This document shows positions 1 through 64,000 of a stretch of 64,000 bases of DNA, piece after piece; the stretch's first letter is position 1, and each line of letters begins with the position of its first letter. The translations under genes and the position numbers were made by a program. This stretch comes from Nitrospira sp. GTDB lineage: Bacteria > Nitrospirota > Nitrospiria > Nitrospirales > Nitrospiraceae. The notes beneath the pieces were generated by a model. That model saw only the letters and a list, made by a program, of their open reading frames with translations, did no database searches and was not told the origin of the DNA. The stretch is taken from assembly GCA_016788885.1 (NCBI GenBank), contig JAEURX010000055.1, positions 1 to 64,000 on the forward strand. The letters are read 5' to 3'.

Positions 1-537
1 TCGAAACGAGGCTCCCAGCAGCCAGTGCAGCGGCAAACCCATATAATGATGGCGGGCCACGGCCTCGATCGAAGGGAAGCAGGACTCCAGCAACAGCCCC
101 ATGGCAGGCCGCTGCGTCGCCAGTTCCCCGGCCACCGCGCCTCCCAGCGAGCGACCGAAAATCACCAGACGTTCCGGCCTGATTCGACAAACGCGCGTGA
201 GATAGTCATAGGCCCCGATCGCATCCTGATACAGCCCGTTTTCCGACGGCCGCCCCTGGCTCCTCCCATATCCTCGATAATCGAAGAGAAACACCGAGAG
301 CCCCAACCGATATAGGGCACGGAGATTGTCCAACCGATGGACCATATTGCCGGCATTGCCGTGACACCACAGCAGGACCGGAGACGCAGCAGACTGCTCC
401 GCATACCAACCGAACAGTTTCGTCCCATCGGCAGCCTGAAACCAGACATCCTCCAACGGCACGCCGCCGGTCGCGGACCAATCGCCCTCTTTCCACGGCT
501 CCGGATGATAGACAAAGAATTGATCGAGCAGACTCAT
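1..537 (-). CDS. alpha/beta-fold hydrolase (C-terminus cut by window edge)
   Basis: The 179 visible residues begin at an ATG and run off the left edge, so the C-terminal part with the catalytic His is missing. Visible are the oxyanion-loop motif HGNAG (residues 59-63), the strand DYRGYG near 86, and the nucleophile elbow GRSLGG with Ser130. This pattern is typical of serine hydrolases of the YfhR/BEM46 type, whose substrates are mostly unknown. No signal peptide is seen. The gene lies 6 bases downstream of the outer-membrane protein gene on the same strand, so the two are probably co-transcribed. Hydrolase fold is sure; substrate is not predictable. Confidence 0.88.
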   Translation of the reverse strand, partial: MSLLDQFFVYHPEPWKEGDWSATGGVPLEDVWFQAADGTKLFGWYAEQSAASPVLLWCHGNAGNMVHRLDNLRALYRLGLSVFLFDYRGYGRSQGRPSENGLYQDAIGAYDYLTRVCRIRPERLVIFGRSLGGAVAGELATQRPAMGLLLESCFPSIEAVARHHYMGLPLHWLLGASFR

Positions 538-543
538 GGCAGC

Positions 544-1176
544 TTAGAACCGCAGCCCAACCCCGACCACTCCATAATGAACGCGAAAATCTACCGCGAG
601 GCCGTCCCAATGGTAGTTGGCAGAGAAGTAGCGATACTCTCCGAAGACATAGACCTTCGGGCTGACCATGACCTGAGCCCCCGCCAGATACTGATGCCCG
701 AATGCGCGCGCGGACTCGAAATCCTTATCGGCCCGCCCGATGATATTGGGATTGAGCAACGTCCCATGCGACCAGCCGCCACCGATCCCGATGTAGGGCG
801 TCACAACCTCCCCCGGATACCGGAGCACCAGGTTGACCATGGTATTCAGCACCAGCAAGCTTGAGCGCCCGGTCCCATTGTTGTGTCCGTTCGCCGTATT
901 CGGGAAGGAAAGTGCGCCGCCATGCCCGTAGGAATCAATCTCGATACCGAGCATCCGGCGCGTGGCATGTGGGAAAAGGCCGATTTTCAACCCCGCGCCG
1001 AAGCCATGCTGAACTGAAGCCGGCACCGTATCGCCCTGGTTGAAGAGGGTCTGGTCCCTCGGCCAACTCCCCAGCAAATACCCGCCCAGATCGATTTCGC
1101 CGAATTCCGCGCTGCCGGCTGCGAGCGGATGCCAGAGGGAACCTAAGAGAAAACACAGGAAGATGGGAAGCCACAT
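544..1176 (-). CDS. outer-membrane beta-barrel protein (paralogue A)
   Basis: 210 residues: a signal peptide (cleavage near residue 20-23, after an Ala/Gly-rich stretch) followed by alternating amphipathic strands, and a C-terminal Phe in GVGLRF, the usual signal for outer-membrane barrel assembly. Size fits an eight-stranded OmpA/OmpW-like barrel. It is clearly related to the protein at 1789-2511: both share a GGYLLGSWP/PYLLGTFP start, an E-x-D/F-x-GHGG segment, the block NxMVNLVLRYPGEVxxPYxGxGxG, and a FGEYRYF/FGEYKYF strand. Function is unknown. The hydrolase gene follows after 6 bases. Confidence 0.82.
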   Translation of the reverse strand: MWLPIFLCFLLGSLWHPLAAGSAEFGEIDLGGYLLGSWPRDQTLFNQGDTVPASVQHGFGAGLKIGLFPHATRRMLGIEIDSYGHGGALSFPNTANGHNNGTGRSSLLVLNTMVNLVLRYPGEVVTPYIGIGGGWSHGTLLNPNIIGRADKDFESARAFGHQYLAGAQVMVSPKVYVFGEYRYFSANYHWDGLAVDFRVHYGVVGVGLRF

Positions 1177-1220
1177 ACACGTCGTACCGTACCATGTAGG
1201 AGGCCACTGAACGAAGAAAG

Positions 1221-1258
1221 AAAAAAGGGTCTTCGGGATACTCTCCCGAAGACCCTTT
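1221..1258 (-). terminator. Rho-independent terminator of the TRL gene
   Basis: A perfect 15-bp inverted repeat (1224-1238 with 1244-1258, core GGGTCTTCGGGA) encloses a 5-base loop. On the minus strand it is followed by a run of six T (1226-1221, partly in the stem foot). It sits 23 bases after the stop of the TRL-like gene. Confidence 0.9.
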
Positions 1259-1280
1259 CTCAGAGGGATAACTAACCGGA

Positions 1281-1607
1281 TCAGCTGCCCTTAACGATCG
1301 TGCACCATTCGCCAAGGATGACGAGAATGTTCTTCGCCGAGTGATCAACCGACGCCACCGTGGTGATCCCGCCGGCCGCTTTCGCTGCCGAGACGCTGGC
1401 ATCACCCGTTGCTACCCAGCCCAGAATCGAGGTACCGCAGGCCTTACCTTCCTTCGTGGCGCTGTTGTGGGTCGTGGCCACATCGCCGTACTTCGTTTCG
1501 TTGTAGATTCCACCCGCCATCGGAGACGCCACGATCTGACAGCCCGTGAGGCTGAGATACGCTGCGCTGATCAGGCTCAGAGAAAACAAGACGGTCACCT
1601 TCTTCAT
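1281..1607 (-). CDS. TRL-like family lipoprotein
   Basis: 108 residues. The N-terminus has a Lys-Lys start, a hydrophobic stretch and a lipobox-like LTGC (Cys at about residue 23), so it is probably lipid-anchored. The mature part matches the TRL-like family pattern: a Gly-rich start, KYGDVATTHN, KxGKACGTSILGW, then GDASVSAAKAAGGIT. Function of the family is unknown; many bacteria have several small copies near envelope genes. It has a strong promoter upstream and its own terminator, so it is a separate transcript between two barrel paralogues. The start is supported by the AGGGAGGA Shine-Dalgarno sequence. Confidence 0.85.
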   Translation of the reverse strand: MKKVTVLFSLSLISAAYLSLTGCQIVASPMAGGIYNETKYGDVATTHNSATKEGKACGTSILGWVATGDASVSAAKAAGGITTVASVDHSAKNILVILGEWCTIVKGS

Positions 1608-1667
1608 AAGTCCTCCCTCTCGAGGTTAGTTGATGGCGCCCACCAAGTTGGGGCTCTACGTGGCGGG

Positions 1668-1696
1668 AGTATAGGTAACCTGCCCAGGCTTGTCAA
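1668..1696 (-). promoter_or_regulatory. sigma-70-type promoter of the TRL gene
   Basis: Reading the minus strand, TTGACA (1696-1691), a 17-base spacer and TATACT (1673-1668) form a near-consensus promoter. The start codon is about 55 bases beyond the expected transcription start. Confidence 0.75.
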
Positions 1697-1788
1697 TCGC
1701 AAAGCCCGCCAGGCGCGGCCAGATACTGCCAAGCCGTACAAACCCTAGGTCCATACGGCCCGTGACGGCAACCTCGTGCTTGATGGTC

Positions 1789-2511
1789 TTAAAAGGTGAG
1801 GCCAAGCCCAAGCGCCACAATGTGGGTTCGAAAGGTAAGTGATGTGGTTGGGCCCGACACGCCCGAGGAACTCTCGCTCTTCCAATCATATGTAGATCCG
1901 AAGTATTTGTACTCACCGAACAGATACACATTCTTATTCACATAGGTGCGCATGCCCGCGAGAAACTGATACGCAAAGGCCACATCGCCGGCTTTTCCCG
2001 TCATTGTCCCCGAGCTCGTCTGAAGGGTGATATCCCGAAGGTTAGCCAACGAAGCACCAGCACCCGCGCCCACGTAGGGCTGTAAAACTTCACCGGGATA
2101 GCGGGCCATGACGTTAACCATCCAATTCAGCACCAACAAATCGGCATCCGCGTGAGGAAATGTTCCTCCGGGAGTCTTGAGCTTTCCACCATGCCCGAAA
2201 AATTCGCCTTCCAATCCCAGTACGCCGCCCATGGCTCCCGGATAGACACCGGCTTTAAGACCGGCACCCCCTGAACCTCGTATATTGGTTCCTCGAAACG
2301 TCTCATTCGCACCCCCGTTGCCTCCAATCGACAGATTGTTATCGATCGGAAAGGTGCCGAGCAGGTAGGGAGCAAAATAGGCTTCGGTCTTCCTGGCACT
2401 CTTTACCTCGGATTCCTGAGCCGACACGTCCTGGGCCTGCACGTTCGACACCCCTCCCATATCACCGGCGATCGCAAGCCCAACACAAAAGAGAACTCGC
2501 AACACCCGCAT
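1789..2511 (-). CDS. outer-membrane beta-barrel protein (paralogue B)
   Basis: 240 residues with a signal peptide (cleavage after about VQA, residue 26), then an eight-stranded-barrel-like sequence ending in LGLGLTF with the C-terminal Phe. It is a paralogue of the protein at 544-1176 and is slightly longer in the loops (Gly/Asn-rich segment near 60-80 and an SGTMTG loop). The start is supported by a GGAGGG sequence 5 bases upstream. It is separated from the TRL gene by that gene's promoter. Function is unknown; it may be an adhesin-, OmpW- or lipid-binding-type small barrel. Confidence 0.82.
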   Translation of the reverse strand: MRVLRVLFCVGLAIAGDMGGVSNVQAQDVSAQESEVKSARKTEAYFAPYLLGTFPIDNNLSIGGNGGANETFRGTNIRGSGGAGLKAGVYPGAMGGVLGLEGEFFGHGGKLKTPGGTFPHADADLLVLNWMVNVMARYPGEVLQPYVGAGAGASLANLRDITLQTSSGTMTGKAGDVAFAYQFLAGMRTYVNKNVYLFGEYKYFGSTYDWKSESSSGVSGPTTSLTFRTHIVALGLGLTF

Positions 2512-2810
2512 TCTGCCCTCCTTATTACAGATGACTTCCTGTGCGTCCTCGGCAGTTCACGTCAGGGCGTGTATGTGCACACTCACGACACCGGGACTCC
2601 GCACCGAGGGCTCTTACCTGCCATACTCGGCCAACGCCTGCTACACTACAGATCTGTGTCCTTCTCCTCCTTCAGGAATGGCCTAACTTGCTTCCGAGGA
2701 ATTGTGCGTCACCCTGCTGTAGCCCCATAAACACCTCTCGCGAGCTTCTCAAATCGTGGTATCCGACCACCCGCGTGCCATAGGGTTACGCAGAGGACGA
2801 CGAGGAGGAA

Positions 2811-3257
2811 ATGATGGCGAGGGGATGGCAGACAATGGCAGCGTTGGCGATAGTGGGAATGATCACTTCCGGCTGCGCCACCATCGTTCATCTTGGTAGC
2901 AGCGAAGAGCTCAACGTGTCGTCGGAACCGTCAGGCGCAACGGTGCTCATTGACGGGACCGAGCGGGGTGTGACTCCCTTGGCCACTAAAGTAGAACGCA
3001 AGAAAGATCATGCCGTGGTCCTGACGAAGGAAGGATTTGAGGAGAGTCAATCACGGGTCGAGAGTCATATTTCTTGGTGGGTCGCAGGTAACGTTATCTT
3101 TGGCGGCTTGGTTGGTATTCTGGTGGATGTGATGAGCGGCGGCGGGTACACGATCGAACCGGACAAGGTCGCTGTCACTTTGAAGCCCGTCGAGGGGGGT
3201 GGCAGTTCCCCAACACCCTCCCTGTCTAGCGTCACGCAATCTCCTCCCATTCCTTGA
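2811..3257 (+). CDS. PEGA-domain lipoprotein
   Basis: 148 residues. The N-terminal hydrophobic stretch ends in a lipobox-like TSGC (Cys about residue 22). Residues 38-70 contain a PEGA-type repeat (SSEPSGATVLIDG, then GVTPL). A hydrophobic Gly-rich segment follows (about 90-115, VAGNVIFGGLVGILVDVM), then EPDKVAV and a Pro/Ser-rich tail. PEGA domains are beta-rich surface or envelope modules. The start has a GAGGAGGAA Shine-Dalgarno sequence. A second protein with the same layout is at 43026-43451. Role unknown. The 299 bases upstream (2512-2810) show no gene. Confidence 0.82.
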   Translation: MMARGWQTMAALAIVGMITSGCATIVHLGSSEELNVSSEPSGATVLIDGTERGVTPLATKVERKKDHAVVLTKEGFEESQSRVESHISWWVAGNVIFGGLVGILVDVMSGGGYTIEPDKVAVTLKPVEGGGSSPTPSLSSVTQSPPIP

Positions 3258-3267
3258 GCACACGCAA

Positions 3268-3300
3268 CCGTACAGGCGTCTTAAAAAAACGCCTGCACGG
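3268..3300. terminator. hairpin between convergent genes
   Basis: CCGTACAGGCGT (3268-3279) pairs with ACGCCTGCACGG (3289-3300) with one mismatch, around an A-rich loop. It lies 10 bases after the PEGA gene stop, and its right arm is the last codons of the convergent DUF4105 gene. It could terminate either transcript; there is no clear T run outside the stem. Confidence 0.5.
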
Positions 3301-5236
3301 TGAAGAGCACGTCGTTGTCGTGATCGCGATGGTTATACTCCAGCCGAAGAGCCCAGTTCTGTGCGAGAGTATACCGTTGGCCCACCGACCATCGCATGTC
3401 ATCGGATCGATCGCCTAACGCATACCGCAGATAGGTGGCTGACGCCAACAGCCGCCAGCGCTCGGTCAGATCGGCATACAATCCCGCCGATGCACCACCA
3501 CCCACACGATGGCGTTCCTCATAGGCCCGGCTGTAATTCCCTTCGACTTCCGCAAACGCAAAAAACACTTCACGCCGCAACAAATGCGTTTCGGCCGACG
3601 CGCCGATCCCGCCATTCACATTCCAGTTGCTGCACAACTGGCACTCGCCGTGCCTGATAGTCTGCATCCCGAGATTCAATTTCCACGACGGCGCACGAAA
3701 CAGGCTATCGATGGGCGACAGGGACACCACATTGAGTAGAGTCGCCCGCTCGATCCTGGTCTGATCGGCACGGTTGTAGTGACGCAGGCTGATTGAACCG
3801 ACCTCGATCTGAGCATCGGGCGTGTACCCCGGCTCGGGATCGAGCAAATCGTGGTATGCGGTCCGCACGCTGAACTCTTCAAACGTATCGTTATTGCGCC
3901 AGCCTCCCCCGAGACTCGCGCGGGAGGTCTTGTGCCCCGACTCCGGTTGCGTCGCAAACGGCAGAATCGCGAGATCTTCGGATGGAATCCGCAAGAGGCT
4001 GCGCGCAGTCAGGAGCTGCCGGTTATGGTCGCGGGCCGCTGGCGCCTTCGATTCATCGTGTTCACCCGTGTACCGCACATAGTCCGACGCCACATCCAGT
4101 ACGAACGCCTGGCGCGACAGGGGCAAGCTTCGCAGCTCATCCGATTGTACAACCGCCGCATCGCGCACTAATCGCTTGACCAATCCGTGCTCCGATGCCG
4201 TGAGATGCTCTCGTTTGCGACGAATGAGGGTCACACGTGATGGGCGAAAGGCGATATCCGTCACCAGTCCCGGTTGATCCGCCAGCAGACGAACGGTGTC
4301 TGCAGGAATGGTCCAAAAGCGGAACCGGTCGGTCAGGTGCAGCGAAGGATCGGCATATTCCAGCAGCGACAACAGGTGGTAGGAGCAATTTTCCTTGAAG
4401 AAAAAATAGTCGAATGACGCATTCCCGAGTTCCCACGCATGCATGAGCAACCGCCGTATTTGCGGCTCGCCAAAGCTCAGGCGGTACTCCCAGATATCGC
4501 GATTTTCAATGTCCCGATACTCCTGCACTTTGAGGTAGTAGGGAATGGTGGAAAAATACCCGCTATACCCCCCAAAAATCCCGCGAATCGGATAGGCCAG
4601 GCCCTCATCTTTGGGAACATCCGCGGCGAAGTTGATGGTGTAGGCCAGGATGCGGGTGTTTGGAGTCTGCCCCCGCTGATCGATCCGGAGAAACGTATGG
4701 CCGAACATCGACGCAGGGTTATTCATGAAGGCCGAGGGGAAAATAAGGGTGACTGCCTGGGCCTCGAACCCGGCAAACCAGGCGTCGAATCGCTCGCACC
4801 TCAACGGCTTCAATTGTGCCTCATCGAATGCGAGTTGCGCCTTCAGCCATGTATACCGCGCCACAAAAGCACATTGAGCCGGTTGTTTGGACCGCCCCAC
4901 CAGGTCGGGCGAGAAAAATTGAGTCAGCGTCGCGTCGAGTTCAGCTTGAGGATCGGTCTTGCCGTCGGGGGAAAGAAAAAACCCGGGATCGTCCTGCTCG
5001 CTCGTATACCCGCCGAACAGATCAGCACGGTAGTGGAGCAGGAGATGCCATTCGCTCTCGTTGGCCAACTGCGCCTCATGGGCCCGTTGAAGGAGCTGTG
5101 ATAGGTACGGAACCGGCGCTTCTTGCGCCTCGAGAGAGGTCGCCAGGAAAAGACCGGTCAGGAGGATCAACAGAATATGCACGATTGGAGACAGAAAACA
5201 GCGCAGGGCCCCGGTTATCGACCGGAGCCCTGGCAT
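3281..5236 (-). CDS. DUF4105 / Lnb-type periplasmic domain protein
   Basis: 651 residues. A signal anchor lies at about 13-37. The middle part carries the signature of the DUF4105 family: MFGHTFLRID with His180, and KENCSYHLLSLLE with Cys284, the likely catalytic His/Cys pair. This domain is now named after Lnb, a lipoprotein N-acylating enzyme; whether this protein has that activity is inference. The last 250 residues alternate like beta strands and end in VQAFF, so they may form an outer-membrane barrel or beta-rich domain. It starts 8 bases after the DUF3015 gene, so the two form an operon. An amidase- or protease-like role is an alternative. Confidence 0.82.
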   Translation of the reverse strand: MPGLRSITGALRCFLSPIVHILLILLTGLFLATSLEAQEAPVPYLSQLLQRAHEAQLANESEWHLLLHYRADLFGGYTSEQDDPGFFLSPDGKTDPQAELDATLTQFFSPDLVGRSKQPAQCAFVARYTWLKAQLAFDEAQLKPLRCERFDAWFAGFEAQAVTLIFPSAFMNNPASMFGHTFLRIDQRGQTPNTRILAYTINFAADVPKDEGLAYPIRGIFGGYSGYFSTIPYYLKVQEYRDIENRDIWEYRLSFGEPQIRRLLMHAWELGNASFDYFFFKENCSYHLLSLLEYADPSLHLTDRFRFWTIPADTVRLLADQPGLVTDIAFRPSRVTLIRRKREHLTASEHGLVKRLVRDAAVVQSDELRSLPLSRQAFVLDVASDYVRYTGEHDESKAPAARDHNRQLLTARSLLRIPSEDLAILPFATQPESGHKTSRASLGGGWRNNDTFEEFSVRTAYHDLLDPEPGYTPDAQIEVGSISLRHYNRADQTRIERATLLNVVSLSPIDSLFRAPSWKLNLGMQTIRHGECQLCSNWNVNGGIGASAETHLLRREVFFAFAEVEGNYSRAYEERHRVGGGASAGLYADLTERWRLLASATYLRYALGDRSDDMRWSVGQRYTLAQNWALRLEYNHRDHDNDVLFTVQAFF

Positions 5237-5244
5237 GGTATGAA

Positions 5245-5754
5245 TTAGCGGCTGACGGCTTGGGCGAGAACGGGGCTCTTGGAGATCGCGTCATTCAGCG
5301 TCTTCACCAAAGCCACCGACGAGGTTTCACCCTCCTGCACCAGTGCCGTATAGCGTTCCTGGGTCAAGGCGAAGAAGGCCGCATGCTGCTCGTTGGGCAC
5401 ACCCATCAGGGTCGCCAAGGAGGCCAAATGCTCGCCCTTCCCTTGCGCCATTTCCTGCGTCAGGTTCTCGAAGTTCAACAGCGCGAACATCGTCGTCTTC
5501 TGATCCGCCATGACCTGACCATCATTCGTACAGCCTGACGTTCCGGAGCTGATCCCGAACGTCCCGCTGCCAAACGTGCCGTTCGTCGTGGCCATCATCA
5601 CCTGTGGCGCAATGTTCTTTTGATTCTTATAGTCCGCCCAGGCGAGCTTCCCTAGACCGCAACCGGGTCCGGTATCCGGATTGGCCGCCATGGCCAAACC
5701 GGCCTGTGACGCAACAGCGACCATGCCCAACGCAACGATGACTTGTCTCAGCAT
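5245..5754 (-). CDS. DUF3015 family exported protein
   Basis: 169 residues beginning MLRQVIVALG, chosen because a very strong GGAGGAGGA Shine-Dalgarno sequence precedes this ATG; the reading frame is open 30 codons further but over the promoter. A signal peptide ends near AMAA (residue 24). The mature part has GPGCGLGKLAW, a second Cys in SGTSGCTNDG and QVMADQ, all typical of DUF3015, a periplasmic family of unknown function. The two Cys may form a disulfide. The DUF4105 gene follows after 8 bases, suggesting a joint envelope role. Confidence 0.87.
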   Translation of the reverse strand: MLRQVIVALGMVAVASQAGLAMAANPDTGPGCGLGKLAWADYKNQKNIAPQVMMATTNGTFGSGTFGISSGTSGCTNDGQVMADQKTTMFALLNFENLTQEMAQGKGEHLASLATLMGVPNEQHAAFFALTQERYTALVQEGETSSVALVKTLNDAISKSPVLAQAVSR

Positions 5755-5820
5755 ACGTCCTCCTCCTCTTAACAAGTGAATGACTCCACCCGATCGATCG
5801 TCGAACAAGAGACCTCGCGC

Positions 5821-5849
5821 ATTATAGCCAAGCCTCCGCAGCATGTAGA
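5821..5849 (-). promoter_or_regulatory. sigma-70-type promoter of the DUF3015-DUF4105 operon
   Basis: On the minus strand TCTACA (5849-5844), 17 bases, then a perfect TATAAT (5826-5821). The leader to the ATG at 5754 is about 60 bases. A run of six T just upstream (5863-5858 region) follows a GATCG...CGATC stem at the end of the preceding gene and may end that transcript. Confidence 0.7.
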
Positions 5850-5874
5850 GTAAAAAATCCCCCGATCGGCGCGA

Positions 5875-6360
5875 CTACTCCGCTCGATCGCCCAACATGA
5901 TGTGCTGCGTTTCGATCGATCCATTTTGGAACAACAGCAATCCCACCGCGCGCGGCAAATGAAACCGTTTGGGCCCGGCGGAACCCGGATTGAATAACAA
6001 GACTCCGTCTCGCCATTCGGCCTTCGGTTGATGCGTATGCCCATACACACACAGCGATGGACGGACACGCGCGAGCATAGCCATCCCCTCCCGCGTCAAC
6101 CGGCCACCTTCGTACAAGCGATGGTAGATTGCGATGCGGTGGCCCGCCAGGTCAACGGTCTGCTCCATCGGAATCCCGCTGGCGTCGAATCCATCCACGT
6201 TGCCGGACACGGCAATCACCGGTGCGATTCGTTCGAGTCGAACGAGCACATCACCCGGGCCGATATCGCCGGCATGCAGAATCTGCTCGACCCCCGCGAA
6301 GTGACGAGTGATGGAGGGATCGAACAACCCGTGCGTATCCGAGATGACCCCGATGCGCAT
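5875..6360 (-). CDS. YfcE/MJ0936-type metallophosphoesterase
   Basis: 161 residues, the usual length of the small YfcE-like phosphodiesterases. Metal-binding motifs appear in order: SDTHG (Asp8, His10), HAGDIG (about 35-40), SGNVDG, HRLYEGG in place of the more common HG motif, YGHTHQP (about 110) and NPGS. It should hydrolyse phosphodiesters with two metal ions in the cytoplasm; natural substrate unknown. It lies 13 bases downstream of the M48 protease gene and is probably co-transcribed with it. Confidence 0.9.
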   Translation of the reverse strand: MRIGVISDTHGLFDPSITRHFAGVEQILHAGDIGPGDVLVRLERIAPVIAVSGNVDGFDASGIPMEQTVDLAGHRIAIYHRLYEGGRLTREGMAMLARVRPSLCVYGHTHQPKAEWRDGVLLFNPGSAGPKRFHLPRAVGLLLFQNGSIETQHIMLGDRAE

Positions 6361-6373
6361 GCCACACCTCGCG

Positions 6374-7507
6374 TTACGTCTTCGGCTCGGACGCTCCCAG
6401 TGAATCCTGAATGGTCTTCCACTCGAAGGTGAACGGTTCAGGCATGCGCTTGGGTAACGCCGCCAACTCCGCCTTCAATCGCTCCACACGCCCCGCACTC
6501 ATGGGATGGGTTGAAAATATTTCGACGCGAGCCTTGTCTTTCTCCGAGAGCCGTTCAAAAAACCGGATCATGCCATCCGGGGCAATGCGTGCGTCAGATA
6601 GAAGTCGAATGCCGGTGACGTCCGCCTCCGTCTCCTGGGCGCGCCCGAACTTCAGCGTCACAAGCTCCATGCCCACCTGCTTCGCCAAGCCGGTCAGGCC
6701 TTGTTGATCCCCCAGCAGAATCCCTACGGCAGCCGCCAGCCCCAGCATTTTGACTATGCGCTCCATACCATGCCGCTGCAACACGTGGTTCAGTTCATGG
6801 CTCAACACTCCGGCCACTTCTTCGCCGCTTTCTACCTTCTTCAGCAAACCGGTAAACACCACGACATAGCCTCCGGGCAACGCAAAGGCATTCACCACGG
6901 GACTCTGCACCACCGACACCTGAAACTTGTATGGGTTATCGTGAATGTTGTCCGTTAACCGCTGCGTCATCTCCTGCACGGCGCTGACGGCCGGACCTTC
7001 CTTCAGCACCGTCTCTTTGGACAAAAAATCCTGGTACACCGATTCGCCTAATTTCTGTTCCCATTCGATGGGAATTCTGGCGACCGCCCATTCCACGATC
7101 AGATCAGACCCGAACCAGAACAACAGTCCCAGGCCAATCAAGACTCCGACGACAGTCCCCCACAAGACACGATGACTGTGCCGTGCGCGACGGACCTGTT
7201 GGGCCGCCCGATCGAGATGGGCGGTTAATTCCGGCGGCGCCGCGCGACGGAAGGCAACAATCAAGGCGGGATCTTTCACATAGAGTGTCCGGGCCAATGA
7301 GCCGGTCCCCCACGACACGACCAGCTGGTCATGATCCAACCCTCCGGCTTCGACCGACATCTCTGCAAAGGCCACACCTTGCTCCACGAGCGGCGATTCG
7401 CCTATAGGACTGACGCGCAAGCCCTCTGCCGACACCGCTGCCACACAAGGCACGCCCGACCCCGGCAAGCCGTCACCGAAACAAAGAGCGTTGGGCGTAG
7501 AGTTCAT
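6374..7507 (-). CDS. M48-family membrane metalloprotease
   Basis: 377 residues. The first 110 have no family I recognise; a membrane segment lies at about 114-134. The protease domain follows, with the zinc motif HELNH (His237, Glu238, His241) and a downstream QETEAD glutamate (about 294) as third ligand. The FALPGGYVVVFTGLL segment before it is typical of BepA/Oma1-like M48 proteases. It probably degrades or refolds envelope proteins. The topology differs from BepA, which is periplasmic with a signal peptide: here the protease is anchored by one internal helix. Confidence 0.88.
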   Translation of the reverse strand: MNSTPNALCFGDGLPGSGVPCVAAVSAEGLRVSPIGESPLVEQGVAFAEMSVEAGGLDHDQLVVSWGTGSLARTLYVKDPALIVAFRRAAPPELTAHLDRAAQQVRRARHSHRVLWGTVVGVLIGLGLLFWFGSDLIVEWAVARIPIEWEQKLGESVYQDFLSKETVLKEGPAVSAVQEMTQRLTDNIHDNPYKFQVSVVQSPVVNAFALPGGYVVVFTGLLKKVESGEEVAGVLSHELNHVLQRHGMERIVKMLGLAAAVGILLGDQQGLTGLAKQVGMELVTLKFGRAQETEADVTGIRLLSDARIAPDGMIRFFERLSEKDKARVEIFSTHPMSAGRVERLKAELAALPKRMPEPFTFEWKTIQDSLGASEPKT

Positions 7508-7512
7508 CGGGC

Positions 7513-7635
7513 TTGGACTTTCCTCATGAAGACCTATCGCCTGTGAAGCGGGCGTTCAACACGGCGGCCAACGCGGCCGCAGGCGAACGCAAACCGGAGG
7601 CGTACCCGCAGCGGTACATTGCGGATGTGTCGTGA
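7513..7635 (+). CDS. possible small ORF (40 residues)
   Basis: A short frame opens after a TAG at 7498 and ends at TGA 7633-7635. The candidate starts are TTG 7513 or GTG 7543. The encoded end (PVKRAFNTAANAAAGERKP, then AYPQRYIADVS) has natural amino-acid composition and GC-rich third positions, unlike random sequence. No good ribosome site is seen. It could be a small protein, or the remnant of a longer gene. It is divergent from the M48 gene and convergent with the AIM24-like gene. Confidence 0.25.
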   Translation: MDFPHEDLSPVKRAFNTAANAAAGERKPEAYPQRYIADVS

Positions 7636-7671
7636 GCCGAGAACGACGTGCACGAGCATGTTGGACAGCCG

Positions 7672-8355
7672 CTATTCCGAAACCGGGATGAACTGTCTGA
7701 TCCAATTGCCAAAACTGCCGGGATTGCGGCTTTGAATGTAGACGACGCCCGGCCCGCGGAAACGGCACACCAGGCCCTCGCCCGATGTCAGGCTGGCAAT
7801 CCAGCCGGACGACGCCTTCTCGATGTTGTAGGTGGTCGTGGAGGTCCAGGCCACCAGGTGGCTATTGTCCACGATGTATTCTTCGTTCGGTTTCAGGTCG
7901 ATCTTGTGAATGGCTCCGAAACTGTTCAGGACCAACGGCCCGGTGCCGCCGATCTTCAAAATGAAAAATCCTTCTCCGCCCAGCAACCCGCGCGTGAGGC
8001 TTTGCATCTTGCTTTCGATCTTCACGCCGTCCGCGCCGGCCAGAAAGCCGTCTTTCTGCACCATGTACTCATTGACGCCGTCCAATTCCAGCAGCACAAT
8101 TTCGCCGGGTACCGTCGGCGCCAACAAGACTTCGCCCGCCCCGCGACTGGCTCGAAGGGTCTGAAAGAAAAACTTTTCACCACTCAACATTTTCCGGGAC
8201 AACGCGCCCAGAAACCCGCCCTCCATCTTGCTCTCGATGTCCACCGTCGGCGAAGCGGCCACCATCGCGCCGGATTCGGCTTTCACCGTCTCATTGGCGT
8301 CCAAATGGACCCGCACCATCGGAAATGCCCCGGGATACAGAATCTCACACTTCAT
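7672..8355 (-). CDS. AIM24/TIGR00266-family protein
   Basis: 227 residues starting MKCEILYPGAFPM. The ATG at 8355 has GGGAG 8 bases upstream; an in-frame start 8 codons earlier has none. The sequence matches the AIM24/DUF124 beta-sandwich family: ESGAMVA near 30, GALSRKMLSGEKFFF, a VLLAPTVPGEI stretch, QSLTRGLLGGEGFF, then YIVDNSHLVAW. Members are cytoplasmic, trimeric, of unknown biochemical function. No neighbour points to a specific role. Confidence 0.9.
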   Translation of the reverse strand: MKCEILYPGAFPMVRVHLDANETVKAESGAMVAASPTVDIESKMEGGFLGALSRKMLSGEKFFFQTLRASRGAGEVLLAPTVPGEIVLLELDGVNEYMVQKDGFLAGADGVKIESKMQSLTRGLLGGEGFFILKIGGTGPLVLNSFGAIHKIDLKPNEEYIVDNSHLVAWTSTTTYNIEKASSGWIASLTSGEGLVCRFRGPGVVYIQSRNPGSFGNWIRQFIPVSE

Positions 8356-8563
8356 CGATTGCTCCCTTCGTGAAACCACAGCCCCTGATGACCGGGATGA
8401 TTCTGTTGAATGTCCCCCATCCTGTCAAGCCAACGGCGTAAAGGCACACCTCCAACGAGTGCCGCTATAGGAGTTGACCCATCTTCAGATTCACACGGAA
8501 TCAACCGATAAGGCACTACCGTACTAGGGCCTCGACACCGTCGTCTCCGCAGAAACCGCTCGC

Positions 8564-8899
8564 ATGAAACGCGTCGTGATCGAAGAACTCACGCCGGGCA
8601 TGATCCTGGCCAAGCCCGTCACCAACAGCACAGGCCTGGTCGTGCTGCCCATCGGCGCGGAGTTGGATGAAGCCACCCTCGGCCGGCTCCAGCGTCTGGG
8701 CCTGCCCTCCGTCTACGTGGAAGGCGAAGCCGGCGACGCCAGCGGGAAGACCCTCGCTGAGTTGGAAGCCGAACTCGACCATCGGTTTCGACGCGTGATC
8801 GACGATCCACTGCAACTCCAGCTCCGTGAAGCGATCCGGCTGCAACTCCGGGCAACTCACGGAGTTGCCGATCATTCCGAGGCACCGCCGACCACATGA
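8564..8899 (+). CDS. small HD-GYP-N-terminal-like (DUF3391-like) protein
   Basis: 111 residues. The first 60 (ELTPGMILAKPVTNSTG, LPIGAELDEATLGRLQRLG, PSVYVEG) resemble the N-terminal module found in front of many HD-GYP phosphodiesterases, but no HD-GYP domain follows. A Glu/Leu-rich helical tail ends the protein. Its stop overlaps the start of the HDOD gene (ATGA), so the two are translationally coupled. It may be a regulatory or adaptor subunit for the HDOD protein. No clear Shine-Dalgarno sequence is seen. Confidence 0.75.
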   Translation: MKRVVIEELTPGMILAKPVTNSTGLVVLPIGAELDEATLGRLQRLGLPSVYVEGEAGDASGKTLAELEAELDHRFRRVIDDPLQLQLREAIRLQLRATHGVADHSEAPPTT

Positions 8900-9729
8900 A
8901 TCCTTCAGCCAAAGTCGATCTTCGCCGGCGCATCGAACAGGTGGGCGAGCTGCCGACCCTGCCCCATGTCGTCCAGAAACTGGCGTCGATGATCGGCCGG
9001 CCGAACGTCTCGGCGGAGGAGATCGGCATCCTGATCGAGAAAGACCAAGTCCTGTCGGCCAAAGTGTTGCGGCTGGCGAATTCGCCGTTCTATGGATTCC
9101 CCTCACGCATTGCATCCGTCGCGCATGCGGTGGTGGTGCTGGGGCTGAATGTCGTCAAGGGCCTGACGCTGTGCGCCACGGCGTTCGACATGATGCGCAA
9201 TGCCGGAATGAATGAGCTGTGGCGTCATTCATTGGGCGTCGCGATCACGTCGCACATTCTCGGCACACAAGCAGGCATGAAGAATCCTGAGGAAGCCTTT
9301 GTCGGCGGACTGCTGCACGATATCGGGAAGGTTGTCCTGTACGTGAAATGGACGGACGTCGGCCAACAGATCACGGCGGCCCGAGACACCTCCCACTTCC
9401 TGATGGAAACCGAGCTGGCGTTATTCGATGTCACCCATGCCGATGTGGGAGGCTGGCTCGCCACCGCCTGGCATCTCCCGGCCAGCCTGCGAGAGCCCAT
9501 TCTCCATCATCACACACCTTCGGCAGCGCAAGACGCGAAACTCCAAACCGCCATCGTCCATGTGGCCGATGTGTTGGTGAAGGGCCTCGCCTGCGGGAAC
9601 CCCGGCGACGATCTCGTCCCCCCGCTCTCACGCCAGGCCTGGGACCTGGTCGGCTTGGACTCGCACAGCCTGGCCGGATGTCTCGCCCAGGCCACGGAAG
9701 AATTTCAAACCATCGACGACTACTTATGA
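8896..9729 (+). CDS. HDOD-domain signalling protein
   Basis: 277 residues. The HDOD signature is clear: VGELPTLPHVVQKLASM (about 15-31), EEIGILIEKDQVLSAKVLRLANS, then AVVVLGLNVVKGL, and a His-Asp pair in GLLHDIGKVV (about 137-146). HDOD proteins are non-catalytic relatives of HD phosphohydrolases that act in signalling with c-di-GMP enzymes. Here the gene is the middle of a three-gene set joined by two 4-base ATGA overlaps, followed by a GGDEF protein. The DIGKVV motif keeps an HD pair, so residual metal binding is possible. Confidence 0.9.
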   Translation: MNPSAKVDLRRRIEQVGELPTLPHVVQKLASMIGRPNVSAEEIGILIEKDQVLSAKVLRLANSPFYGFPSRIASVAHAVVVLGLNVVKGLTLCATAFDMMRNAGMNELWRHSLGVAITSHILGTQAGMKNPEEAFVGGLLHDIGKVVLYVKWTDVGQQITAARDTSHFLMETELALFDVTHADVGGWLATAWHLPASLREPILHHHTPSAAQDAKLQTAIVHVADVLVKGLACGNPGDDLVPPLSRQAWDLVGLDSHSLAGCLAQATEEFQTIDDYL

Positions 9730-10703
9730 GCGGGTCTCCTGCCAACCGACGCATCCTGTTGCTGCACAACGACCCGGTCGAAATCACGCGGGTGACGACG
9801 AGCCTCAACCGGTCTGGCTTCAGCGTCATCACGGCTGAAGCCGGTCGGCTGGCCATGCATGAACTTGTGCATGATCCGCCCTGCCTGGTGCTAGCGGCGG
9901 AAGGCACGAATGGACGATCGGCGGATACGCTGGCGCGGGAGATGCGCGCGGATCCCTTCCTCGGTCGGCTGCCGTTAATCATTCTCGTGCGGGATATCCG
10001 GATCAACGATTTGGACTGGGCCACGCTCGGCATCGATGACTATATTGCCGTTCCCTATCGGCCCGATGAAGTGCCGCAACGCGTGCGCCTGTGCCTCAGC
10101 CGTCTTGAACGGTCGCTGGATGCCAATCCCCTCACTCGCCTGCCAGGCAACAGCACCATTCTCCACGAAACGACGACACGGATTGAAAGCGGCGCCCCGT
10201 TCGCATTGGCCTATCTTGATCTCGACAACTTCAAGTCGTTCAACGACCGTTATGGGTATGCCCGTGGCGACGAAGTGCTGGTCGTCACCTGTCGGATCCT
10301 GACCACGGTCGTCAGTGAACTGGCTGGAACGGACGGATTCGTCGGTCATGTGGGCGGAGACGATTTTGTGTTTATGAGCGCACCGGCCACCATCGAAGCG
10401 ATATGTCAGACCCTGATCAAACGCTTCGACTTAGTGATCCCGGATTTCTACGATCCGGAGGATCGCGCCAAAGGATTCATCGACTCCGTCGACCGCCGCG
10501 GCAATCACGAACGCTTCCCGATCATGAGCCTGTCGATCGCCGTCGTGACCAATGAACATCGCACCATCTCCCATCCTGGCGATGTCAGCAAAATTGCCTC
10601 GGAATTGAAGAAGCTTGCCAAGAGCCAGCCCGGCAGCGTCTATGTGAAGGATAACCGGAAGACCGAAGCCGGGGACCCAGCCTCAGACAGCCACGCGGCG
10701 TGA
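9726..10703 (+). CDS. receiver-like + degenerate GGDEF-domain protein
   Basis: 325 residues, starting at the ATG overlapping the HDOD stop. Residues 8-125 form a receiver-like domain (RRILLLHNDPVEITRV at the start, KP replaced by PYRPDE), without an obvious phosphorylatable Asp context. Residues 135-310 are a GGDEF domain (NPLTRLPGN, LAYLDLDNFKSFND), but the signature is GGDDF (210-214) and the RxxD inhibitory site is absent (AGTD instead). It may still make c-di-GMP or only bind nucleotides. The coupling to an HDOD protein suggests one signalling complex. Confidence 0.87.
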   Translation: MSGSPANRRILLLHNDPVEITRVTTSLNRSGFSVITAEAGRLAMHELVHDPPCLVLAAEGTNGRSADTLAREMRADPFLGRLPLIILVRDIRINDLDWATLGIDDYIAVPYRPDEVPQRVRLCLSRLERSLDANPLTRLPGNSTILHETTTRIESGAPFALAYLDLDNFKSFNDRYGYARGDEVLVVTCRILTTVVSELAGTDGFVGHVGGDDFVFMSAPATIEAICQTLIKRFDLVIPDFYDPEDRAKGFIDSVDRRGNHERFPIMSLSIAVVTNEHRTISHPGDVSKIASELKKLAKSQPGSVYVKDNRKTEAGDPASDSHAA

Positions 10704-10751
10704 TTGCTGTACGGACGTCCCGGCCGCGGATGCGAGAACGCTGCCCGCCTA

Positions 10752-11258
10752 CTATCGCGAGGCGCTCTCCTCCGAAGGCTGACCGCCGCCGGCCCCGCCG
10801 TACTGGCGGCGAAGTTCCCGTCGATACGCACGACGTTCTTCGGGGGACATGCCCTGAAACTTTTCCCGCAACTCCTTCCGTTGTTCGGGGGGGAGTGACC
10901 GAAACCAGCGCCTGGCCTCGCGCACCGATTCTCGCTGTTCAGGCGGAAGCTGACGGAACTGCTGAAAGCGTTCGCGCATCTGCTGTCGTTGCTCCGGCGG
11001 CAGCGAACGCCATTGCTTGAAGCGCTGTTTCGCCTCCTGACGCTCTTCCGGCGTCATGGTGCCCCACTGTCGGGCACCATTCCGCAACCGTTGCTGTTTC
11101 CGCGGCGGCAACTGATCCCAGGTGTCGCTGAACCGCTGCAACAGTTGCTGCTCGCCAGAACTGAGCTGGTTCCACGGCACCCCAGCCGGATCACCCTGCG
11201 CCCACGCAGGCATGACCCCGATCACGACCAGCAGCACTCCTACCAACAACACTCTCAT
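10752..11258 (-). CDS. DUF3106 exported protein
   Basis: 168 residues. A signal peptide ends near AWAQ (residue 21). The rest is charged and helical with repeated units of the form LPPEQRQQ/MxPEERQE (LPPRKQQRL, MTPEERQEA, LPPEQRQQM, LPPEQREsV, LPPEQRKEL, MSPEERRAY), the hallmark of DUF3106. Function is unknown; in other bacteria this family is encoded next to an ECF sigma factor and a DUF3619 protein, as here. It is last in the four-gene operon and overlaps the preceding gene by 4 bases. Confidence 0.87.
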   Translation of the reverse strand: MRVLLVGVLLVVIGVMPAWAQGDPAGVPWNQLSSGEQQLLQRFSDTWDQLPPRKQQRLRNGARQWGTMTPEERQEAKQRFKQWRSLPPEQRQQMRERFQQFRQLPPEQRESVREARRWFRSLPPEQRKELREKFQGMSPEERRAYRRELRRQYGGAGGGQPSEESASR

Positions 11259-11581
11259 GGACCTGTGTGTATCCTCAGTGAATCGTGCGGGTGATCCTGG
11301 GCAGGCGTTGACGGGTTCTCCCGCGCGGGTTTTCGAACACCGGCTGTCGCCCTCTGGTGATCCGACGTTGACTCCACCGGAACCTGCGAAGCCCGATCAC
11401 CGGTGAGGGCAAAGGGATCGACCCAGCGACCATCCTCATCCTGCCAGCTCCCCAAAAAATCGAGCAACTCGGCATCCGGCTCTTCTGTCGCCGGTGTCGG
11501 TGTCGGCGCCGCTTCTGCAACTCCAACGGCCAGGCAGAACAGGAGCAGCAGTCCCGGTCTACCCGGTGGTGGCGGTGCCAT
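11255..11581 (-). CDS. small exported Pro-rich protein of the sigma operon
   Basis: 108 residues. A hydrophobic N-terminal stretch (PGLLLLFCLAVGVAEA) looks like a signal peptide. The mature part is Pro/Asp/Glu/Thr-rich (TPTPATEEPDAELLDFLGSW) and disordered, with a short LGSWQDEDGRWVDPF segment. No family is recognised. The start lies 22 bases inside the preceding gene and the end overlaps the DUF3106 start (ATGA), which supports it as a real gene in the operon. Confidence 0.65.
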   Translation of the reverse strand: MAPPPPGRPGLLLLFCLAVGVAEAAPTPTPATEEPDAELLDFLGSWQDEDGRWVDPFALTGDRASQVPVESTSDHQRATAGVRKPARENPSTPAQDHPHDSLRIHTGP

Positions 11582-11915
11582 CGGCCAGCCAATCGTAAAA
11601 TTCGAGGTCCTCGGATAATTCGAGATTTTCCGGAGATTGCATCAGCTCAAGGTCTTCCAACAACAGATGCGAGTGGTGAGTGCCATTCGCCTGCCACAGC
11701 CACATCGTCACTGCCAGCGCGGCGATCGAGGCCAAGGCCAGAGCACTTGCCCATCGGAGCCAGGGTCGATGCGCACGAGCCTGGCTCAGGGCATTCACCC
11801 GCGCACGTTGCACTGACAGCACGGTCTTCTGATCGAGCGCCTCGACACTTTGATCGAGAAGATGCTTCGCCGCGAGGGTCAGCGGATCCAGCCGTTCATC
11901 CGATCGTCGGTTCAT
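11559..11915 (-). CDS. single-pass membrane protein, probable anti-sigma factor (DUF3619-like)
   Basis: 118 residues, starting MNRRSDERLDPL at the ATG overlapping the sigma factor stop. An N-terminal soluble part of about 50 residues (LAAKHLLDQSVEALD, SVQRARVNAL) is followed by one membrane helix (about 55-75, ASALALASIAALAVTMWLW) and an acidic C-terminal part (LLEDLELMQSPENLELSEDLEF). This layout and position match DUF3619-type proteins, which occur directly after ECF sigma factors. A cytoplasmic sigma-binding part with a periplasmic sensor tail is inferred. Confidence 0.75.
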   Translation of the reverse strand: MNRRSDERLDPLTLAAKHLLDQSVEALDQKTVLSVQRARVNALSQARAHRPWLRWASALALASIAALAVTMWLWQANGTHHSHLLLEDLELMQSPENLELSEDLEFYDWLADGTATTG

Positions 11916-12541
11916 GGCCAATGTGCTCCTAATCGCTGTCGCAAGACCTGCAGGGCACGAAACAAATGGGTTTTCACACTGCCTTCCGAACACCCCATGG
12001 CCCGAGCCGTTTGCGCCACGTCTAATTCTTCCCAGATTCGCAACAGAAACGCCTGCTGCTGCCGGAGCGGAAGGGCACGGAGAGCCACCTCCAATTCAGC
12101 ACAAGCTCGCTTCTGCTTTATCTCTTCATCAGGCGCGGGAGCCGTCGAGTCGGGAACCTGTTCCAGGGGATCTTCGCTCTCTTCCTCGTCCTGAGAACCG
12201 CGGAAGAACTCCCGCAACCGATTCCGCACCCGTTCCCGCCGATACCAATCGCGAATCCGGCTTTGCAGAATACAATGAAACAGCGGCCCCCATTCCTCTT
12301 CGGGCCGCTGGCCGTACTTCTCTGCCAGTTTCAGCATGGCATCCTGGACGAGATCCAACGCCTCATCCTCATTGCCGGTGGCAATATGTGCCATACGGAA
12401 TGCGCGCCGCTCAATGCCCGCCAGGAACCGGTCCAATGCCTGGGTTCGATCCAGAGAGCCCACCCTCTCCCCCAGGCAGAGATCGCCTGGCTGTCCATTG
12501 ACGGCCATGGGAGACGACCACCCGATCATTCTCCCACCCAT
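11912..12541 (-). CDS. ECF-family RNA polymerase sigma factor
   Basis: 209 residues. Region 2 spans about 30-100 (LDRFLAGIERRAFRMA, DLVQDAMLKLAEKY, IRDWYRRERVRNR); an acidic linker follows (about 112-135, EEESEDPLEQ); region 4 is about 145-205 (ALRALPLRQQQAFLLR, QTARAMGCSEGSVKTHLFRA). First gene of an operon with a membrane protein, a small exported protein and a DUF3106 protein, joined by 4- to 23-base overlaps. Start is uncertain: ATG at 12541, 12529 or 12508 are all possible and none has a good ribosome site. Confidence 0.87.
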   Translation of the reverse strand: MGGRMIGWSSPMAVNGQPGDLCLGERVGSLDRTQALDRFLAGIERRAFRMAHIATGNEDEALDLVQDAMLKLAEKYGQRPEEEWGPLFHCILQSRIRDWYRRERVRNRLREFFRGSQDEEESEDPLEQVPDSTAPAPDEEIKQKRACAELEVALRALPLRQQQAFLLRIWEELDVAQTARAMGCSEGSVKTHLFRALQVLRQRLGAHWP

Positions 12542-12968
12542 CTCACATGCGTCGAGTGGCCGGCTCTTGGTGGCCCAAGGTCGGTCACCGAGCTACAGGC
12601 ATCCTCCTGTCGCTCAGGCCCGCCGTCACAACGCTCCCGCACGTCGTGAGCCTGGACCGCGAAAACAATGCCGCCGCTTCGATTCTTGGCTTGCCTCATC
12701 ATGAAATCAAGAGTCGCCGAAGATCGCACCGGAAGACAGATCACCGTCCGCTCACTCCTTCATCTAGTCGGGGGACATCCTGTCTCTGCCCCGATTACAG
12801 GCAGGGCACGCTCTCCCTCTTAAGGAGAAACGCAGACACAGGCATACGGTTGACCAGACTCACGGAGTGATTCGAACGGGAGGGGAAGAACCGACGTCCA
12901 CGAGGGAGCGATGCCTCAGGCCACAGGAAGCACCGCGAGGGGTCGCGGAGCAGGAGTTGCCGAAAGGA
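12542..12968. other. intergenic region, no gene seen
   Basis: 427 bases between the sigma factor start and the end of the 1586-residue protein gene. All frames are short or poor in composition. The promoter of the sigma operon should lie here, but no clear -35/-10 pair could be read; a promoter recognised by the sigma factor itself is likely. A loose inverted pair CCTG...CAGG flanks a region near 12778-12805. Confidence 0.4.
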
Positions 12969-15900
12969 TTACTTGGCGGCGCTCTGATCAGCCGCCTTCT
13001 TTCCGCCGGCCCAGGCGACCGAGGGAATTTTGGCGACGAGGTCGAGGCGCTCGTGCGCGTCATTGTCGTTGAGATCAGGACCGACGCTGTACAGGACCCC
13101 CTTCTTGAGATTGACCAACATCGGTAGGCCGGTGAAGGGATCATACAATCCTTGTCCGGCCTTGGCGAGCCTGGTCAACAGGTCTTGCTCCGACGGCGTC
13201 CGGCGTAACCACGCCTGCAATGAGGCCAGCCTCAGGCGCGCATCAGTTTCCAGCACTCGACCGGCATAGGCTTCCCACGTGGGAAGGGGATCGACGCCGA
13301 CCAGACTCTCAATGGGATTCAGCACGAGGTCGCCCACACCGTACGGCGGCGCATGCACAAACGTTGACTGCTTCGGCACATCTGCATAGCGGCCCTCCGC
13401 CGCTGCCTTTCCGGCATCTTCATAATATTGCGCATACGCGTTGAACCGACGCTGCTTGGGTAGGGGCAAGGCCGCCGCGATCGCACCGTAGAACGGGCGG
13501 GTTTCAGCCCGGTCACGGTTGATGGCCTCATCCACCGTTTTGGTGGCTAACACGAACTGACTCTGCATCGGCCAGCGAACCGACAGTTCAGCCGGCTCGA
13601 GTGGCCGAGCGAGTTTGGCCAAACGACCGATCTGCCGCTCATCGAGATCGGGCCGTTGCAGCAACCCGCCCATGACCGCAATGTCGTCATTCATCGCGGC
13701 ACTGGCCAGCAGTTTCATCGGCATGGTCTTGGCCTGCCCCAACACCGTTCGCCAGGCCGTCACATCGGTTTCGAGCCGGGCAAACCCTGTTTCGACATCC
13801 TGCGCAAACCCTTCAGCCACATAGAGTCGATGCGTCTGGAGGATCAAGCCGCAGTTTGGGCTGATCGATTGCCCATAGCCCTCGTCTTCAAACGGCTTGC
13901 TCAACCACTGCCGGTACCGCCCCAATCCGACCTCGTTCTGGGACACGAAGCTCTTCACTCCACCGGCGTTCTGAGACATCTGCAACGCCGGGTCGGATGC
14001 CTTGATCCATTTGCCGACCGCCTCGGCCGATGAGGTCTGGTCTCCGCTGGACGAAGCGCCTTCACCGGTCAGACAGACCTGCGCGAACGTCTGATCGGCA
14101 CCCTCGACGCGTCGATCCATCCCGACCTGCACAGGATCCTGCGTGGAGGGCGCACCGAAACCAAGGAGAAGGACATAGCCGTTCTTGGCGGAATCCTGCA
14201 GCATCTGTTGCGGCACGGACGTCATGTTTCGATAGGCGGCACTCGGCTGCTCCTCGAGGACCAGCCAGGTCAACGCCACCCCCGCAACGGTTCCTCCGAT
14301 CAGGAACAAGACGAATCCAACGAGGGCCAATCCCATGACCACCAGCGATCGCGTCGTGGACACTCCGGCGCCGACAAGCGCCGCGACCGCTTCTCCCGCA
14401 CGAGCCCACAGGGGTCTTCCGGCAGGTCGACTGACGACGGGACGTTGAGGTACCTCCTGCACAAGCACCGGGATCTCCGGTGCGACCGGGGCAACCGGTT
14501 CGATCTCCTGCTCCTCTACCGGAGCGACGGACGCCTCTTCCTGCAAGACCACCGGAACATCTGAAACAAGCGAATCTGCAGCAGGTGGTGCGACATCAGG
14601 AACGGCACCGGCTTCGACGGCACCCGTCTCCATGGATTTTTTGAACCAGCGGGTCAGCATGTTCCCGCCGGACGCAGCGGGAGCGGGGGCCGGCGCGGAG
14701 GACCCATCCTCCCAGAGAATCTTCAAGTTCTCATCCGCAACCGGCTCGGAGGGAATCGGTGACGCCGATACTGGCCCCTCTTCCGCTGAGACAACAACAG
14801 GCTCGTCCGACACTTCTGCAACCACGGCGGGCGCAACCGGTTCCGGAACATCCACCGACGCAACAGAGATGGGGGCCGATTCCTCCAAGGGGGCCACCGC
14901 CGCTTCTTGGATTTCTGCAACCGCGGGCGACTCTTGACTCGGCTCAGCCGGCACGCACTCGCATTGCGGCAATTCGGCGAGGGATTCGTTTGCCTGAGCC
15001 TCGCACACGCTGTGGAATTCGGATTCGAGGGTCGGTTCCTGCACAAGAACCGGAGCGACTTCTGCTGCCGCCGGAATGTCCGGCTCGACAGAAACCGCCT
15101 CGTGCACCACCGTCTCTTCTTCCTGGGGAACCGCCGGCTCGACCACGGACTCAGGCGAAGCGGGCGCAACAGCAGCCTCTGGAATGGTCTCGAGCGGGGC
15201 CGGCTCGACGACCTCCTGCACAGCCATCGCTTCCACCGGTTGTTCCACCGGCAGAACAGCTTCTGGCAACGAGGCCTCCCTCGAAACCGGTTGACTCTCT
15301 GCAAGTGTGAATTCCGTCACCGGCTGGGCGCTCTCAGAATGCGACACCTCCGCGGCCATCGGCGTGACCGTCACGCTCTCAGCCAGACGGAAGGCTGGCG
15401 CTGCAAGCTGTTCCACCGTGGATGTGAGTGGCGGGTCAGACCCTGGCAACACATCCGGCACCGGCTCAGCAATCGCCTGATGCGCCTCCACGGGCACCGG
15501 GGTCACTTCATCTTGTGATGTGACCGGGGCGTCCGGCGACAGGATCTGGAGTTCGGCCGCAGAATCGGCATTCGCATCCAGGGAAGGAGCAGCCGCACTC
15601 TTCTGTTCGTGGGTCTCCTCAGTCGCCGCCGGTTTGGACTGGTCCGATGCAATCGGTACGAGTCGCGTGGCTTCCTGCTCAAGCTCAATGACCTCGACAG
15701 TCATAGATTCGACTGCTGGTTCCGGTTCCGGACTGGGAATCGTGATCTGGTCTGCTTCGATCTGTTCCCACGGCATGGGTGCTGACAAGGAGGAGGCCGC
15801 TACGACTGAATCGCCCGAGGGAGCTGCCGACGGAACATCGACCGACAGCGGGGCTGCACCGACGCCATCACTGGAGTCCTCGACAACGGACGCAGCCGGC

Positions 15901-17729
15901 TCAACCAGGGCCTGCTCTGGAGCTCGCTCGACCGGCGCTTGTGACAGGGGCGATGCAGGCTCAGCGGGAACTTGCATGGCCGCGACCGCTGCGAGAATTT
16001 CTTCCCACGTCAGCCCGGAAGACGTGACTTCAGAACGAGTCTGTTGGGCAGCCGGTTCCACCGTCGCGGAAGGATCGGGCATGGGCGAGACCACGGCTGT
16101 TTCATTGGACAGAGCGGTTTGCACAATGGAGCTGTCAGATGTGGGTGCAGCAGCCGCAGGCACAGAACTGATCTCCTCCTGAACGTGATCCCATGGCATG
16201 GGACGCGGACTCGTTGGAGCCTGGGCAATCGGCTGGCTACTGGTCTGCAGGAGCACTTCGAGCCTGGGAGACGCCGCCTCAGTCGATACGGATGCACCTA
16301 CGTCCTCCACCGGCGCAGCCACATGGTCTTCCGCGGCCGGTGTAGTCTGCTTGGCAGGAGGCGGAATCAGAATGGCCGCCTCCTCGACCTGATCCCAAGG
16401 CATCGGTGCCGGAGGCTTGGGAATCTCGACGATCGGGTGACTCCCGCTCTGCGACAGGACCTCAATGGCCGGAACCACCGGCTCCACCGTTGCCACCGGT
16501 TCCGGAATCGACGCACTCGAATGCGCTGGAGGAAGTGCCGCCGGCTCCTCCGTCACGCTCGATTCCAGGCTTGGCGAGGTGGGAGTGATGGTAACAGGCC
16601 CTTCTTCAACTTGATCCCATGGCATGGCCGCCGGAGCAGTTGGCGTTTGAGCAATCGGGTGCGCACTGGTTTCCGTTTGGAGTTCGATCGCAGGCTGAGG
16701 TTCGGCCTCGACGGAGGGCATCGGCAACACCATCTCCGCCATCGGGGCCGGAGTCTCGTCCTTCGAAGGCGAACGGGTCTGATGCCGCTGTTCTGTCGGC
16801 TGTTCTTCGACCGCTGCGGCCGGAGGTACAGGTTCGGCGGAAACCTGAGGCTCCGGCAGAGCGTCCGGCACCACGACCTGCACGACTGCCATTGGATCGG
16901 GTGGCGCTTCCGCTGGAGCCACCACTGATGCCGCTTCAACCGGTGATGTAGGAGGGACGATTGCTTCCTCGGCTTGAGTCGATGGGTCTGCTGCCGAAGC
17001 AGAGGTGAGCTGGGCAGCTGACGGATCAACCGGTGCCGGGTCCATCTGCTCCCAAGACATGAGCCTGGGACTCTCCGCGGGTGACTCCGAGACCGCCGCA
17101 ACGGCAGGTGGTTCACTTGTGACATCGGCAACCGCAGCCTGGGGAGCGGGCTGTAACACCTGCCCCGTTACGGTGTCAAACATGGCCGCAAATCGAAATG
17201 CGACCGGACTACCGGGTGCGAGGGAACGAATCCGTGCAAAGAGTTCACTAGGCCAGTTTGGCTTTTCGGCATCAGGATCTTCCAGCAAGACCTCGACTGC
17301 CTTGCCGTACTCGGCCACCGCTGCCATGACGTCGCCTTTTTCCTCATAGACATGTCCCAGCATTTCCAAGAACGGGACGAAACGCGGGCCCGCCGTCAGG
17401 TACTCGCGCAAGAGCGACTCTGCCAGCCAATAGTCCTGACGCTCCATGGCCTCCCGAGTCAGCGATTCGAACGCGGTCCTCGCGCTCATGAGGCTGCCTA
17501 GCCGCAAATGAAGCGTGGCAAACAACCGACGTGCTTCAGCATTGAGGGGATCGAGCGCAAGGAGATCTTTGAGCGCAGACGAGGCCCGGCCATACTTGCC
17601 GGCATTCATTTGTGTAATGGCGTCCTCGAGCAGCGCCGACTTTTTGTTGTAGCCGATGCTGCCCTTCTTCTGGGTCTTTGGCGGGACTTTTTTGTCGGGT
17701 TTAAGAGGCGGTTTTTTATCGAATCGCAC
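12969..17729 (-). CDS. 1586-residue TPR / low-complexity / membrane protein with repeated Trp motif
   Basis: 1586 residues. The N-terminus is Lys-rich (FDKKPPLKPDKK), then TPR-like helical pairs (about 30-180: AITQMNAGKYGRASSALKDL, AVAEYGKAVEVL). A very long Ala/Pro/Glu/Val-rich disordered region (190-1120) contains a short Trp-centred motif repeated about seven times, most often PMPWDQVEE. One membrane helix lies at about 1140-1170 (LVVMGLALVGFVLFLIGG), then a periplasmic-looking domain (1175-1586) that ends with YDPFTGLPMLVN and LYSVGPDLNDND. Family unknown. It looks like a linker or scaffold spanning the cytoplasm and periplasm. Its composition is even, with no sign of frameshift. Confidence 0.88.
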   Translation of the reverse strand: MRFDKKPPLKPDKKVPPKTQKKGSIGYNKKSALLEDAITQMNAGKYGRASSALKDLLALDPLNAEARRLFATLHLRLGSLMSARTAFESLTREAMERQDYWLAESLLREYLTAGPRFVPFLEMLGHVYEEKGDVMAAVAEYGKAVEVLLEDPDAEKPNWPSELFARIRSLAPGSPVAFRFAAMFDTVTGQVLQPAPQAAVADVTSEPPAVAAVSESPAESPRLMSWEQMDPAPVDPSAAQLTSASAADPSTQAEEAIVPPTSPVEAASVVAPAEAPPDPMAVVQVVVPDALPEPQVSAEPVPPAAAVEEQPTEQRHQTRSPSKDETPAPMAEMVLPMPSVEAEPQPAIELQTETSAHPIAQTPTAPAAMPWDQVEEGPVTITPTSPSLESSVTEEPAALPPAHSSASIPEPVATVEPVVPAIEVLSQSGSHPIVEIPKPPAPMPWDQVEEAAILIPPPAKQTTPAAEDHVAAPVEDVGASVSTEAASPRLEVLLQTSSQPIAQAPTSPRPMPWDHVQEEISSVPAAAAPTSDSSIVQTALSNETAVVSPMPDPSATVEPAAQQTRSEVTSSGLTWEEILAAVAAMQVPAEPASPLSQAPVERAPEQALVEPAASVVEDSSDGVGAAPLSVDVPSAAPSGDSVVAASSLSAPMPWEQIEADQITIPSPEPEPAVESMTVEVIELEQEATRLVPIASDQSKPAATEETHEQKSAAAPSLDANADSAAELQILSPDAPVTSQDEVTPVPVEAHQAIAEPVPDVLPGSDPPLTSTVEQLAAPAFRLAESVTVTPMAAEVSHSESAQPVTEFTLAESQPVSREASLPEAVLPVEQPVEAMAVQEVVEPAPLETIPEAAVAPASPESVVEPAVPQEEETVVHEAVSVEPDIPAAAEVAPVLVQEPTLESEFHSVCEAQANESLAELPQCECVPAEPSQESPAVAEIQEAAVAPLEESAPISVASVDVPEPVAPAVVAEVSDEPVVVSAEEGPVSASPIPSEPVADENLKILWEDGSSAPAPAPAASGGNMLTRWFKKSMETGAVEAGAVPDVAPPAADSLVSDVPVVLQEEASVAPVEEQEIEPVAPVAPEIPVLVQEVPQRPVVSRPAGRPLWARAGEAVAALVGAGVSTTRSLVVMGLALVGFVLFLIGGTVAGVALTWLVLEEQPSAAYRNMTSVPQQMLQDSAKNGYVLLLGFGAPSTQDPVQVGMDRRVEGADQTFAQVCLTGEGASSSGDQTSSAEAVGKWIKASDPALQMSQNAGGVKSFVSQNEVGLGRYRQWLSKPFEDEGYGQSISPNCGLILQTHRLYVAEGFAQDVETGFARLETDVTAWRTVLGQAKTMPMKLLASAAMNDDIAVMGGLLQRPDLDERQIGRLAKLARPLEPAELSVRWPMQSQFVLATKTVDEAINRDRAETRPFYGAIAAALPLPKQRRFNAYAQYYEDAGKAAAEGRYADVPKQSTFVHAPPYGVGDLVLNPIESLVGVDPLPTWEAYAGRVLETDARLRLASLQAWLRRTPSEQDLLTRLAKAGQGLYDPFTGLPMLVNLKKGVLYSVGPDLNDNDAHERLDLVAKIPSVAWAGGKKAADQSAAK
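14700..17060 (-). repeat. intragenic Trp-motif repeats (about 7 copies)
   Basis: Within the disordered part of the 1586-residue protein, about seven copies of a short motif occur: MSWEQMD (near 17050), MPWDQVEE (near 16615 and 16400), MPWDHVQEE (near 16190), LTWEEI (near 16000), MPWEQIEAD (near 15770) and ILWEDG (near 14715). Four to five are preceded by Pro/Ala and followed by an acidic then Ile/Val stretch. Spacings are irregular, 60 to 350 residues. Confidence 0.8.
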
Positions 17730-18285
17730 GAGGTAACCCTATGACCTTACGGATGTTTTGTTCTCGCTACGGCTAAGTGGATGGCACACAGTCCCCCTGA
17801 GAGTCGTGCGAGCATGCGTGCATGAACAACCAGAGGACAGTTCGGGGAAAAGCCAAGGAAGTGCCGTGGCCACAAAAATGGTCCTCTTCTGAGCCATTGC
17901 GCACCGGAGGTCGGCACTGCCGGTCAGGCCCCCCAACCGACAACCCGGGGATCCGACAGAGCCATGTGACTATCCTTGTCGGCATCTCCGGGGACGATCT
18001 TGATTGGGGATTCTCCTGTGCCGGTTCCGACACAGACACCAACCGGCCGGAACCCCTACCGACTAGCCATCTGCGCCCCTTGGATTGGCCTGCGGGCAGG
18101 CTTTCTGACATTGCTTGAGCAATTGGCCGGGTTTGGACGCATTCGTGCACCGTTTCGCCTTCCAGTCTGAACAACGTGCTTCTCAGGTTGGCGAGAGGGA
18201 CCGGTAAGGTCATACTGGCACTGCACCGGGACGGGGTTTTCTCCGCTGGTGGGACTTCCGTATACTTCCTTCAAGGAGTGACTCC
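17730..18285. other. intergenic region, no gene seen
   Basis: 556 bases between divergent genes. No frame has convincing coding composition and no RNA gene was recognised. A possible -10 TATACT (near 18261) with AAGGAG downstream serves the phosphatase gene. GTTTTGTTC and CCTTACGG near 17745-17765 precede the large gene but give no clear promoter. Confidence 0.4.
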
Positions 18286-19116
18286 GTGACCATGCGCCGC
18301 ATCCTCATTTTTACAGACCTCGACGGGAGCCTGCTCGACGCGACGACCTATTCTTACGAGGCAGCCGGCGAGGCCCTGACACTCATCGGTCGACTCGGCG
18401 CCTCACTCATACTCGTCTCCAGCAAAACCCGGTCTGAGATGGAGCCGCTTCGCCGCCGTCTAAACAATCAGCACCCTTTTATCGTGGAAAACGGCGGGGC
18501 CGTGTTCATCCCGCAGGGCACCTTTCCATTCCCGATCGAACAGGCATCCGCTCGTGAGGGATACGAAGTCGTCGAAATCGGCACTCCCTATGCGCAGCTT
18601 CGCACGGCACTGAACGGCATTCAGAAGCAGGTCGGTTGTCGGGTACGGGGATTTGGGGATCTTTCCCTTGAGGAAGTCGTTCGCCTGACAGGCTTGTCAG
18701 ACGCCGAGGCGGTGCACGCAACTCAACGGGAATATGACGAACCGTTCCTCGTTGAAGGTGAGCGCGTTGACTGGCATCGGCTCGCGGCGGCGGTGGACAG
18801 CCACGGGCTGCGCTGCACCAGGGGGGGACGGTTTTATCACGTGATGGGGGCGAACGATAAGGGAATCGCGACCAAGCAACTCATGTCGTGGTATCAGCGC
18901 TTGGCTGAACGGGAAGGACAGCAGGTGGTGACCGTCGGTCTGGGGGATAGCCTCAATGATCTCCCGATGCTGGCGGTGGTCGATCACCCTATTCTTGTCC
19001 GAAAACCTGACGGCTCCTACGACCCGGATGTGCAGCTCCCCCATCTCATTCGCGCTGATGGAGTCGGTCCGGTCGGATGGAACCGAAGTCTCACCGCCCT
19101 CTTGTCTCGCCTCTGA
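18286..19116 (+). CDS. mpgP: mannosyl/glucosyl-3-phosphoglycerate phosphatase (HAD, MPGP type)
   Basis: 276 residues. Starts at GTG 18286, which has AAGGAG 7 bases upstream; an ATG 6 bases later is the alternative. HAD motif I is FTDLDGSLLD (Asp11, Asp13), motif II is VSSKT, and motif III/IV are AATK/TVGLGDSLNDLPML. NGGAVFIP and the C2-type cap agree with the YedP/MPGP branch of HAD-IIB phosphatases, which remove phosphate from glycosyl-3-phosphoglycerate to give the solute mannosyl- or glucosylglycerate. The neighbouring GT81-like synthase supports this; which sugar is used cannot be told. Confidence 0.88.
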   Translation: MTMRRILIFTDLDGSLLDATTYSYEAAGEALTLIGRLGASLILVSSKTRSEMEPLRRRLNNQHPFIVENGGAVFIPQGTFPFPIEQASAREGYEVVEIGTPYAQLRTALNGIQKQVGCRVRGFGDLSLEEVVRLTGLSDAEAVHATQREYDEPFLVEGERVDWHRLAAAVDSHGLRCTRGGRFYHVMGANDKGIATKQLMSWYQRLAEREGQQVVTVGLGDSLNDLPMLAVVDHPILVRKPDGSYDPDVQLPHLIRADGVGPVGWNRSLTALLSRL

Positions 19117-19174
19117 GGCTCGACCGGGCAGCACTCTCGGACAACTCTGAGCCAACGATGTAGCGGTCGACGCA

Positions 19175-19441
19175 TTAGTGCCCCTTTGGTGGAGCAGTGG
19201 TACGACGGCTCTGCAGCCCGATGAGCAACCCACCGGCAAACCCCAACCCGACGGCAAAGGCGACCAGCCCCAACAACGAGCGGTTGAACCGAAACGGATT
19301 CTGGCGCCGTTGCGGGTAGCGTGGCACAGCCGCCTCCCCGCCCAACCAGCGTCGTGCCTTCGCTTCGCCATCGATTTCCGAAATATGTTTGGTCATACCC
19401 TGTCCTTTAGCATCCATCTGCCACACCCGTTCGGCCGTCAT
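19175..19441 (-). CDS. small single-pass membrane protein
   Basis: 88 residues. The start ATG overlaps the stop of the MscS-like gene (ATGA), which supports translational coupling; a second in-frame Met is at residue 16. After a basic stretch (about 38-50, RRWLGGEAAVPRYPQRR) there is one membrane helix (about 55-78, LLGLVAFAVGLGFAGGLLIG) and a basic tail. No family is recognised. As the last gene of the GT81-channel operon it may be an accessory subunit of the channel. Confidence 0.65.
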   Translation of the reverse strand: MTAERVWQMDAKGQGMTKHISEIDGEAKARRWLGGEAAVPRYPQRRQNPFRFNRSLLGLVAFAVGLGFAGGLLIGLQSRRTTAPPKGH

Positions 19442-20145
19442 AAGTGCCTCAAATCATCGGGCGCGCCGGCACGAGTACGAACCGACAACCCCCGCTCGAG
19501 GTAATCCTTGGCTAAATCTTTCGCGCCCAACCCGAATGCAATTGCCCCCGCCATGACGATCCCGCCCAACGTAATACCGAACCCGACGACCACGATATTT
19601 TGGGCGATACCGAGCTGCTCCAACGCCATGGCCACGGCCAACAACTGAATGCCCCAGCGGGAACAGGTCGCCACCAGGCGCGCCGGTGGCAGCCCTGCGT
19701 TGACCGCGGCGATCAGCACCGCCTGGGAGACGAAGTTCGACAGCAGCCATCCGGCAACCAGAATCAGACTGGCGGTCACCAAATGCGGCACATAGGCCAG
19801 GAAGGACTTGGCAAAATCGTTGATCGGCTGAAGATTGAGCGCGCCCAACGCCGCGACAGTCGCAAAGATCATGACCAGCCAATAGGCCGCTTGCCCGACC
19901 AATCGCGAGGGATCGGTCTTCACCCCTCCGCGAAGGAGGGCGCCGGTGACCCCCAATCGATCGAACAACCGATCCAACCCCACCACACGCAGCAACCGTT
20001 CCAGTGCTTGGCTGGCGGTCCACGCCACCACGAGGCCCGCGAAGAAAATGATGGACATCGCCAGGAGGCTCGGCAACACCGCGAGGACCTGCCGCGCCAT
20101 CAACTCTAGAGGGTCGAGGAGACCCTTCTCGAAAAATTCCTTCAT
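19438..20145 (-). CDS. mechanosensitive-channel-like membrane protein (MscS TM-helix type)
   Basis: 235 residues with about five membrane segments (near 18-45, 85-105, 120-150, 160-185 and 188-210). The repeated GVTGALLRGG / SVTxA and IVVVGFGITLGGIVMAGAIAFGLG segments are typical of the conserved MscS-type TM-helix family (CmpX-like). No beta domain of full-size MscS follows, so the protein is a short form. It probably gates ions or solutes under membrane tension. It is encoded 57 bases downstream of the GT81-like synthase, consistent with osmotic release of the solute made there. Confidence 0.84.
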   Translation of the reverse strand: MKEFFEKGLLDPLELMARQVLAVLPSLLAMSIIFFAGLVVAWTASQALERLLRVVGLDRLFDRLGVTGALLRGGVKTDPSRLVGQAAYWLVMIFATVAALGALNLQPINDFAKSFLAYVPHLVTASLILVAGWLLSNFVSQAVLIAAVNAGLPPARLVATCSRWGIQLLAVAMALEQLGIAQNIVVVGFGITLGGIVMAGAIAFGLGAKDLAKDYLERGLSVRTRAGAPDDLRHL

Positions 20146-20202
20146 AGTTCCCTCCTCCGGCCTCGACTACAGCCTGCCTTCAGATGGACGGAATTGCGAC
20201 CA

Positions 20203-21504
20203 TCAACTTGTGTGCGGTTCATTCCAACGCGCCACCAGGTACGACTTATCTTTTTCAAACGCCTGACAAAGCGCCTCAATACGGCCCTCCGCTTCGCTCG
20301 AGGTCAGCCCCTGGGTATCCAACACAAACGAGGCAGTCCGCCCCAGATACAACGGAGTGAATGCTTTCAGCACGTGATCTCGCGGCAACACACGATTGCG
20401 GTAGGCGACAGCCGCGTCATACACAACCCGAGCCCACAGGCTGTCTGCAATGCGAAAGTCCTGCAAGGCACAGGTTCCCAACGGCCGCAGGCTTTGCCTG
20501 GTCCCGGGCGCAAGGATTTGATCCCAGATTGCCCCCAAGTCGCTCAGCCCCTGCCGGAAGGTGCTGATCATGCGATCGACATTCACGTTGACCGGCTCCA
20601 CGCCAACTTCGTACTGGAACCCGAACAACGGAACCGCGTTGGAGCCATCGGTCTTGCCCCACACCGCATAGTGATCTTCCATGAGAGCGAACACCGCACC
20701 GAGCACTTGCACCAGCATGGCCGACAAGTCGGCCGCCGGATCCTTGGGATTATGGATCTTGGCACCCAAAAAACTTTGGCAGACCCGCGCCCCGCTGGCG
20801 ATGGCCTCGGTCGTCATCCAAATGTCGATGCCGAATTTTGCAACTTCCGACTCCCATACATGTTTGTCTAGATAGTGCTGAGCCAGTTGGCCGGAAAACC
20901 CAAAGTCGCCGCCGATCGGCTGTCTGATCCGGTGGCCGTAGAGCGTGCGGGTCAACGGATACACAATACTATTGGTGATCGTGCCGTCGTATTTGTGTCG
21001 CAGATAGTAGGGCGCGACGTAATCGAACCCCTGTTCAAACACTGGGCTCACCAGGAGTTCAATCCACTCCGGGGTAATGCTCCGCAAGTCCGAATCCACG
21101 ACGGCACAGGCCTTGGCTTTCAACCGACGCGCGATTTCAAAGATCGTCCGAAACGCGCTGCCCTTGCCGGGAATACCGTGATACGGCGTAATGATTTTAT
21201 GGAGCGAACTCTGTTGGTCCCCGATAAACAACGTCTTGAGGTCGACTACGGCCTGGGCGACCACATGCTGCGTGCCATCCGTGGACCCGCCGTCCGAATT
21301 CACCAAGACCGCGCGGGCGTCCGGAAAGTACTTGGCCAGGCCGGCACTCACCGCCTTGACCACATGACCGATCGTTTCGACGTTATTGAAACTGGGGATC
21401 CCGACCAAAATGTCCGTATGGGCAAATTGGTCAACCTGCGCTTCCGTTTCCGGTGTCAGGGGCGTGGTATGGACTACGTCAGGAAGATGGGAGCCAGGCG
21501 TCAT
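20203..21504 (-). CDS. GT81-like glycosyl-3-phosphoglycerate synthase
   Basis: 433 residues from the ATG at 21504; a GTG at 21519 is also in frame, but the GGAGG lies only 1 base from it. This is a GT-A fold enzyme: DILVGIPSFNNVETIGHVV, a DGGSTDGT turn, HGIPGKGSA and the metal-binding DSD (about residues 137-139 counted from this start, in AVVDSDLRS). QPIGGDFGFSG and WMTTEAIASG follow. These agree with GT81 glucosyl-3-phosphoglycerate synthases, which make the precursor of the solute glucosylglycerate from a sugar nucleotide and 3-phosphoglycerate. First gene of an operon with an MscS-like channel. Mannosyl specificity cannot be excluded. Confidence 0.8.
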   Translation of the reverse strand: MTPGSHLPDVVHTTPLTPETEAQVDQFAHTDILVGIPSFNNVETIGHVVKAVSAGLAKYFPDARAVLVNSDGGSTDGTQHVVAQAVVDLKTLFIGDQQSSLHKIITPYHGIPGKGSAFRTIFEIARRLKAKACAVVDSDLRSITPEWIELLVSPVFEQGFDYVAPYYLRHKYDGTITNSIVYPLTRTLYGHRIRQPIGGDFGFSGQLAQHYLDKHVWESEVAKFGIDIWMTTEAIASGARVCQSFLGAKIHNPKDPAADLSAMLVQVLGAVFALMEDHYAVWGKTDGSNAVPLFGFQYEVGVEPVNVNVDRMISTFRQGLSDLGAIWDQILAPGTRQSLRPLGTCALQDFRIADSLWARVVYDAAVAYRNRVLPRDHVLKAFTPLYLGRTASFVLDTQGLTSSEAEGRIEALCQAFEKDKSYLVARWNEPHTS

Positions 21505-21588
21505 ACGTTCATCCCGCACGCCTCCGCCCTGGCAACACTGTTATGACAAGACCAAACGGAACCGGCGAAAGGCAGGTGTCTGTACTCA

Positions 21589-21608
21589 TGTCTCTAAGCT
21601 AAGAGACA
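21589..21608. promoter_or_regulatory. inverted repeat upstream of the GT81 gene
   Basis: TGTCTCT (21589-21595), 6-base centre AAGCTA, then AGAGACA (21602-21608): perfect 7-bp arms, about 85 bases upstream of the GT81 start. It could be an operator for osmotic control or a small hairpin. Confidence 0.4.
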
Positions 21609-21709
21609 CCATCTTACCCAACGATGTCAAGCCAATCGGCCGCGATGCAGGCAGCAATGGAAGGTGTTCGTGGAGACGAAGCGTAGGGGTCTGGAGGAAG
21701 CAGCGGCAA

Positions 21710-22075
21710 TTATCCGGCATCCAAAATGACAATCTGCTCTCGCCGATCATGATTAAAGGGAGGCAACGGAAAATGCGCACTGACGAAATCGTTCAGACGG
21801 AGTTGATCGTCGGCATCCATGAGAATGGGATCGACCCCCAGGCGGGATTCATTCGCCCAACGAATCGTTGCGAGCCTCACAGAAAGCGGTTTCGGCTGCC
21901 CGGGAATATGCAGATGCAGCTGAAGGAGATCCCCCGCCTGCAACCCTTTGAGCCCGGTTCGCGACCAGCCGGGAATGGAAAGGTCCAGCATCCGGCCATT
22001 CCACACCAGCAGTCCATCTTCGGAACGCGACCCCGTACACTCGACGATAAAACGCGGGCGATTCTGTTGTTCCAT
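21710..22075 (-). CDS. PilZ-like domain protein 1 (no RxxxR)
   Basis: 121 residues from the second of two adjacent ATGs (22078 or 22075), chosen for spacing to TTGGAGG. The PilZ fold is suggested by DLSIPGW (DxSxxG), LLQLHLHIPGQPKPLSVRLATIRW and a conserved NESRLGVDPI strand. The N-terminal RxxxR needed for c-di-GMP binding is missing (NRPRFIVEC only), so it may be a degenerate sensor. First of the three tandem PilZ-type genes in map order, last in transcription. Confidence 0.72.
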   Translation of the reverse strand: MEQQNRPRFIVECTGSRSEDGLLVWNGRMLDLSIPGWSRTGLKGLQAGDLLQLHLHIPGQPKPLSVRLATIRWANESRLGVDPILMDADDQLRLNDFVSAHFPLPPFNHDRREQIVILDAG

Positions 22076-22231
22076 CATGCCTCCAAGCAAATGCCTCGGC
22101 AGAATATGAAAAACAACAGATTGCAAGATAGTCCCCGAAAGTGGGGGATTCTCAGAGGCCGGGCAAGGGAGCGACGTGAACTTGCAGAACGACCGGAGCA
22201 GCGGAAGGCGGGAACAGCATCACCCTCCGGG

Positions 22232-22576
22232 TCAGGCGACGCGGGAGGAATCTGAAGACTTCAACACCGACTCCACGAACCGGTGAATGCGCGCTTCCGC
22301 GCTGGCGTTCATCCTGACGGTTTCCAGACCGAACACGCGATCTTGCACCCACTGAACGGTGACGCCTTCAACATCGATCGCCTTAGGCTGATCGGGCAGG
22401 AACACGCGCAGCGTGAGTTTCATGCCGACCGTGACCGGCTTGTCGCCCTCAATCCGCCAACCCTTGACGGAAAGATCACAGACCTTGCCGGTTCCGACCA
22501 GCCCATCTCCGAGGTAATAGAGAAAGCAGCTGACTGGTACGCGTGAATGGGAGCGAGTTTTGTGTGATTTAGCCAT
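22232..22576 (-). CDS. PilZ domain protein 2
   Basis: 114 residues, from the Met of AKSHKTRSHSRVPVSCFLYY; an upstream in-frame ATG exists, but this one fits the family. It contains RSHSR (RxxxR), DLSVKGW (DxSxxG), LRVFLPDQPKAIDVEGVTVQW and GLETVRMNASAEAR, the full c-di-GMP-binding PilZ pattern. It probably is a cytoplasmic c-di-GMP effector. No Shine-Dalgarno sequence is visible before this ATG. Confidence 0.85.
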   Translation of the reverse strand: MAKSHKTRSHSRVPVSCFLYYLGDGLVGTGKVCDLSVKGWRIEGDKPVTVGMKLTLRVFLPDQPKAIDVEGVTVQWVQDRVFGLETVRMNASAEARIHRFVESVLKSSDSSRVA

Positions 22577-22731
22577 GGTGTTACGCAACGATGTTGGTCC
22601 CGGACGAGACGAACCCCGACCATGATCGAGTCTACTCAACTTGAGGGAAATGACCAAGGAGATTCTCGTTCCCGACACAGGGAGCCATCGTGATTCTCGG
22701 CTGGGTGTCGAGAGGAACAGCAGGGACGAGA

Positions 22732-23109
22732 CTACACCAGGGCCGTCACGAACTGCTCAAGCCGAGCCCGTTCATCGGCTTTGATCGAATGGACTTCGAT
22801 CCCGAATTCTTGGCCCCGCGACCAGCGCACGATTGCCTGATCCACAAAGACAGTGGGATGGTGATCCGGAAGAAAGATACAGAGCGTGACTACCGTCCCA
22901 GCTTCGACCGGATGCGTCCCATCAACTCGCCATCCGTTGAGAGAGAGATTCCAGGCCATACCGCTGCCTTGGAACTCATCGCAGGAATAGTAGACCGAAC
23001 ACTGGACAGGGAACCGACGGAAAGACCGCACCTGAAACCTGGTCCCAACCGTCGCCCGGGACCGAGAGGGGGCTAACGGAGCAAGATAGTTGTTACCACC
23101 AGTCATCAT
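22732..23109 (-). CDS. PilZ domain protein 3
   Basis: 125 residues from ATG 23109 (or the adjacent 23106); the upstream codons are unlikely to be coding. It has RSFRR (RxxxR), NLSLNGW (NxSxxG), TLCIFLPDHHPTVFVDQAIVRW and GIEVHSIKADERARLEQF, so it should bind c-di-GMP. It is more than half similar to PilZ protein 2 at the motif level, consistent with tandem duplication. Ribosome site weak (GTGGCCGG). Confidence 0.83.
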   Translation of the reverse strand: MMTGGNNYLAPLAPSRSRATVGTRFQVRSFRRFPVQCSVYYSCDEFQGSGMAWNLSLNGWRVDGTHPVEAGTVVTLCIFLPDHHPTVFVDQAIVRWSRGQEFGIEVHSIKADERARLEQFVTALV

Positions 23110-23659
23110 ATTCCGGCCACAGAAATTCTGGCTCTGCGAAGTTTTGGTGAGCGGAGAGTGTCGAATTCCCCCGGACACCAGTTCCAACTAGCACAATCCA
23201 CACCCTCTATCTCACACTTGATGCAGAAGTGGGCAAATTGTACGCGAATCCACAACCAGCCGCAACCAGGCATCAGAAGGGAATGAGCACACGAACAGAC
23301 TCGTCTTGCGCACTGGAGCCGAGAACTTCCAGCCCCCGCGAAGAAGCCGAACGTGCGAGCAGGGACCTCCCGCATTGCGGAATGGGCCATGAAGGCTGTA
23401 CTCGAACGGAAGCAACTATTTATTCCAGGGAGATAGGCGAAGGACGAACGCGTACACTTCCTTATAACCTGTACAAGAAGACAGCATTGACTGGCTGCAG
23501 ACAAACGCCCATCGGGCGATTCCTGAGATCCCATAAACTTTTTCGAACCTGGGCGGAAACAACCCCCCGCCATCCATGCGTTCTGCACGCCTGGAATCAA
23601 GATGAGAAGGTATACTGTTTCGTCCTGTATATCGAACATCCACTTGAGGGAGAACGGCG
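23110..23659. other. intergenic region, no gene seen
   Basis: 550 bases upstream of the divergent PilZ and RidA-like genes. An open frame across 23229-23656 has unnatural, Arg/Ser/Cys-rich composition and is rejected. A TATACT (23611-23616) fits a -10 box for the RidA-like gene, but its -35 is poor. Confidence 0.35.
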
Positions 23660-24286
23660 ATGCGAAACCCTATGGATGTGCCTTATCGATTCATGTTGCT
23701 CTGTGCCGGCCTCCTGCTCGTCGGCTGTGCAGGGCCACCGCGATCATATCCAGTTGGAGACATGCCCATGTCCGGCCCTCTCCCCCTCAAGGAAACCACC
23801 ACGTTGGACACGTCCTGGGAAAGAGAGTTCGGGCTTGTCCAAGGGGTCAAAGCGAGTGGACTCGTGTTTCTCTCAGGTCAAATGAGCATAGATGAGAACG
23901 GCGTTGTCGTCGGGAAGGGCAGCATGGAAGCGCAGATGCGACAGGCCTATGCCAATGTCGAAAAAGTGCTGCAACAATTCAATCTCACCATGAACGATGT
24001 GCTGGAAGAAACGTTGTGCGTCACGGACATACCTCCGGCTCTCACGGTCGGGCCAAAGATTCGACGGGACGTCTATACCGGCCCGCCTGCCGTCGCGAGC
24101 ACGATGATCCAAGTGCAACGGCTCGCCTTCGCCGACGCCATGGTCGAGATTCGAGTCGTTGCGAAGTCTGGACTCACTGCCGGATCACGTTCCGGAGGGT
24201 CATCATCGGATGATTCGCCACGGCATGGAGGTCGCGGAGGAGGGCGAGGACGAAGCGGAGGATATGGAGGAGTCTCTCCCGATTGA
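23660..24286 (+). CDS. RidA/YjgF-like lipoprotein
   Basis: 208 residues. A signal peptide ends in VGCAG (lipobox LLVGC, Cys at about residue 23), so the mature protein is a lipoprotein. Residues 45-175 are a RidA-like domain (VKASGLVFLSGQMSIDENG, MRQAYANVEKVLQQF, GLVF/VxDIPPALTVG, ASTMIQVQRLAFADAMVEIRVVA). The Arg that RidA uses to hold the imine carboxylate is replaced by Ser (PPAVASTM where PARS is usual). A Gly/Arg/Ser-rich tail (about 180-208) follows. Imine deaminase activity is unlikely; a binding or envelope role is possible. Shine-Dalgarno GGGAGAAC supports the start. Confidence 0.85.
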   Translation: MRNPMDVPYRFMLLCAGLLLVGCAGPPRSYPVGDMPMSGPLPLKETTTLDTSWEREFGLVQGVKASGLVFLSGQMSIDENGVVVGKGSMEAQMRQAYANVEKVLQQFNLTMNDVLEETLCVTDIPPALTVGPKIRRDVYTGPPAVASTMIQVQRLAFADAMVEIRVVAKSGLTAGSRSGGSSSDDSPRHGGRGGGRGRSGGYGGVSPD

Positions 24287-24298
24287 TCAGGAAGCATC

Positions 24299-24332
24299 TC
24301 GCGGGGCCGCCCACAAGAGGCCGGCCCCGCGA
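24299..24332. terminator. bidirectional terminator hairpin
   Basis: TCGCGGGGCC (24299-24308) and GGCCCCGCGA (24323-24332) form a perfect 10-bp stem with a 14-base loop between two convergent genes. There is no T run on either side, so factor-independent activity is uncertain. Confidence 0.6.
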
Positions 24333-24349
24333 CGCCACACTACCCACCT

Positions 24350-24856
24350 CTATGCAATCACATTGACTTGGCTGGTCGCACTAGGCTGCGAGGAGGACAC
24401 GCTGGCTCCCGTAGCCTGTTGATACTTGCTCAGCAAGTCATTCGCGATGCTCTGTGCGAGCTTGTCGATGAAGGAGTCCCCCGTTGCACTGGAGCTCACC
24501 GAAGCTGGCGTGGCTGATCCGGCCTCGGGCGATCCCCCATTCTCGGTGGCCTGCTGCAGATCGGAGAGAATCGATTCGGCAAGCCGATCTACGAAAGAAC
24601 CGCCATCTTGCTCACCTCGATGATGATGGTGATGATGACGGCCCTGTGTGCCAACGGCGCCAGAAGGCTGCGACGAATCGGACACTTGCGAAACCTGGCT
24701 CGCATTGAGCTGAGCGGCCTCCTGGGAAATCGACGCGGTATCACCGGATGGCTGACAGCCACACGACGATGCACTGCCCTTCGAAGATCCGGCACCGGAA
24801 AGATACGATTGAAGCCACTGTAGGACCGGCGATGACCCGACACTCGAGATAGACAT
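24350..24856 (-). CDS. unknown Ser/Gln-rich protein with duplicated motif and His6 tract
   Basis: 168 residues starting MSISSVGSSPVLQ, with AGGAGA 5 bases upstream; the frame is open earlier but without signals. No signal peptide or membrane helix. The body is Ser/Gln/Ala-rich and disordered. A run of six His (GRHHHHHHRGEQ, 24620-24637) sits at about residue 73-78. A short helix motif occurs twice: GSFVDRLAESILSDLQQAT and DSFIDKLAQSIANDL. No family is recognised. It could be a metal-binding or scaffold protein. Very different composition from its neighbours. Confidence 0.75.
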   Translation of the reverse strand: MSISSVGSSPVLQWLQSYLSGAGSSKGSASSCGCQPSGDTASISQEAAQLNASQVSQVSDSSQPSGAVGTQGRHHHHHHRGEQDGGSFVDRLAESILSDLQQATENGGSPEAGSATPASVSSSATGDSFIDKLAQSIANDLLSKYQQATGASVSSSQPSATSQVNVIA

Positions 24857-25614
24857 ACCATCTCCTGGGTGAGCAGAGAATCCTGCAGTCCGTGCGTGGT
24901 GACTCTCTAGCGTGGAGAAACGAGCAGCGAGTCCATGTGCCGCCCACGGCGCCTCTTCGGTCGATTGGACCAAGGTCTTGAGAGACACGCGCAAGAAGCA
25001 CGCCTACTAATCGAGAACGGCCACACCACGAACGGGCGCGAGAACCGGCGATTCTTTCGTCAAACGCCCAGACCACTAGGAAAAAATTGCCTCCTCAGGA
25101 GCATGAACGGAGTGACTGGGCAAAAAGCGCCTGCGGCCCGTTCCTGTGGCACGGCCGGCAATCTCTCCTTGGCCATATTGGAGACTCTTGCGGCATGAAT
25201 CTGCCTCCGCAACCAAGCCTTCGCTGAGCAGATGAGCTTCGGGAATGACCCAGACACACACGGCGAACTCGTGCGTTCAGAACCGGCTTCGACCTCTCAG
25301 TCCGGCTCTCAGACTTGTCGTAGAAACTCGAGCACAGGCTGAGGGATCGGCAGAGGCAACGATAGGATGAGACCACCGCGATTGGTGGTCTACGGGAAGG
25401 ATCAAATGGGGCTGCTCGTCCTTTCAGGTGACTATGGAACTGAGAGACACCTGATTCCGGGAGGCAACAAACAGGCGGTCGACCGACTCGATACTCCGGC
25501 CGCGGCATGGTTTGGCGGGGCCCAATCCGAAACCCCGGCGCAACCAGCGCAACCGGGGCCAGTGACTGGGTTCTCAGATTACTCGATGTATCAAGGAGTT
25601 ACGGAGAGAACGGT
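24857..25614. other. intergenic region, no gene seen
   Basis: 758 bases between the His6-protein gene and tRNA-His. Several frames are open but have poor composition and no start signals. Two hairpins are visible: GACCACC...GGTGGTC (25371-25390) and CCCCGG...CCGGGG (25533-25558). No small RNA, riboswitch or integration site was recognised. Confidence 0.4.
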
Positions 25615-25691
25615 TGGGGTGAGTGACGGGTTTCGAACCCGCGACCTCCGGATCCACAATCCGGCGCTCTAACCAGCTGAGCTACACCCAC
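25615..25691 (-). tRNA. tRNA-His (GTG anticodon)
   Basis: The minus strand folds as a cloverleaf: acceptor GTGGGTG/CACTCAC, D arm with TAGCTCAGCTGGTTAGAGC, anticodon stem CCGGA with loop TTGTGGA (anticodon GTG, His), and T arm GCGGGTTCGAAACCCGT. CCA is encoded (25617-25615). The base before position 1 is G (25692) and faces C73, the extra G-1:C73 pair that marks tRNA-His. A tRNA promoter lies just upstream. Confidence 0.96.
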
Positions 25692-25717
25692 CACACACAA
25701 TGCCTCAGGGAGCGCGC

Positions 25718-25747
25718 ATCATAGCAAACCGCGAAGAACAGTCGCAA
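25718..25747 (-). promoter_or_regulatory. promoter of tRNA-His
   Basis: On the minus strand TTGCGA (25747-25742), an 18-base spacer and TATGAT (25723-25718), with about 20 bases to the tRNA start. It lies just downstream of the pyrF stop. Confidence 0.6.
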
Positions 25748-25806
25748 CCGCCCCGCCCGACGATGGTATGATGCACCTCGGGTGAGGAGCGGGCGAATGA
25801 GAATTC

Positions 25807-26529
25807 CTAGGCTTGCTGTCCAACCCGGCGATCGAAGGCTGCCTGCATTTCGGCCAAAATCGCTGCCGCCGCAAGCGCCGGATCTTGTGCGTCTCGAATG
25901 GGTCGGCCGACCACCAAATAGTCGGCACCGGCCGCAATGGTCTGAGTCGGGGTGGTCGCCCTGGCGTGATCGTCGGTTCCGGTTCCCGTCGGCCTGATTC
26001 CCGGGGTGACGATGATCAGGTCCGGCCCCACCTTGGCCCGAATCGCCTCGGGCTCTTCTCCCGATGCGACGACACCATCACAGCCTACTTCCGCCGCCAA
26101 CAGCGCGCGGGCCGTCACCAGATCCCTGACGCTCCGCTGAATCCCCATGTCTTGCAAATCGGCTCCATCGAAGTTGGTCAAGACGGTCACCGCGAGCAGT
26201 TTGAGGTTCGACTGCCCCCGCCCCTGCACGGCAGCGAGCAGTGCCTTGCGATTCGCATGCACGGTCAAAAACGTCGCGCCCATGGCGGCAACCCTGGCCG
26301 TCGCACGCCGAACAGTTTCTTCAATATCAAGAAATTTGAGATCCAGAAAGACACGTTTGCCGCGGTCCACCATTGTTCGCACAATGTCGGGCCCCGCCAC
26401 CGTGTAGAGTTCCAGCCCAACCTTCACAAAGCGCACGTGATCTCCCATACGATCGACCAGCCGTTCCGCCTCGGCCGCCGAAGGGACATCCAGTGCGACT
26501 ATCAACCGATCTCGAGCATCAATTTGCAT
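25807..26529 (-). CDS. pyrF: orotidine-5'-phosphate decarboxylase
   Basis: 240 residues from ATG 26529; GGAG lies 8 bases upstream, while the ATG at 26535 is only 2 bases away. This is the last step of UMP synthesis. Visible are IVALDVPS, the catalytic DLKFLDIEET (DxKxxD), MGATFLTVHA, AVTVLTNFDG, the GVVASGEE strand and the phosphate loop PGIRPTG, then DHARATTP and YLVVGRPI. Length is normal. It stands alone upstream of tRNA-His and is divergent from rpsT. Confidence 0.95.
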   Translation of the reverse strand: MQIDARDRLIVALDVPSAAEAERLVDRMGDHVRFVKVGLELYTVAGPDIVRTMVDRGKRVFLDLKFLDIEETVRRATARVAAMGATFLTVHANRKALLAAVQGRGQSNLKLLAVTVLTNFDGADLQDMGIQRSVRDLVTARALLAAEVGCDGVVASGEEPEAIRAKVGPDLIIVTPGIRPTGTGTDDHARATTPTQTIAAGADYLVVGRPIRDAQDPALAAAAILAEMQAAFDRRVGQQA

Positions 26530-26602
26530 CTTCATAACTCCGCCACAGCCACCGGGGGAGTCCCCAGCAACCCGACGCACTCCTTTCCGTCGTGTCTTCT
26601 CC

Positions 26603-26632
26603 TTGACCTGCCTTCTCCACCTGTGCTACAAG
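26603..26632 (+). promoter_or_regulatory. promoter of rpsT
   Basis: TTGACC (26603-26608), 18 bases, TACAAG (26627-26632), followed by a short leader and TAGGAG before the ATG. The -10 is only 4 of 6 to consensus. Confidence 0.5.
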
Positions 26633-26660
26633 CTCAAGCTTTGAACGTAGGAGATTCCGT

Positions 26661-26939
26661 ATGCCTGTTGTCCACAAATCCACGATTCGACGTGCCCGTC
26701 AATCCGAGAAGCGTCGGTTGCGCAATCGCGCCACCCTCAGCTCGGTCCGAAGCATCCTTCGCAAAGTTCAGGATGCGATCGCAGCCAAGAAGCCTGACGA
26801 AGCGAAGGCGACCTTGCGCGATGCGACGGCAGCCCTGGGCAAAGCGGTCACCAAAGGTGTCCTTAAGCCCAACACGGCCTCACGCCGCGTGTCCCGGCTT
26901 GCTGTTCGAGTGAACGCGCTCATCGCTTCCGCGTCGTAA
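26661..26939 (+). CDS. rpsT: 30S ribosomal protein S20
   Basis: 92 residues, basic, binds 16S rRNA during 30S assembly. The N-terminus is HKSTIRRARQSEKRRLRN, close to the usual NHKSAxKRxRQ consensus; helices LSSVRSILRKVQDAIAAKK and KGVLKPNTASRRVSRLAVRV match the family. AGGAG precedes the ATG. The 3' end overlaps the convergent holA gene by 20 bases. Confidence 0.96.
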   Translation: MPVVHKSTIRRARQSEKRRLRNRATLSSVRSILRKVQDAIAAKKPDEAKATLRDATAALGKAVTKGVLKPNTASRRVSRLAVRVNALIASAS

Positions 26940-28032
26940 TCGTTCTGACATTCGACACCGGCCTCGCCCCAGACGGTCGCGGGGCCGGTGGTATCGCTTG
27001 TGCTCGCTCCGCCGCTGCCGCCGGTTTCGATGCCGGTCCGCAGAGTCGGAACAGCAGGTCTTCCATCACACGGACCGGGCTGCTCCCGCTCCCGCCTTTA
27101 AGCTTGGAATCGGTTTCCAAAAACCAGTGAAATGCCTGCGTCAACTGCGCGTCGGGGAATTGGGCGAAGAAGCCACGTAGTCGTGACGGGTCCATCCGGA
27201 ACGTCCGCGCCGCCTCCCCCTCACGCCCTCCCGCCTTCATCTGGTCTTTCAATTTCCACAGTCGCCGATACTGCCAGATCAACGCGCCGAGGATGCGCAA
27301 TGGCGCCTCCCCATTCTCGACATTGCGCGCCAGGATCCGTATCGCCCGCCCGTGATCGTGAGCCCCGATGGCGTTCAGCAGATCAAACACCGACACGCCT
27401 GGCTCGGTCCCCCGCAACGCCTCCACCTCTGCCGCCTGGACGCTTCGCTCGGACGACACATAGGCCGCCAGTTTCTCCAACTCCCGCTTCACCGCATAGA
27501 GCGATTCGCTGCCCACTTCCTTGAGCAACTGAACCGCATCGTCCTGAAGGCGCACCCCCAGGGCCGCGGCTTCCTGCCGAATCCATGTGGAAAGCTGCGC
27601 CTCTCGTAACGGCGCACAATTGACCGACACCGCCTGCTTCGTCAGCGCCTGCGTCCACTTGAGGCGCCCATCCAACTTGACCGCCACCACAATCAGGGTC
27701 GTCGTGTCATTCGGAGCCGAGAAATAGGGCAGGAGTTTGTCTCCCTCGCGAGCCGGAAGCTTCTCCACAGACTTGTAGACCACGACACGTCGCTCGGCGA
27801 ACACTGGAATCTCCGCCGCGCAGGCCAACACATCCTCAATCGCCGAGTCGTCGCCATGAAAGATGTCGTAGTTGAATCCGCTGTCCGCTGCCACGCCCAA
27901 GGCGGCAGTTCGAAGGGCAGCCACGGAGTGGTCACGGAGGTAATCCTCCTCGCCGACAACCGCATAGAGCGGTGCGACTCCGTCGCGCGCAAGCGCCTGA
28001 GGCAACTCTAAACTCGTAACCGAGGCACCCAT
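26920..28032 (-). CDS. holA: DNA polymerase III subunit delta
   Basis: 370 residues. The delta subunit opens the sliding clamp in the clamp-loader complex. Seen: APLYAVVGEEDYLRDHSV at the start, FNYDIFHGDD, FAERRVVVYKS, TTTLIVVAVKLD and KKAV/KWTQALTKQA, LREAQLSTWIRQEAAALG, SESLYAVKRELEKL, FDLLNAIG, LGALIWQYRRLWKL. A Pro/Ala tail is the only odd part. Shine-Dalgarno GGGAGGG is about 10 bases upstream. It follows lptE in the conserved leuS-lptE-holA order. Confidence 0.93.
   Translation of the reverse strand: MGASVTSLELPQALARDGVAPLYAVVGEEDYLRDHSVAALRTAALGVAADSGFNYDIFHGDDSAIEDVLACAAEIPVFAERRVVVYKSVEKLPAREGDKLLPYFSAPNDTTTLIVVAVKLDGRLKWTQALTKQAVSVNCAPLREAQLSTWIRQEAAALGVRLQDDAVQLLKEVGSESLYAVKRELEKLAAYVSSERSVQAAEVEALRGTEPGVSVFDLLNAIGAHDHGRAIRILARNVENGEAPLRILGALIWQYRRLWKLKDQMKAGGREGEAARTFRMDPSRLRGFFAQFPDAQLTQAFHWFLETDSKLKGGSGSSPVRVMEDLLFRLCGPASKPAAAAERAQAIPPAPRPSGARPVSNVRTITTRKR
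26956..26990 (+). terminator. hairpin after rpsT
   Basis: CACCGGCC (26956-26963) pairs with GGCCGGTG (26983-26990), extended by CGC/GCG inside. It lies 17 bases after the rpsT stop, inside the 3' end of holA. There is no T run. Confidence 0.5.
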
Positions 28033-28054
28033 CCGTGACAGCCCTCCCGTATCT

Positions 28055-28681
28055 CTATCGCACCGACTCCGGCTGCGGCGGGTTACCCTGGCCGGCCTCC
28101 GCCTTCACCGGGCGCTTCAGCACCTTGTCCAGTTCGCCCGCATCCAGAAACAGCAGGAAACGGGAGGCAAGATCTTCCGCCACAAATCGCCCCGCCTGCT
28201 CCAAGGCCCGATTCTGCAGCACGCGATTGAATTGCAGATCCTGGGTGAGAAAAAACTCCGACGTGCCCTTGGCGACCTGCGACCAGACCACCCGCTTGGT
28301 CTTTGCATCCTCGATTTTTACGCTCACCAGCATTTCCACGCGGCTTTCAAACGTGGTGGTTTGGTCGAAACTCAAGGTCGGCAGAAGAATTTGCATGATC
28401 TGCCCGGACAAGAACAGGTCGGCACCGGCCGAAGGACCCACAATCTCCGCCCCTGCCCCCGCGGAGAATTCCCGACGAAGATAGTTGGCGAGCTTGATTT
28501 CAAAATTCGGCTCATAGGTAGTATTGGAGATCGGCAGAATGGCCAATCGCGGGGTCTGCGTGCGCTTGGTGGTCGTTTCCGGGGCGCCGCCGACCGTTGG
28601 ACCTGCGCCCTGCACTCGAAACTGATACCCGCAGGCACTGAGCGACAGGCTCATCGCCAGGGCACAGGCCATACGAAACAC
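28055..28681 (-). CDS. lptE: LPS-assembly lipoprotein LptE family
   Basis: 208 residues from the GTG at 28681; an upstream TTG (28759) overlapping leuS and an ATG at 28672 are alternatives. The lipobox is LSLSACGYQ. The mature part has LAILPISNTTYEPNFEIKLA, YLRREFSAGAGAEIV, SGQIMQILLPTLSF and KIEDAKTKRVVWSQ, the LptE fold that helps LptD place LPS in the outer membrane. Gene order leuS-lptE-holA is conserved in many bacteria, which supports the call. Confidence 0.87.
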   Translation of the reverse strand: MFRMACALAMSLSLSACGYQFRVQGAGPTVGGAPETTTKRTQTPRLAILPISNTTYEPNFEIKLANYLRREFSAGAGAEIVGPSAGADLFLSGQIMQILLPTLSFDQTTTFESRVEMLVSVKIEDAKTKRVVWSQVAKGTSEFFLTQDLQFNRVLQNRALEQAGRFVAEDLASRFLLFLDAGELDKVLKRPVKAEAGQGNPPQPESVR

Positions 28682-28748
28682 ATGCCCAGGGACGGCCGAG
28701 CCATCCCAAACGCGAGAGTCCGTTCTTCGTGGTTCCAGACGCACCGCT

Positions 28749-31184
28749 TCACACCACAAAATTGATCAACTTCTTCTCGACGTAAATGACCTTTTTCGGC
28801 TCTTTCCCCTGCAGCCATTCGGCGACTTCTTTCCGGGCGAACGGCTCCAGCTGCTCGCGTAATGCCCCGGCATCGACCTCCAACTTTCCGCGCAGCTTCC
28901 CGTTGACCTGAACCGGTATCGTCAATCGATCGCTGACGACCAGTGCCGGATCGAACTCCGGCCAGGGCTGCTGGCCCGCGCTTGGCGCATGACCGAGACG
29001 TTCCCAGAGCTCCTCACTGAGATGGGGGGCAAACGGCAGCAGCAGTAAGACGAACGGTTCCAATAATCCGCGAGGCCGCTGATCCAACTTGGTCATCTCG
29101 TTCGTAAACACCATCATCTGCGAAATGGCCGTGTTGAATCGCAGCGCCTCGATATCGTCCGTCACCTTCTTGATGGTGTAGTGCAGCAACCGCTGCTGCT
29201 CCGGCGTCGGCGCCGCACCTGTCACCGCCACACTCAGCGTGCCATCCTCAGCGACCATCAGTCTCCACACACGATCCAGAAATCGTGTAATACCTTCGAC
29301 GCCGCGCGTGCTCCACGGCTTCATGGATTCCAGCGGCCCCATGAACATTTCATACAGGCGCACCGCATCGGCACCGAACTGATCGATCATATCGTCCGGG
29401 TTGACCACGTTGCCGCGCGACTTCGACATCTTCTGATTGTCTTCCCCCAACACGATGCCCTGGTGCACCAGCTTCTTGAACGGTTCGGGGGTACTGACCA
29501 CTCCGGCATCGAACAACACCTTGTGCCAGAACCGGCTGTAGAGCAGATGCAGCACCGCATGTTCGCTGCCGCCGATGTAGAGGTCCACCGGCATCCAGTA
29601 CCGTTCCTTCAGCGGATCAACCATCTGACGGGAATTCTTCGGGTCGATGAACCGCAGGTAATACCAGCAGGAGCCGGCCCACTGCGGCATGGTGTTCGTC
29701 TCGCGCCGCGCCGGCTTGCCGGTGACAGGGTCCGTGGCCTGCAACCAGTCTTCAAGATTGGCCAACGGGCTCTCGCCGCTCCCGGAAGGCTTGAAGTTCT
29801 TTGTTTCGGGCAAGGGCAACGGCAACTGCTCTTCCGGCAGCGGCCTGGGCTCTCCGTCCACCCACACGATGGGAAAGGGCTCACCCCAGTAACGTTGCCG
29901 GGCAAACAACCAGTCCCGAAGTTTATAGTTGACGGTCTTCTTCCCCTTCCCGGCAGCTTCCAACCAGGCAGTCATTTGGGGGATCGCTTCGCTAGGCAGC
30001 AGGCCATCGATTGAGCAGGACCCGTCGGGCGTGGTGGAGTTGATGACACGGCCGCGATCCGTATCGACGAAGGCAGCCTTGTCGACCTGTCCACCTTGAA
30101 TCACTTCTCGAATCGGGAGCTGGTACTGCGTGGCAAACGCCCAATCGCGTTCATCATGGGCCGGCACGGCCATGATCGCGCCGGTGCCGTAACTCATCAG
30201 CACGTAGTCGGCGATCCAAATCGGCAGACGTTCTTGATTGGCGGGGTTGATGGCATAGCCGCCGGTGAAGACGCCGCTCTTGACCTTCTCCAATTCCTGG
30301 CGCTGCAAGTCGCTCTTGCGCGCGGCCGCTTCACGATAGTCTTTCACCCGCGTGCGCTGCGAAGGCGTCGTCACCACATCGACCAGGGGATGCTCGGGAG
30401 CCAGAACCATATACGTAGCGCCGAAGAGCGTATCGGGGCGGGTGGTAAAAACGCGCAGATTGCCCGGCACATCAGCAAGCGCGAAATCGACCTCGGCACC
30501 GATGGAGCGCCCGATCCAGTTCTTTTGCATCTCCAGCGTACTGGTCGGCCATTCAACGAGACTCAGATCTTCCAACAACCGCTCCGCGTAAGCGGTGATT
30601 TTCAGAACCCATTGTCGCATCGGTTTGCGGATGACATCGAATCCACCGACTTCGCTCTTCCCGTCGACGATTTCCTCATTGGCCAGCACCGTCCCCAACG
30701 CCGGGCACCAATTGACCGGGACCTCGGCCACATAGGCCAGCCCGCGCTCGAACAGCCGGAGGAAAATCCACTGCGTCCACCGGTAGTAATCCTGATCGGT
30801 GGTGCTGAGCTCACGATCCCAATCGTAGGAGAGCCCGACGCGCTTCATCTGCCGTTTGAAGGTCGCAATATTTTGCGCCGTGGTGATGGCGGGATGGACA
30901 CCGGTTTTCACGGCATACTGTTCAGCCGGCAGCCCAAACGCGTCCCAGCCCATGGGATGCAGCACATTAAACCCGCGCATCCGTTTATACCGGGAGACGA
31001 TGTCAGTGGCGGTGTACCCTTCCAGGTGCCCGACGTGCAGGCCGGACCCAGAGGGATACGGGAACATATCGAGACAATAAAACTTCGGCTTCGAGGGATC
31101 ATCCGACGCCCGAAAGGGGCGATGTGTCTCCCAATAGGTCTGCCACTTCGACTCGACAACCTGGTGATCGTATGATTTGCTCAT
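28749..31184 (-). CDS. leuS: leucyl-tRNA synthetase
   Basis: 811 residues from ATG 31184 (conserved [14 protein letters not shown] start; 24 more codons are open upstream but look non-coding). The class I signatures are [12 protein letters not shown] (HIGH variant) and [12 protein letters not shown] (KMSKS). The editing domain is present ([29 protein letters not shown]). The anticodon-binding and C-terminal parts end in a [15 protein letters not shown] segment typical of bacterial LeuRS. First gene of the lptE-holA cluster. Confidence 0.97.
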
Positions 31185-31402
31185 CCTGCTCACATGAAAC
31201 GCGAGGCGCCCATTCGCACTCGGCGAGAGAACGGACGACTCTAGCATACGCGACACGGAGCGACAAGGATGAGACCGGCGAATGAGGGCCCTCGGGCCCC
31301 CTCCACGCCCCTTGATCCCCGGCCCGACTCCTGGTCAAATGCTCGAAGGTATCGAGACACTCAGTACCTGTTCTCATCGACCATCGGAATCCATCCCACG
31401 CC

Positions 31403-32011
31403 ATGTACGCGACCTACATCTTCCCCCGCCTCATGGATTGGGTGCTTCGGGGCGAGCGCTTCCAAGCCCAGCGACAGCGACTACTCGCCGCAGCCCATGG
31501 GAACGTGGTGGAGATCGGCTTCGGCACCGGACTGAACCTGCCGCACTATCCTCGAACTGTCACCGACCTGTATGCCGTCGACCCCGCCCCCCTGCTTCCC
31601 CAGCGTGTGGCGCAGCGGGTTGCGCAGGCCCCGTTTCCGGTCCGTCTCCAACATGTGAGTGCCGAGGAACTGCCATATGAGCCCGCCACATTCGACTGCG
31701 CGGTCAGTACCTTCACGCTCTGCACGATCCCGGACCCATTGCGCTCGTTGCGCGAGGTTCGACGGGTGCTCAAGCCCGATGGGCGGTTCCTGTTCCTGGA
31801 GCATGGCCGAAGCGACGATCCCATCACCGCCCGATGGCAAGATCTCCTCAATCCGTTGCAACGTCGGGTGGCCTGCGGCTGCAACCTCAACCGCCAGATC
31901 GATCGGTTAGTGGTCGAAGCAGGTTTTCACCTCGAACAGCTTGACCGTGAGATCCTCTCCGGCGTGCCCAGGATCGGCGGAGAGTTGTATCGTGGCACCG
32001 CCATTCCCTAG
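31403..32011 (+). CDS. class I SAM-dependent methyltransferase
   Basis: 202 residues. SAM-binding motif I is VVEIGFGTGLNLPHY, motif II DLYAVDPAP, motif III TFDCAVSTFTLCTI, and the post-motif VRRVLKPDGRFLFLEHG. The FLEHGRS and NRQIDRLVVEAGF segments resemble UbiE/METTL7-type methyltransferases. Substrate unknown; lipid or quinone precursors are possible. No operon partner. No clear Shine-Dalgarno sequence. Confidence 0.86.
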   Translation: MYATYIFPRLMDWVLRGERFQAQRQRLLAAAHGNVVEIGFGTGLNLPHYPRTVTDLYAVDPAPLLPQRVAQRVAQAPFPVRLQHVSAEELPYEPATFDCAVSTFTLCTIPDPLRSLREVRRVLKPDGRFLFLEHGRSDDPITARWQDLLNPLQRRVACGCNLNRQIDRLVVEAGFHLEQLDREILSGVPRIGGELYRGTAIP

Positions 32012-32048
32012 CACCATCCCTTAATGGGAACCAACGACGTTCATCAAA

Positions 32049-32085
32049 TTGTATCCCTCACGGCAATTTTGTAGACTGCAGTCTA
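32049..32085 (+). promoter_or_regulatory. promoter and palindromic operator of the hybrid kinase
   Basis: TTGTAT (32049-32054), 17 bases, TAGACT (32072-32077) make a promoter-like pair. The -10 lies inside a perfect 14-bp palindrome TAGACTGCAGTCTA (32072-32085), about 50 bases before the start codon. The palindrome could be a repressor site occluding the promoter. Confidence 0.5.
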
Positions 32086-32134
32086 TGGCGCACATGCCTT
32101 GCAGTCGTCCTTCCCCAAGACGGGAGTGATCCCG

Positions 32135-35100
32135 ATGGCTTCCACGCAACCAGTTCCACTGGACCGTCCCTCCTCGACCGCGTCACTCACACACGCCGCC
32201 GATGCGGCCATGGAAGCCAACCTGATGCTGCAGCGAGTCACGCTGCTCTATGAGGGTATGCCGGCGGCCCTCGCAGCCGGACTCGGCTGTGCGCTTGCGC
32301 TGGTCGTCGTCGATTGGCAGGTCCTCCCGCAGAACTGGCTGCTGGCGTGGCTGACCTACCATATGATCCTCTCCACCGGGCGATACCTCCTCGCACGATC
32401 ATTCAGAGCCACCAAACCGACCACCTCTACGAGCCAACGCTGGCACCGCGCATTTCTGACCGGAACGACTCTCGCCGGACTGGGATGGGGTGCGTCGGCG
32501 CTGATCCTGTTTCCCGAGTCTTCTCCCACGCATCAGGTGTTTCTGGCGTTCGTACTCGCCGGGGTCTCCGCCGGCGCCTCATCCACTCTGGCCGCGCGCT
32601 TCGATGCGTTTCTCTCGTTCGCCCTTCCGACTCTGACGCCGCTCATTCTGCGGTTTTTCTTCCTCAACCATGAGCACGCGCTGCCCATGGCGATCTGCAC
32701 CCTCTTGTTTTCCCTGCTCATGATCTACACCGCGTCCCGAACCTCGAACACCGTGCTGGAAACCCTTCGGCTGAAATATCACAACGCCCAACTCGTGGAT
32801 CAACTCGCCTCACAACTGGAGGAAGGGGAACAAACCGCGCTGCGTCTGAACGTCCATTCCGAACACTATCGCTTCATCATGGAGTATGCGCAGGACATCA
32901 TTTACCGCACCGACCGGAGCGGCCGCTTGACCTTCATCAATCCCGCCGTCATCCGCCTGCTGGGCTATCACGAGACCGAGATGCTCGGCCACCGCGCGCT
33001 GGACCTGGTACACCCGAGCTACCGCCGTACCACGGAACATTTCTATATCCGGCAATTCCTCCGGAAACTCCCCAGCACCTACTACGAATTTCCAGTGGTG
33101 ACCAGACGCCTTCAGACGCTGTGGGTCGGCCAAAACGTGCAGCTCCTGCTGCGCGACCAGGAGGTCATCGGATTTCAAGCGGTGATGCGTGACATCTCCG
33201 CACGCAAGCAAACCGAGGAAGCGTTGCGCTTCAGCCAGGAGCGCTATCGGGCGCTGTATGAGAGCAGCCCTGAAATGTTATTGACCGTCGACTCCAAAGG
33301 CAACCTCCTCACGGTCAATGCCACTGCCGCCGCCGAATTGGGGTATGACGCCGACGCATTGATCGGTCAGCCCGTCTCCCTCATCGTCCACGCAAACGAT
33401 CAGGCCAAGATGCAGCAGCATTTTGATGACTGTCTTGCCCGGCCTGGCGACGTGCTCCGTTGGGAGTTCCGGAAAATCCGGAAAGACGGAAGCCACATCT
33501 GGGTGAGAGAAGCCGCCCGCGCTGTTCGGAATCCGGACGGCCGATTCGACATCGTCATCGTGTGCGAAAACGTGACTGAACGAAAAGGCATGGAAGACGC
33601 CCTAACCCATACACGCCAGCTCCTCGAATCGATCGTCGAACACATCCCTCATATGGTCTTTCTGAAAGACGCGCTGGAGTTGCGATACGTCCAATTCAAC
33701 AAAGCGGGCGAGCAGCTGACCGGCCTCCCGCGTGAAGCGCTCCTGGGAAAGAACGATTTCGACTTCTTCCCTCGGGAACAGGCGGAATTTTTCACCGCGC
33801 GGGATCGCGAAGCGCTGACGGGCGGCGCCATGCTGGACATTCCGGCCGAACCGATCCAGACGAAGGATCACGGGCTGCGTTGGCTCCATACCAAGAAACT
33901 CCCTCTGTACGACCACGCCGGCGTGCCACGGTACCTTCTGGGCATCTCGGAAGACATCACGGACCAGAAGCAGCGACAGGAAATCGAACAGCTCCGCTTG
34001 GGGCAACTCGCGACGCAACAGACGGTCCTCCACAAACTGGCCGAAGACCCGGCCATTCATAGCGGACACCCGCAACAGGCGTTCCCCGCGATGACTGAAC
34101 ATGCCGCCGCCACCTTCGCCGTCGAACGGGCGAGCATCTGGCTTTTCGACGAGGCCCAAACAACGCTGATCCTTCAAGACCTGTTCGAAGCCACACCGAA
34201 ACGCCACCTGCGTGGGGCCACCCTGTCCACCGCCCAATACCCGGCATACCTGCGAGCACTGGAAACCGAACCCTATTCCCTGGCCGCCCATGCGGCCCAA
34301 ACCGACCCACGCACCTGCGAACTCAGCGCTTCCTATCTGGCTCCGCTCGGCATCGTCGCCATGCTGGATGCCCCGATCCGCCGTCACGGGCGCGTGGTCG
34401 GAGTCTTGTGCCTCGAGCATATCGGCCCGCCGAAATCCTGGACCAGCGAGGAAGAAGCGTTCGCTGCCTCCCTGGCCGCCATGGCCACCCTCACACTCGA
34501 AGCCGCCGACCGACGGCAGGCGCAAGAAGCCCTGGAGCAACATGTCCGTGAGCGCACCGGTGAGTTGCGACGCATGACCGCGCACCTGCAGACCATCATC
34601 GAAGAATCCCCGCTGGCAATGATCGAACTGGACCAGGCCGGACACGTCACGACCTGGAATGCCGCCGCCACCTCGCTGTTCGGATGGACCAAAGAGGAAG
34701 TCCTTGGACAGGAACTCCCGTACGTGCCGTCCGGACAAGAGCGGGAGTCCGATGAATTGTGGAATTCGGTCATGAGCGGGGGCGCGCCACGCGGCCTGGA
34801 GCTGCGCCGCAAACGAAAAGATGGCAGCCTCATCGACGTCAACATGTGGGGGACACTGCTTCAAGGCCCGGGCAGCCAGACAACCGGATCGATCGGATTT
34901 TTCATCGACGTGACTCAACACAAACAACTGGAAGAGCAACTCCGGCAAGCCCATAAGATGGAAGGCATCGGACGACTCGCCGGCGGCGTCGCCCACGACT
35001 TCAACAATCTTCTGACCGTGATCAACGGATGCGCCACGCTCGTCCTGGAACAGGTGCGGACTGAAGATCCGTTGCGCCGCTCGCTGACTGAAATCCTGAC

Positions 35101-36079
35101 TGCCGGTCAACGGGCGGCGGCACTGACCAGGCAACTCCTCGCCTTCAGCCGAAGACAAGTCCTCACCTTTCAGACCTTCAACTTGAACGAAGCCCTGGCC
35201 TCCATCGGTTCGATGATCGAGCGGCTGATCGGGGAAGATATCACCCTCATTCGGGATCTGACACCGAAACCGTGCATCATCCGCGCAGACCGGGGGCAAA
35301 TCGATCAAGTGATCTTGAATCTGGCGGTCAATGCAAAGGATGCCATGCCGCATGGCGGAACGTTGACGCTGGGGACGCGCATCCTGCTCATCACTGAGGA
35401 TTCGCCGGTGCCGCATCCCGCCCTGCTTCCTGGAAGCTACACACACCTGTCCGTCCGCGACTCGGGTATGGGCATGGACCGGGCCACCCTGTCGCATATC
35501 TTTGAGCCATTCTTCACGACCAAGGAAGAGGGCAAGGGAACTGGCCTGGGACTGGCGACGGTCTATGGGATCGTCAAACAAAGCCAGGGCTTCGTCTTTG
35601 CCGACAGCAACCCGGGCGAGGGCACTACGTTCGATATCTACTTTCCCTCAGCCGAGGCCCCTCAGCTGGCCGCCCCGCCACCTCCCGCCTCACGACCACA
35701 TTGCGGGCATGAAACCATTCTGCTGGTGGAAGACCAACAAGCCGTCAGGCTGTTACTCACCCACGCCCTGTCGGACTATGGGTACACCTTGCTGGAAGCC
35801 TCCAGCGGACAGGAAGCGTTGCGGCTCGTCGCCGCAGCGAAGACACCGATCCACATCCTGCTCACCGATGTGGTCATGCCACAGATGACGGGGCCGGCAT
35901 TGGCCGAACGCCTCCGTCAGCAATGGCCGGATCTGCGGGTGTTGTTCATGTCGGGGTATGCGGAAGGGAGTGTGCTACCGACATTTCTCGCCGAACCGGG
36001 CACCGGCTTCATTCAGAAGCCGTTCCTGCCCACGGAACTGGCGAGGAAATTGCGCGAACTGCTCGATCCGGCCAAGTGA
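32135..36079 (+). CDS. hybrid sensor histidine kinase with PAS/GAF array
   Basis: 1314 residues from ATG 32135 with GGGAG 8 bases upstream; a TTG at 32099 is open but weak. Layout: membrane region of about five to six helices (35-218), PAS (246-360), PAS (368-485), PAS/PAC with FDFFPREQ (492-610), GAF (638-798), PAS (817-930), HisKA with phosphoacceptor His954 in GGVAHDFNN, HATPase_c with [16 protein letters not shown] and GTGLGLATV (1045-1172), and a C-terminal receiver with Asp1245 ([19 protein letters not shown]). No DNA-binding output, so it signals by phosphorelay or through a partner. Confidence 0.92.
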
Positions 36080-36115
36080 CTCACCCGCACCGGAAGGCGG
36101 AACAGCGGGGCCGCC

Positions 36116-36802
36116 CTACCGCGACAAAATCGACTGAAACGTTTCGATGGAGTGAAATCGCGAGGAAGGGATTGCGGACGCCTGCGAGCTCGACTTCGAA
36201 CGGTGATAGATGCGGCCGATACCAAACTGCGCCGCCGCCGCGAGACATTGCTCGTCGTCATCGATGTAGAGCGCGCGTGACGGCTCGAATCCGACCAACT
36301 CTCGGCACGTCGGCCAGTATTCAGACCGCATCTTGAGCCACCCCACCTCAAAGGCGTCCACGATACGATCGACCCGCCGATCCAGACCGGTCTTGGCGGC
36401 TTTGACCTCGACTCCCGCCCGATGCGCATTGGTGAGAATCGTCACGCGTTTGCCCAATCGCCGCAACGACGTCAAAAATTCCTCCGCGTCGGGAAGAAAC
36501 CCGATCATATGGTCGAGTTCCCGATGCATCGCCACCACGTCGATATCCACTTGCTCCGTCCAATAGTGCAGATCCGTCCAGGCCAGCTCACCCTCCACGG
36601 AACGATACATCCGCATCAATCGGTCGCGGGCTTCGTCGAAGGGCAACGCATGTTTCACCGCATACCGTCTCGGCAACTCCTCCTCAAAAAAGAAGTTGTC
36701 GAAATGACGGTCCAGCAACGTGCCGTCCATATCGAGCAGGACATCGTCGATCTCGTTCCAGTCGAGCGTGTGGGGTGCCCGATCGGACTGATTGTGGTGC
36801 AT
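36116..36802 (-). CDS. yrfG: HAD nucleotidase, YrfG/GMP-IMP nucleotidase type
   Basis: 228 residues, with the 110 upstream open codons rejected. The sequence follows E. coli YrfG closely in order: WNEIDDVLLDMDGTLLDRHFDN, WTDLHYWTEQVDIDV, MIGFLPDAEEFLTSL, VTILTNAHRAGVEVK, TGLDRRVDRIV, PSRALYIDDDEQCLAAAAQFG. HAD motifs DMDGT, TNAH and IDDDE are intact. Predicted role is hydrolysis of purine nucleoside monophosphates. A TATACT box ends 7 bases before the ATG, suggesting a leaderless transcript. Confidence 0.87.
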   Translation of the reverse strand: MHHNQSDRAPHTLDWNEIDDVLLDMDGTLLDRHFDNFFFEEELPRRYAVKHALPFDEARDRLMRMYRSVEGELAWTDLHYWTEQVDIDVVAMHRELDHMIGFLPDAEEFLTSLRRLGKRVTILTNAHRAGVEVKAAKTGLDRRVDRIVDAFEVGWLKMRSEYWPTCRELVGFEPSRALYIDDDEQCLAAAAQFGIGRIYHRSKSSSQASAIPSSRFHSIETFQSILSR

Positions 36803-36808
36803 GGTCAC

Positions 36809-36814
36809 AGTATA
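36809..36814 (-). promoter_or_regulatory. -10 box close to the nucleotidase start
   Basis: TATACT on the minus strand with only about 7 bases to the ATG at 36802, so the transcript may begin at or near the start codon. The -35 is poor. Confidence 0.35.
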
Positions 36815-36880
36815 GCGGAGACCGGCGGAACAAGACGAGTGATTGTGTTCGTTGAAATCTCTGTGATACCGTCCTTCACC

Positions 36881-38257
36881 ATGCCACGCCCCAAAACCGC
36901 TCGTGGACCCGTTGCGCCGCTGTTCACGCTTGAAGGCGGTCGACTGCCCATTATCGCCCTGATCGGACGGCCCAACGTCGGCAAATCGACGCTGTTCAAC
37001 CGCATTCTCGGCACCAGAGCCGCGATTGTGGACGACGTGCCGGGCGTGACGCGCGACCGCAACTATGCCGATACCAGCTACCGCAATCGGCACTTCCGGC
37101 TGGTCGACACGGGCGGCCTCGATCCGACGGCCCACGAAGGCATGTTGTCCTTAATCCGGCAACAATCCCAACTCGCCATTGCCGAAGCCGATATTCTCGT
37201 GCTCGTCCTCGATGCCCGAGCCGGCCTGACCCCGCCGGACGAAGAAGTCGTCCACACCTTGCGCGGAACGGACAAGCCCGTCTTTTATGTGGTCAACAAA
37301 GTGGATACCCCGAAGGCCGATCCGCTCGTCTCCGACTTCTACCGCCTGGGCCAGGAACAACTCTATCCCCTGTCCGCCGAACATGGGATCGGCGTCGCCG
37401 AATTGCTCGACGACCTCTTGCCTCACATGGTGGAGTTGGCCGGCGAGGAGACTGCGTCGGAGATCCCCCGGATTGCGATCGTGGGACGTCCGAACGTCGG
37501 GAAATCCACCCTCGTCAACTCGGTTCTCGGGGAAACACGCGTCGTCGTCAGCGATGTGCCTGGAACTACGCGAGATCCGGTGGACTCGGTCGCGACGTTC
37601 AAAGATCGACAGTATGTATTGACCGACACCGCCGGCATCCGTCGTCGAGGCCGCGTGGAGCGCGGCATTGAAGGCTATAGCGTCGCCCGATCCTTGCGTG
37701 CCATCGGCCGTTCGGACGTGGCAGTGCTCCTCCTCGACGCCGAAGAAGGCGTGACCGAACAGGACACCAAGATCGCCGGCCTGGTCCTCAAACAAGGACG
37801 AGCCTGCATCCTGGTCGTAAACAAGTGGGACCTCAAGGCCGACGACGTGAGTGCCCGTGAAGCCTACAAGCAAGACCTCGAACGACGCTTTCCCTTTCTT
37901 GCCTGGGCTCCCGTGCTCTTTATTTCTGCCCTGGAGCAGGATTTCTTGCGCGGCCTGTTTGCCCTGATCGACCAGGTCTACCTGTCATTCTGCAAACGGG
38001 TTCCCACCGGCAGCCTGAATCAATTTTTCCAGGGCCTCTTGGAGGAACACCCGTTGCCGGTGCGAAAAGGCAAACCGGCCAAGGCCAGCAAGTCGGCCTT
38101 CATGACGCAAGTTGCGACACGTCCCCCGGCATTTGCGCTGTTTGTGGGACACCCGGACAACATGACCCCGGCCTATCTGCGCTTCCTCGAGAACCAAATC
38201 CGGAAGGAGTACCATTTTTCCGGGACCCCCATTCGGTTGATGATCCGAAAAAAGTGA
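36881..38257 (+). CDS. der: ribosome-assembly GTPase Der (EngA)
   Basis: 458 residues with two GTPase domains. First: GRPNVGKSTLFN, DDVPGVTRDR, LVDTGGLD, NKVD. Second: VGRPNVGKSTLVN, SDVPGTTRDPVD, DTAGIRRRG, VVNKWDL. The C-terminal KH-like domain includes KASKSAFMTQVATRPPAF, LFVGHP, YLRFLENQIRKEY. This protein acts in 50S subunit maturation. An ATG in frame 153 codons inside a longer open frame was chosen by family start (PRPKTARGPVAPLFT). Confidence 0.96.
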   Translation: MPRPKTARGPVAPLFTLEGGRLPIIALIGRPNVGKSTLFNRILGTRAAIVDDVPGVTRDRNYADTSYRNRHFRLVDTGGLDPTAHEGMLSLIRQQSQLAIAEADILVLVLDARAGLTPPDEEVVHTLRGTDKPVFYVVNKVDTPKADPLVSDFYRLGQEQLYPLSAEHGIGVAELLDDLLPHMVELAGEETASEIPRIAIVGRPNVGKSTLVNSVLGETRVVVSDVPGTTRDPVDSVATFKDRQYVLTDTAGIRRRGRVERGIEGYSVARSLRAIGRSDVAVLLLDAEEGVTEQDTKIAGLVLKQGRACILVVNKWDLKADDVSAREAYKQDLERRFPFLAWAPVLFISALEQDFLRGLFALIDQVYLSFCKRVPTGSLNQFFQGLLEEHPLPVRKGKPAKASKSAFMTQVATRPPAFALFVGHPDNMTPAYLRFLENQIRKEYHFSGTPIRLMIRKK

Positions 38258-38492
38258 CGCGGCGTTCCGGCGAGTGGCCCCCTACAGTTCGCCACGCCTG
38301 ATCCTTGGCGACACCAGCCTCGCAGCAGCCGGCTTCGAGGGCCTTTCATCTTGACTCACACCGACCGGCATGTTATTCGCACAGGAGACGTTGTACGCCA
38401 CGCACGATCCGGCAGGACCCGTCACTCCCAGGAGAGGACCGGTTTCTCCCCCGCACAATCGGCGTCACACCATTTCCACACAGAACCAGTCG

Positions 38493-39536
38493 ATGAACAC
38501 TATGGCTACCTTCGTGCATTCCCATCAGCGATCGTTGCTTCTCTCACTCCCGTTGCGCATGGGTGTTTCCCTGTTGTGCCTGACGACACCGACCTGGGCA
38601 GACACGGCCACACCGCTCATTGAACCGCCACCGCTGGCCGAATCCGGCGAATCCCCCGCTCCGCCCATCGAGACGGAAGGAGCCGCGCCCGAGATGGTGG
38701 CCCCTCAGGCCCCGGTTTCGCCGTCCGTGCAGGTCTCCGGCTCAATCTGGCGGTCCAAACCCGGAATCATTTTCCTGCAGACCCCGATCGGCCCGCTCTC
38801 GCTCAGTTCAAAAAGCACGCTGCGGGACATCAAAAATTCCCACAAGATCACGCTCTACGTCCATGGCACCACCACCGTCGTCGATATACGCGAGCGGGGC
38901 GTCGACAAACTGGTGCACCGCTACGTGACGGGGATGCCTAACTTCACGACTCCGGATAAACATGCCGTCGAGCTCTGGACCCCAGACGGCGAACGGTCGT
39001 TCACGCTCGGCGCGTATGAATCCAAAATCGCCGGCCGTTCGGACCAACAGCCGTTTACCGTCGAAGTCGACGGAGCGGGAACCGTTCGCGGCCTACACGA
39101 CGTGCAGTTCGATCTCCAGGTCAACCAGATTCCCCGCACCGCCTCAGCCGTCCGCCTCTTGCTGAACGGAACCGTCTCCAAGCTGAAGTCGAACTATGTC
39201 TTTCTTAAAACCCCGCTTGGCATCGTCACTGTCAGCGCAAAAACCGGGGTCCGGAACGCCAAGGTAGGGCAAGAGATGTCGGTCTGGGTCCAGGACCGGC
39301 ATGTGGCCATCGATCTCTACCAAGACGGTCTCTCCACCCCCTCGCGCCGATTCCTGTCGGGCCCGCTGGCGTATGAAGACGGACAGACCGCGCTGATCAT
39401 GCACACTCCCGAAGGGACACAATCCATCCCCCTCACACAACGACCGTCGTCCCTGTCAGCCATGAAAGAAGGCCTGCCGATCACCGTGGAATTAGGACAG
39501 CAAGGCGAACTCGTCGACATCCGTCGCGTTCCCTAA
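38493..39536 (+). CDS. exported protein with two copies of an unknown domain
   Basis: 347 residues. A signal peptide ends near TWADT (about residue 38; start at 38493 or 38502). After a Pro/Glu/Ala-rich linker there are two copies of the same pattern: GSIWRSKPGIIFLQTPIGP then SSKSTLRDI ... VTGMPNF, and GTVSKLKSNYVFLKTPLGI then SAKTGVRNA ... RRFLSGPLA. Each copy is about 100 residues and ends with a Gly-rich turn. A domain duplication is clear. Family unknown; beta-rich periplasmic domain likely. It has no operon partner on the left. Confidence 0.8.
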   Translation: MNTMATFVHSHQRSLLLSLPLRMGVSLLCLTTPTWADTATPLIEPPPLAESGESPAPPIETEGAAPEMVAPQAPVSPSVQVSGSIWRSKPGIIFLQTPIGPLSLSSKSTLRDIKNSHKITLYVHGTTTVVDIRERGVDKLVHRYVTGMPNFTTPDKHAVELWTPDGERSFTLGAYESKIAGRSDQQPFTVEVDGAGTVRGLHDVQFDLQVNQIPRTASAVRLLLNGTVSKLKSNYVFLKTPLGIVTVSAKTGVRNAKVGQEMSVWVQDRHVAIDLYQDGLSTPSRRFLSGPLAYEDGQTALIMHTPEGTQSIPLTQRPSSLSAMKEGLPITVELGQQGELVDIRRVP

Positions 39537-39573
39537 CCGTCGGTGCAGCCACATGGAGTCGAATCTCGCTCCC

Positions 39574-39603
39574 TTGACAGGATTCCAACCCCGCCCGTAG
39601 ACT
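39574..39603 (+). promoter_or_regulatory. promoter of the second ECF sigma operon
   Basis: A perfect TTGACA (39574-39579), 18 bases, TAGACT (39598-39603). The start codon chosen (39615) is about 11 bases after the -10, so the leader is very short. Confidence 0.55.
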
Positions 39604-39614
39604 TCCCTCCGCGT

Positions 39615-40244
39615 ATGGCAGCACGGAAGCACAGTCATCACGGCTCTACAGACGGCCATGACGCCTCCCCCGCCGCATCTCGTCCGTTCGACCAACTCTA
39701 CCGCGACAACGTCGATGTGATGTATCGCTTTGCCTATCGTCTCTGTGGCGAAGCAGAAGCGGCCAAGGACCTGGTCCAAGAGACCTTCCTCAACGCCTAC
39801 CGCGCCTACGACCGCTTCCGCGGGGACTCGCAGGTCTCGACCTGGCTCTATGCCATTGCCTCCCATGCCTGCCAACGCATGCGGCGCAAGCGAAAGGGGG
39901 AACCGGAACGAGAGTTATCCCTCACCGAGTTCATCCCGACGTCCGAGGGCGAATTTTCCCTACAGATCCCCATGGAAGGCCTGAGCCCTCAGGAAGCGCT
40001 GGAAAATAAGGAACTGCGGCAGATTCTCGACCGGGCCATCGCCAAGCTGCCGCGCAAATACCGCATGGTCCTGGTCTTGCGCGACATGGAAGGGTTAAGT
40101 GCCAAAGAGGTCGGCAGCATTCTCGGACTGAACGAGCGCGCCATCAAGTCCCGGCTACACCGCGCCCGCTTGTTTGTCCGGAAAGAACTCAGCGGAAACG
40201 GCCTGACGGCAGAAGGGCACGAGGGCATTACCACCCGGCACTGA
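39615..40244 (+). CDS. ECF-family RNA polymerase sigma factor
   Basis: 209 residues from ATG 39615. The N-terminal tail is His/Ser-rich. Region 2: FDQLYRDNVDVMYRFAYRLC, KDLVQETFLNAYRAYDRF, STWLYAIASHACQRMRRKRK. A linker with FIPTSEGEF follows. Region 4: AIAKLPRKYRMVLVLRDMEG, AKEVGSILGLNERAIKSRLHRARLFVRKEL. The anti-sigma gene starts 33 bases on, so the pair is a classical ECF/anti-ECF operon. Cognate stress unknown. Confidence 0.9.
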   Translation: MAARKHSHHGSTDGHDASPAASRPFDQLYRDNVDVMYRFAYRLCGEAEAAKDLVQETFLNAYRAYDRFRGDSQVSTWLYAIASHACQRMRRKRKGEPERELSLTEFIPTSEGEFSLQIPMEGLSPQEALENKELRQILDRAIAKLPRKYRMVLVLRDMEGLSAKEVGSILGLNERAIKSRLHRARLFVRKELSGNGLTAEGHEGITTRH

Positions 40245-40276
40245 GAGTTTGGTATAGTCAAGAAGACGCAACCACC

Positions 40277-40576
40277 ATGGCAGACCGCGTACGCACATAT
40301 CCAGGCAGCCGCAAGCCGACCCCTCACCAGGGTCACGGCAAGCGAAATTGTGTGAAGGTCCTCGAACGCCTCTCAGCCTACCTGGACAACGAATTGTCGA
40401 GCGATGTGTGTTCGGAGATTCGCATGCACCTCGGCGATTGCCCGAATTGTGAGGTGTTTCTCGACTCCCTACGCCAAACGGTCCGCCTGTGTCAGCATCG
40501 CCCTGCCCCGCCGCTCTCCGAAAAAGATCGTACCGCCCTGCGGCGACAGATTTTAAAAGCTACCGAAGCGGTGTAG
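40277..40576 (+). CDS. zinc-binding anti-sigma factor (zf-HC2)
   Basis: 99 residues. The ZAS motif is RMHLGDCPNC (His51, Cys55, Cys58) with a preceding Cys45, and the helix CVKVLERLSAYLDNELSSD. No membrane helix, so it is a soluble zinc anti-sigma factor that releases sigma on oxidation or thiol stress, or on metal change. Direct neighbour of the ECF gene on the left and, 108 bases on, the cytochrome c gene. Confidence 0.87.
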   Translation: MADRVRTYPGSRKPTPHQGHGKRNCVKVLERLSAYLDNELSSDVCSEIRMHLGDCPNCEVFLDSLRQTVRLCQHRPAPPLSEKDRTALRRQILKATEAV

Positions 40577-40684
40577 CCGGTCGTGATGGCGGCGCTCCAC
40601 AGCCCGACGAAGCCTGCGTCGCCGTGCGCTGACTGTTACACAACCGCCGATTTACCCGCGCACCCCACCACCAGATCTCGTCGC

Positions 40685-41068
40685 ATGAGGCTGTCCGACC
40701 GCCTCTTCCTCGTGCTGCTGCTCTGCGGGAGTGGAAGCGGGGTGCTGCTGGCTCAACCATCGGGCACGCTTGATCGCGGCCACACCGTCTACCGTGAACA
40801 TTGTGTGGAGTGCCACGGGGAAGGCGGGAAGGGCGACGGCCCTAAGGCCCCGTTTCTCTCGCCGCGCCCGGGGAATCTCGTGTCGGCAGCCACCTCCGCC
40901 AAAACCGATAAGGAACTGCTGCGCACGATCGCGCAAGGCAAGCCCCGCACCGCCATGCCCGCCTGGCAGGACCGATTAGCGGCGGAAGATCAAGAGGCCG
41001 CGCTCCAGTATATTCGCTCATTGGTGCGGTTCAGCCGATCCCCGGCCCCCTCGTCCCCATCCCCCTGA
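40685..41068 (+). CDS. exported cytochrome c with one heme site
   Basis: 127 residues from ATG 40685; the frame continues open upstream but with poor sequence. A signal peptide ends near LLAQ. Heme motif CVECH (Cys40, Cys43, His44), distal Met in TAMPAW (Met91), GKGDGPKAPF and a GNLVSAAT segment. A small soluble periplasmic electron carrier. Its position next to an ECF/anti-sigma pair suggests it could be part of that regulon or simply co-transcribed. Pro/Ser-rich end. Confidence 0.85.
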   Translation: MRLSDRLFLVLLLCGSGSGVLLAQPSGTLDRGHTVYREHCVECHGEGGKGDGPKAPFLSPRPGNLVSAATSAKTDKELLRTIAQGKPRTAMPAWQDRLAAEDQEAALQYIRSLVRFSRSPAPSSPSP

Positions 41069-41158
41069 AGCGGGACTCTTTACGTCCACGCCCCTTTCGT
41101 CTGAAAAGAGCCCCGTGATAGAGTGACCTTCTTTTTATCCTCACGGGAGGTCGTTCGC

Positions 41159-42874
41159 ATGATTCGCGGGAACCTGTTCCATCGACGACAGATGACTACT
41201 CTTGCAACCCTCGCACTCACGCTCGTGGCCTGGGCCGGATCAGCCGAATCGGCACCCACAGCCGGCGCGAAGGGACATGCCAAGGCTGGCGCCGTCAAAA
41301 CGACACCGGCCATACAAACTGCGATCCGGTATGCTGAAGCCCTTTCACAGGGCGATCGCGTCACGGCGGGACAACTGGACTTCGCCTGCCAGTACCGTTT
41401 CGTCACCGCGCTTCAGGGGAAGGCGAAACAATTCGCCCCCTCCGGAGACGCCTTCTACGATGCCTGTTGGCAAACCCTGACCGACGCGTATGCACCCATG
41501 CTGAAACGGTCGGACATCGCCATGGATATCCTGTGGCCAAGCGCCGGCCCGCTGGTCTTTTTCGGCGATGATCTTCCAAGAGCCCCCGCCTCCACCTTCG
41601 TCGCGGACGTGGTGGGGATTTCGCCTCCCGGCAGCGGCCTCCATGTCACGGCCCTGGGTAGCCGCACCATTCCGTCCGGTTCGTTCAAACTGACGCGAGC
41701 CGGAAAGGTGCTGGCGGCCCCGACAACCTTGGTGCAGCTTGCGATTCAATATCAGGACCCCCTCACCTCGCCTGTGAGCTATGCCGCGGGCAATGTGAAA
41801 TGGACCAATACGATCAAGCGCCCTCGACGGGCGCTCAAATCCATGACCACCCAATGGGTCGTCTTCACCGGATTGAAGCAACACGGATTCCCCGGCGATA
41901 CCGCGGTCTTCAACCTGCCGGTTGCCTCCCAACCGGAAGCACCGGGCATGGTCGCGGATAAAATTCCGTTCACCACCGAGGTGAGCCGGGTGTTGCCGGA
42001 ATCCCTGTCCTGGTGGGGACCGAACGATCAGCCTGGGGTTCTGACCGCCGCGGCCGCACGCGCAGCCATTTTCCCTGACCTCCGGGATCGGGTCGCCTTG
42101 CTCAATCGCGTGCTGATCATCGATCCTCAGCAGCCGGACGCCCTTACGGTCCTGACTCGTCATCTCTACAGTGCACTCCTGTTTGAGGCTCGAAGCGCGC
42201 ACCAGGTGCCGACGAAAGATCCGGCACTGGGCATCGTCGTCGACGAGTTTTATTGGAACATCTATGCGCAAGGTCTCCGGATGGACCTCTCGAATGGGAT
42301 GGAGATGGGCGGCCTCAGTCAACCGACGCCGGCCGACCTCTTGTACCGCCTGATACCGGCGCTCCAAACCCTGGCCACCATCCGGCCGGAGCAACTCGAC
42401 AACCGGTTCCGGCTCGGAGTTGCCTATCGATGGAACAACGACCAGATTCCCATGGTTGAAACCTTCGAAGCTCTGGTCAAAGACATTCCCGACAGCCGCA
42501 GAACGCCCAAAGCCGAGGCCTTGCTCCAGCTCGCCTGGTCTCGCATCAACAAGGTGTCTTGGAATCGTATCCTGCATGACCCGGAAACCCCGCGAGCCTA
42601 CGCCAACGCCGAAGCCTCTTTGGCGCAAGCCGAGCTTCCCCTGGATAAATTCCTGGCCGAATATGCCATGGCCTACACCATGATCTTTCTGCCGAACTAC
42701 GGGGACAAGGAGAAGATGCTCCACCACCTCACCGAAGCCAAACGATGGTTCGATGAAGTCCCCGGCAAATCGGATGCCGTATGGCGCTACTTCCTTCACA
42801 CCGGACTGTTGAAAGCGGTGCTTGACGCCGATCCGCTGTTCGCCCCCATCCTGGCCACCGCTCCCCAGTCCTAA
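41159..42874 (+). CDS. exported protein of unknown function
   Basis: 571 residues from ATG 41159 with GGGAGG 8 bases upstream. A signal peptide ends near AESA. No known family is recognised. The sequence has regular Ala/Leu-rich helical segments in the second half (LLNRVLIIDPQQPDALTVLT, ALLQLAWSRINKVSW, YANAEASLAQAELPL) that look like TPR-like repeats, and a beta-rich middle (VVGISPPGSGLHVTALG, LTRAGKVLAAPTTLV). Possibly a periplasmic scaffold. A hairpin follows directly after the stop. Confidence 0.82.
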   Translation: MIRGNLFHRRQMTTLATLALTLVAWAGSAESAPTAGAKGHAKAGAVKTTPAIQTAIRYAEALSQGDRVTAGQLDFACQYRFVTALQGKAKQFAPSGDAFYDACWQTLTDAYAPMLKRSDIAMDILWPSAGPLVFFGDDLPRAPASTFVADVVGISPPGSGLHVTALGSRTIPSGSFKLTRAGKVLAAPTTLVQLAIQYQDPLTSPVSYAAGNVKWTNTIKRPRRALKSMTTQWVVFTGLKQHGFPGDTAVFNLPVASQPEAPGMVADKIPFTTEVSRVLPESLSWWGPNDQPGVLTAAAARAAIFPDLRDRVALLNRVLIIDPQQPDALTVLTRHLYSALLFEARSAHQVPTKDPALGIVVDEFYWNIYAQGLRMDLSNGMEMGGLSQPTPADLLYRLIPALQTLATIRPEQLDNRFRLGVAYRWNNDQIPMVETFEALVKDIPDSRRTPKAEALLQLAWSRINKVSWNRILHDPETPRAYANAEASLAQAELPLDKFLAEYAMAYTMIFLPNYGDKEKMLHHLTEAKRWFDEVPGKSDAVWRYFLHTGLLKAVLDADPLFAPILATAPQS

Positions 42875-42888
42875 CCGATCGACCCAGG

Positions 42889-42918
42889 ACCGACAGAGGC
42901 GGACCAGCCTCTGTCGGT
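42889..42918 (+). terminator. terminator-like hairpin after the 571-residue protein gene
   Basis: ACCGACAGAGGC (42889-42900) and GCCTCTGTCGGT (42907-42918), a perfect 12-bp stem with a 6-base loop, 15 bases after the stop. There is no T run. Confidence 0.6.
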
Positions 42919-43025
42919 CTGTCGGCGAAGCCCGCGAGCACATTCCTTCCACCCATCCCTTCCCGCCTTGTCAACCATAGATGCCTGTGGTAACGATGTC
43001 GCCGAGGCAGAGAGCAGGAGGGACG

Positions 43026-43451
43026 ATGCCACACCCACGACCAAGCCGATACACACACCACTTCGCCACGCTCCTCATGCTCCTCGCCTGTTCGCTTCAT
43101 CTCGCCGGCTGCTCGATATTCGGTGGAACATCACAACCGTTGATCGTCAATTCAGAGCCGCCGGGCGCTGACGTCTTGATCAACGGCACCCTCGCCGGCA
43201 CCACCCCATTGCAACAGCAGGTGCCCCGAAGAGGAGACCTCACCGTGGAGGTCCACAAAACCGGCTACACGCCGCAGACCCGCGTGACCGGCCGAAAACT
43301 CAGCAGTGTCGGCATCGTCGATGTCATCGGAGGAGCATTCTTCCTGCTGCCGCTGCTCGGCCTCATCGCGCCCGGCGCCTGGGAGCAGGACCCGTCGACG
43401 ATCGGCATCACTCTCGAACCGGACAAGCCACACCCTGCAACCACACCCTAA
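43026..43451 (+). CDS. PEGA-domain lipoprotein 2
   Basis: 141 residues from ATG 43026, which has AGGAGGG 4 bases upstream; an ATG 15 codons earlier has no ribosome site. The lipobox is HLAGC (Cys about residue 29). The PEGA pattern is VNSEPPGADVLINGTLAGTTPL, then EVHKTGYTPQT. A hydrophobic Gly/Leu segment (GGAFFLLPLLGLIAPGAW) and a second EPDKPHP tail match the protein at 2811-3257. The two are paralogues in layout. Role unknown. Confidence 0.83.
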   Translation: MPHPRPSRYTHHFATLLMLLACSLHLAGCSIFGGTSQPLIVNSEPPGADVLINGTLAGTTPLQQQVPRRGDLTVEVHKTGYTPQTRVTGRKLSSVGIVDVIGGAFFLLPLLGLIAPGAWEQDPSTIGITLEPDKPHPATTP

Positions 43452-43503
43452 CCGACCTGTCCATGATGCCCCGGCCATGAACGGATCAGAAGGAGTACAG
43501 AGA

Positions 43504-44553
43504 ATGATCGACGTACAGGGCTATGCCGCCCGCACCGCAAAATCCCGACTCGCCCCGTTTACTTTTTCGCGCCGCGCTGTGGGCCGGCACGACGTGCTGA
43601 TCGGAATCCAGTACTGCGGTATTTGCCATTCAGACGTGCATCAAGCGCGGGATGAATGGGGCGGCTCGAGCTTCCCCATAGTGCCTGGACATGAAATTGT
43701 CGGCATCGTCGAACAGGTCGGCGCCTCAGTGAAGCAATTCAAGGTCGGCCAACTGGTCGGCGTCGGATGCTTCGTCGATTCCTGCCGGACCTGCCCGCAA
43801 TGCAAGAAGGGCCAGGAGCAATACTGCGAGGGCCATCTCAGTTTCACTTACAACGGGACGGAGCGGGACGGGGTCACTCAGACCTATGGCGGCTACTCCA
43901 CGAAGGTCGTGGTCGATCAGCGGTATGTCCTTCGCATCCCCAAGCAATTACGTCCCGAAGAAGCCGCGCCACTGCTGTGCGCAGGCATCACCACGTACTC
44001 TCCCTTGCGCCATTGGGGGGTGGGAAAGAAACATCGACTGGCGGTGGTCGGCCTGGGGGGACTTGGCCATATGGCCGTCAAAATCGGAGCGGCCTTAGGA
44101 GCTCACGTCACCGTGCTGAGCCATTCCGACAAAAAACGGCGCGATGCGAAACGATTGGGCGCCAAAGACTTCTTCAAGACATCCGATCCCAAAACATTCA
44201 CGACGCTGGCCAAACAATTCGACTTCATTCTGGACACCGTTTCAGCGCCCCATGACTTGGATGCGCAATTGGAATTACTCAAGACCGACGGCACGATGAT
44301 TCTCGTCGGCGTGCCGGACAAGCCGGCGCAATTGGGGGCCTTTCCATTGATCATGCAGCGGCGGAGATTGGTCGGCTCGTTGATCGGAGGGATTCAGGAA
44401 ACGCAGGAGATGTTGGATTTCTGTGCGAAGCACACCTGCGGAGCCGACGTGGAGGTCATCCCGATACAACAGGTGAATGAGGCCTATGACCGACTGGTTC
44501 GAGGCGACGTCCGCTATCGGTTCGTCATCGACATGAGTTCATTGCGACAATAG
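43504..44553 (+). CDS. zinc-dependent alcohol dehydrogenase (YahK/cinnamyl-ADH type)
   Basis: 349 residues from ATG 43504 with AAGGAG upstream. Catalytic zinc site QYCGICHSD and GHEIVGIVEQVG; structural zinc site DSCRTCPQCKKGQEQYC; Rossmann motif VVGLGGLGHMAVK, then LSHSDKKRRDAKRLGAKDF. Ligand pattern and length match NADP-dependent YahK/CAD enzymes that reduce aldehydes broadly. It stands between a PEGA gene and nirK, pointing away from the latter. Specific aldehyde unknown. Confidence 0.93.
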   Translation: MIDVQGYAARTAKSRLAPFTFSRRAVGRHDVLIGIQYCGICHSDVHQARDEWGGSSFPIVPGHEIVGIVEQVGASVKQFKVGQLVGVGCFVDSCRTCPQCKKGQEQYCEGHLSFTYNGTERDGVTQTYGGYSTKVVVDQRYVLRIPKQLRPEEAAPLLCAGITTYSPLRHWGVGKKHRLAVVGLGGLGHMAVKIGAALGAHVTVLSHSDKKRRDAKRLGAKDFFKTSDPKTFTTLAKQFDFILDTVSAPHDLDAQLELLKTDGTMILVGVPDKPAQLGAFPLIMQRRRLVGSLIGGIQETQEMLDFCAKHTCGADVEVIPIQQVNEAYDRLVRGDVRYRFVIDMSSLRQ

Positions 44554-44722
44554 CCGCGAGGCCCGTTACAGTGGCAGGACGTTCGATCCTCGCTCCGCAT
44601 CCCTGATCCAGCCTGCGATCGTAACACGTCGACAGACTCATGGCCCTACGCAAGCCGATGAAGTTCCCCGCTCGGTGGCGAACCACGCGTATATCCTGTC
44701 AGGAATCACACGAACCGGAAGG

Positions 44723-44746
44723 CCGGGCGGCCACAGGGCCGCCCGG
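44723..44746 (-). terminator. hairpin after nirK
   Basis: CCGGGCGGCC (44723-44732) and GGCCGCCCGG (44737-44746), a perfect 10-bp stem with 4-base loop, 11 bases after the nirK stop on the minus strand. It lacks a T run. Confidence 0.6.
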
Positions 44747-44757
44747 AGTCGAAACGA

Positions 44758-45723
44758 TTACTTGGCAGGAGCCACCAACGGCATGAGCGGCAACTGCCTC
44801 GCATCCTTGTCCACCTTCAACAGTGCAATGGCACCACGGAGAGCGTCGGTCAAGGAGTGGGTGACGATCGGATACACCCCGTCGTTGTTATCCAACACCA
44901 TATCGAGAATGGCAGCTCCCGCCGGCGGAATCAGTTGCGTCTGCACGCCACGCGTGTGATTGGCCGGATTTCCGCTTTCCCACACATCATCCCAAATTTC
45001 GGCAATCGGATGGACCGCCGACACGTTGTTCGGTCCGGCGTTCACGAAATAAAACCGGACCCGTTCACCCGGTTTGGCATCCAGAAAATCGCCTCCTGCC
45101 TTGCTGTGCACGGGGTCATACCGGAAGACGGCTCCGTTGAAGACGACGTGCTGATATTTCCGGTCGAACATCCCGTCGACATCGTCGGGCTCTTTGAACA
45201 GTTCGCTCTGCACGAGTACATATTCGCGATCCGCCTTGGGCATGGCCTTGGGATCTTTCGGATCAACGATGATCGCCCCCATCATGCCACGCGCGATGTG
45301 CTGGATCATCGGAGACGCGCCGCAGTGATACGCAAATACGCCGGGCCACTTGGCCTTGAAACGATACTGCAGCGACTCGCCCGGCCGCACTTCTTTGTAG
45401 TGTTCCAAGAAATTGGTTTCCGCGGCGTGAAAATCCATCGAGTGGGGCCGACCGTTGGTTTCGGGATTCGTGAGCGAAAACACGACTTCATCGCCTTCCT
45501 GCACACGAATCACCGGACCGGGAAATTGCCCGTTGAAGGTCCAGGCATCGTATGTATGTCCTTCGCCGTCGATGACGAGCTTCGTTTCCACGGCGGTCAT
45601 GGAGACTTCGACGACTTTCGCGAACGCGGATTCGACCGGTTGCATGGCGAGGCCCGATAGCGCGGCCAGGCCCAGAACCGTGCGGATCACCGATTGACGA
45701 AAGCGGGTAGTGCGTACTGTCAT
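44758..45723 (-). CDS. nirK: copper-containing nitrite reductase
   Basis: 321 residues with a signal peptide (cleavage near AFA/K, residue 35), so periplasmic. Reduces nitrite to nitric oxide. Two cupredoxin domains. Type 1 copper ligands: His94, Cys134, His142, Met147. Type 2 ligands: His99, His133 and His289. Catalytic Asp97 and His238 are also present, so all active-site residues are kept. No C-terminal heme or extra cupredoxin, so this is a short form. AGGAGGA precedes the ATG. It is monocistronic, with a hairpin on one side and an inverted repeat on the other. Confidence 0.95.
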   Translation of the reverse strand: MTVRTTRFRQSVIRTVLGLAALSGLAMQPVESAFAKVVEVSMTAVETKLVIDGEGHTYDAWTFNGQFPGPVIRVQEGDEVVFSLTNPETNGRPHSMDFHAAETNFLEHYKEVRPGESLQYRFKAKWPGVFAYHCGASPMIQHIARGMMGAIIVDPKDPKAMPKADREYVLVQSELFKEPDDVDGMFDRKYQHVVFNGAVFRYDPVHSKAGGDFLDAKPGERVRFYFVNAGPNNVSAVHPIAEIWDDVWESGNPANHTRGVQTQLIPPAGAAILDMVLDNNDGVYPIVTHSLTDALRGAIALLKVDKDARQLPLMPLVAPAK

Positions 45724-45809
45724 AATGCTGCGGCTCCTCCTGTAAAAGTTATTGATATTGGTTCATACAGAACCGGGTGGAGGATACCGCACCTACCCAC
45801 ACATCCAGT

Positions 45810-45839
45810 ATGACGTTTATCATGTTTTCAACACGTCAT
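45810..45839. promoter_or_regulatory. inverted repeat upstream of nirK
   Basis: ATGACGT (45810-45816), 16 bases, ACGTCAT (45833-45839): perfect 7-bp arms spaced about two helical turns. It lies about 90 to 115 bases before the nirK start. A small second dyad (GGTTC...GAACC, 45760-45774) lies closer. The arms do not match the FNR or NsrR consensus exactly. Confidence 0.45.
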
Positions 45840-45882
45840 CCGAACATGCGGTTGCTTCGCCATCAATACCTTGCGCCGGGCA

Positions 45883-47247
45883 CTACCGATTCTCGGCCAG
45901 CTCCGAAAAATAGTGGGCGAAGGCCTTCATGCCGCCGGAGGCCTGGCCCCAATCGAAATATTCGTTCGGCGCGTGATAGCCGTGTTCCGGCAGGCTCAGG
46001 CCCATGAAGAGGATCGGAACCTTCCAGGCCTTTTGCATCGTGACCACCGCGCCGATCGAGCCGCCTTCGCGGATAAACGCCGGCTCCTTGCCGAACCCTG
46101 CCTGGACTGCACGCTTCACGGCCTCGACATACGGTCCGTCGAAGACCCCGCGAAACGGATGTAACATGCCTTCCCGTTCCACTTTCACGGCGGGATTCAA
46201 CTTGGCCACGTATTTCTTCAACAACGTGAAGACCTTCTCAGGGGTTTGACTGGGGACCAGCCGCATGCTGATCTTGAGTTCTCCATGGCCGGGCACAACG
46301 GTCTTGACGCCAGGGCCATGATAGCCCCCGGTCAGCCCATGCACTTCGAACGTCGGCGCGGCCCAAATCCGCCGCATGACCTCGGCGGGATTCTCCGTCC
46401 GCAACGTCTTGAACCCATAGGCCTGCTTGAATGTGCGCACTTGAAAGCCCGACTTGAGGAAACTCGCGATTTCCGCTTTCGTCGGCGGGATGACCTCATC
46501 GTAGAAGCCGGGAATCTTCACCTTGCCGGTTTTGGCATCGACGCAGGCATGGGCAATGTCCATCAGCTCGACGAGTGGATTGCGAGCCGCCCCTCCGGTC
46601 ACACCGGAATGGGCGTCCTTGGTTCCGGTTCGAAGGACGAGCCGCGCGCCGAGCAATCCCCGCAACCCGTATGGCATGGCCGGCTGATTCTTTGAGAGCC
46701 AGATCGTATCCGAAATAACCACGGAGTCCGGGCGAGGGATCACGGTCTTGTTCTTGATGGCTGCCGCAAAATTGGGGCTTCCGTTTTCTTCTTCCAGTTC
46801 CCAGAGAAAGCGCACATTGATCGGCACGCCCTGCTCGATCGCATATCGCGCGCCGAACAAGGCCGCCAGGGCCGGCCCCTTATCGTCTGTCGCTCCTCGA
46901 CCCCGGTAGATGCCGTTGTCATTCTGAAAGGCAAATGGAGCCTGCTTCCATTCAGGCTCCTGGGCCGGCTGGACATCCATGTGATTGTAGACCGTGACGG
47001 TGGGATATGCGGGGTCGATCGTCCATCCGCCCGACACGACCGGATACCCCGGGGTCTCGACGATGTGCGCCTCTGCGCCCGCATCCCGAAGATATTGTGC
47101 AGCGAGCTCGGCCATGCGGTGCACATCCGGCGCATGCCGGGGGTCCATGCTGATGGAGGGAATTTCCACCGCCTGCCCAAGCATTTCTTCATAGCGCGGA
47201 CGCATGTCGTTGATGTAGGTCTCCAGCTGCCGTTGCCCATCGCTCAT
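45883..47247 (-). CDS. M20-family peptidase/dipeptidase
   Basis: 454 residues from ATG 47247 with an excellent GGGAGGTGA site. Two-zinc aminoacyl-peptide hydrolase: TVYNHMDVQP (first zinc His), RGATDDKGPALA (bridging Asp), ELEEENGS (catalytic and zinc Glu), SDTIWLSKN, and a C-terminal GYHAPNE (zinc His). GTKDAHSGVTGGAARNP is the dimerisation domain. It fits the cytosolic nonspecific dipeptidase branch (PepV/CPG2-like). No signal peptide, so cytoplasmic. Confidence 0.93.
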   Translation of the reverse strand: MSDGQRQLETYINDMRPRYEEMLGQAVEIPSISMDPRHAPDVHRMAELAAQYLRDAGAEAHIVETPGYPVVSGGWTIDPAYPTVTVYNHMDVQPAQEPEWKQAPFAFQNDNGIYRGRGATDDKGPALAALFGARYAIEQGVPINVRFLWELEEENGSPNFAAAIKNKTVIPRPDSVVISDTIWLSKNQPAMPYGLRGLLGARLVLRTGTKDAHSGVTGGAARNPLVELMDIAHACVDAKTGKVKIPGFYDEVIPPTKAEIASFLKSGFQVRTFKQAYGFKTLRTENPAEVMRRIWAAPTFEVHGLTGGYHGPGVKTVVPGHGELKISMRLVPSQTPEKVFTLLKKYVAKLNPAVKVEREGMLHPFRGVFDGPYVEAVKRAVQAGFGKEPAFIREGGSIGAVVTMQKAWKVPILFMGLSLPEHGYHAPNEYFDWGQASGGMKAFAHYFSELAENR

Positions 47248-47336
47248 CGGTTCACCTCCCTTATGGTCGAGGCGATTATATCGACTCACAAAACGAAAGC
47301 CTATGAGGGGCGATCATCAACGCAAACAATGGTAGA

Positions 47337-47825
47337 ATGCCCGTCATGCACGACCTCCTTCCCTACAGCGCGCGACACCTCAGGGCTACGCTGTTCGCTT
47401 GGAGCACCCTCTTCACCCTGGTGTCTCTCAGTCCGGGCCTGGCGCAAGAGGACCTCACCGTGCAGGAAGTGCTGGCTGATCCCGCACTGTTCCATTTACG
47501 GCAGGTCACGCTCAAGGGAACCGTGCGCCAGGTCCAACCGCTCGATCCTTACGAAATTCCGGCCGGATCGACCTGTTACGGGGGCTACCTGTTCAACCTG
47601 GAGGATGACACCGCCACGCTGTCCGTCGCCGTCCCAGGGCTGTGCGGAGTACCGATGGTGAAAGATCCGGATGTGGAGGATGGCGCGCGCGTGGTTGTCG
47701 AGGCCACAATCCAAGCCCCTAGCCACGGAGGCTACGCGCTCAGCTTCAAAGGATCAAAGATCGCCATGGATCAAGAGGGAGTCGTGCAGGCGATCGCGAA
47801 CCGGATCACCCCCCTGGTGGAATAG
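47337..47825 (+). CDS. small exported OB-fold-like protein
   Basis: 162 residues (ATG 47337 or 47346). A signal peptide ends near LAQE. The mature part is beta-rich: VTLKGTVRQVQPLD, STCYGGYLFNLEDDTATLSVAVPGLCG, GARVVVEATIQAP, in the way of small OB-fold nucleic-acid or sugar-binding domains. Two Cys may form a disulfide. No named family. It ends 3 bases before the next gene, so they form an operon. Confidence 0.72.
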   Translation: MPVMHDLLPYSARHLRATLFAWSTLFTLVSLSPGLAQEDLTVQEVLADPALFHLRQVTLKGTVRQVQPLDPYEIPAGSTCYGGYLFNLEDDTATLSVAVPGLCGVPMVKDPDVEDGARVVVEATIQAPSHGGYALSFKGSKIAMDQEGVVQAIANRITPLVE

Positions 47826-47828
47826 ACC

Positions 47829-48779
47829 ATGTCCTCTCCTCCCCACGTACAGCCTCTCCGCCTGACGACTCCGTCCGCCACCCGCATCGGGTGGATCGGC
47901 ACCGGCGTCATGGGCTGGCCCATGTGCCAACACCTGCTACAGGCCGGTTATCGCGTAACGCTGTTCACGCGCACTCGCACCAAAGCCGTGCCGATCCTGA
48001 CCAAGGGCGCCACCTGGGCCGACTCCCCTCACGCCGTGGCCCAGCGGACGGATGTGCTCTTCACGATGGTCGGCTTCCCCCAAGATGTGCGGGAAGTCTA
48101 TTTCGGAAACGATGGCGTGCTGGCGGGATTGCGACCCGGCATGATCGTGATCGATATGACCACGACGGAACCGTCCCTCGCCTGCGACATCGCGGAAGCG
48201 GCGCAAGCCCGTGAGGCCGACGCCCTCGATGCGCCGGTCTCCGGCGGGGACGTCGGCGCGCGCAACGCCACCCTCTCCATCATGATCGGGGGAGCGGCCC
48301 ACGCCGTGCAGGCTGTCATGCCGCTGTTCGAGCGTCTGGGAAAAAAGATCGTCCACCAAGGCGGCCCCGGCGCAGGCCAACATACCAAGCTGTGCAACCA
48401 GATCGTCATCGCCGGCACCATGGTCGGAGTGTGTGAAAGCCTGCTCTACGGATATCGAGCCGAGCTCGATGTACCACGCATGTTGGAGTCGATTCGTGGC
48501 GGCGCCGCGGCATGCTGGACGCTGGACAATCTCGCCCCTCGAATAGTAGACAGGAATTTCGATCCCGGGTTTTTCGTGGACCACTTCGTGAAAGACATGG
48601 GGATCGCGCTGGAGGAGGCCCGGCGCCGACAGCTCACCCTGCCCGGCCTCTCCCTCGCGCATCAGCTCTATCAGCGAGTGCAGGCACTCGGCCATGGCCG
48701 CTCCGGCACCCACGCACTCATGCTGGCCTTGGAAGATCTGTCACGCAACACTATGTCCGCACCTTCTACCTCACGCTAA
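47829..48779 (+). CDS. NAD(P)-dependent beta-hydroxyacid dehydrogenase (3-HIBADH/GarR family)
   Basis: 316 residues. Nucleotide motif IGWIGTGVMGWPM, TRTRTKA, then VDMTTTEPSLA, the substrate-binding DAPVSGGDVGARNA and the catalytic Lys in GAGQHTKLCNQI. This is the signature of 3-hydroxyisobutyrate/tartronate-semialdehyde reductase-type enzymes. Natural substrate is uncertain (GLYR1/GHBDH type possible). No signal peptide. Follows an exported protein after 3 bases. Confidence 0.92.
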   Translation: MSSPPHVQPLRLTTPSATRIGWIGTGVMGWPMCQHLLQAGYRVTLFTRTRTKAVPILTKGATWADSPHAVAQRTDVLFTMVGFPQDVREVYFGNDGVLAGLRPGMIVIDMTTTEPSLACDIAEAAQAREADALDAPVSGGDVGARNATLSIMIGGAAHAVQAVMPLFERLGKKIVHQGGPGAGQHTKLCNQIVIAGTMVGVCESLLYGYRAELDVPRMLESIRGGAAACWTLDNLAPRIVDRNFDPGFFVDHFVKDMGIALEEARRRQLTLPGLSLAHQLYQRVQALGHGRSGTHALMLALEDLSRNTMSAPSTSR

Positions 48780-48792
48780 CCGCAGGAGAGAC

Positions 48793-49524
48793 ATGAACGC
48801 AGTCGCATGGCCCCTCATTCTGACGCTCATCGGAGTGATGAGTCTTTCCGCCTGCAGCAGGCCCCGTGGCCTCAACCGCCAGATTCTGCAGGAATCCTTC
48901 CACGACCATCCGGATGTCGTGACCGACCGTGACATCGCCGCCACGATGGCAATCCAGGCCAGCCTGCCGTCACCGTATCGCCTGGCCGTGTACTTCAAGC
49001 AGGAGGATTTCCCCAGCCGTCCCGCACTCCAGCGCGTGGACTGGACCAGCGCCGACGCTGAGCGTGTACGGCAGGCTTTCGCGTCGGTGTCGGAAGAAGG
49101 CCTGCTTCAGCGGAACTTCCTACTCGCCAACTCCACCGTGCAGGGTAACACCTTGCGGGACGTACGCATGGCCGCTGCGCGCTACAATGCCGATGCGATA
49201 CTGGTGATCAATGGAGCTTCCGCGGTCGAACGATATAACAACGGTCACGCCGTCTGGTACGCGACCGGAATCGGCGCATACTTTGCGTACGGCACGGAAA
49301 GCCATGCGTTGTTCATGGTGGAAGGGACCCTGTGGGATGTTCGGACCGGGGCCCTCTACGGCACACAAACCGCCGAGGGGGAAACGACGCTTATCGGACC
49401 AGCCCCCTCGATCGACGACAAAACGGCCGTAGCCGAAGCCAAAGACGTGGCACTCGAACGGTTCGGCAAGGAACTCGCCGATATGTTGCGGGAACTGAAG
49501 GAGAAGCAGAAGGCGATGCCGTGA
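48793..49524 (+). CDS. exported lipoprotein of unknown function
   Basis: 243 residues from ATG 48793 with AGGAG upstream. The lipobox is MSLSACSRP. The body has mixed alpha/beta character with a conserved-looking core: IQASLPSPYRLAVYFKQED, RYNADAILVINGASAVERY, TGALYGTQTAEGETTLIG and a Lys-rich helical end (LADMLRELKEKQKAM). No named family recognised. It starts 13 bases after the dehydrogenase gene. Possibly binds a ligand at the outer membrane. Confidence 0.75.
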   Translation: MNAVAWPLILTLIGVMSLSACSRPRGLNRQILQESFHDHPDVVTDRDIAATMAIQASLPSPYRLAVYFKQEDFPSRPALQRVDWTSADAERVRQAFASVSEEGLLQRNFLLANSTVQGNTLRDVRMAAARYNADAILVINGASAVERYNNGHAVWYATGIGAYFAYGTESHALFMVEGTLWDVRTGALYGTQTAEGETTLIGPAPSIDDKTAVAEAKDVALERFGKELADMLRELKEKQKAMP

Positions 49525-49747
49525 ACGCCCTCCTCAGATTCTCCATCCAATTGTGACCGAGATGCTGCCCGCGCATCGTCGCGAAGCAGTTGAGTCCGAA
49601 GCCTGCCGCGGAACCTTGGCCTCTAGTGCACTCGCCATGGCTGTCGGACGAGGCCGCAGTGAGCGAGAGGCTGAGACATACTCCCGGCAGGACGTCGAAG
49701 GTGTGAGCGAAGCGAGAACGAAGCCCGAAGCCATGTTCAGTGCCCGG

Positions 49748-50980
49748 TTACAGACTATCGAATGTCCACAGAATGCCCAGTAACACCAGGTGCTGATTGG
49801 GCGTCAAGCTAAGCACGCCGGGTTGCACCTCGCCGCGACGAAAAAATCCCCCGCCCGCTCCAGTCGATTCGTCCCATCGATGTTCGAGCCGCAGTGTGGT
49901 GTTGGTCCACTTATAGGGAATCCGATATTCAACCGTGGAGGTCACCGCCTTCACGAACTGTTCGGATCCGGTCCAGCGGCCATTCCGATCCCAGTAAAAT
50001 TCAGGACGCACCGCCAGAGCCCACGGTCCGGTCACATGCCAGCGTGCCACCACATTGCCACCCATGACAAACGCCCTCGGGTGTCCTGGCCGGTCGGCAA
50101 CGGCCTCGGTGCCGATGTCATACGAAGCCGCCAACGTCAGGTCCTCGCCCTTCCATTCGACGATATGGTTCGCGTAGAAGCGCCAGAATTCCAGCGCCGT
50201 GTTGGTCTGATCCGGCCCGCCATACACCGTCTGCGTCAAGGTGAGGTGCGGAGTCGCCTTGTAGGCCCACTGACCGCCATAACTCGGTTGGTCGTTTGGA
50301 TGTGACAGGTGATAATAGCCGTTGACGATGAACCCCGTGAGCGTCAGCGTGTCGGTGACCGGATATTTCGCATTGATGCCGAACATCATGTAGGGCGTGT
50401 TGTCGGCAATCCAGGACCGCGTGTAATTGACGTTGTCCTTGGCATAGAGCGACTCATACCCGATCAGGCTGTTGAAGAGGCCGGCCGTAATCGTAAGGCC
50501 CTTCCCGATCGGAGCGAGATACGACACATTCGCGCGATGGATATGCCGGAGCGTATCGGCCCCGCCGACCTCCCGTTCCCCCTGCAAAAATGCAAAGCGC
50601 TCAGAGTCGTAGCCTCCTTGGACGCCGAGTTCCATGCCCCAACGCGAAGACTCCTCCACATCCTTCCTGACATACGCCAGGGCCATATTCGGCGCGAATT
50701 CATTGTGCCGACTGGCCGTCGCACGATTTCTCCACAGATGGTTCTCCGGAAAATTGAAGTTCACCACGTATCCGACATCGAGATAGGCGCCGTAGTGCCA
50801 CAGCGAGGGGGCTTCACCGATAGCAGCCGCTGTATCCGTCGCCAAACCACTATCGGCAAACGCTGCTGGCGCAAAGGAGATTGACAAGAAGGCCGCCCAC
50901 CCCAACCACATCATGCTTCGGCGTGGAACATTCCGGGGAGTCGAATCGGCAGAGGCGTTCAAACAATGACGTGGCATCAT
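49748..50980 (-). CDS. outer-membrane beta-barrel/porin-like protein
   Basis: 410 residues from ATG 50980; a later start at 50914 (MMWLGWAAF) is possible. A signal peptide ends near AFAD. Strands alternate and carry many aromatic pairs (WHYGAYLDVGYVVNFNFPENH, TWEL/GMELGVQGGYDSERF, LTITAGLFNSLIGYESLYA); it ends WTFDSL. Layout resembles putative beta-barrel porin families (BBP2/PF07642 type). It is separated from the Ehr small subunit gene on the same strand by 133 bases. It could take up small solutes. Confidence 0.82.
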   Translation of the reverse strand: MMPRHCLNASADSTPRNVPRRSMMWLGWAAFLSISFAPAAFADSGLATDTAAAIGEAPSLWHYGAYLDVGYVVNFNFPENHLWRNRATASRHNEFAPNMALAYVRKDVEESSRWGMELGVQGGYDSERFAFLQGEREVGGADTLRHIHRANVSYLAPIGKGLTITAGLFNSLIGYESLYAKDNVNYTRSWIADNTPYMMFGINAKYPVTDTLTLTGFIVNGYYHLSHPNDQPSYGGQWAYKATPHLTLTQTVYGGPDQTNTALEFWRFYANHIVEWKGEDLTLAASYDIGTEAVADRPGHPRAFVMGGNVVARWHVTGPWALAVRPEFYWDRNGRWTGSEQFVKAVTSTVEYRIPYKWTNTTLRLEHRWDESTGAGGGFFRRGEVQPGVLSLTPNQHLVLLGILWTFDSL

Positions 50981-51113
50981 CTCACGTTCACAGACAGGCA
51001 CCCCTCACACATTGGAAGTGTGCGCGATCACATCATCGAGAACCAGGAGGAGATGTACACCGAATCGCGGAGAGAAGGGAATCGAAAAAGCACCCGGGCA
51101 GCGCCTCCGGCGA

Positions 51114-51635
51114 TTACGTGTCCGAATCGGCAGACGGCTGCCGGAGCTGTTTCAACACGGCCAAAATCTCCGCCGGACGTGGAGGACAGCCTGAAATACG
51201 CACATCAACGGGAATATGGCGGTCGACCGGCCCCGTCACCGCATAACTGCCTTTGAACTTCCCGCAATTGACGGCACAGTCTCCCAATGCAATGACGATC
51301 TTGGGATCCGCCGTGGCCTTGTACACGTCTTTCAAGGCTCGCTCCATGTTCACAGTCACGGGACCGGTTACGACCAGCGCATCGGCATGACGAGGAGATG
51401 CGACAATATGCACCCCGAACCGCTCCACGTCGTAAACCGGATTGGCCAGAGCATTCATTTCCATCTCACAGGCATTGCACGAGCCCGTATCGACCTCACG
51501 GATCGTCAGGGAGCGACGGAATGGTGCGGCCTTCTCAATGGCTTCGGGACTGACCGGCTCAGGCGGCCCCGCCGCGGCAGGGTGATCGCCCGTGACCACG
51601 CCGGTCTTCAGGCTTTTCTTGATGATCCGAAACAT
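51114..51635 (-). CDS. hyfI: Ehr/Hyf-like small subunit (HyfI/NuoB family)
   Basis: 173 residues. Carries one 4Fe-4S site of the NuoB/hydrogenase-small-subunit type with Cys53, Cys56 (GSCNACEMEMNAL), Cys120 (GDC) and Cys150 (SGCPPRP), plus an extra Cys124. The CxxC spacing is that of group 4 hydrogenases rather than the adjacent CC of complex I. Partner of the large subunit, and last of the six genes; the 76 bases before it hold a hairpin. No membrane segment, so it is a peripheral subunit facing the cytoplasm. Confidence 0.9.
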   Translation of the reverse strand: MFRIIKKSLKTGVVTGDHPAAAGPPEPVSPEAIEKAAPFRRSLTIREVDTGSCNACEMEMNALANPVYDVERFGVHIVASPRHADALVVTGPVTVNMERALKDVYKATADPKIVIALGDCAVNCGKFKGSYAVTGPVDRHIPVDVRISGCPPRPAEILAVLKQLRQPSADSDT

Positions 51636-51652
51636 GTGGCCTCCTTAGCCGT

Positions 51653-51700
51653 CAGCAATCAGTTTTCAGCTCACACCCGACTGCTGAAGGCTGATTCCTG
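51653..51700. repeat. imperfect inverted repeat between ehr large and small subunit genes
   Basis: 18-base arms CAGCAATCAGTTTTCAGC (51653-51670) and GCTGAAGGCTGATTCCTG (51683-51700) match at 15 of 18 positions, around a 12-base loop. It fills most of the 76-base gap. It could be a transcript-processing hairpin, an attenuator that alters subunit stoichiometry, or a member of an intergenic repeat family. Confidence 0.6.
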
Positions 51701-51711
51701 AAGGTTGTTTC

Positions 51712-53304
51712 TCACAGATCATTTCCTGCATAGGACAAATTAAAACTTTTATTGATCAACGGAAAATCCGGCACGATATTGCCAAGCGCGGCCCACTGGA
51801 TCGCCGGCCAATGCACGAAGGACGGATCTCGCACTTTACACCGGTGAATCCGCCCTGCCTCGCCGGCCATGACGACATACAGGATTTCGCCTCGCCACCC
51901 CTCGACCGCTGACAGCGCCCACTCACCCGCCTGTGGTGAGCGCGTCGCTTCCGCAATCAACGTGCCGGACGGAATGCACCGGCGAACCTCACGGATCAAA
52001 CGGACGGATTCATGGATCTCATCCATACGCACCCGCATCCTGGCGCGCACATCTCCGTAGCGGTAGAGCGCCACCTTCGGCTGGAGGACATCGTAAGCGG
52101 CAAACGGCCGGTCGCGACGAAGATCCCGATCGATACCGGACGCTCGGCCGACCACGCCCATCACCGCGTGGTCCCAAGCGATGCCTTCGGTGAGGATGCC
52201 CGTATTCTCCAGCCGTTCCGTCAGGGAGGCATTGGCGAACAGGATCTTTTCGAGACTCGAAAACTCCTGTTCAAGGGCGTTCAGTTCCACTTCCACCTGC
52301 GCAAGGTGCAGACCGCCGAGATCCACCGTGATGCCGCCGACGCAGATGACGCCACGCAGAAACCGCGACCCGGTCAGGCGATCGTTGAGCTGCATGAGGT
52401 GCTCTTTCATCCGCCCACAGTGCGCATGGGCCAACGCATAGGCCGTGTCGTTACAAATGGCGCCGACATCCCCGATGTGGTTGTGCAGGCGCTCCAGTTC
52501 CAGAAACAGCGTGCGCAGATATCGGGCGCGCGGCGGCGGTTCGATGCCCAGCAAGGTCTCCACAGCCTGGCAATAGGCCAGACTATGACCGACGCTCGTG
52601 TCACCGGAGACCCGTTCAGACAACGGGACCGCTTCGGTCAACGGCTGCTGCTCGAACAACTTCTCCAGGCCGCGATGTTTCCAGAAATGGCGCACTTCGA
52701 GTTGCATGATCGGTTCGCCGGCTACGGAAAATCGGAAATGACCCGGCTCGATGATGCCCGCATGGATCGGCCCCACAGGAACCTCGAAGACGCCTTCGCC
52801 ATGGATTGTCCGAAAGGCATATTCCCCCTGCACACGCCCAAGCACGCGGTCCCACGGAAAGTCTTTGGTGAGCGGATGCGCGCCCTTTGGCCAATGTTCA
52901 TGGCGAACGAGCCGCCGCAGATCCGGATGCCCGACCGGGATCAACCCAAACAGATCACGGATCTCCCGTTCGTACCATTTGGCCGCATGCAGGTGAGGCG
53001 TGATCGACGGGAACTCCCGCTCCTCGCCCTGCAGATCCACGGCAAGCAACAGCCAGTCCTTGTGCTCAGCCAACGTGAAGAGATAGCAGAGTTCGAACCG
53101 CGTCTCGCGCGGGCGATGGTCGACCGCCCAGAGCAACGACAACGATGCTCGCAGACTCGGACTTGTGTGCAGAAAATGTGCGACCGTCGGCAACGCCTGC
53201 TTCCTCAGTCTGAGCATCGGGACGCCATGAATGGCCGTGACCTCGATGACCGCCCCTGCGAATGCCGCCTGTATCTGCTCGACCGCCGAACGTGCGTCGA
53301 TCAT
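51712..53304 (-). CDS. hyfG: Ehr/Hyf-like large subunit without Ni-Fe ligands (HyfG/NuoCD family)
   Basis: 530 residues: an N-terminal NuoC-like part (WYEREIRDLFGLIPVGHPDLRRL, about 110-130) and a C-terminal NuoD/hydrogenase-large-like part (GPIHAGIIEPGHFRFSV, EVRHFWKHRGLEKLFE, SVGHSLAYCQAVE). The CxxC near 233 is SGDT (Ser233, Thr236), and the CxxC at the C-terminus is SYAG (Ser524, Gly527), so all four Ni-Fe ligands are gone. This matches energy-converting hydrogenase-related (Ehr) complexes. A quinone or other redox role in place of H2 chemistry is inferred. Confidence 0.92.
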   Translation of the reverse strand: MIDARSAVEQIQAAFAGAVIEVTAIHGVPMLRLRKQALPTVAHFLHTSPSLRASLSLLWAVDHRPRETRFELCYLFTLAEHKDWLLLAVDLQGEEREFPSITPHLHAAKWYEREIRDLFGLIPVGHPDLRRLVRHEHWPKGAHPLTKDFPWDRVLGRVQGEYAFRTIHGEGVFEVPVGPIHAGIIEPGHFRFSVAGEPIMQLEVRHFWKHRGLEKLFEQQPLTEAVPLSERVSGDTSVGHSLAYCQAVETLLGIEPPPRARYLRTLFLELERLHNHIGDVGAICNDTAYALAHAHCGRMKEHLMQLNDRLTGSRFLRGVICVGGITVDLGGLHLAQVEVELNALEQEFSSLEKILFANASLTERLENTGILTEGIAWDHAVMGVVGRASGIDRDLRRDRPFAAYDVLQPKVALYRYGDVRARMRVRMDEIHESVRLIREVRRCIPSGTLIAEATRSPQAGEWALSAVEGWRGEILYVVMAGEAGRIHRCKVRDPSFVHWPAIQWAALGNIVPDFPLINKSFNLSYAGNDL

Positions 53305-53308
53305 CCGA

Positions 53309-54841
53309 TTACCTCACCACAATCACGTTGACCGCCCTGGTCAGCAATGTGTGAATCGGCTCTGGAAGGACGAACCCGAACCCCAGCAAAGCCACGATCA
53401 TAATCATGAGGGGCACGTGGCCGACCGTCCAGACCTCTCCCCTCGCGATCCCGTCAGGCGCGGCACCCCAGACCATGGTCCCGATACGAAACATAAACCC
53501 ACCGAACAACACGACGGCAAAGAACAACAGCAAGGCCACGATGCCGAGGCTTCGCATCTCGTCGGAGATCGTCATGGTCACAAACCGCCCCACCTCCATC
53601 GTATCCGACGCAAAATCCTGCGCCGCCACGGCCGACACGACGAGTAACTCGCTGACAAAGGGGGAAAAGGGGGGTAAGCCGACCAGGGCACAGCCGGCCA
53701 CGAGCATCGCCACGGCGGTAATCGGCTGCACCTGCGCGACCCCACGCACCTCATTGATCTCCAGCGTCTCGAACCGGCGATGGACATTGCCCGCGACAAA
53801 AAACGCCAGCGCCTTGGCCACCGCATGATTGAGCAGGTGAAAGAGACCGGCGAACGTCCCCAACGGCCCGCCGACCCCGAAGCCGATCATGGCCAATCCC
53901 ATGTGCTCGATACTCGAATAAGCGAAGAGTCGCTTGTAATTATGTTGGATGAGAATAAACAGCGAGGCCACGACGAACGACAGCAACCCGAAGGTGAGGA
54001 GCAGGTTCCCGGTGTATGTCGGGGGTAGCGCCTGGTCGACCAACGCCTTGCTACGCAACACCGTATACACGGCCACCGTTTCCAACACTCCGGCCAACAT
54101 CGCCGCGATCGGTGCCGGCGCTTCGCTATACGCATCAGGCAACCAGGTATGCATGGGAACCAGGCCCACTTTCGTGCCATAACCGACGAGAATGAAAATA
54201 AACGCCAGCTTGAGCACATGGGGATCCAATTGGTTGGCCACGCCGATCAGCGCAGTCATATTGAGCGCCGAGCTCGCATCGCCAAGAACCCGCACAGAGG
54301 AGTAGTAGGTGAGCACCACGCCGAAGAGCGCGAGGGCGATGCCCACCGAACAGAGAATCAGATATTTCCAACCGGCTTCGAGGGATTCCCGCCTGCGGAA
54401 AAAGGCGATCAAGAAGGTCGTCGCCAACGTGGTCCCCTCCAGCGCAACCCACTGCACGCCCAGGCTGTTCGCCATCGTGACCGCCACCATCGCGAATAGG
54501 AACATGTGAAAGAGGAAAAAGAAGAGGCCGAGCCGTTTCGGCGCGATGACGCCCCGGGCAACCTGGTCATCCATGTACGACCACATGTAGAGCGAGCAGG
54601 ACAGGCCGACGGCGGTAATGATGACCAGAATAAAATCCGAGAGCGCATCCACGTAGACGACGGCGCCCAAGGTCGTGACCGACCCTTCCGCCAGCACCTG
54701 CCGCGTCAACACCGTCTCGGCGACGGCCAACGCCAGCATGGTGAACAAATTCACCAGGTGCAGAATCCGGGCACGCTGGACCACCAGACTGAACAGGCCG
54801 GCCACCACCGGCCCGGCCAGCAACACGATTACCGGCCACAT
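53309..54841 (-). CDS. hyfF: Hyf-like membrane subunit HyfF/NuoN-M family (proton channel)
   Basis: 510 residues, about 14 membrane helices. Antiporter-like subunit motifs are present: the Lys/Glu channel core (ALEGTTLATTFLIAFFRRRES, GYGTKVGLVPMHTWLPDAYSEAPAPIAAMLAGVLET, RLFAYSSIEHMGLAMIGFG, LFHLLNHAVAKALAFFVAGN). Family members pump H+ or Na+. Together with HyfB this gives two pumping subunits per complex. It starts 37 bases after hyfE. Confidence 0.93.
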   Translation of the reverse strand: MWPVIVLLAGPVVAGLFSLVVQRARILHLVNLFTMLALAVAETVLTRQVLAEGSVTTLGAVVYVDALSDFILVIITAVGLSCSLYMWSYMDDQVARGVIAPKRLGLFFFLFHMFLFAMVAVTMANSLGVQWVALEGTTLATTFLIAFFRRRESLEAGWKYLILCSVGIALALFGVVLTYYSSVRVLGDASSALNMTALIGVANQLDPHVLKLAFIFILVGYGTKVGLVPMHTWLPDAYSEAPAPIAAMLAGVLETVAVYTVLRSKALVDQALPPTYTGNLLLTFGLLSFVVASLFILIQHNYKRLFAYSSIEHMGLAMIGFGVGGPLGTFAGLFHLLNHAVAKALAFFVAGNVHRRFETLEINEVRGVAQVQPITAVAMLVAGCALVGLPPFSPFVSELLVVSAVAAQDFASDTMEVGRFVTMTISDEMRSLGIVALLLFFAVVLFGGFMFRIGTMVWGAAPDGIARGEVWTVGHVPLMIMIVALLGFGFVLPEPIHTLLTRAVNVIVVR

Positions 54842-54878
54842 GCGTCACCCACTCGCAGTTCGCACGTCATGGTCTCGA

Positions 54879-55544
54879 TCATTCCTTCAGCACCGTAAGC
54901 GTGCTCGTGTCGACGCTATCAAACGTGTCCTGCAACCGGTGGGTGTAAATCCCGACGATCAGGCCGGCCACCAACACGTCAAAAAAGATCCCCAATTCCA
55001 CGATCAACGGCATGCCGTAGGCGGCCGCGGTCGCCCCCAAAAACACCCCGTTCTCCATGACCAAGAAGCCGACCATCTGCGTAATCGCCTTCTGGCGGGC
55101 AATCATGGTGAAGAACCCGATCAGAATGATCGCCAGGGCAATGGCCAGCGAATCGCGCGTCAGCAGATACCCGAGCGGAATGATCGGTTGAGTGATAAAG
55201 AAAGCGAGGATCACCAATGCCCCGCAGAGCAGCAGGCCCGCGGGAATGTTGATGTGCATCCCCAACTCGCGAGAAACATTGAGCCGCTCGATGACCTTCC
55301 GGAGAATACGTGGCAACACGATCACTTTGATGACGATGGTCAGGGCCGCGGCGACATAAATGTGCGTGTGCCCGGTGAGGAACGCCACGAGCGCCGCAGT
55401 CGCCGCCAGGAAGGCGGATTGCAACGCAAAGAGATCCACACAAGCGGACAGTCGACGCTGCGCGACGATGGCAAAACAGCAGAGCAGCAGCAGGACGGAG
55501 CAGAGATCGACGAGTTGCGAGCCGACATGAGTCGAAGCCGACAC
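54879..55544 (-). CDS. hyfE: Hyf-like membrane subunit HyfE family
   Basis: 221 residues, about six membrane helices, of the HyfE/NuoK-containing family. Seen: LVDLCSVLLLLCCFAIVAQRR, HIYVAAALTIVIKVIVLPRIL, INIPAGLLLCGALVILAFF, ITQMVGFLVMENGVFLGATA and VELGIFFDVLVAGLIVGIY, matching the NuoK-type conserved Glu in the membrane. It is linked to hyfC (3 bases) and to hyfF. It probably joins the two proton-pumping subunits to the peripheral arm. Confidence 0.9.
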   Translation of the reverse strand: MSASTHVGSQLVDLCSVLLLLCCFAIVAQRRLSACVDLFALQSAFLAATAALVAFLTGHTHIYVAAALTIVIKVIVLPRILRKVIERLNVSRELGMHINIPAGLLLCGALVILAFFITQPIIPLGYLLTRDSLAIALAIILIGFFTMIARQKAITQMVGFLVMENGVFLGATAAAYGMPLIVELGIFFDVLVAGLIVGIYTHRLQDTFDSVDTSTLTVLKE

Positions 55545-55547
55545 GGC

Positions 55548-56501
55548 TTATCCTTTCAACGTGTAAAAGAACACCAGTGCCAGCAGCGCCAGAATGAACG
55601 CCGCTCCCAACATTTCCGGCACACGAAACAGCCGAAGCTTCGCAAACATCGATTCGATGACCCCGATTACCACGGCCAGCGCGGAGACCTTCACCAGATA
55701 CACCAGGAGGCCGACCGTGATGGCCGCTGGCGACAGACTCGTCGCAATCCCCCACGGCGCAAACACATTTACGATCAGCGTCAGAAAGACCACCAGCTTG
55801 ATACCCGCTGCCCACTCCATCAAGGCCAGGTAGCGGCCGGAATATTCGAGCAGCATGGCCTCATGGATCATCGTGAGCTCTAGGTGCGTCGCGGGATTAT
55901 CCACGGGAACGCGACCGGTCTCCGCCAGTGTCACGATGAACAAGGCGGCCAGCGCCATCAAATGCGCGGGCGGAGCGAGTGCGCCTTCCATCAATGCGGA
56001 CTGATGAACAATCGTGCTCAAATTCGTCGAGCCGGCGGTCAACGCAATAGCGAGAATAGACAACATCATGGCCGGCTCAGCCAGCGTGGCGACAATCGCT
56101 TCACGACTGCTGCCCATGCCACCGAACGCCGATCCGGCATCGAGCCCGGCCAAAATCAGAAAGAAGGTGCCCAGCGCCAACATATACACGAGCGCGATGA
56201 TGTTGCCGGCAAAGTTCAAGGGGGTGTGTGAGACAAAGACCGGGACCAACAGCCCTGCCGCCACCGTCGAGGCAAACACGATGTACGGCGCCGCGGTAAA
56301 AATCCAGGAGGTCGCCGAAGAGATCACCGGCTGCTTTTGAAACAATTTGGCCAGGTCGGCATAGGGCTGGAAGAGACTCGCGCCGCGGCGACATTGGAGA
56401 CGCGCCTTCACCTTTCGGATCAGGCCGACGACGAACGGGGACAACGCCAGCAACAAGGCAAGTTGCATGAGCACCACAGCGATGTGAAGAAGTGCCTGCA
56501 T
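55548..56501 (-). CDS. hyfC: Hyf-like membrane subunit HyfC/NuoH family
   Basis: 317 residues from ATG 56501; a GTG at 56513 is also in frame. About eight membrane helices. It carries the NuoH core: SPFVVGLIRKVKARLQCRRGAS, FQPYADLAKLFQKQPV, and ELTMIHEAMLLEYSGRYLALMEW with the conserved Glu residues that link redox chemistry to the membrane channel. VDNPATHLEL also fits. Forms the interface to the peripheral large/small subunits. Confidence 0.92.
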   Translation of the reverse strand: MQALLHIAVVLMQLALLLALSPFVVGLIRKVKARLQCRRGASLFQPYADLAKLFQKQPVISSATSWIFTAAPYIVFASTVAAGLLVPVFVSHTPLNFAGNIIALVYMLALGTFFLILAGLDAGSAFGGMGSSREAIVATLAEPAMMLSILAIALTAGSTNLSTIVHQSALMEGALAPPAHLMALAALFIVTLAETGRVPVDNPATHLELTMIHEAMLLEYSGRYLALMEWAAGIKLVVFLTLIVNVFAPWGIATSLSPAAITVGLLVYLVKVSALAVVIGVIESMFAKLRLFRVPEMLGAAFILALLALVFFYTLKG

Positions 56502-56572
56502 GTCTCTTGTCACTCAATGTTCAACGATCGAACGGGTCGGCACGACGCCCCTCTCCATTCCGCGACGGTTCT

Positions 56573-58600
56573 CTATCCGGCCCACAACAGCAACAGGACC
56601 AGGGTCAGGAAAATATAGCTGAGATAGACATGAAGGCTGCCGGCTTGAATCACACGGAGACGGTCGGCCAACGCGAGCAGCCGTCGGACGACCGGCTCAT
56701 AGAGATAGGTTTCAAACATTGGGTGAATATGCGACTCGAACCGCTGGTGCTTGATGAAGTACTTCGACTGTTCCAGAAACTCTCGTTCGAGCTTCACCGC
56801 CGGCTGATAGATGGTTTCGAACACCTGCTTGATGGGTTGCGCGAATCCCATCGCGCTATATTCCATGCGCGGCGTCAGGTTCAGCCCGCAGCCCCAGGTC
56901 TTGTAGTACCGTGCACGCAGGCCCTTTCCGCATAGACGGGCAATCAGCACCCCCAACCCGCCGGCCCCCACCAGCAGCACGGCGAGCACCGGCGTTGAGA
57001 TGCTGGAAAATTCCACCGTCACGGGTGCCACGACCCAACCGTCCAGTGCCAGCACCTGCACGCTGATGGACACCCCCGTCAGCAGCGCGGTCACGCGATC
57101 CAACAGGGGGATGACCAGCATGGGCGCCAATCCCAGCACGACGCAGGCCCCCGCCAGAAAACCCATGCCCGCTCGCATCGACCAGGGGACCTCCTTCGCT
57201 CGTCGGGCCTGGGGACTTCGTGGCTGCGCCAGGAATGACAATCCGAAGGCTTTCGCAAAACACGCCAGCGCCAGCGCGCCGGTCAGGGCCAGCATTGCGG
57301 CGGCAATCGGCAACATGAGTTTCAGGAGCAGGGGCGGCAGTTGAACGCTGAGGAAGAGGCTCTGAAACACCAGCCATTCACTGACGAATCCGTTCGTGGG
57401 CGGCAGCGCAGCAATGGACACAGCCCCGATCAGGAAACAAGCACCCGTCCAGGGCATGCGTCGAAGCAAGCCTCCGTACTCCTCGATGTTTCTGGTGTGC
57501 GTGGAGAACTGCAGCGCTCCGGCGCCGAAGAACAGCAATGCTTTGAACGTCGCGTGATTGATCGTGTGGTACAGACCGGCCAGCAACCCGAGCGCCGCCA
57601 GTTCCTGCAATCCATAGGTGTGGAAGATCATGCCGGCACCGATCCCCAACAGAATGATGCCGATGTTTTCCACGCTGTGAAACGCCAGCAAGCCCTTCAG
57701 GTCATGCTCCATCAACGCATACATGACGCCCAACAGCGCCGACACCGTGCCGGCGATCAGAATCGTCACGCCCCACCACCAGGGGAATTCTCCTCCCATG
57801 AAATCGAAGTAGACCCGGATCAACCCATAGATGGCAGTTTTGATCATGACGCCGGACATCACCCCCGAGATGTGAGAGGGTGCAGCGGGATGCGCGTAGG
57901 GCAGCCAGACATGCAGCGGCACAATACCGGCCTTCGCGCCGAATCCGATCAAGGCTGCGAAGAAGGCCATCGATCGTACTCCGTCCGGAATCGCCCGGGC
58001 CGGGTGGCGAAACGCCTCGAACGAGAAGGACGCAGCTTCTCGCGCAAAGATTAAAAAGGTCAGCATGATGAAGGCGGTGCCGACGTGCGTCATGATCAAA
58101 TAGAACAGCCCGGCCTCGCGGACGCCAGGCTTCTCATGCTCGGTGACCACCAAGAGGTAGGACAACAGGGACATGATTTCCCAGAGAATCAGGAAGAAGA
58201 ACCCGTTGTCGGCCAGGACCACCAACGTCATGGACAGCAAGAAGCCGTTGAGGAGGGAGCCCAACACTCCCACCGAGATCCGGCCGGAGAACTCTTCCAT
58301 GTAGCCGAAGGCATAGATCGACGCGGGAAGTGCCACCAGTGAAATCGTGAGGACGAAGAAGGCCGCGAGCGGATCGAGACGCAACGCACAGGTCAGATGT
58401 GGAATGTTGGAGGAGAGCGACAAGGACAGAGGGGCCGTGGCCAAGAGTCCGGCCAGGCCCAGAGCAATGCCCATCACGCTCGCAGCGGCCGCGAAGCCAT
58501 GAGCGAGAAGATTCTGACGATGCGGAACGGTGGTGCAGAGGGGCAGCAGCCCCCCCAGGAGGTAACAGGCGAGAAGAACGGTCAAGAGGGCGGTCATCAC
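56573..58600 (-). CDS. hyfB: Hyf-like membrane subunit HyfB/NuoL family
   Basis: 675 residues, about 16 membrane helices plus a C-terminal lateral part. Antiporter core: LWEIMSLLSYLLVVTEHEK, GFGAKAGIVPLHVWLPYAHPAAPSHISGVMSGVMIKTAIYG, KGLLAFHSVENIGIILLGIG, LYHTINHATFKALLFFGAG. First gene of the six-gene operon; the promoter should lie in 58601-58848. In hydrogenase-4 the same order (hyfB, C, then E, F, G, I) occurs but with the ferredoxin-like HyfA and HyfH, neither of which is present in this window. Confidence 0.93.
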   Translation of the reverse strand: MMTALLTVLLACYLLGGLLPLCTTVPHRQNLLAHGFAAAASVMGIALGLAGLLATAPLSLSLSSNIPHLTCALRLDPLAAFFVLTISLVALPASIYAFGYMEEFSGRISVGVLGSLLNGFLLSMTLVVLADNGFFFLILWEIMSLLSYLLVVTEHEKPGVREAGLFYLIMTHVGTAFIMLTFLIFAREAASFSFEAFRHPARAIPDGVRSMAFFAALIGFGAKAGIVPLHVWLPYAHPAAPSHISGVMSGVMIKTAIYGLIRVYFDFMGGEFPWWWGVTILIAGTVSALLGVMYALMEHDLKGLLAFHSVENIGIILLGIGAGMIFHTYGLQELAALGLLAGLYHTINHATFKALLFFGAGALQFSTHTRNIEEYGGLLRRMPWTGACFLIGAVSIAALPPTNGFVSEWLVFQSLFLSVQLPPLLLKLMLPIAAAMLALTGALALACFAKAFGLSFLAQPRSPQARRAKEVPWSMRAGMGFLAGACVVLGLAPMLVIPLLDRVTALLTGVSISVQVLALDGWVVAPVTVEFSSISTPVLAVLLVGAGGLGVLIARLCGKGLRARYYKTWGCGLNLTPRMEYSAMGFAQPIKQVFETIYQPAVKLEREFLEQSKYFIKHQRFESHIHPMFETYLYEPVVRRLLALADRLRVIQAGSLHVYLSYIFLTLVLLLLWAG

Positions 58601-58848
58601 GACACTACCCTCTCCTCACGCGCAGCATCGCGATGCTCACCACTCACTCAAGAGACAACTCTTGCGTTTGTCAAAGTACGAGAGAAATCCGGCGTCTTAT
58701 TTATTCATCTACCACCTTCCGTCGTTCGACGCAACTCGCGGCCAACAGCAGGGTCCGCGCGATCATTCGCACGCATCACGCGTTGTAGGAGAATGAGCAG
58801 AGGCAGGAGCACGGAATGAAACGGGACAGGATCGAGACAGCAGCCTCG

Positions 58849-59343
58849 CTATTGCGGCGCCTCGCCCAGCACGCACCACAAGCGCCTGGTGCCGGACTTC
58901 TGGTCAGTGACGGCCTGGCCGGAAAAGAAACTCTGTTGCCAGGCGACGATGTCGTCTTTGGGATGGGCTGTGGCGGTCCAGTAGATACCGGAGCGGATAT
59001 TCCGAAACGGATGCCCCGGGGGAAGGGAAGGATCCTGCTGATCAGGATCGACCAGCGTCTGGATTTCCTCGATGCTCGGCGCTCGCCAGCCTTTGCGCCC
59101 GCCAACGGTTTTCGTTGCGCATCGTGCGACGGAGCGATCCCAGACATCGAAGACGTAATCCGGTTCACGCTCCCAGACCAAACCGGTCTTCTGGTCTTTC
59201 ACCACGTCGCCCTCGAACTGCAAGACGAACCGTGACGCCCCCTCTTCCGCCAGCACGGCACCGGACGAAGAGCCGACCAGCAGCAGGATCGACACCATCA
59301 TGGGATAGCGACAGACACGCATCAGGGCGCCAGTGTGCCTCAT
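58849..59343 (-). CDS. DUF1566-domain exported protein
   Basis: 164 residues from ATG 59343, with an alternative at 59322. A signal peptide ends near VLAEE. DUF1566 (Lcl C-terminal-like) pattern: VVKDQKTGLVWEREP, ARCATKTVGGRKGWRAPSIEEIQTL, HPFRNIRSGIYWTATA, YVAWQ/AWQQSFFSGQ, and RLWCVLGE. Two Cys may pair. The domain is found in surface-associated proteins; function unknown. It follows the zinc-ribbon membrane protein gene after 55 bases. Confidence 0.87.
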   Translation of the reverse strand: MRHTGALMRVCRYPMMVSILLLVGSSSGAVLAEEGASRFVLQFEGDVVKDQKTGLVWEREPDYVFDVWDRSVARCATKTVGGRKGWRAPSIEEIQTLVDPDQQDPSLPPGHPFRNIRSGIYWTATAHPKDDIVAWQQSFFSGQAVTDQKSGTRRLWCVLGEAPQ

Positions 59344-59398
59344 GTGCCAAACCTTTGCAACGGGTTCGGAGCCAATGATCGCCTGAGGAGGGATACAC

Positions 59399-60121
59399 CT
59401 ACCAATCAAGCCGCCGATACTGCCGGTGCAAGAGCCAGCCTCCCCACAGCAACGAGGCCAGCATCAACAGCGTCCCGATGCCATAGGAGAGATGCGCCAG
59501 GCGATGGTCGTAGTCGAGCCATCCCAACATGGTCAGCAAATTGTTCCAATCATGCGCGTCGACTTCCTTGCCGGTAAACCCGCCCAGCAGGATGAGATCC
59601 ATCGCCCGGGCATCGTTGATATACGGCGCCACGTCCATGAAGTTTTCCGCCGTCCACCAGAGCGCCACCGAACCACCGAACGGATCACGCGTCTTGATGA
59701 GGAATGTGCCTAGACAGATCACCGGCATGAGAATCTGGCCAAGACTGCCGCCAAGGATGGTCATGAATCGTCCGAAGGGCATGAAGATCAGGTGCCCGGC
59801 CTCATGAAACGGCAGGTTGATCAGGTGGAGGAAGGATTCGCCGGTGTAATTGGTGTCGAGCGGCGTGGTGATCAACCGCCAGCCCCACCAGGCCAGTAAC
59901 AGGAATACCAGCGCCCGGCCTGCGAAGTGGAAGGGATTCACCGACTCTTCGGTGACGAGCAGCCATTCCTCAAGCAGCCGTGCCCCGACCGATTCTCGAA
60001 CCTGCGGACGCGGCACCGCAACCGGACGTGGGGAGCGGTGCATTTTGGCGAAAATGATGCCGCAGCGGGCGCAGTCCACCCGCTCCTCGTCCTGTTCCCA
60101 TCCGCATTTCACGCAATGCAT
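59399..60121 (-). CDS. zinc-ribbon membrane protein with HEXXH motif
   Basis: 240 residues. An N-terminal zinc ribbon (Cys3, Cys6, Cys17, Cys20) is followed by five or six membrane helices. HEAGH (His106, Glu107, His110) at the end of a helix after INLPF, plus SLGQILMP and NFMDVAPYIND (Asp163/Asp170) suggest a membrane metalloprotease of the M50 kind, but the LDG motif of true site-2 proteases is not seen. Starts 3 bases after the site-2 protease gene. Could act as a pseudo-protease or a specialised one. Confidence 0.75.
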   Translation of the reverse strand: MHCVKCGWEQDEERVDCARCGIIFAKMHRSPRPVAVPRPQVRESVGARLLEEWLLVTEESVNPFHFAGRALVFLLLAWWGWRLITTPLDTNYTGESFLHLINLPFHEAGHLIFMPFGRFMTILGGSLGQILMPVICLGTFLIKTRDPFGGSVALWWTAENFMDVAPYINDARAMDLILLGGFTGKEVDAHDWNNLLTMLGWLDYDHRLAHLSYGIGTLLMLASLLWGGWLLHRQYRRLDW

Positions 60122-60124
60122 GGG

Positions 60125-61084
60125 TCAGCGCAGAATAAACGGCTCCCAGGTGAACGTCAGCACAAAGATGAGCACGGCAATCCATCCAATGAACAGGCGC
60201 AGGCCGCCCAGCTCACGACCTGGATTCCGCACGGGTGGATGCGCCAGACCCATCAGGCCGGCAAGCCCCACCCACAAGAACCATCCCTTCCACCCCAGCC
60301 AGCCGAACAGCATCAGGATCGGTACGAGGGCGACGGCCACGCTACGTTGTCGCTCACCCAGAAGAGCATAGGCGACATGTCCGCCGTCTAGTTGCCCGAT
60401 CGGCAAGAGATTGAGCGACGTAATGAAGAGCCCGAACCAGGCAGCAAACCCGATGGGATGGAGGATCACATCTGCGTTCGGCGACAACGGTCCGATGACG
60501 ATCCAGGAAGCAAACTGCAGCAACAATGGCTCCCCGAGGTGCATGCCGTAGCTGCCTTGGATCGGCACCACGGTTGAAAGCCGAAGCCCGATCACCAAAG
60601 CAACCACCGCCACGACAAACCCAGCGATCGGACCGGCCACTCCGATATCAAACAGCGCCCGCCGATCGGTCAACGGCGCGCGCATGCGGATAATCGCCCC
60701 GAAGGTCCCCACAAAATGCGGCAGCCCCGGCACGAACAGGGGCAACGAGGTCGCCACCCCATGCAGACGCGACAGGACATAGTGACCCAATTCATGCGTG
60801 ACGAGAATGCCCAGCAATGTCGCGGCAAAGGGAATGCCCTTCCATAACGAACCGGGGTCGTCGACAAGAAAATTCCACGGCCCCACCAGAGGATTGGTGT
60901 TCGTTTGGTAGGCGCCGGCCCAGAGAACGGTAAACACGGTCAGCGTGAACAGAATCGCCGGAAGCACGAAGGCGGAAAAGGGCGGGCGCTCATCCTCCTC
61001 CCACTCCTCATCCTCCTCCTGATCACGCTCGACAGGAATCAGATCATCCTGTACAGGCGGCCGCCCCGCGTCATCACGATCCAT
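60125..61084 (-). CDS. M50-family site-2-type membrane protease
   Basis: 319 residues from ATG 61084 (GGAG 7 bases upstream; GTG 61090 is close to it). An acidic N-terminal stretch (ERDQEEDEEWEEDERP) precedes six to seven helices. The zinc motif is THELGH (His97, Glu98, His101) and the second ligand is LDGGH (Asp about 233), the full S2P signature; IRMRAPLTDRRALFDIGVAGPIAGF is the usual GxG block of bacterial EraseP/S2P-like proteases. Cleaves within the membrane, maybe of anti-sigma or other single-pass proteins. Substrate unknown. Confidence 0.9.
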   Translation of the reverse strand: MDRDDAGRPPVQDDLIPVERDQEEDEEWEEDERPPFSAFVLPAILFTLTVFTVLWAGAYQTNTNPLVGPWNFLVDDPGSLWKGIPFAATLLGILVTHELGHYVLSRLHGVATSLPLFVPGLPHFVGTFGAIIRMRAPLTDRRALFDIGVAGPIAGFVVAVVALVIGLRLSTVVPIQGSYGMHLGEPLLLQFASWIVIGPLSPNADVILHPIGFAAWFGLFITSLNLLPIGQLDGGHVAYALLGERQRSVAVALVPILMLFGWLGWKGWFLWVGLAGLMGLAHPPVRNPGRELGGLRLFIGWIAVLIFVLTFTWEPFILR

Positions 61085-61386
61085 GTGCACGCTCCGGCCT
61101 CACAAGACACACCCAACGGTTCGTTCGAAAGCGAGAACATATTCGCCGGAGGTTCCGGCTTCTGCGCACAAGACCGGCGGCATGATTCGGCATCCGTCTG
61201 CCAGGTTGCGGGAAAACTCACGTCTTGCATCATAACGCGCGCTGGGCTCCACGTGCCGTCCCGCGTCTACACACACTGCCGGATGCGCAAAAAGGCCGGC
61301 CAGCCAGACGGTAGCGAGATCCGCCACGCGAAGAAGAATGCACGTCACGTCTGCGGACGCCACCGACGGACTTTTTCCGCACCCTG
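61085..61386. other. intergenic region, no gene seen
   Basis: 302 bases between the site-2 protease start and the end of the XRE-MBL gene. No frame is convincing and no clear promoter was read on the minus strand for the protease. Confidence 0.35.
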
Positions 61387-62223
61387 TTACGTGGAAAAGG
61401 GATTGTGCAGCAGTTCTTCCCTCACCGTCGTGGCCGGCCCATGTCCTGGAAAGAGCACCGTGTCCGGAGCCAGGGTCAGCACGCGCTCGCGGACCGATTG
61501 TAAATGAGTCTGATATAAGCCCGCCGGATTGGATCGGCCGATGGAGCCGGCGAACAGCGTATCGCCTACGAAGCAGATCGGGAAGCCGTTCTGGTCGATC
61601 TGATAACAGATCCCGCCAGGCGTATGGCCGGGGGTCGGCACGAACCGAAGGGTAAGTGCGCCGACCTGCAGTGCCCCACCTTGCTGCGGCACGTGCAACG
61701 ACTCCGGTGCCGGACGCCAACTCAGAAGATCGAGATCCTCAGCCCCGAGATAGACCGGCACGGGATGGGCTTTCAGAATCGCTTCGATGCCGTCGGCATG
61801 GTCGGAATGTCCGTGCGTCAGGCAAATCGCCCGCAGCCGCAGCCTTCGTTCGGCCAGCGTCTTCAACATGGCCTCGGCGTTGTATGCGGTATCCACGATC
61901 ACCGCTTCGCCACGATCATGAATGATATAGCCCTTCACTTCATATCCGCCGATCGACCCCAACAGAGTTTCCACATGGGATATCGACGAAGGCCTTGCCT
62001 GAGGCATCCATCCGTCAACCGCCTGCGTGAGTGGTTCGGCCCTCAGTCCAAGCGCCCTGGCAACCGCGCGCACCTGTTCGCAGCTCCGCGGCGATTGCCC
62101 CCGCTCCAGCCCACTCAGTTCGACTTCAGACAGGCCGCTCGCACGCGCCACCTCGGCCACCGACCGCTGTTGCCCGTTGCGCGCCTTCTTCAGAATATCG
62201 CTCAGTTCGTCTTCAAGCGGCAT
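61387..62223 (-). CDS. XRE-HTH + metallo-beta-lactamase-fold fusion protein
   Basis: 278 residues from the Met of PLEDELSDILKK (62223); an ATG nine codons earlier is possible. Residues 17-62 form an XRE-type helix-turn-helix (EVARASGLSEVELSGLERG). Residues 85-275 are a glyoxalase II-like MBL domain: THGHSDHADG (His137, His139, Asp141, His142), GHTPGG, GDTLF and FPGHGP. The combination of DNA binding with a metallohydrolase in one chain is unusual. The hydrolase could sense a small molecule (persulfide or thioester) and the HTH act on its own or neighbouring promoter. Confidence 0.85.
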   Translation of the reverse strand: MPLEDELSDILKKARNGQQRSVAEVARASGLSEVELSGLERGQSPRSCEQVRAVARALGLRAEPLTQAVDGWMPQARPSSISHVETLLGSIGGYEVKGYIIHDRGEAVIVDTAYNAEAMLKTLAERRLRLRAICLTHGHSDHADGIEAILKAHPVPVYLGAEDLDLLSWRPAPESLHVPQQGGALQVGALTLRFVPTPGHTPGGICYQIDQNGFPICFVGDTLFAGSIGRSNPAGLYQTHLQSVRERVLTLAPDTVLFPGHGPATTVREELLHNPFST

Positions 62224-62335
62224 TGTCACCAATCCCCATCGGATAGCCAAAATTCCTGAACTGCAGACTGACTCTTCCGAACAGCGCGCATCGAGTAAAT
62301 GTCTCTTCTCTACTCATCTGGCAAGCAGGTTGAGA

Positions 62336-62399
62336 TGGCTCTACTGCGCGCGTCCAACGAGGGCCTTCCGAGGCCGCGCGTTGCGCGAGCAAAGAGCCA
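62336..62399. repeat. 64-base nested palindromic element
   Basis: TGGCTCT (62336-62342) and AGAGCCA (62393-62399) are perfect outer arms. Inside are CAACG (62355-62359) with CGTTG (62379-62383), and GGCCT (62362-62366) with AGGCC (62371-62375) around a TCCG loop; GC-rich flanks also pair in part. This is a REP-like dyad in the gap between the M16-type gene stop and the XRE-MBL gene start. Confidence 0.6.
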
Positions 62400-62420
62400 C
62401 TCGACTGTTTGCCCTTTCCC

Positions 62421-63869
62421 CTAACTCTCCGGGGCCAGCGTAATTTCCTGCACTTCGCCGAAACTCGCCAGCACTTTCGAGAGGGCGTCGCCGGAGCCGA
62501 CCGCGAGAATCCGCAACCGCTCAGGATTAAAGTGCGCCTTGGCCGCCCGTTGGATATCGTCCTTCGTCAGATTGACGACTTTGTCGCGGATCTGTTGGAG
62601 CCAGTCTTTCGGCAACCCGTCGTACTCCAGATCCATCAACCGCCCCACGATGCTGGACGCACTCGTGAACGAGAAGACGAACGAGTTGACGTAGGCCTCC
62701 TTGGCCTCCTCCAGTTCGCTGTCCGTCACCGGCTCATTACGCATACGCTCCATGTTCGCCACGAACCGGTTCACGACCTCCTGCGTCGAGGCCAGCTTGG
62801 TCTCGGCGCGCATCAGCCACACGCCCTCATCATAGACACTGGCCCGCAGGCCGCTACCCACCGAATAGGCCAGCCCACGCTTGGTGCGCACGTCATTGAA
62901 GAGCCGGCTGCGGAACGAACTCCCGCCCAGAATATCGTTGGCGATGGCCACCGCCACATAGTCCGGATCGGTTTCTTTCACGGTCAGGTGCCCCACGCGC
63001 AAATGGGTCTGCGACGTGTCCTTACTGATGAACCGCACGAGGCCGGTCTTGCGATCAGACTCCGCCACCGGAGGGATCTTTACCTCGGGCACGGTTCCCT
63101 TCGCCCAATCACCAAACGTCTCGCGCAACAGCGCCAACATCTCGCCCTTGTCGAAGTCGCCGGTCACGCCCAACATGATGCCGTTGGGGTGCACGGTCTG
63201 CCGATGAAAGGCCACGAGATCCTCGCGAGTCATGGATTCGATGGACCGCACGGAAGTTTCGCGCGCGCTTGGGTGAGCCGCGCCATAGAGCAACTTGGCA
63301 AATTCACGCCCGACGATGGAGCCCGGACTGTCCTGCCGACGGCGAATGCCCTCCAGCGCTTGCAACTTCGCCAACTCCACACGACCCTGCTCAAACGCCG
63401 GACGCCGCAACAGATCGGCGAAAATGTGCAGGCCGCGTTTCAGATCTTTCTTCAAGACGTCGAGGGAGGCAGAACCGGACTCTTTGGAAAATCCGATCGA
63501 GATCGTGGCCGCCAACTGCTCGAGCTCTTCATCGACTTCATCGGGCGACATCCCCGCCGAGCCGCCTGTCCGCATCACGGCGCCGGTCATTCCTGCCAGA
63601 CCGACTTTGTCCGCCGGGTCCAGCCAGCTGCCCGTCTTGAGCGTGGCATTGATCGTGACCAGCGGGAGTTCATGATCTTCGAGGAGGTAGACCACCATGC
63701 CGTTGTCAAGCACGAGGCGTTCCGCATCCGGTGGATTGAACTCCACCGTCGGGAATCGCATCGTGCGCGGATTGTCCGTCGCCAGGTCCCCCGCCCATCC
63801 CACCGTCACGTGCATCAGGAGTATGAGCACCACGGCACACCACGCCATCCGTCCCCTCGGTTTCCTCAT
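62421..63869 (-). CDS. M16-family peptidase-like subunit, catalytic residues missing
   Basis: 482 residues from ATG 63869 (AGAGGAATT upstream); an ATG at 63929 overlaps the preceding gene by ATGA but would add a repeat-encoded tail. Signal peptide ends near GWAG. M16 layout: RLVLDNGMVVYLLEDHELPLV, GSWLDPADKVGLAGMTGAVM where the HxxEH zinc motif should be (Gly93, Gly96, Ala97 instead), ILGGSSFRSRLFNDVRTKRGLAYSVGS. It should be the non-catalytic partner of an active M16 peptidase, as in two-subunit systems. Confidence 0.9.
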   Translation of the reverse strand: MRKPRGRMAWCAVVLILLMHVTVGWAGDLATDNPRTMRFPTVEFNPPDAERLVLDNGMVVYLLEDHELPLVTINATLKTGSWLDPADKVGLAGMTGAVMRTGGSAGMSPDEVDEELEQLAATISIGFSKESGSASLDVLKKDLKRGLHIFADLLRRPAFEQGRVELAKLQALEGIRRRQDSPGSIVGREFAKLLYGAAHPSARETSVRSIESMTREDLVAFHRQTVHPNGIMLGVTGDFDKGEMLALLRETFGDWAKGTVPEVKIPPVAESDRKTGLVRFISKDTSQTHLRVGHLTVKETDPDYVAVAIANDILGGSSFRSRLFNDVRTKRGLAYSVGSGLRASVYDEGVWLMRAETKLASTQEVVNRFVANMERMRNEPVTDSELEEAKEAYVNSFVFSFTSASSIVGRLMDLEYDGLPKDWLQQIRDKVVNLTKDDIQRAAKAHFNPERLRILAVGSGDALSKVLASFGEVQEITLAPES

Positions 63870-63884
63870 GAGAATTCCTCTCTC

Positions 63885-63914
63885 CGCTTCACGCTTCACG
63901 AGATACGCTTCACG
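63885..63914. repeat. short direct repeat CGCTTCACG, three copies
   Basis: CGCTTCACG occurs at 63885-63893, 63892-63900 and 63906-63914, just before the start of the M16-type gene. It looks like a simple intergenic repeat family rather than coding sequence. Confidence 0.55.
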
Positions 63915-63925
63915 AACAACGCGCC

Positions 63926-64000
63926 TCATCGAGCCACCTCACCCGCAGCGGCCATCTTCTTGTCTGCCGACTTTTTCACCAACACTCCCACCGTACGGTT
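63926..64000 (-). CDS. 3' end of an upstream gene (partial)
   Basis: Only the last 24 codons and stop (63926-63928) are in the window. They encode a Lys/Ala-rich end (VLVKKSADKKMAAAGEVAR). The stop overlaps by ATGA an ATG that is in frame with the M16-type gene. By position and family habit this may be the active M16 peptidase partner, but the sequence here cannot show it. Confidence 0.5.
   Translation of the reverse strand, partial: NRTVGVLVKKSADKKMAAAGEVAR

Follow-up and report, generated by a model that had tools for sequence, protein, structure and literature searches.

The window (the whole stretch of 64,000 nucleotides that was analysed, from a Nitrospira sp.) contains on its minus strand an open reading frame at 12969–17729, which begins with a GTG start codon and encodes a protein of 1586 residues; all features of this gene given below are on the same strand. 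The N-terminal head (residues 27–195; 17145–17651) consists of tandem TPR helix pairs. It was matched by Pfam TPR_16 (residues 37–93, score at the cut-off) and TPR_19 (residues 43–103, above the cut-off), and it forms a helical array in an AlphaFold2 model of residues 1–700, built with 41 sequences, which shows nine helices between residues 27 and 181 with pLDDT values of about 93–98. Residues 196–1090 (14460–17144) form a disordered acidic arm, rich in Ala, Pro, Val and Glu, with a net charge of −129 and, up to residue 700, pLDDT values mostly below 50. A single transmembrane helix (approximately residues 1129–1149; 14283–14345) is indicated by strong hydropathy and lies within a long helix of the AlphaFold2 model. 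The remaining residues 1150–1586 (12972–14282) make up a mostly helical C-terminal domain (C-domain), presumed to be periplasmic. A first-pass annotation, made from the sequence, had proposed TPR-like helices, a stretch of about 930 residues rich in Ala, Pro, Glu and Val, and a membrane helix; Pfam, AlphaFold2, hydropathy and composition bore out all three.

The first 30 residues are Lys-rich and carry a charge of +9, and a positive flank precedes the membrane helix. From these charges (positive-inside rule) and from the missing N-terminal signal, we infer that the TPR head and the arm are cytoplasmic and that the C-domain lies outside. Such a topology, with the Lys-rich head in the cytoplasm, a single membrane passage and the C-domain outside, would fit a tether.

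Seven Trp motifs were found in the arm. The first after the head is MSWEQM at W226 (17037–17066), whose Trp is invariant in 16 orthologues of the genus. Then follow W371 (AMPWDQVEE, module 1; 16602–16631), W445 (PMPWDQVEE, module 2; 16380–16409), which is the least constant copy with a Trp identity of 0.575, and W513 (PMPWDHVQEE, module 3; 16176–16205). The motif at W575 (GLTWEEILAAV; VTSSGLTWEEILAAVAAMQ, 15972–16028) is of a helical kind, and its Trp is invariant in the genus; the helix at residues 575–585 (pLDDT 85 and, in its second half, 74) is the one stretch of the arm that AlphaFold2 modelled with confidence. Its counterpart in other genera reads FSW[NE]xxF, and the helix-type pattern was present in 55 of 75 orthologues. 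The remaining two motifs are at W654 (APMPWEQIE; 15753–15782), the most constrained of all, and at W1006 (KILWED, Trp followed by acids; 14697–14726). An eighth conserved Trp site, W1028, is basic in character (MLTRWFKK; 14637–14666); the patterns at W1006 and W1028 were each found in 24 of 25 genus orthologues. The core of the Trp motif can be written as P-M-P-W-[DE]-Q-[VI]-E. The first-pass annotation had spoken of one repeated motif; the repeats are real, but they are of at least three kinds.

For counting, the pattern [MLIVPA][PST]W[DE][QEHDVK] was used (M-type), which also catches the W575 motif. It occurs six times in the linker of the window's protein, compared with a mean of 0.09 after shuffling; the seven Trp motifs noticed at first reading are real. 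On the DNA level, a pattern for MPW[DE]Q with one mismatch allowed gave five matches in the window, where 0.14 were expected. Orthologues were collected as open reading frames possessing both head and C-domain; 91 were obtained, and 16 with a linker identical to that of another row were dropped, which left 75 (frames that were cut by contig ends or split, e.g., L098, L077 and L082, are outside this set). Their 75 linkers contained 219 M-type, 173 strict (MPW[DE][QEH]) and 55 helical copies, versus 5.1, 0.025 and 0.4, respectively, by shuffling. The position before the Trp of M-type motifs is Pro (0.86), Ser or Thr, as the pattern used dictates, and the position after it is Asp or Glu. At least one M-type motif was present in 68 of the 75 full-length orthologues, and a strict one in 67.

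Selection was compared in 16 orthologues of the genus (the window and 15 others). Mean pairwise identity was 0.917 over residues 1–200, 0.721 in the motif windows and 0.325 elsewhere in the arm. The pN/pS ratio was 0.077 for the head and 0.169 for the motifs, versus 0.672 for the rest of the arm, with nearly equal pS values (0.634 and 0.614 for motifs and rest of the arm); among single motifs it ranged from 0.031 (W654) to 0.317 (W226, the mildest). The ten best-conserved windows of nine residues in the arm were all in or beside Trp motifs. Codons for Pro, Asp and Gln vary among motif copies, so the peptide itself is what is conserved. Purifying selection on the Trp motifs inside a fast-evolving linker is supported by these sequence comparisons. 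The first-pass annotation had named in advance what would speak against its proposal, namely motifs that are missing from orthologues or are not selected relative to the linker; the outcome does not refute the proposal, with motifs in 68/75 orthologues and pN/pS values of 0.17 versus 0.67. An origin of the motif as a low-complexity by-product was also considered and is ruled out by the pN/pS values together with the shuffles.

Of the 29 genus genomes, that of the window included, 27 had the C-domain, which marks orthologues of the gene there; it was also detected in six of eight other genomes of the family, versus none of 24 in other families of the order. Among 295 genomes spread over the phylum, 77 had a C-domain, 75 of them from the same family and two with weak partial matches elsewhere; relatives with names (63 loci) are records of Nitrospira or of Nitrospiraceae, Nitrospirae or Nitrospirota. 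The orthologues are therefore almost entirely limited to one bacterial family, that of Nitrospira and its kin. As the first-pass annotation had suggested looking for, the number of motifs varies among them: five or six were found in 24 of the 25 genus rows and two in the remaining one, whereas other genera have mostly one to four, and seven of the 75 orthologues (L102, L167, L108, L115, L117, L166 and L061) have no M-type motif at all. Since such motif-less orthologues exist, and would function, if they do, without motifs, the motifs are not essential to the family.

Irregular spacing of the motifs had also been noted at first reading. This holds for some gaps, which measure 50, 74 or 98–102 residues, but a module of about 70 residues underlies the arrangement: the spacing of central copies in the genus was 68–71 residues in 17 of 33 gaps and 139–141 residues in six of 33. 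Decayed motif copies are readable at the vacant module places in two orthologues (L085 and L073). The sequences thus indicate that motif valency shifts by gain and decay of modules of about 70 residues, while the core is kept. Tandem Repeats Finder reported only one run of 27 bases in the window's gene, which points to an old age of the modules there. In another orthologue (L113), residues 290–500 contain three nearly identical Trp modules of 71 residues in a row, a recent expansion.

Within the window's genome, three matches to the MPW[DE]Q DNA pattern were obtained, all of them in this gene. Across the 29 genus genomes 115 matches were obtained, of which 107 are in the known gene; three further ones are on a separate contig of one genome (G016), in an open frame that contains these modules and belongs to a cut copy of the gene, which brings the number to 110 of 115. 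The other five are in frames of 11–70 codons and are spurious; the reversed pattern, as a control, gave two matches. The two genus genomes lacking the C-domain (G002 and G024) had no motif match either. Judged by these genome searches, the Trp motif is private to this protein within the genus. For a general hub domain one would expect clients that share the tag, and none were seen; since the motif is absent from all other plausible genes in the genus, the receptor must be either dedicated to this protein or the protein itself. Exact-string searches of the accessible literature for MPWDQVEE, MPWEQ and MPWDQ gave no match, and nothing on this protein was seen when published TPR scaffolds of Nitrospira were looked for. 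A paralogue search in the own genome yielded an unlinked TPR protein of about 634 residues (L067:7655–9556; G000:C8), which is 43% identical to the protein over residues 32–307 and is without such Trp motifs.

We propose that the protein is a hub anchored in the envelope and that several copies of a dedicated receptor dock on its arm, on a plan similar to that of the polar hub proteins FimV/HubP; in our judgement this proposal has about an even chance of being correct. The helical C-domain would fix the protein in the periplasm, or inform it from there, and the single helix would cross the inner membrane. The acidic, disordered arm would extend into the cytoplasm, present several copies of PMPW[DE]Q[VI]E together with two or three other Trp motifs, and end in a peptide-binding TPR head. 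The motifs would serve as docking sites, which selection, as read from the sequences, holds in place; gain and loss of the 70-residue modules, visible as changes of copy number, would set the valency. A dedicated receptor would then bind to these sites with avidity at the membrane, and further clients could be recruited by the TPR head. Binding of peptidoglycan or of another periplasmic target by the C-domain is a guess, because neither a known family nor a convincing structural counterpart was found for the domain. Selection on the motifs and variation in their number are what one would expect if short binding motifs are repeated in a chain. The idea of a tether to the envelope, as put forward at first reading, is partly supported, by the fitting topology and by motifs that are selected and variable in number; the motif-less orthologues (7/75) weigh against the proposed hub.

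The receptor could also be the head of the protein itself: the Trp motifs would bind their own TPR domain, either in cis, where they would form a latch, or in trans, giving a membrane-bound network. Precedents are the binding of Trp-acidic peptides by the TPR domains of kinesin light chain and the self-assembly of MamA. The privacy of the motif would be expected if ligand and receptor share one chain, and the head resembles peptide-binding TPR domains, namely KLC2 with Trp-acidic peptides (3zfw, 6f9i; Z 12.2), besides MamA (4xi0; Z 12.4) and LGN (6hc2; Z 14.8), although Z values of 12–15 are ordinary among TPR folds. The AlphaFold model hints weakly in the same direction. The helix at W575 stands out from the other ten-residue blocks of the arm, which have pLDDT values of 36–61, and its counterpart is found again in other genera. 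In two VIA alignments to MamA, residues 654–658 of the model fall in with the TPR fold. However, the DSSP bridges of the model (residues 184, 191, 568 and 574) may be local hairpins, the residue before the Trp of M-type motifs is not an acid, and with a net charge of −4 for the head an electrostatic contribution is not obvious. Two motif-less orthologues with a short linker (L102 and L167) keep most of the invariant polar residues of the head, which suggests that its surface is conserved for something else. When head positions fixed in the 68 motif-bearing orthologues were inspected for changes in the seven motif-less ones, W101 was changed in four of the seven, but most of the head is preserved in the nearest motif-less relatives; this sequence comparison leans, if anything, against self-docking, which we consider unlikely overall. 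An extension of it appears unlikely as well: a homotypic hub, in which TPR receptor and five to six Trp ligand motifs on one chain would cross-link the molecules into a multivalent, possibly condensate-like layer at the inner membrane, with a stickiness that evolves by gain and loss of 70-residue modules.

The C-domain itself was modelled with AlphaFold2 as residues 1085–1586 (61 sequences; mean pLDDT 83.9, most blocks 80–97). The model shows a long helix holding the membrane segment, the mostly helical domain, and a short strand region at the end. Scans of 61 family members against Pfam and NCBIfam gave only a sub-threshold scatter, a profile search of the PDB gave two matches with E values of about 0.46, and the best structural matches were E 0.28 (Foldseek) and Z 7.3 (VIA, to a designed protein); such weak matches do not amount to evidence for a new fold. 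The last 40 or so residues (DPFTGLPM ... YSVGxDG), which no scan matched, may resemble the ends of pseudopilins. Besides the main long form with a TPR head, a short anchored form consisting of the C-domain alone exists. In other genera this stand-alone protein adjoins a periplasmic binding protein (L062, L063, L064, L066, L122 and L125), and several of these loci also have an ABC permease and ATPase and a protein similar to TonB-dependent receptors; binding protein and ATPase were scanned at L062, and the other neighbours were read from the sequence. We read these loci as putative vitamin B12-type uptake loci.

A signalling receptor might be built in a comparable way, with a periplasmic domain that senses a ligand and motifs that recruit a cytoplasmic effector upon binding. 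The conservation of the C-domain would agree with this (mean pairwise identity in the 16 genus orthologues 0.771, membrane helix included; pN/pS 0.229), as would two Cys residues, which show little or no variation among the 11 homologues of A1 that were aligned, and the position of the stand-alone anchored form next to a periplasmic binding protein and an ABC ATPase. Yet the protein contains neither an effector domain nor a recognised ligand-binding fold, and an arm of 900 residues would be unnecessary for such a function, which renders this explanation quite improbable.

The neighbouring genes vary between genera, and none names a partner. Next after the gene in the genus come an ECF sigma factor, a small protein with one helix, and a DUF3106 protein; in the window these are at 10752–12541, and the sigma factor overlaps the small protein, which by its position is a possible anti-sigma factor. 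AIM24 (TIGR00266) and an M48 peptidase are steadier neighbours across the family. Farther away in the window are an HDOD protein followed by a GGDEF protein (8896–10703), kept together in the genus and a possible c-di-GMP pair, and a row of three PilZ-like proteins encoded on the minus strand (21710–23187), two over the Pfam cut-off and one just under it. The stretch 18286–21519 suggests compatible-solute metabolism; it contains a protein of the mannosyl-3-phosphoglycerate phosphatase family, adjoining a protein similar to mechanosensitive channels, and a glucosyl-3-phosphoglycerate synthase-like protein below the cut-off.

In 37 of the 50 full-length loci from outside the genus, the divergent upstream gene encodes a GspD-like secretin with Pfam matches to Secretin and GspD N0; over all relatives, this arrangement was noted at L088 (5087–6685) and 37 other loci. 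All 37 proteins next to a secretin possess motifs, and the seven motif-less ones are among the 13 without a secretin, four of which have little upstream DNA. This would be consistent with a structural component of a type II secretion system (T2SS), whose C-domain meets the secretin and whose cytoplasmic part holds assembly factors. The protein has no T2SS Pfam match, however; the window's genome has only secretins of 31% identity, a close one (63%) was present only in G001 among five genus genomes tested, and in G030 the secretin is on another contig, beside a T2SSF match. Fewer T2SSF matches were obtained in G000, G018 and G024, yet G000 and G018 keep the protein with its motifs. As the genus is mostly without a divergent secretin and yet keeps the protein, a link to type II secretion is not supported, and a structural role there is highly improbable.

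The envelope-anchored hub with a dedicated receptor is the reading that we prefer. Bacteria of the genus Nitrospira are major nitrite oxidisers, include complete ammonia oxidisers, and are genetically hard to study. A hub that occurs across most of the family and has a selected motif array would provide a handle on envelope organisation in these organisms and, if confirmed, would be a rare bacterial case in which the valency of motifs is visibly evolving in a disordered scaffold.

Several known systems offer themselves for comparison. In kinesin light chain (KLC), the Trp of the W-acidic motif sits between TPR2 and TPR3, and W-acidic motifs displace an internal acidic latch (PMC6214655). The present protein resembles this pair in its disordered chain, where acids come after the Trp of short motifs, and in the comparable shape of its TPR domain. 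It differs in that KLC is eukaryotic and works with separate chains; binding of the motifs by the TPR head of the present protein is hypothetical, suggested by a fold match; moreover, its M-type motifs do not have acids on both sides of the Trp (as in EWD for KLC), the preceding residue being Pro, Ser or Thr. With MamA the protein shares a similar TPR fold; MamA is not known to have a Trp-motif arm, membrane helix or periplasmic domain. It is a bacterial TPR scaffold at the magnetosome membrane, which forms homo-oligomers (PMC4482739).

By its plan the protein is closest to FimV/HubP, for which PMC12918733 describes a folded periplasmic domain, one membrane region, an extended acidic stretch in the cytoplasm and a TPR domain. 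The same elements recur here (periplasmic domain, one membrane helix, acidic arm with a charge of −129, and TPR domain, the last two presumably on the cytoplasmic side), but in reversed order, with the TPR domain N-terminal and the periplasmic part C-terminal; the conserved Trp motif modules are a further difference. LysM had no match in the whole protein with Pfam and NCBIfam (E values up to 0.1), nor had FimV_core and FimV_Cterm. In 10 genomes of the family, FimV_core had no match in any and FimV_Cterm none over the cut-off, although the control set likewise gave none over the cut-off for either model, so that the power of this search is unproven. In view of the reversed order and of the missing LysM and FimV domains, which define the FimV/HubP family, the protein is not a member of it. 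By analogy it may well work like FimV/HubP, and we refer to it as a proposed envelope hub with evolving Trp-motif valency.

Follow-up and report, generated by a model that had tools for sequence, protein, structure and literature searches.

An Ehr complex of Nitrospira with a conserved pocket at the former Ni-Fe site: a possible single-cluster redox pump

The window, a stretch of 64,000 nucleotides of Nitrospira sp. DNA, carries on its minus strand (58600-51114) six intact genes homologous to HyfB, C, E, F, G and I (Table 1). All six open reading frames are complete, with 0 internal stops, and are separated, in HyfB to HyfI order, by 59, 3, 37, 4 and 76 bases. The ORF and domain calls agree with an earlier note on this DNA, which had described six Hyf-like genes on a single strand with gaps of 3 to 76 bases. 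HyfG combines the Pfam/NCBIfam domains Complex1_30kDa and Complex1_49kDa with a weak match to NiFeSe_Hases. With near certainty, the six genes encode the Ehr (Ech-hydrogenase-related) complex of Nitrospira. The same note had listed no HyfA or HyfH in the complex, and rightly so: no ORF of the window contains a ferredoxin-type motif, and no genes for an electron donor or acceptor adjoin the operon. No sigma-54 promoter signal emerged upstream of HyfB: matches occur at 4 of 54 loci, and shuffled sequences give 2.4. Several genomes of the genus have kdp genes downstream of Ehr, an arrangement that we judge to be local synteny.

Table 1. Genes and sites of the Ehr locus, in window coordinates
Feature	Position	Strand	Match or basis
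HyfB-like (NuoL-type) antiporter subunit, 675 aa	56573..58600	-	NCBIfam hydrogenase 4 subunit B, 734.8 bits vs cut-off 667
HyfB-like domain	56573..58600	-	Pfam Proton_antipo_M
HyfC-like (NuoH-type) membrane subunit, 321 aa	55548..56513	-	Pfam NADHdh 8.8e-51
HyfE-like (NuoK-containing) membrane subunit, 221 aa	54879..55544	-	NCBIfam hydrogenase 4 membrane subunit 3.3e-29, under family cut-off
HyfF-like (NuoM/N-type) antiporter subunit, 510 aa	53309..54841	-	Proton_antipo_M 8.1e-56; hydrogenase 4 subunit F 1.5e-132
HyfG-like large subunit, NuoC + NuoD parts, 530 aa, without Ni-Fe ligands	51712..53304	-	
HAGIIEPGHFRF loop of HyfG, residues 181-192; hydrogenase-type Glu retained, Ile in place of the complex I quinone His	52729..52764	-	
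S233-G-D-T236 of HyfG, formerly first CxxC of Ni-Fe site	52597..52608	-	HycE alignment
S524-Y-A-G527 of HyfG, formerly second CxxC, within NKSFNLSYAGND	51724..51735	-	HycE alignment
HyfI-like small subunit, 173 aa, one [4Fe-4S] site, without ferredoxin domain	51114..51635	-	Oxidored_q6 2.8e-32
C53-N-A-C56 of HyfI, first two cluster ligands	51468..51479	-	
C120 and C150 of HyfI, other cluster ligands	C120 51276-51278; C150 51186-51188	-	

Alignment of HyfG with E. coli HycE (7z0s_E, E 4.5e-80) sets VSGDTS against VCGICG and NLSYAG against DPCYSC, confirming to the residue the claim that all four Ni-Fe cysteines are replaced (S233/T236 and S524/G527). A sequencing error or an alternate reading frame had been named as a possible refutation; the same replacement motifs occur in every full-length orthologue that we read across the genus and family, so sequencing error is excluded. 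Earlier Nitrospira papers and annotations use the name formate hydrogenlyase or group 4 [NiFe] hydrogenase, in keeping with the gene set hyfBCEFGI and with the closest solved relative, the E. coli formate hydrogenlyase. However, the Ni-Fe ligands are all replaced in every orthologue read, and HypD has no match in the source genome (99.78% complete), which therefore cannot make the Ni-Fe cofactor; of the 18 genomes of the genus that bear Ehr, 17 lack HypD as well. Moreover, the phylogeny proposed as a check of the large subunit places the window sequence outside the E. coli HyfG/HycE branch and inside that of Ehr, whose members, with support 96 in the thinned tree, group into a single branch beside Ni-Fe-bearing relatives. 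Tree and HypD absence both bear out an Ehr-type complex, and the hydrogenase reading, to which we give practically no chance, is refuted by sequence, barring a wholly new cofactor.

Where the Ni-Fe site once was, HyfG carries a different, metal-free pocket that is strictly conserved, SGDT/S ... NKSFNxSYxGxD. Among the 81 sequences of members lacking Ni-Fe ligands, position 233 is Ser in 80, position 524 Ser in all 81 and position 527 Gly in 78. Mean conservation is higher in the pocket columns, at 0.80, than in the remainder of the NuoD part, at 0.53 (p 3e-7); columns that served the search or the definition are excluded from this statistic, the IEPGHFRF/PVGPxHAG loop among them. Given that the scan of named genomes used the IEPGHFRF and PVGPxHAG patterns, loop conservation among its matches partly reflects how these were selected. 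Across more than ten phyla, few parts of HyfG are as well conserved as this former Ni-Fe site, which indicates that it was rebuilt rather than left to decay. In its predicted structure, HyfG most resembles E. coli HycE in fold (TM 0.88). The pLDDT of the model falls below 50 at residues 163-211 and 508-530, which include most of the pocket; therefore, the pocket geometry of this model is unusable.

Geobacter Ehr has been described as a vestige under relaxed selection (PMC13194489). Loss of the catalytic ligands and absence from 3 of the genus's 21 genomes that are at least 95% complete would fit a vestigial hydrogenase, but we find this very improbable: dN/dS of 0.03-0.12 in all six genes indicates purifying selection, the pocket columns exceed the rest of the NuoD part in conservation, and the gene is retained in 18 of the 21 genomes (the 17 others being 78-89% identical) and in more than ten phyla.

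In the membrane arm (HyfB, HyfF, HyfC, HyfE) nearly all checked charged proton-moving residues of complex I are retained. HyfB has the equivalents of NuoL E144, K229 and K342 as well as a Glu in the TM12 position, HyfF those of NuoM E144/K234/E407, and HyfC those of E157/D213/E220 (E. coli NuoH numbers), with E216/E218 replaced by A/H. These conserved residues make ion translocation by the window Ehr likely, the ion being either Na+ or H+ as far as sequence tells. The earlier note counted two pumping subunits, but their number varies, many Nitrospiria having a third antiporter-like subunit. Homology and fold shared with NuoC/D/B/H, as well as the retained NuoH E157/D213/E220, could also suggest complex I-like reduction or oxidation of quinone at the HyfG/HyfC interface. 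This is quite unlikely, since a gapless alignment with 7q5y puts Ile185 and Gly234 at the positions of the NuoD quinone His and Tyr, and there is no upstream wire.

What drives the pump is the weak step of our proposal. HyfI has a single ligand set (C53/C56/C120/C150) for a cluster N2-type [4Fe-4S], with the hydrogenase-like spacing CxxC rather than CC, and with dN/dS of 0.05-0.07 it is among the most constrained of the six subunits. We propose that a binding event or reaction in the rebuilt HyfG pocket, most likely one involving electrons, is coupled via HyfC to the transport of ions across the membrane. A soluble low-potential carrier, for which ferredoxin is the best candidate, would dock on HyfI and exchange electrons via the single cluster with a substrate in the pocket. 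Depending on electron direction, this would make ion-motive force or, in reverse, feed ferredoxin-dependent CO2-fixing enzymes. In several Nitrospiria, a 2-oxoacid:ferredoxin oxidoreductase (OFOR) or its remnant lies upstream of Ehr; in genome G152 the OFOR is complete, with a fused alpha/gamma, a TPP-binding beta and a PF02552 subunit, and sits on the HyfB strand, 148 bp upstream of that gene. These linked OFORs, the HyfI cluster retained under constraint, and the related Ehr of Acidobacteriota and Bacillota that have N-terminal ferredoxin-type clusters in HyfI support a redox pump. It is weakened by the lack of donor or acceptor genes beside the window operon, by the absence of the OFOR link in most of the window's genus, by OFORs without TPP parts linked to Ehr in the f1 genera, by the existence of an Ehr branch free of cluster ligands, and by the three Ehr-less genomes, which imply that Ehr is not the sole route to reduced ferredoxin.

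Across the relatives, redox parts form a series of progressive loss, from two extra clusters through one to none (the window, with its single cluster left) and on to loss of the cluster ligands too. This last state is that of a mostly CPR branch, in which HyfI comes first (order I-B-C-E-F-G) and the ligand set is missing in all 10 loci with readable HyfI (Cys replaced by Asp, Thr, Ser and others). Since its members keep the same pocket and ion-path residues as the window Ehr, a redox donor cannot be a requirement for the whole family; the sequences suggest that some, at least, of these distant machines move ions without electron transfer. Four cofactor-free loci (L158, L182, L195, L196) have Ehr after atpG-atpD on the same strand (atpC too where readable), and a fifth locus of the branch (L163) has atp genes nearby; clustering of neighbours revealed none at the remaining named loci. 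The window complex may likewise be a non-redox transporter performing Mrp-type-like H+/Na+ exchange or pumping, with the HyfG pocket as a ligand- or ion-binding gate and the [4Fe-4S] as a structural element or sensor. Stepwise loss with unchanged pocket and ion path, the ATP-synthase adjacency, and the position of the cofactor-free branch as the group nearest to the window's 34-member branch (support 84) make this a serious, if lesser, possibility. Against it, the window branch retains all four cluster cysteines, wired Ehr occur in other phyla, and a pure antiporter has no obvious need for HyfI and a strictly conserved HyfG pocket. The broader version, in which all Ehr, the window's included, are complex I-like transporters no longer run by electrons, with the Ni-Fe site turned into a ligand- or ion-binding pocket, the wires lost stepwise, and CPR Ehr appended to ATP-synthase genes and left without redox cofactor, is nearly as probable, though less likely than not.

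Between a single-cluster redox pump and a non-redox ion transporter, we slightly favour the former. The electron-fed ion pump of the earlier note is partly supported: the ion-path residues are intact, but the electron drive is less secure, given that relatives lacking [4Fe-4S] ligands keep pocket and path. Ehr identity, ion translocation and one-cluster redox drive taken as one statement is a tentative proposal, to which we give a little less than even confidence.

The question of Ehr function is common to nitrifiers, Geobacter, soil Acidobacteriota and CPR bacteria. Should the redox-free reading be true, Ehr would be a complex I-like machine without electrons, with bearing on how chemistry and pumping are coupled in complex I; if the single-cluster redox reading is true, Ehr is a candidate ferredoxin supply for the Nitrospira CO2-fixing cycle. 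Ranging from Ni-Fe-bearing to cofactor-free, the relatives offer natural variants for testing either. To known Ehr we add the conserved rebuilt pocket, the loss of the quinone His/Tyr, the redox-loss series, the ATP-synthase adjacency and the upstream OFOR.

Among known systems, respiratory complex I differs by its NuoD quinone His and Tyr, absent from the window HyfG, and shares with the window the N2-type cluster site, carried there by the NuoB homologue HyfI. The MrpE-type subunit (PF01899) of Mrp-type antiporters is absent from the source genome; as to Mrp as a possible Ehr substitute, MnhE occurs in 2 of 18 Ehr-bearing versus 1 of 3 Ehr-less genomes. E. coli formate hydrogenlyase HycBCDEFG (7z0s) and hydrogenase-4 have the HyfG/HycE fold, domain order and membrane subunits of the window, but in addition a Ni-Fe site, HycB/HycF ferredoxin subunits and a C-terminal extension past the second CxxC. 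Ni-Fe-bearing relatives from Bacillota, Chloroflexota and Planctomycetota (L137-L140, L143, L145, L157, L189 and others) share the B-C-E-F-G-I order and the HAGIIEPGHFRF and NKSF motifs, whereas their CxxC...CxxC is intact and mostly one or two extra ferredoxin-type cluster motifs are fused to HyfI. CPR Ehr (PMC7304191) resembles the window in pocket, ion-path residues and absence of Ni-Fe ligands, and differs in its leading HyfI, lost cluster ligands and, in four loci, upstream ATP-synthase genes. Geobacter sulfurreducens Ehr (GSU0739-45, seven loci), more abundant in formate-grown cells (PMC7894505), is by description likewise an Ech-related membrane complex without Ni-Fe ligands. Within Nitrospirales, the available parts of the literature report Ehr in about half of the genomes, without assigned function (PMC12342949, PMC10284858), or name the complex hyfBCEFGI (PMC5596200) or a group 4 hydrogenase (PMC12542776); these parts of the four papers do not discuss the conserved pocket, quinone-site loss or OFOR neighbours. 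Nitrospirales Ehr, including the N. moscoviensis orthologue (L172, HyfG 71% identical), has the gene set, lineage and Ni-Fe ligand loss of the window, with no essential difference. The window feature itself is already known, as one more orthologue of Nitrospirales Ehr.

The six-gene Ehr-type set described in the earlier note, on one strand with gaps of 3 to 76 bases, is borne out by the open reading frames and by family searches (from HyfB to HyfI the gaps are 59, 3, 37, 4 and 76 bases). The replacement of all four Ni-Fe cysteines of HyfG (S233/T236 and S524/G527) also stands: in an alignment with E. coli HycE (7z0s_E, E 4.5e-80), VCGICG corresponds to VSGDTS and DPCYSC to NLSYAG. HyfI carries, as claimed, a single 4Fe-4S site with one cluster set (C53/C56/C120/C150), and no ferredoxin-type motif was found in any ORF of the window. 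The Ehr finding holds, and the earlier note interpreted it correctly; the complex itself is already known, and what makes it interesting is its open function, together with a graded set of relatives on which the redox question can be tested.

Ehr operon and other features of the window
Feature	Position	Strand	Remarks
Ehr operon (HyfB, HyfC, HyfE, HyfF, HyfG, HyfI, in that order)	58600 to 51114	minus	six intact head-to-tail ORFs
Genes upstream of Ehr			Lcl domain protein, 240 aa protein, M50 protease
BBP2-type porin gene	49748-51001	minus	112 bp downstream of HyfI, same strand; adjoins Ehr in some, not all, genomes of the genus
Small multicopper-oxidase-like protein	44758-45723	minus	321 aa, Cu-oxidase_2/3 domains
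Hybrid histidine kinase	32099-36079	plus	1326 aa, at least 4 PAS domains, GAF and receiver domains

The host genome (3.92 Mb, 99.78% complete) lacks HypD, without which the Fe(CN)2CO part of a Ni-Fe site cannot be made. Within the window's genus the Ehr HyfG gene occurs in 18 of 21 genomes (each at least 95% complete), at 78-89% identity to the window in the 17 others, and HypD in only one of these 18. A hydrogenase is ruled out by the replaced ligands together with the absence of HypD from the genome. Across the phylum, 152 of 246 sampled genomes have a HyfG match below 1e-45, a count that takes in some matches with intact Ni-Fe motifs (e.g. G131/L080). Close orthologues, among them that of N. 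moscoviensis (L172, HyfG 71% identical), assign the window to Nitrospira. About half of Nitrospirales genomes encode an Ehr complex of unknown function, and H2 does not induce that of N. moscoviensis (PMC12342949); hot-spring comammox Nitrospira also have Ehr (PMC10284858). Elsewhere, Geobacter Ehr is more abundant with formate than with hydrogen (PMC7894505), and an acid-tolerant comammox organism upregulates hyfBCEF under acid (PMC13109103).

Purifying selection acts on each of the six Ehr genes (window against three congeners, dN/dS 0.03-0.12). In the 81 sequences that lack the complete Cys set, spanning more than 10 phyla, Ser524 is invariant, while Ser233 is found in 80 and Gly527 in 78. 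Mean conservation is 0.80 for pocket columns versus 0.53 for the remaining NuoD part (p 3e-7), with columns used to search for or define the set excluded. Position 235, Val or Ala in the Ni-Fe relatives, is Asp in Ehr (44 of 51 thinned sequences), and position 522 changes from Glu to Asn (42 of 51). Selection and pocket conservation rule out a decayed site; the former Ni-Fe site of HyfG is a rebuilt one. Tandem pairs of complete or nearly complete Ehr operons occur at L075 and L084, with pocket subtypes SGTDS/SGTSS and SGDTT.

The earlier note had proposed placing the large subunit against hydrogenase-4. Two quick trees were built, with SH-aLRT as the sole support measure. The first, of 103 large subunits, groups Ehr with its Ni-Fe-bearing relatives (99), leaves E. 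coli HyfG/HycE outside, and has the window inside a Nitrospiria branch of 18 rows (100). The thinned second places all 59 Ehr rows in one branch (96), which fits the Ni-Fe ligands having been lost once. A separate, partial loss is seen among the Ni-Fe rows in Desulfosporosinus (L150, SxxC/SxxC). An Omnitrophota genome also has an intermediate large subunit (L181, CxxA/SxxA).

Could the pocket bind quinone instead? In a gapless alignment with Aquifex NuoCD, the His of GTHG, the first quinone-binding residue (Thermus Nqo4 His38), is Ile185 in the window HyfG, and the quinone Tyr of NuoD (Thermus Tyr87) is Gly234. With both replaced, the pocket is not that of a complex I quinone site; the EPGHF loop retains the hydrogenase-type Glu. 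Alignment with E. coli subunits shows the ion path kept: E144, K229, K342 and a Glu at the TM12 position of NuoL in HyfB, E144, K234 and E407 of NuoM, and E157, D213 and E220 of NuoH, of which E216 and E218 have become Ala and His. These residues are mostly identical in the Ni-Fe relatives and the cofactor-free branch (NuoM E407 is Lys in one of five cofactor-free members checked), which makes ion translocation by Ehr likely. Gene set, ligand loss, pocket constraint, intact ion path and one cluster are established for the window. Because HyfC and HyfG-HyfI stay conserved together, an event in the pocket would be coupled to the membrane.

Another question regards the driver. Ferredoxin-type cluster motifs are added, singly or as two, in most HyfI of the Ni-Fe type; in Ehr, Bacillota have two, Acidobacteriota and Verrucomicrobiota mostly one, and Nitrospirota, Rokuibacteriota and Omnitrophota none. 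In place of CxxC, a Rokuibacteriota HyfI (L178) has the two adjacent cysteines found in NuoB of complex I (GSPNCCE). In a mostly CPR branch with gene order I-B-C-E-F-G (L153, L158, L163, L174, L182, L191, L193-L196; mostly metagenome bins), the HyfI [4Fe-4S] ligands have given way to Asp, Thr, Ser, Glu, Gly or Asn, and most members retain the SGD and NKS[FL]NLSY[ST]G motifs. These are complex I-like machines with no recognisable redox cofactor. At L182, L195 and L196 the operon begins 110-260 bp after atpC, and at L158 after atpD across a masked stretch, with the strand shared in every case; for L182 and L195, Pfam bears out the identities of atpG, atpD and atpC. Neighbour clustering found no atp genes near the other named loci, L163 excepted. 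CPR Ehr without Ni-Fe cysteines are published (PMC7304191); for their cluster-ligand loss and ATP-synthase linkage we found no report in the passages and searches covered, which does not prove them new. This branch argues that the pocket can work without electrons, and the window Ehr may be a non-redox transporter too, a reading we hold possible but less likely than not. Since the window's own branch retains the cluster, and OFOR genes adjoin Ehr in relatives, we tentatively favour a ferredoxin-linked redox pump, at a little short of an even chance.

In genome G152 (L065/L109), genes for fused alpha/gamma OFOR, TPP-binding beta and PF02552 subunits lead up to HyfB, the last gap being 148 bp, and in G252 a PF02552 gene lies 41 bp upstream. 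A shorter set, of PF02552 proteins, a TPP-domain-less OFOR remnant and a carboxypeptidase-regulatory-like domain protein, precedes HyfB in G014, a genome from the genus of the window, as well as in genera g10, g11 and g13. A sigma-54 regulator and its histidine kinase often adjoin such genes near Ehr. The window, like most members of its genus, lacks the OFOR/PF02552 set at Ehr. The PF02552 (CO dehydrogenase beta / ACS epsilon-like) protein upstream of Ehr at L106 (12471-15806), L104, L107 and L028 is conserved at 81-89% across genera, beside the fast-diverging OFOR remnant. In Ca. N. nitrosa the complex is reported to adjoin a CO dehydrogenase (PMC5596200), perhaps because the PF02552 family is named after that enzyme.

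Ferredoxin reduction for the Nitrospira reductive TCA cycle is unsettled, with 2M complex I as the proposal (PMC6606698). Many Nitrospiria, the window's genus not among them, have a seventh Ehr gene for a second HyfF-like antiporter, matching HyfF at about 47% (L063-L067, L088, L089, L096, L097, L042); L041 and L043 seem to keep only this other copy. The second antiporter of Nitrospiria Ehr finds its parallel in the Nitrospira 2M complex I.
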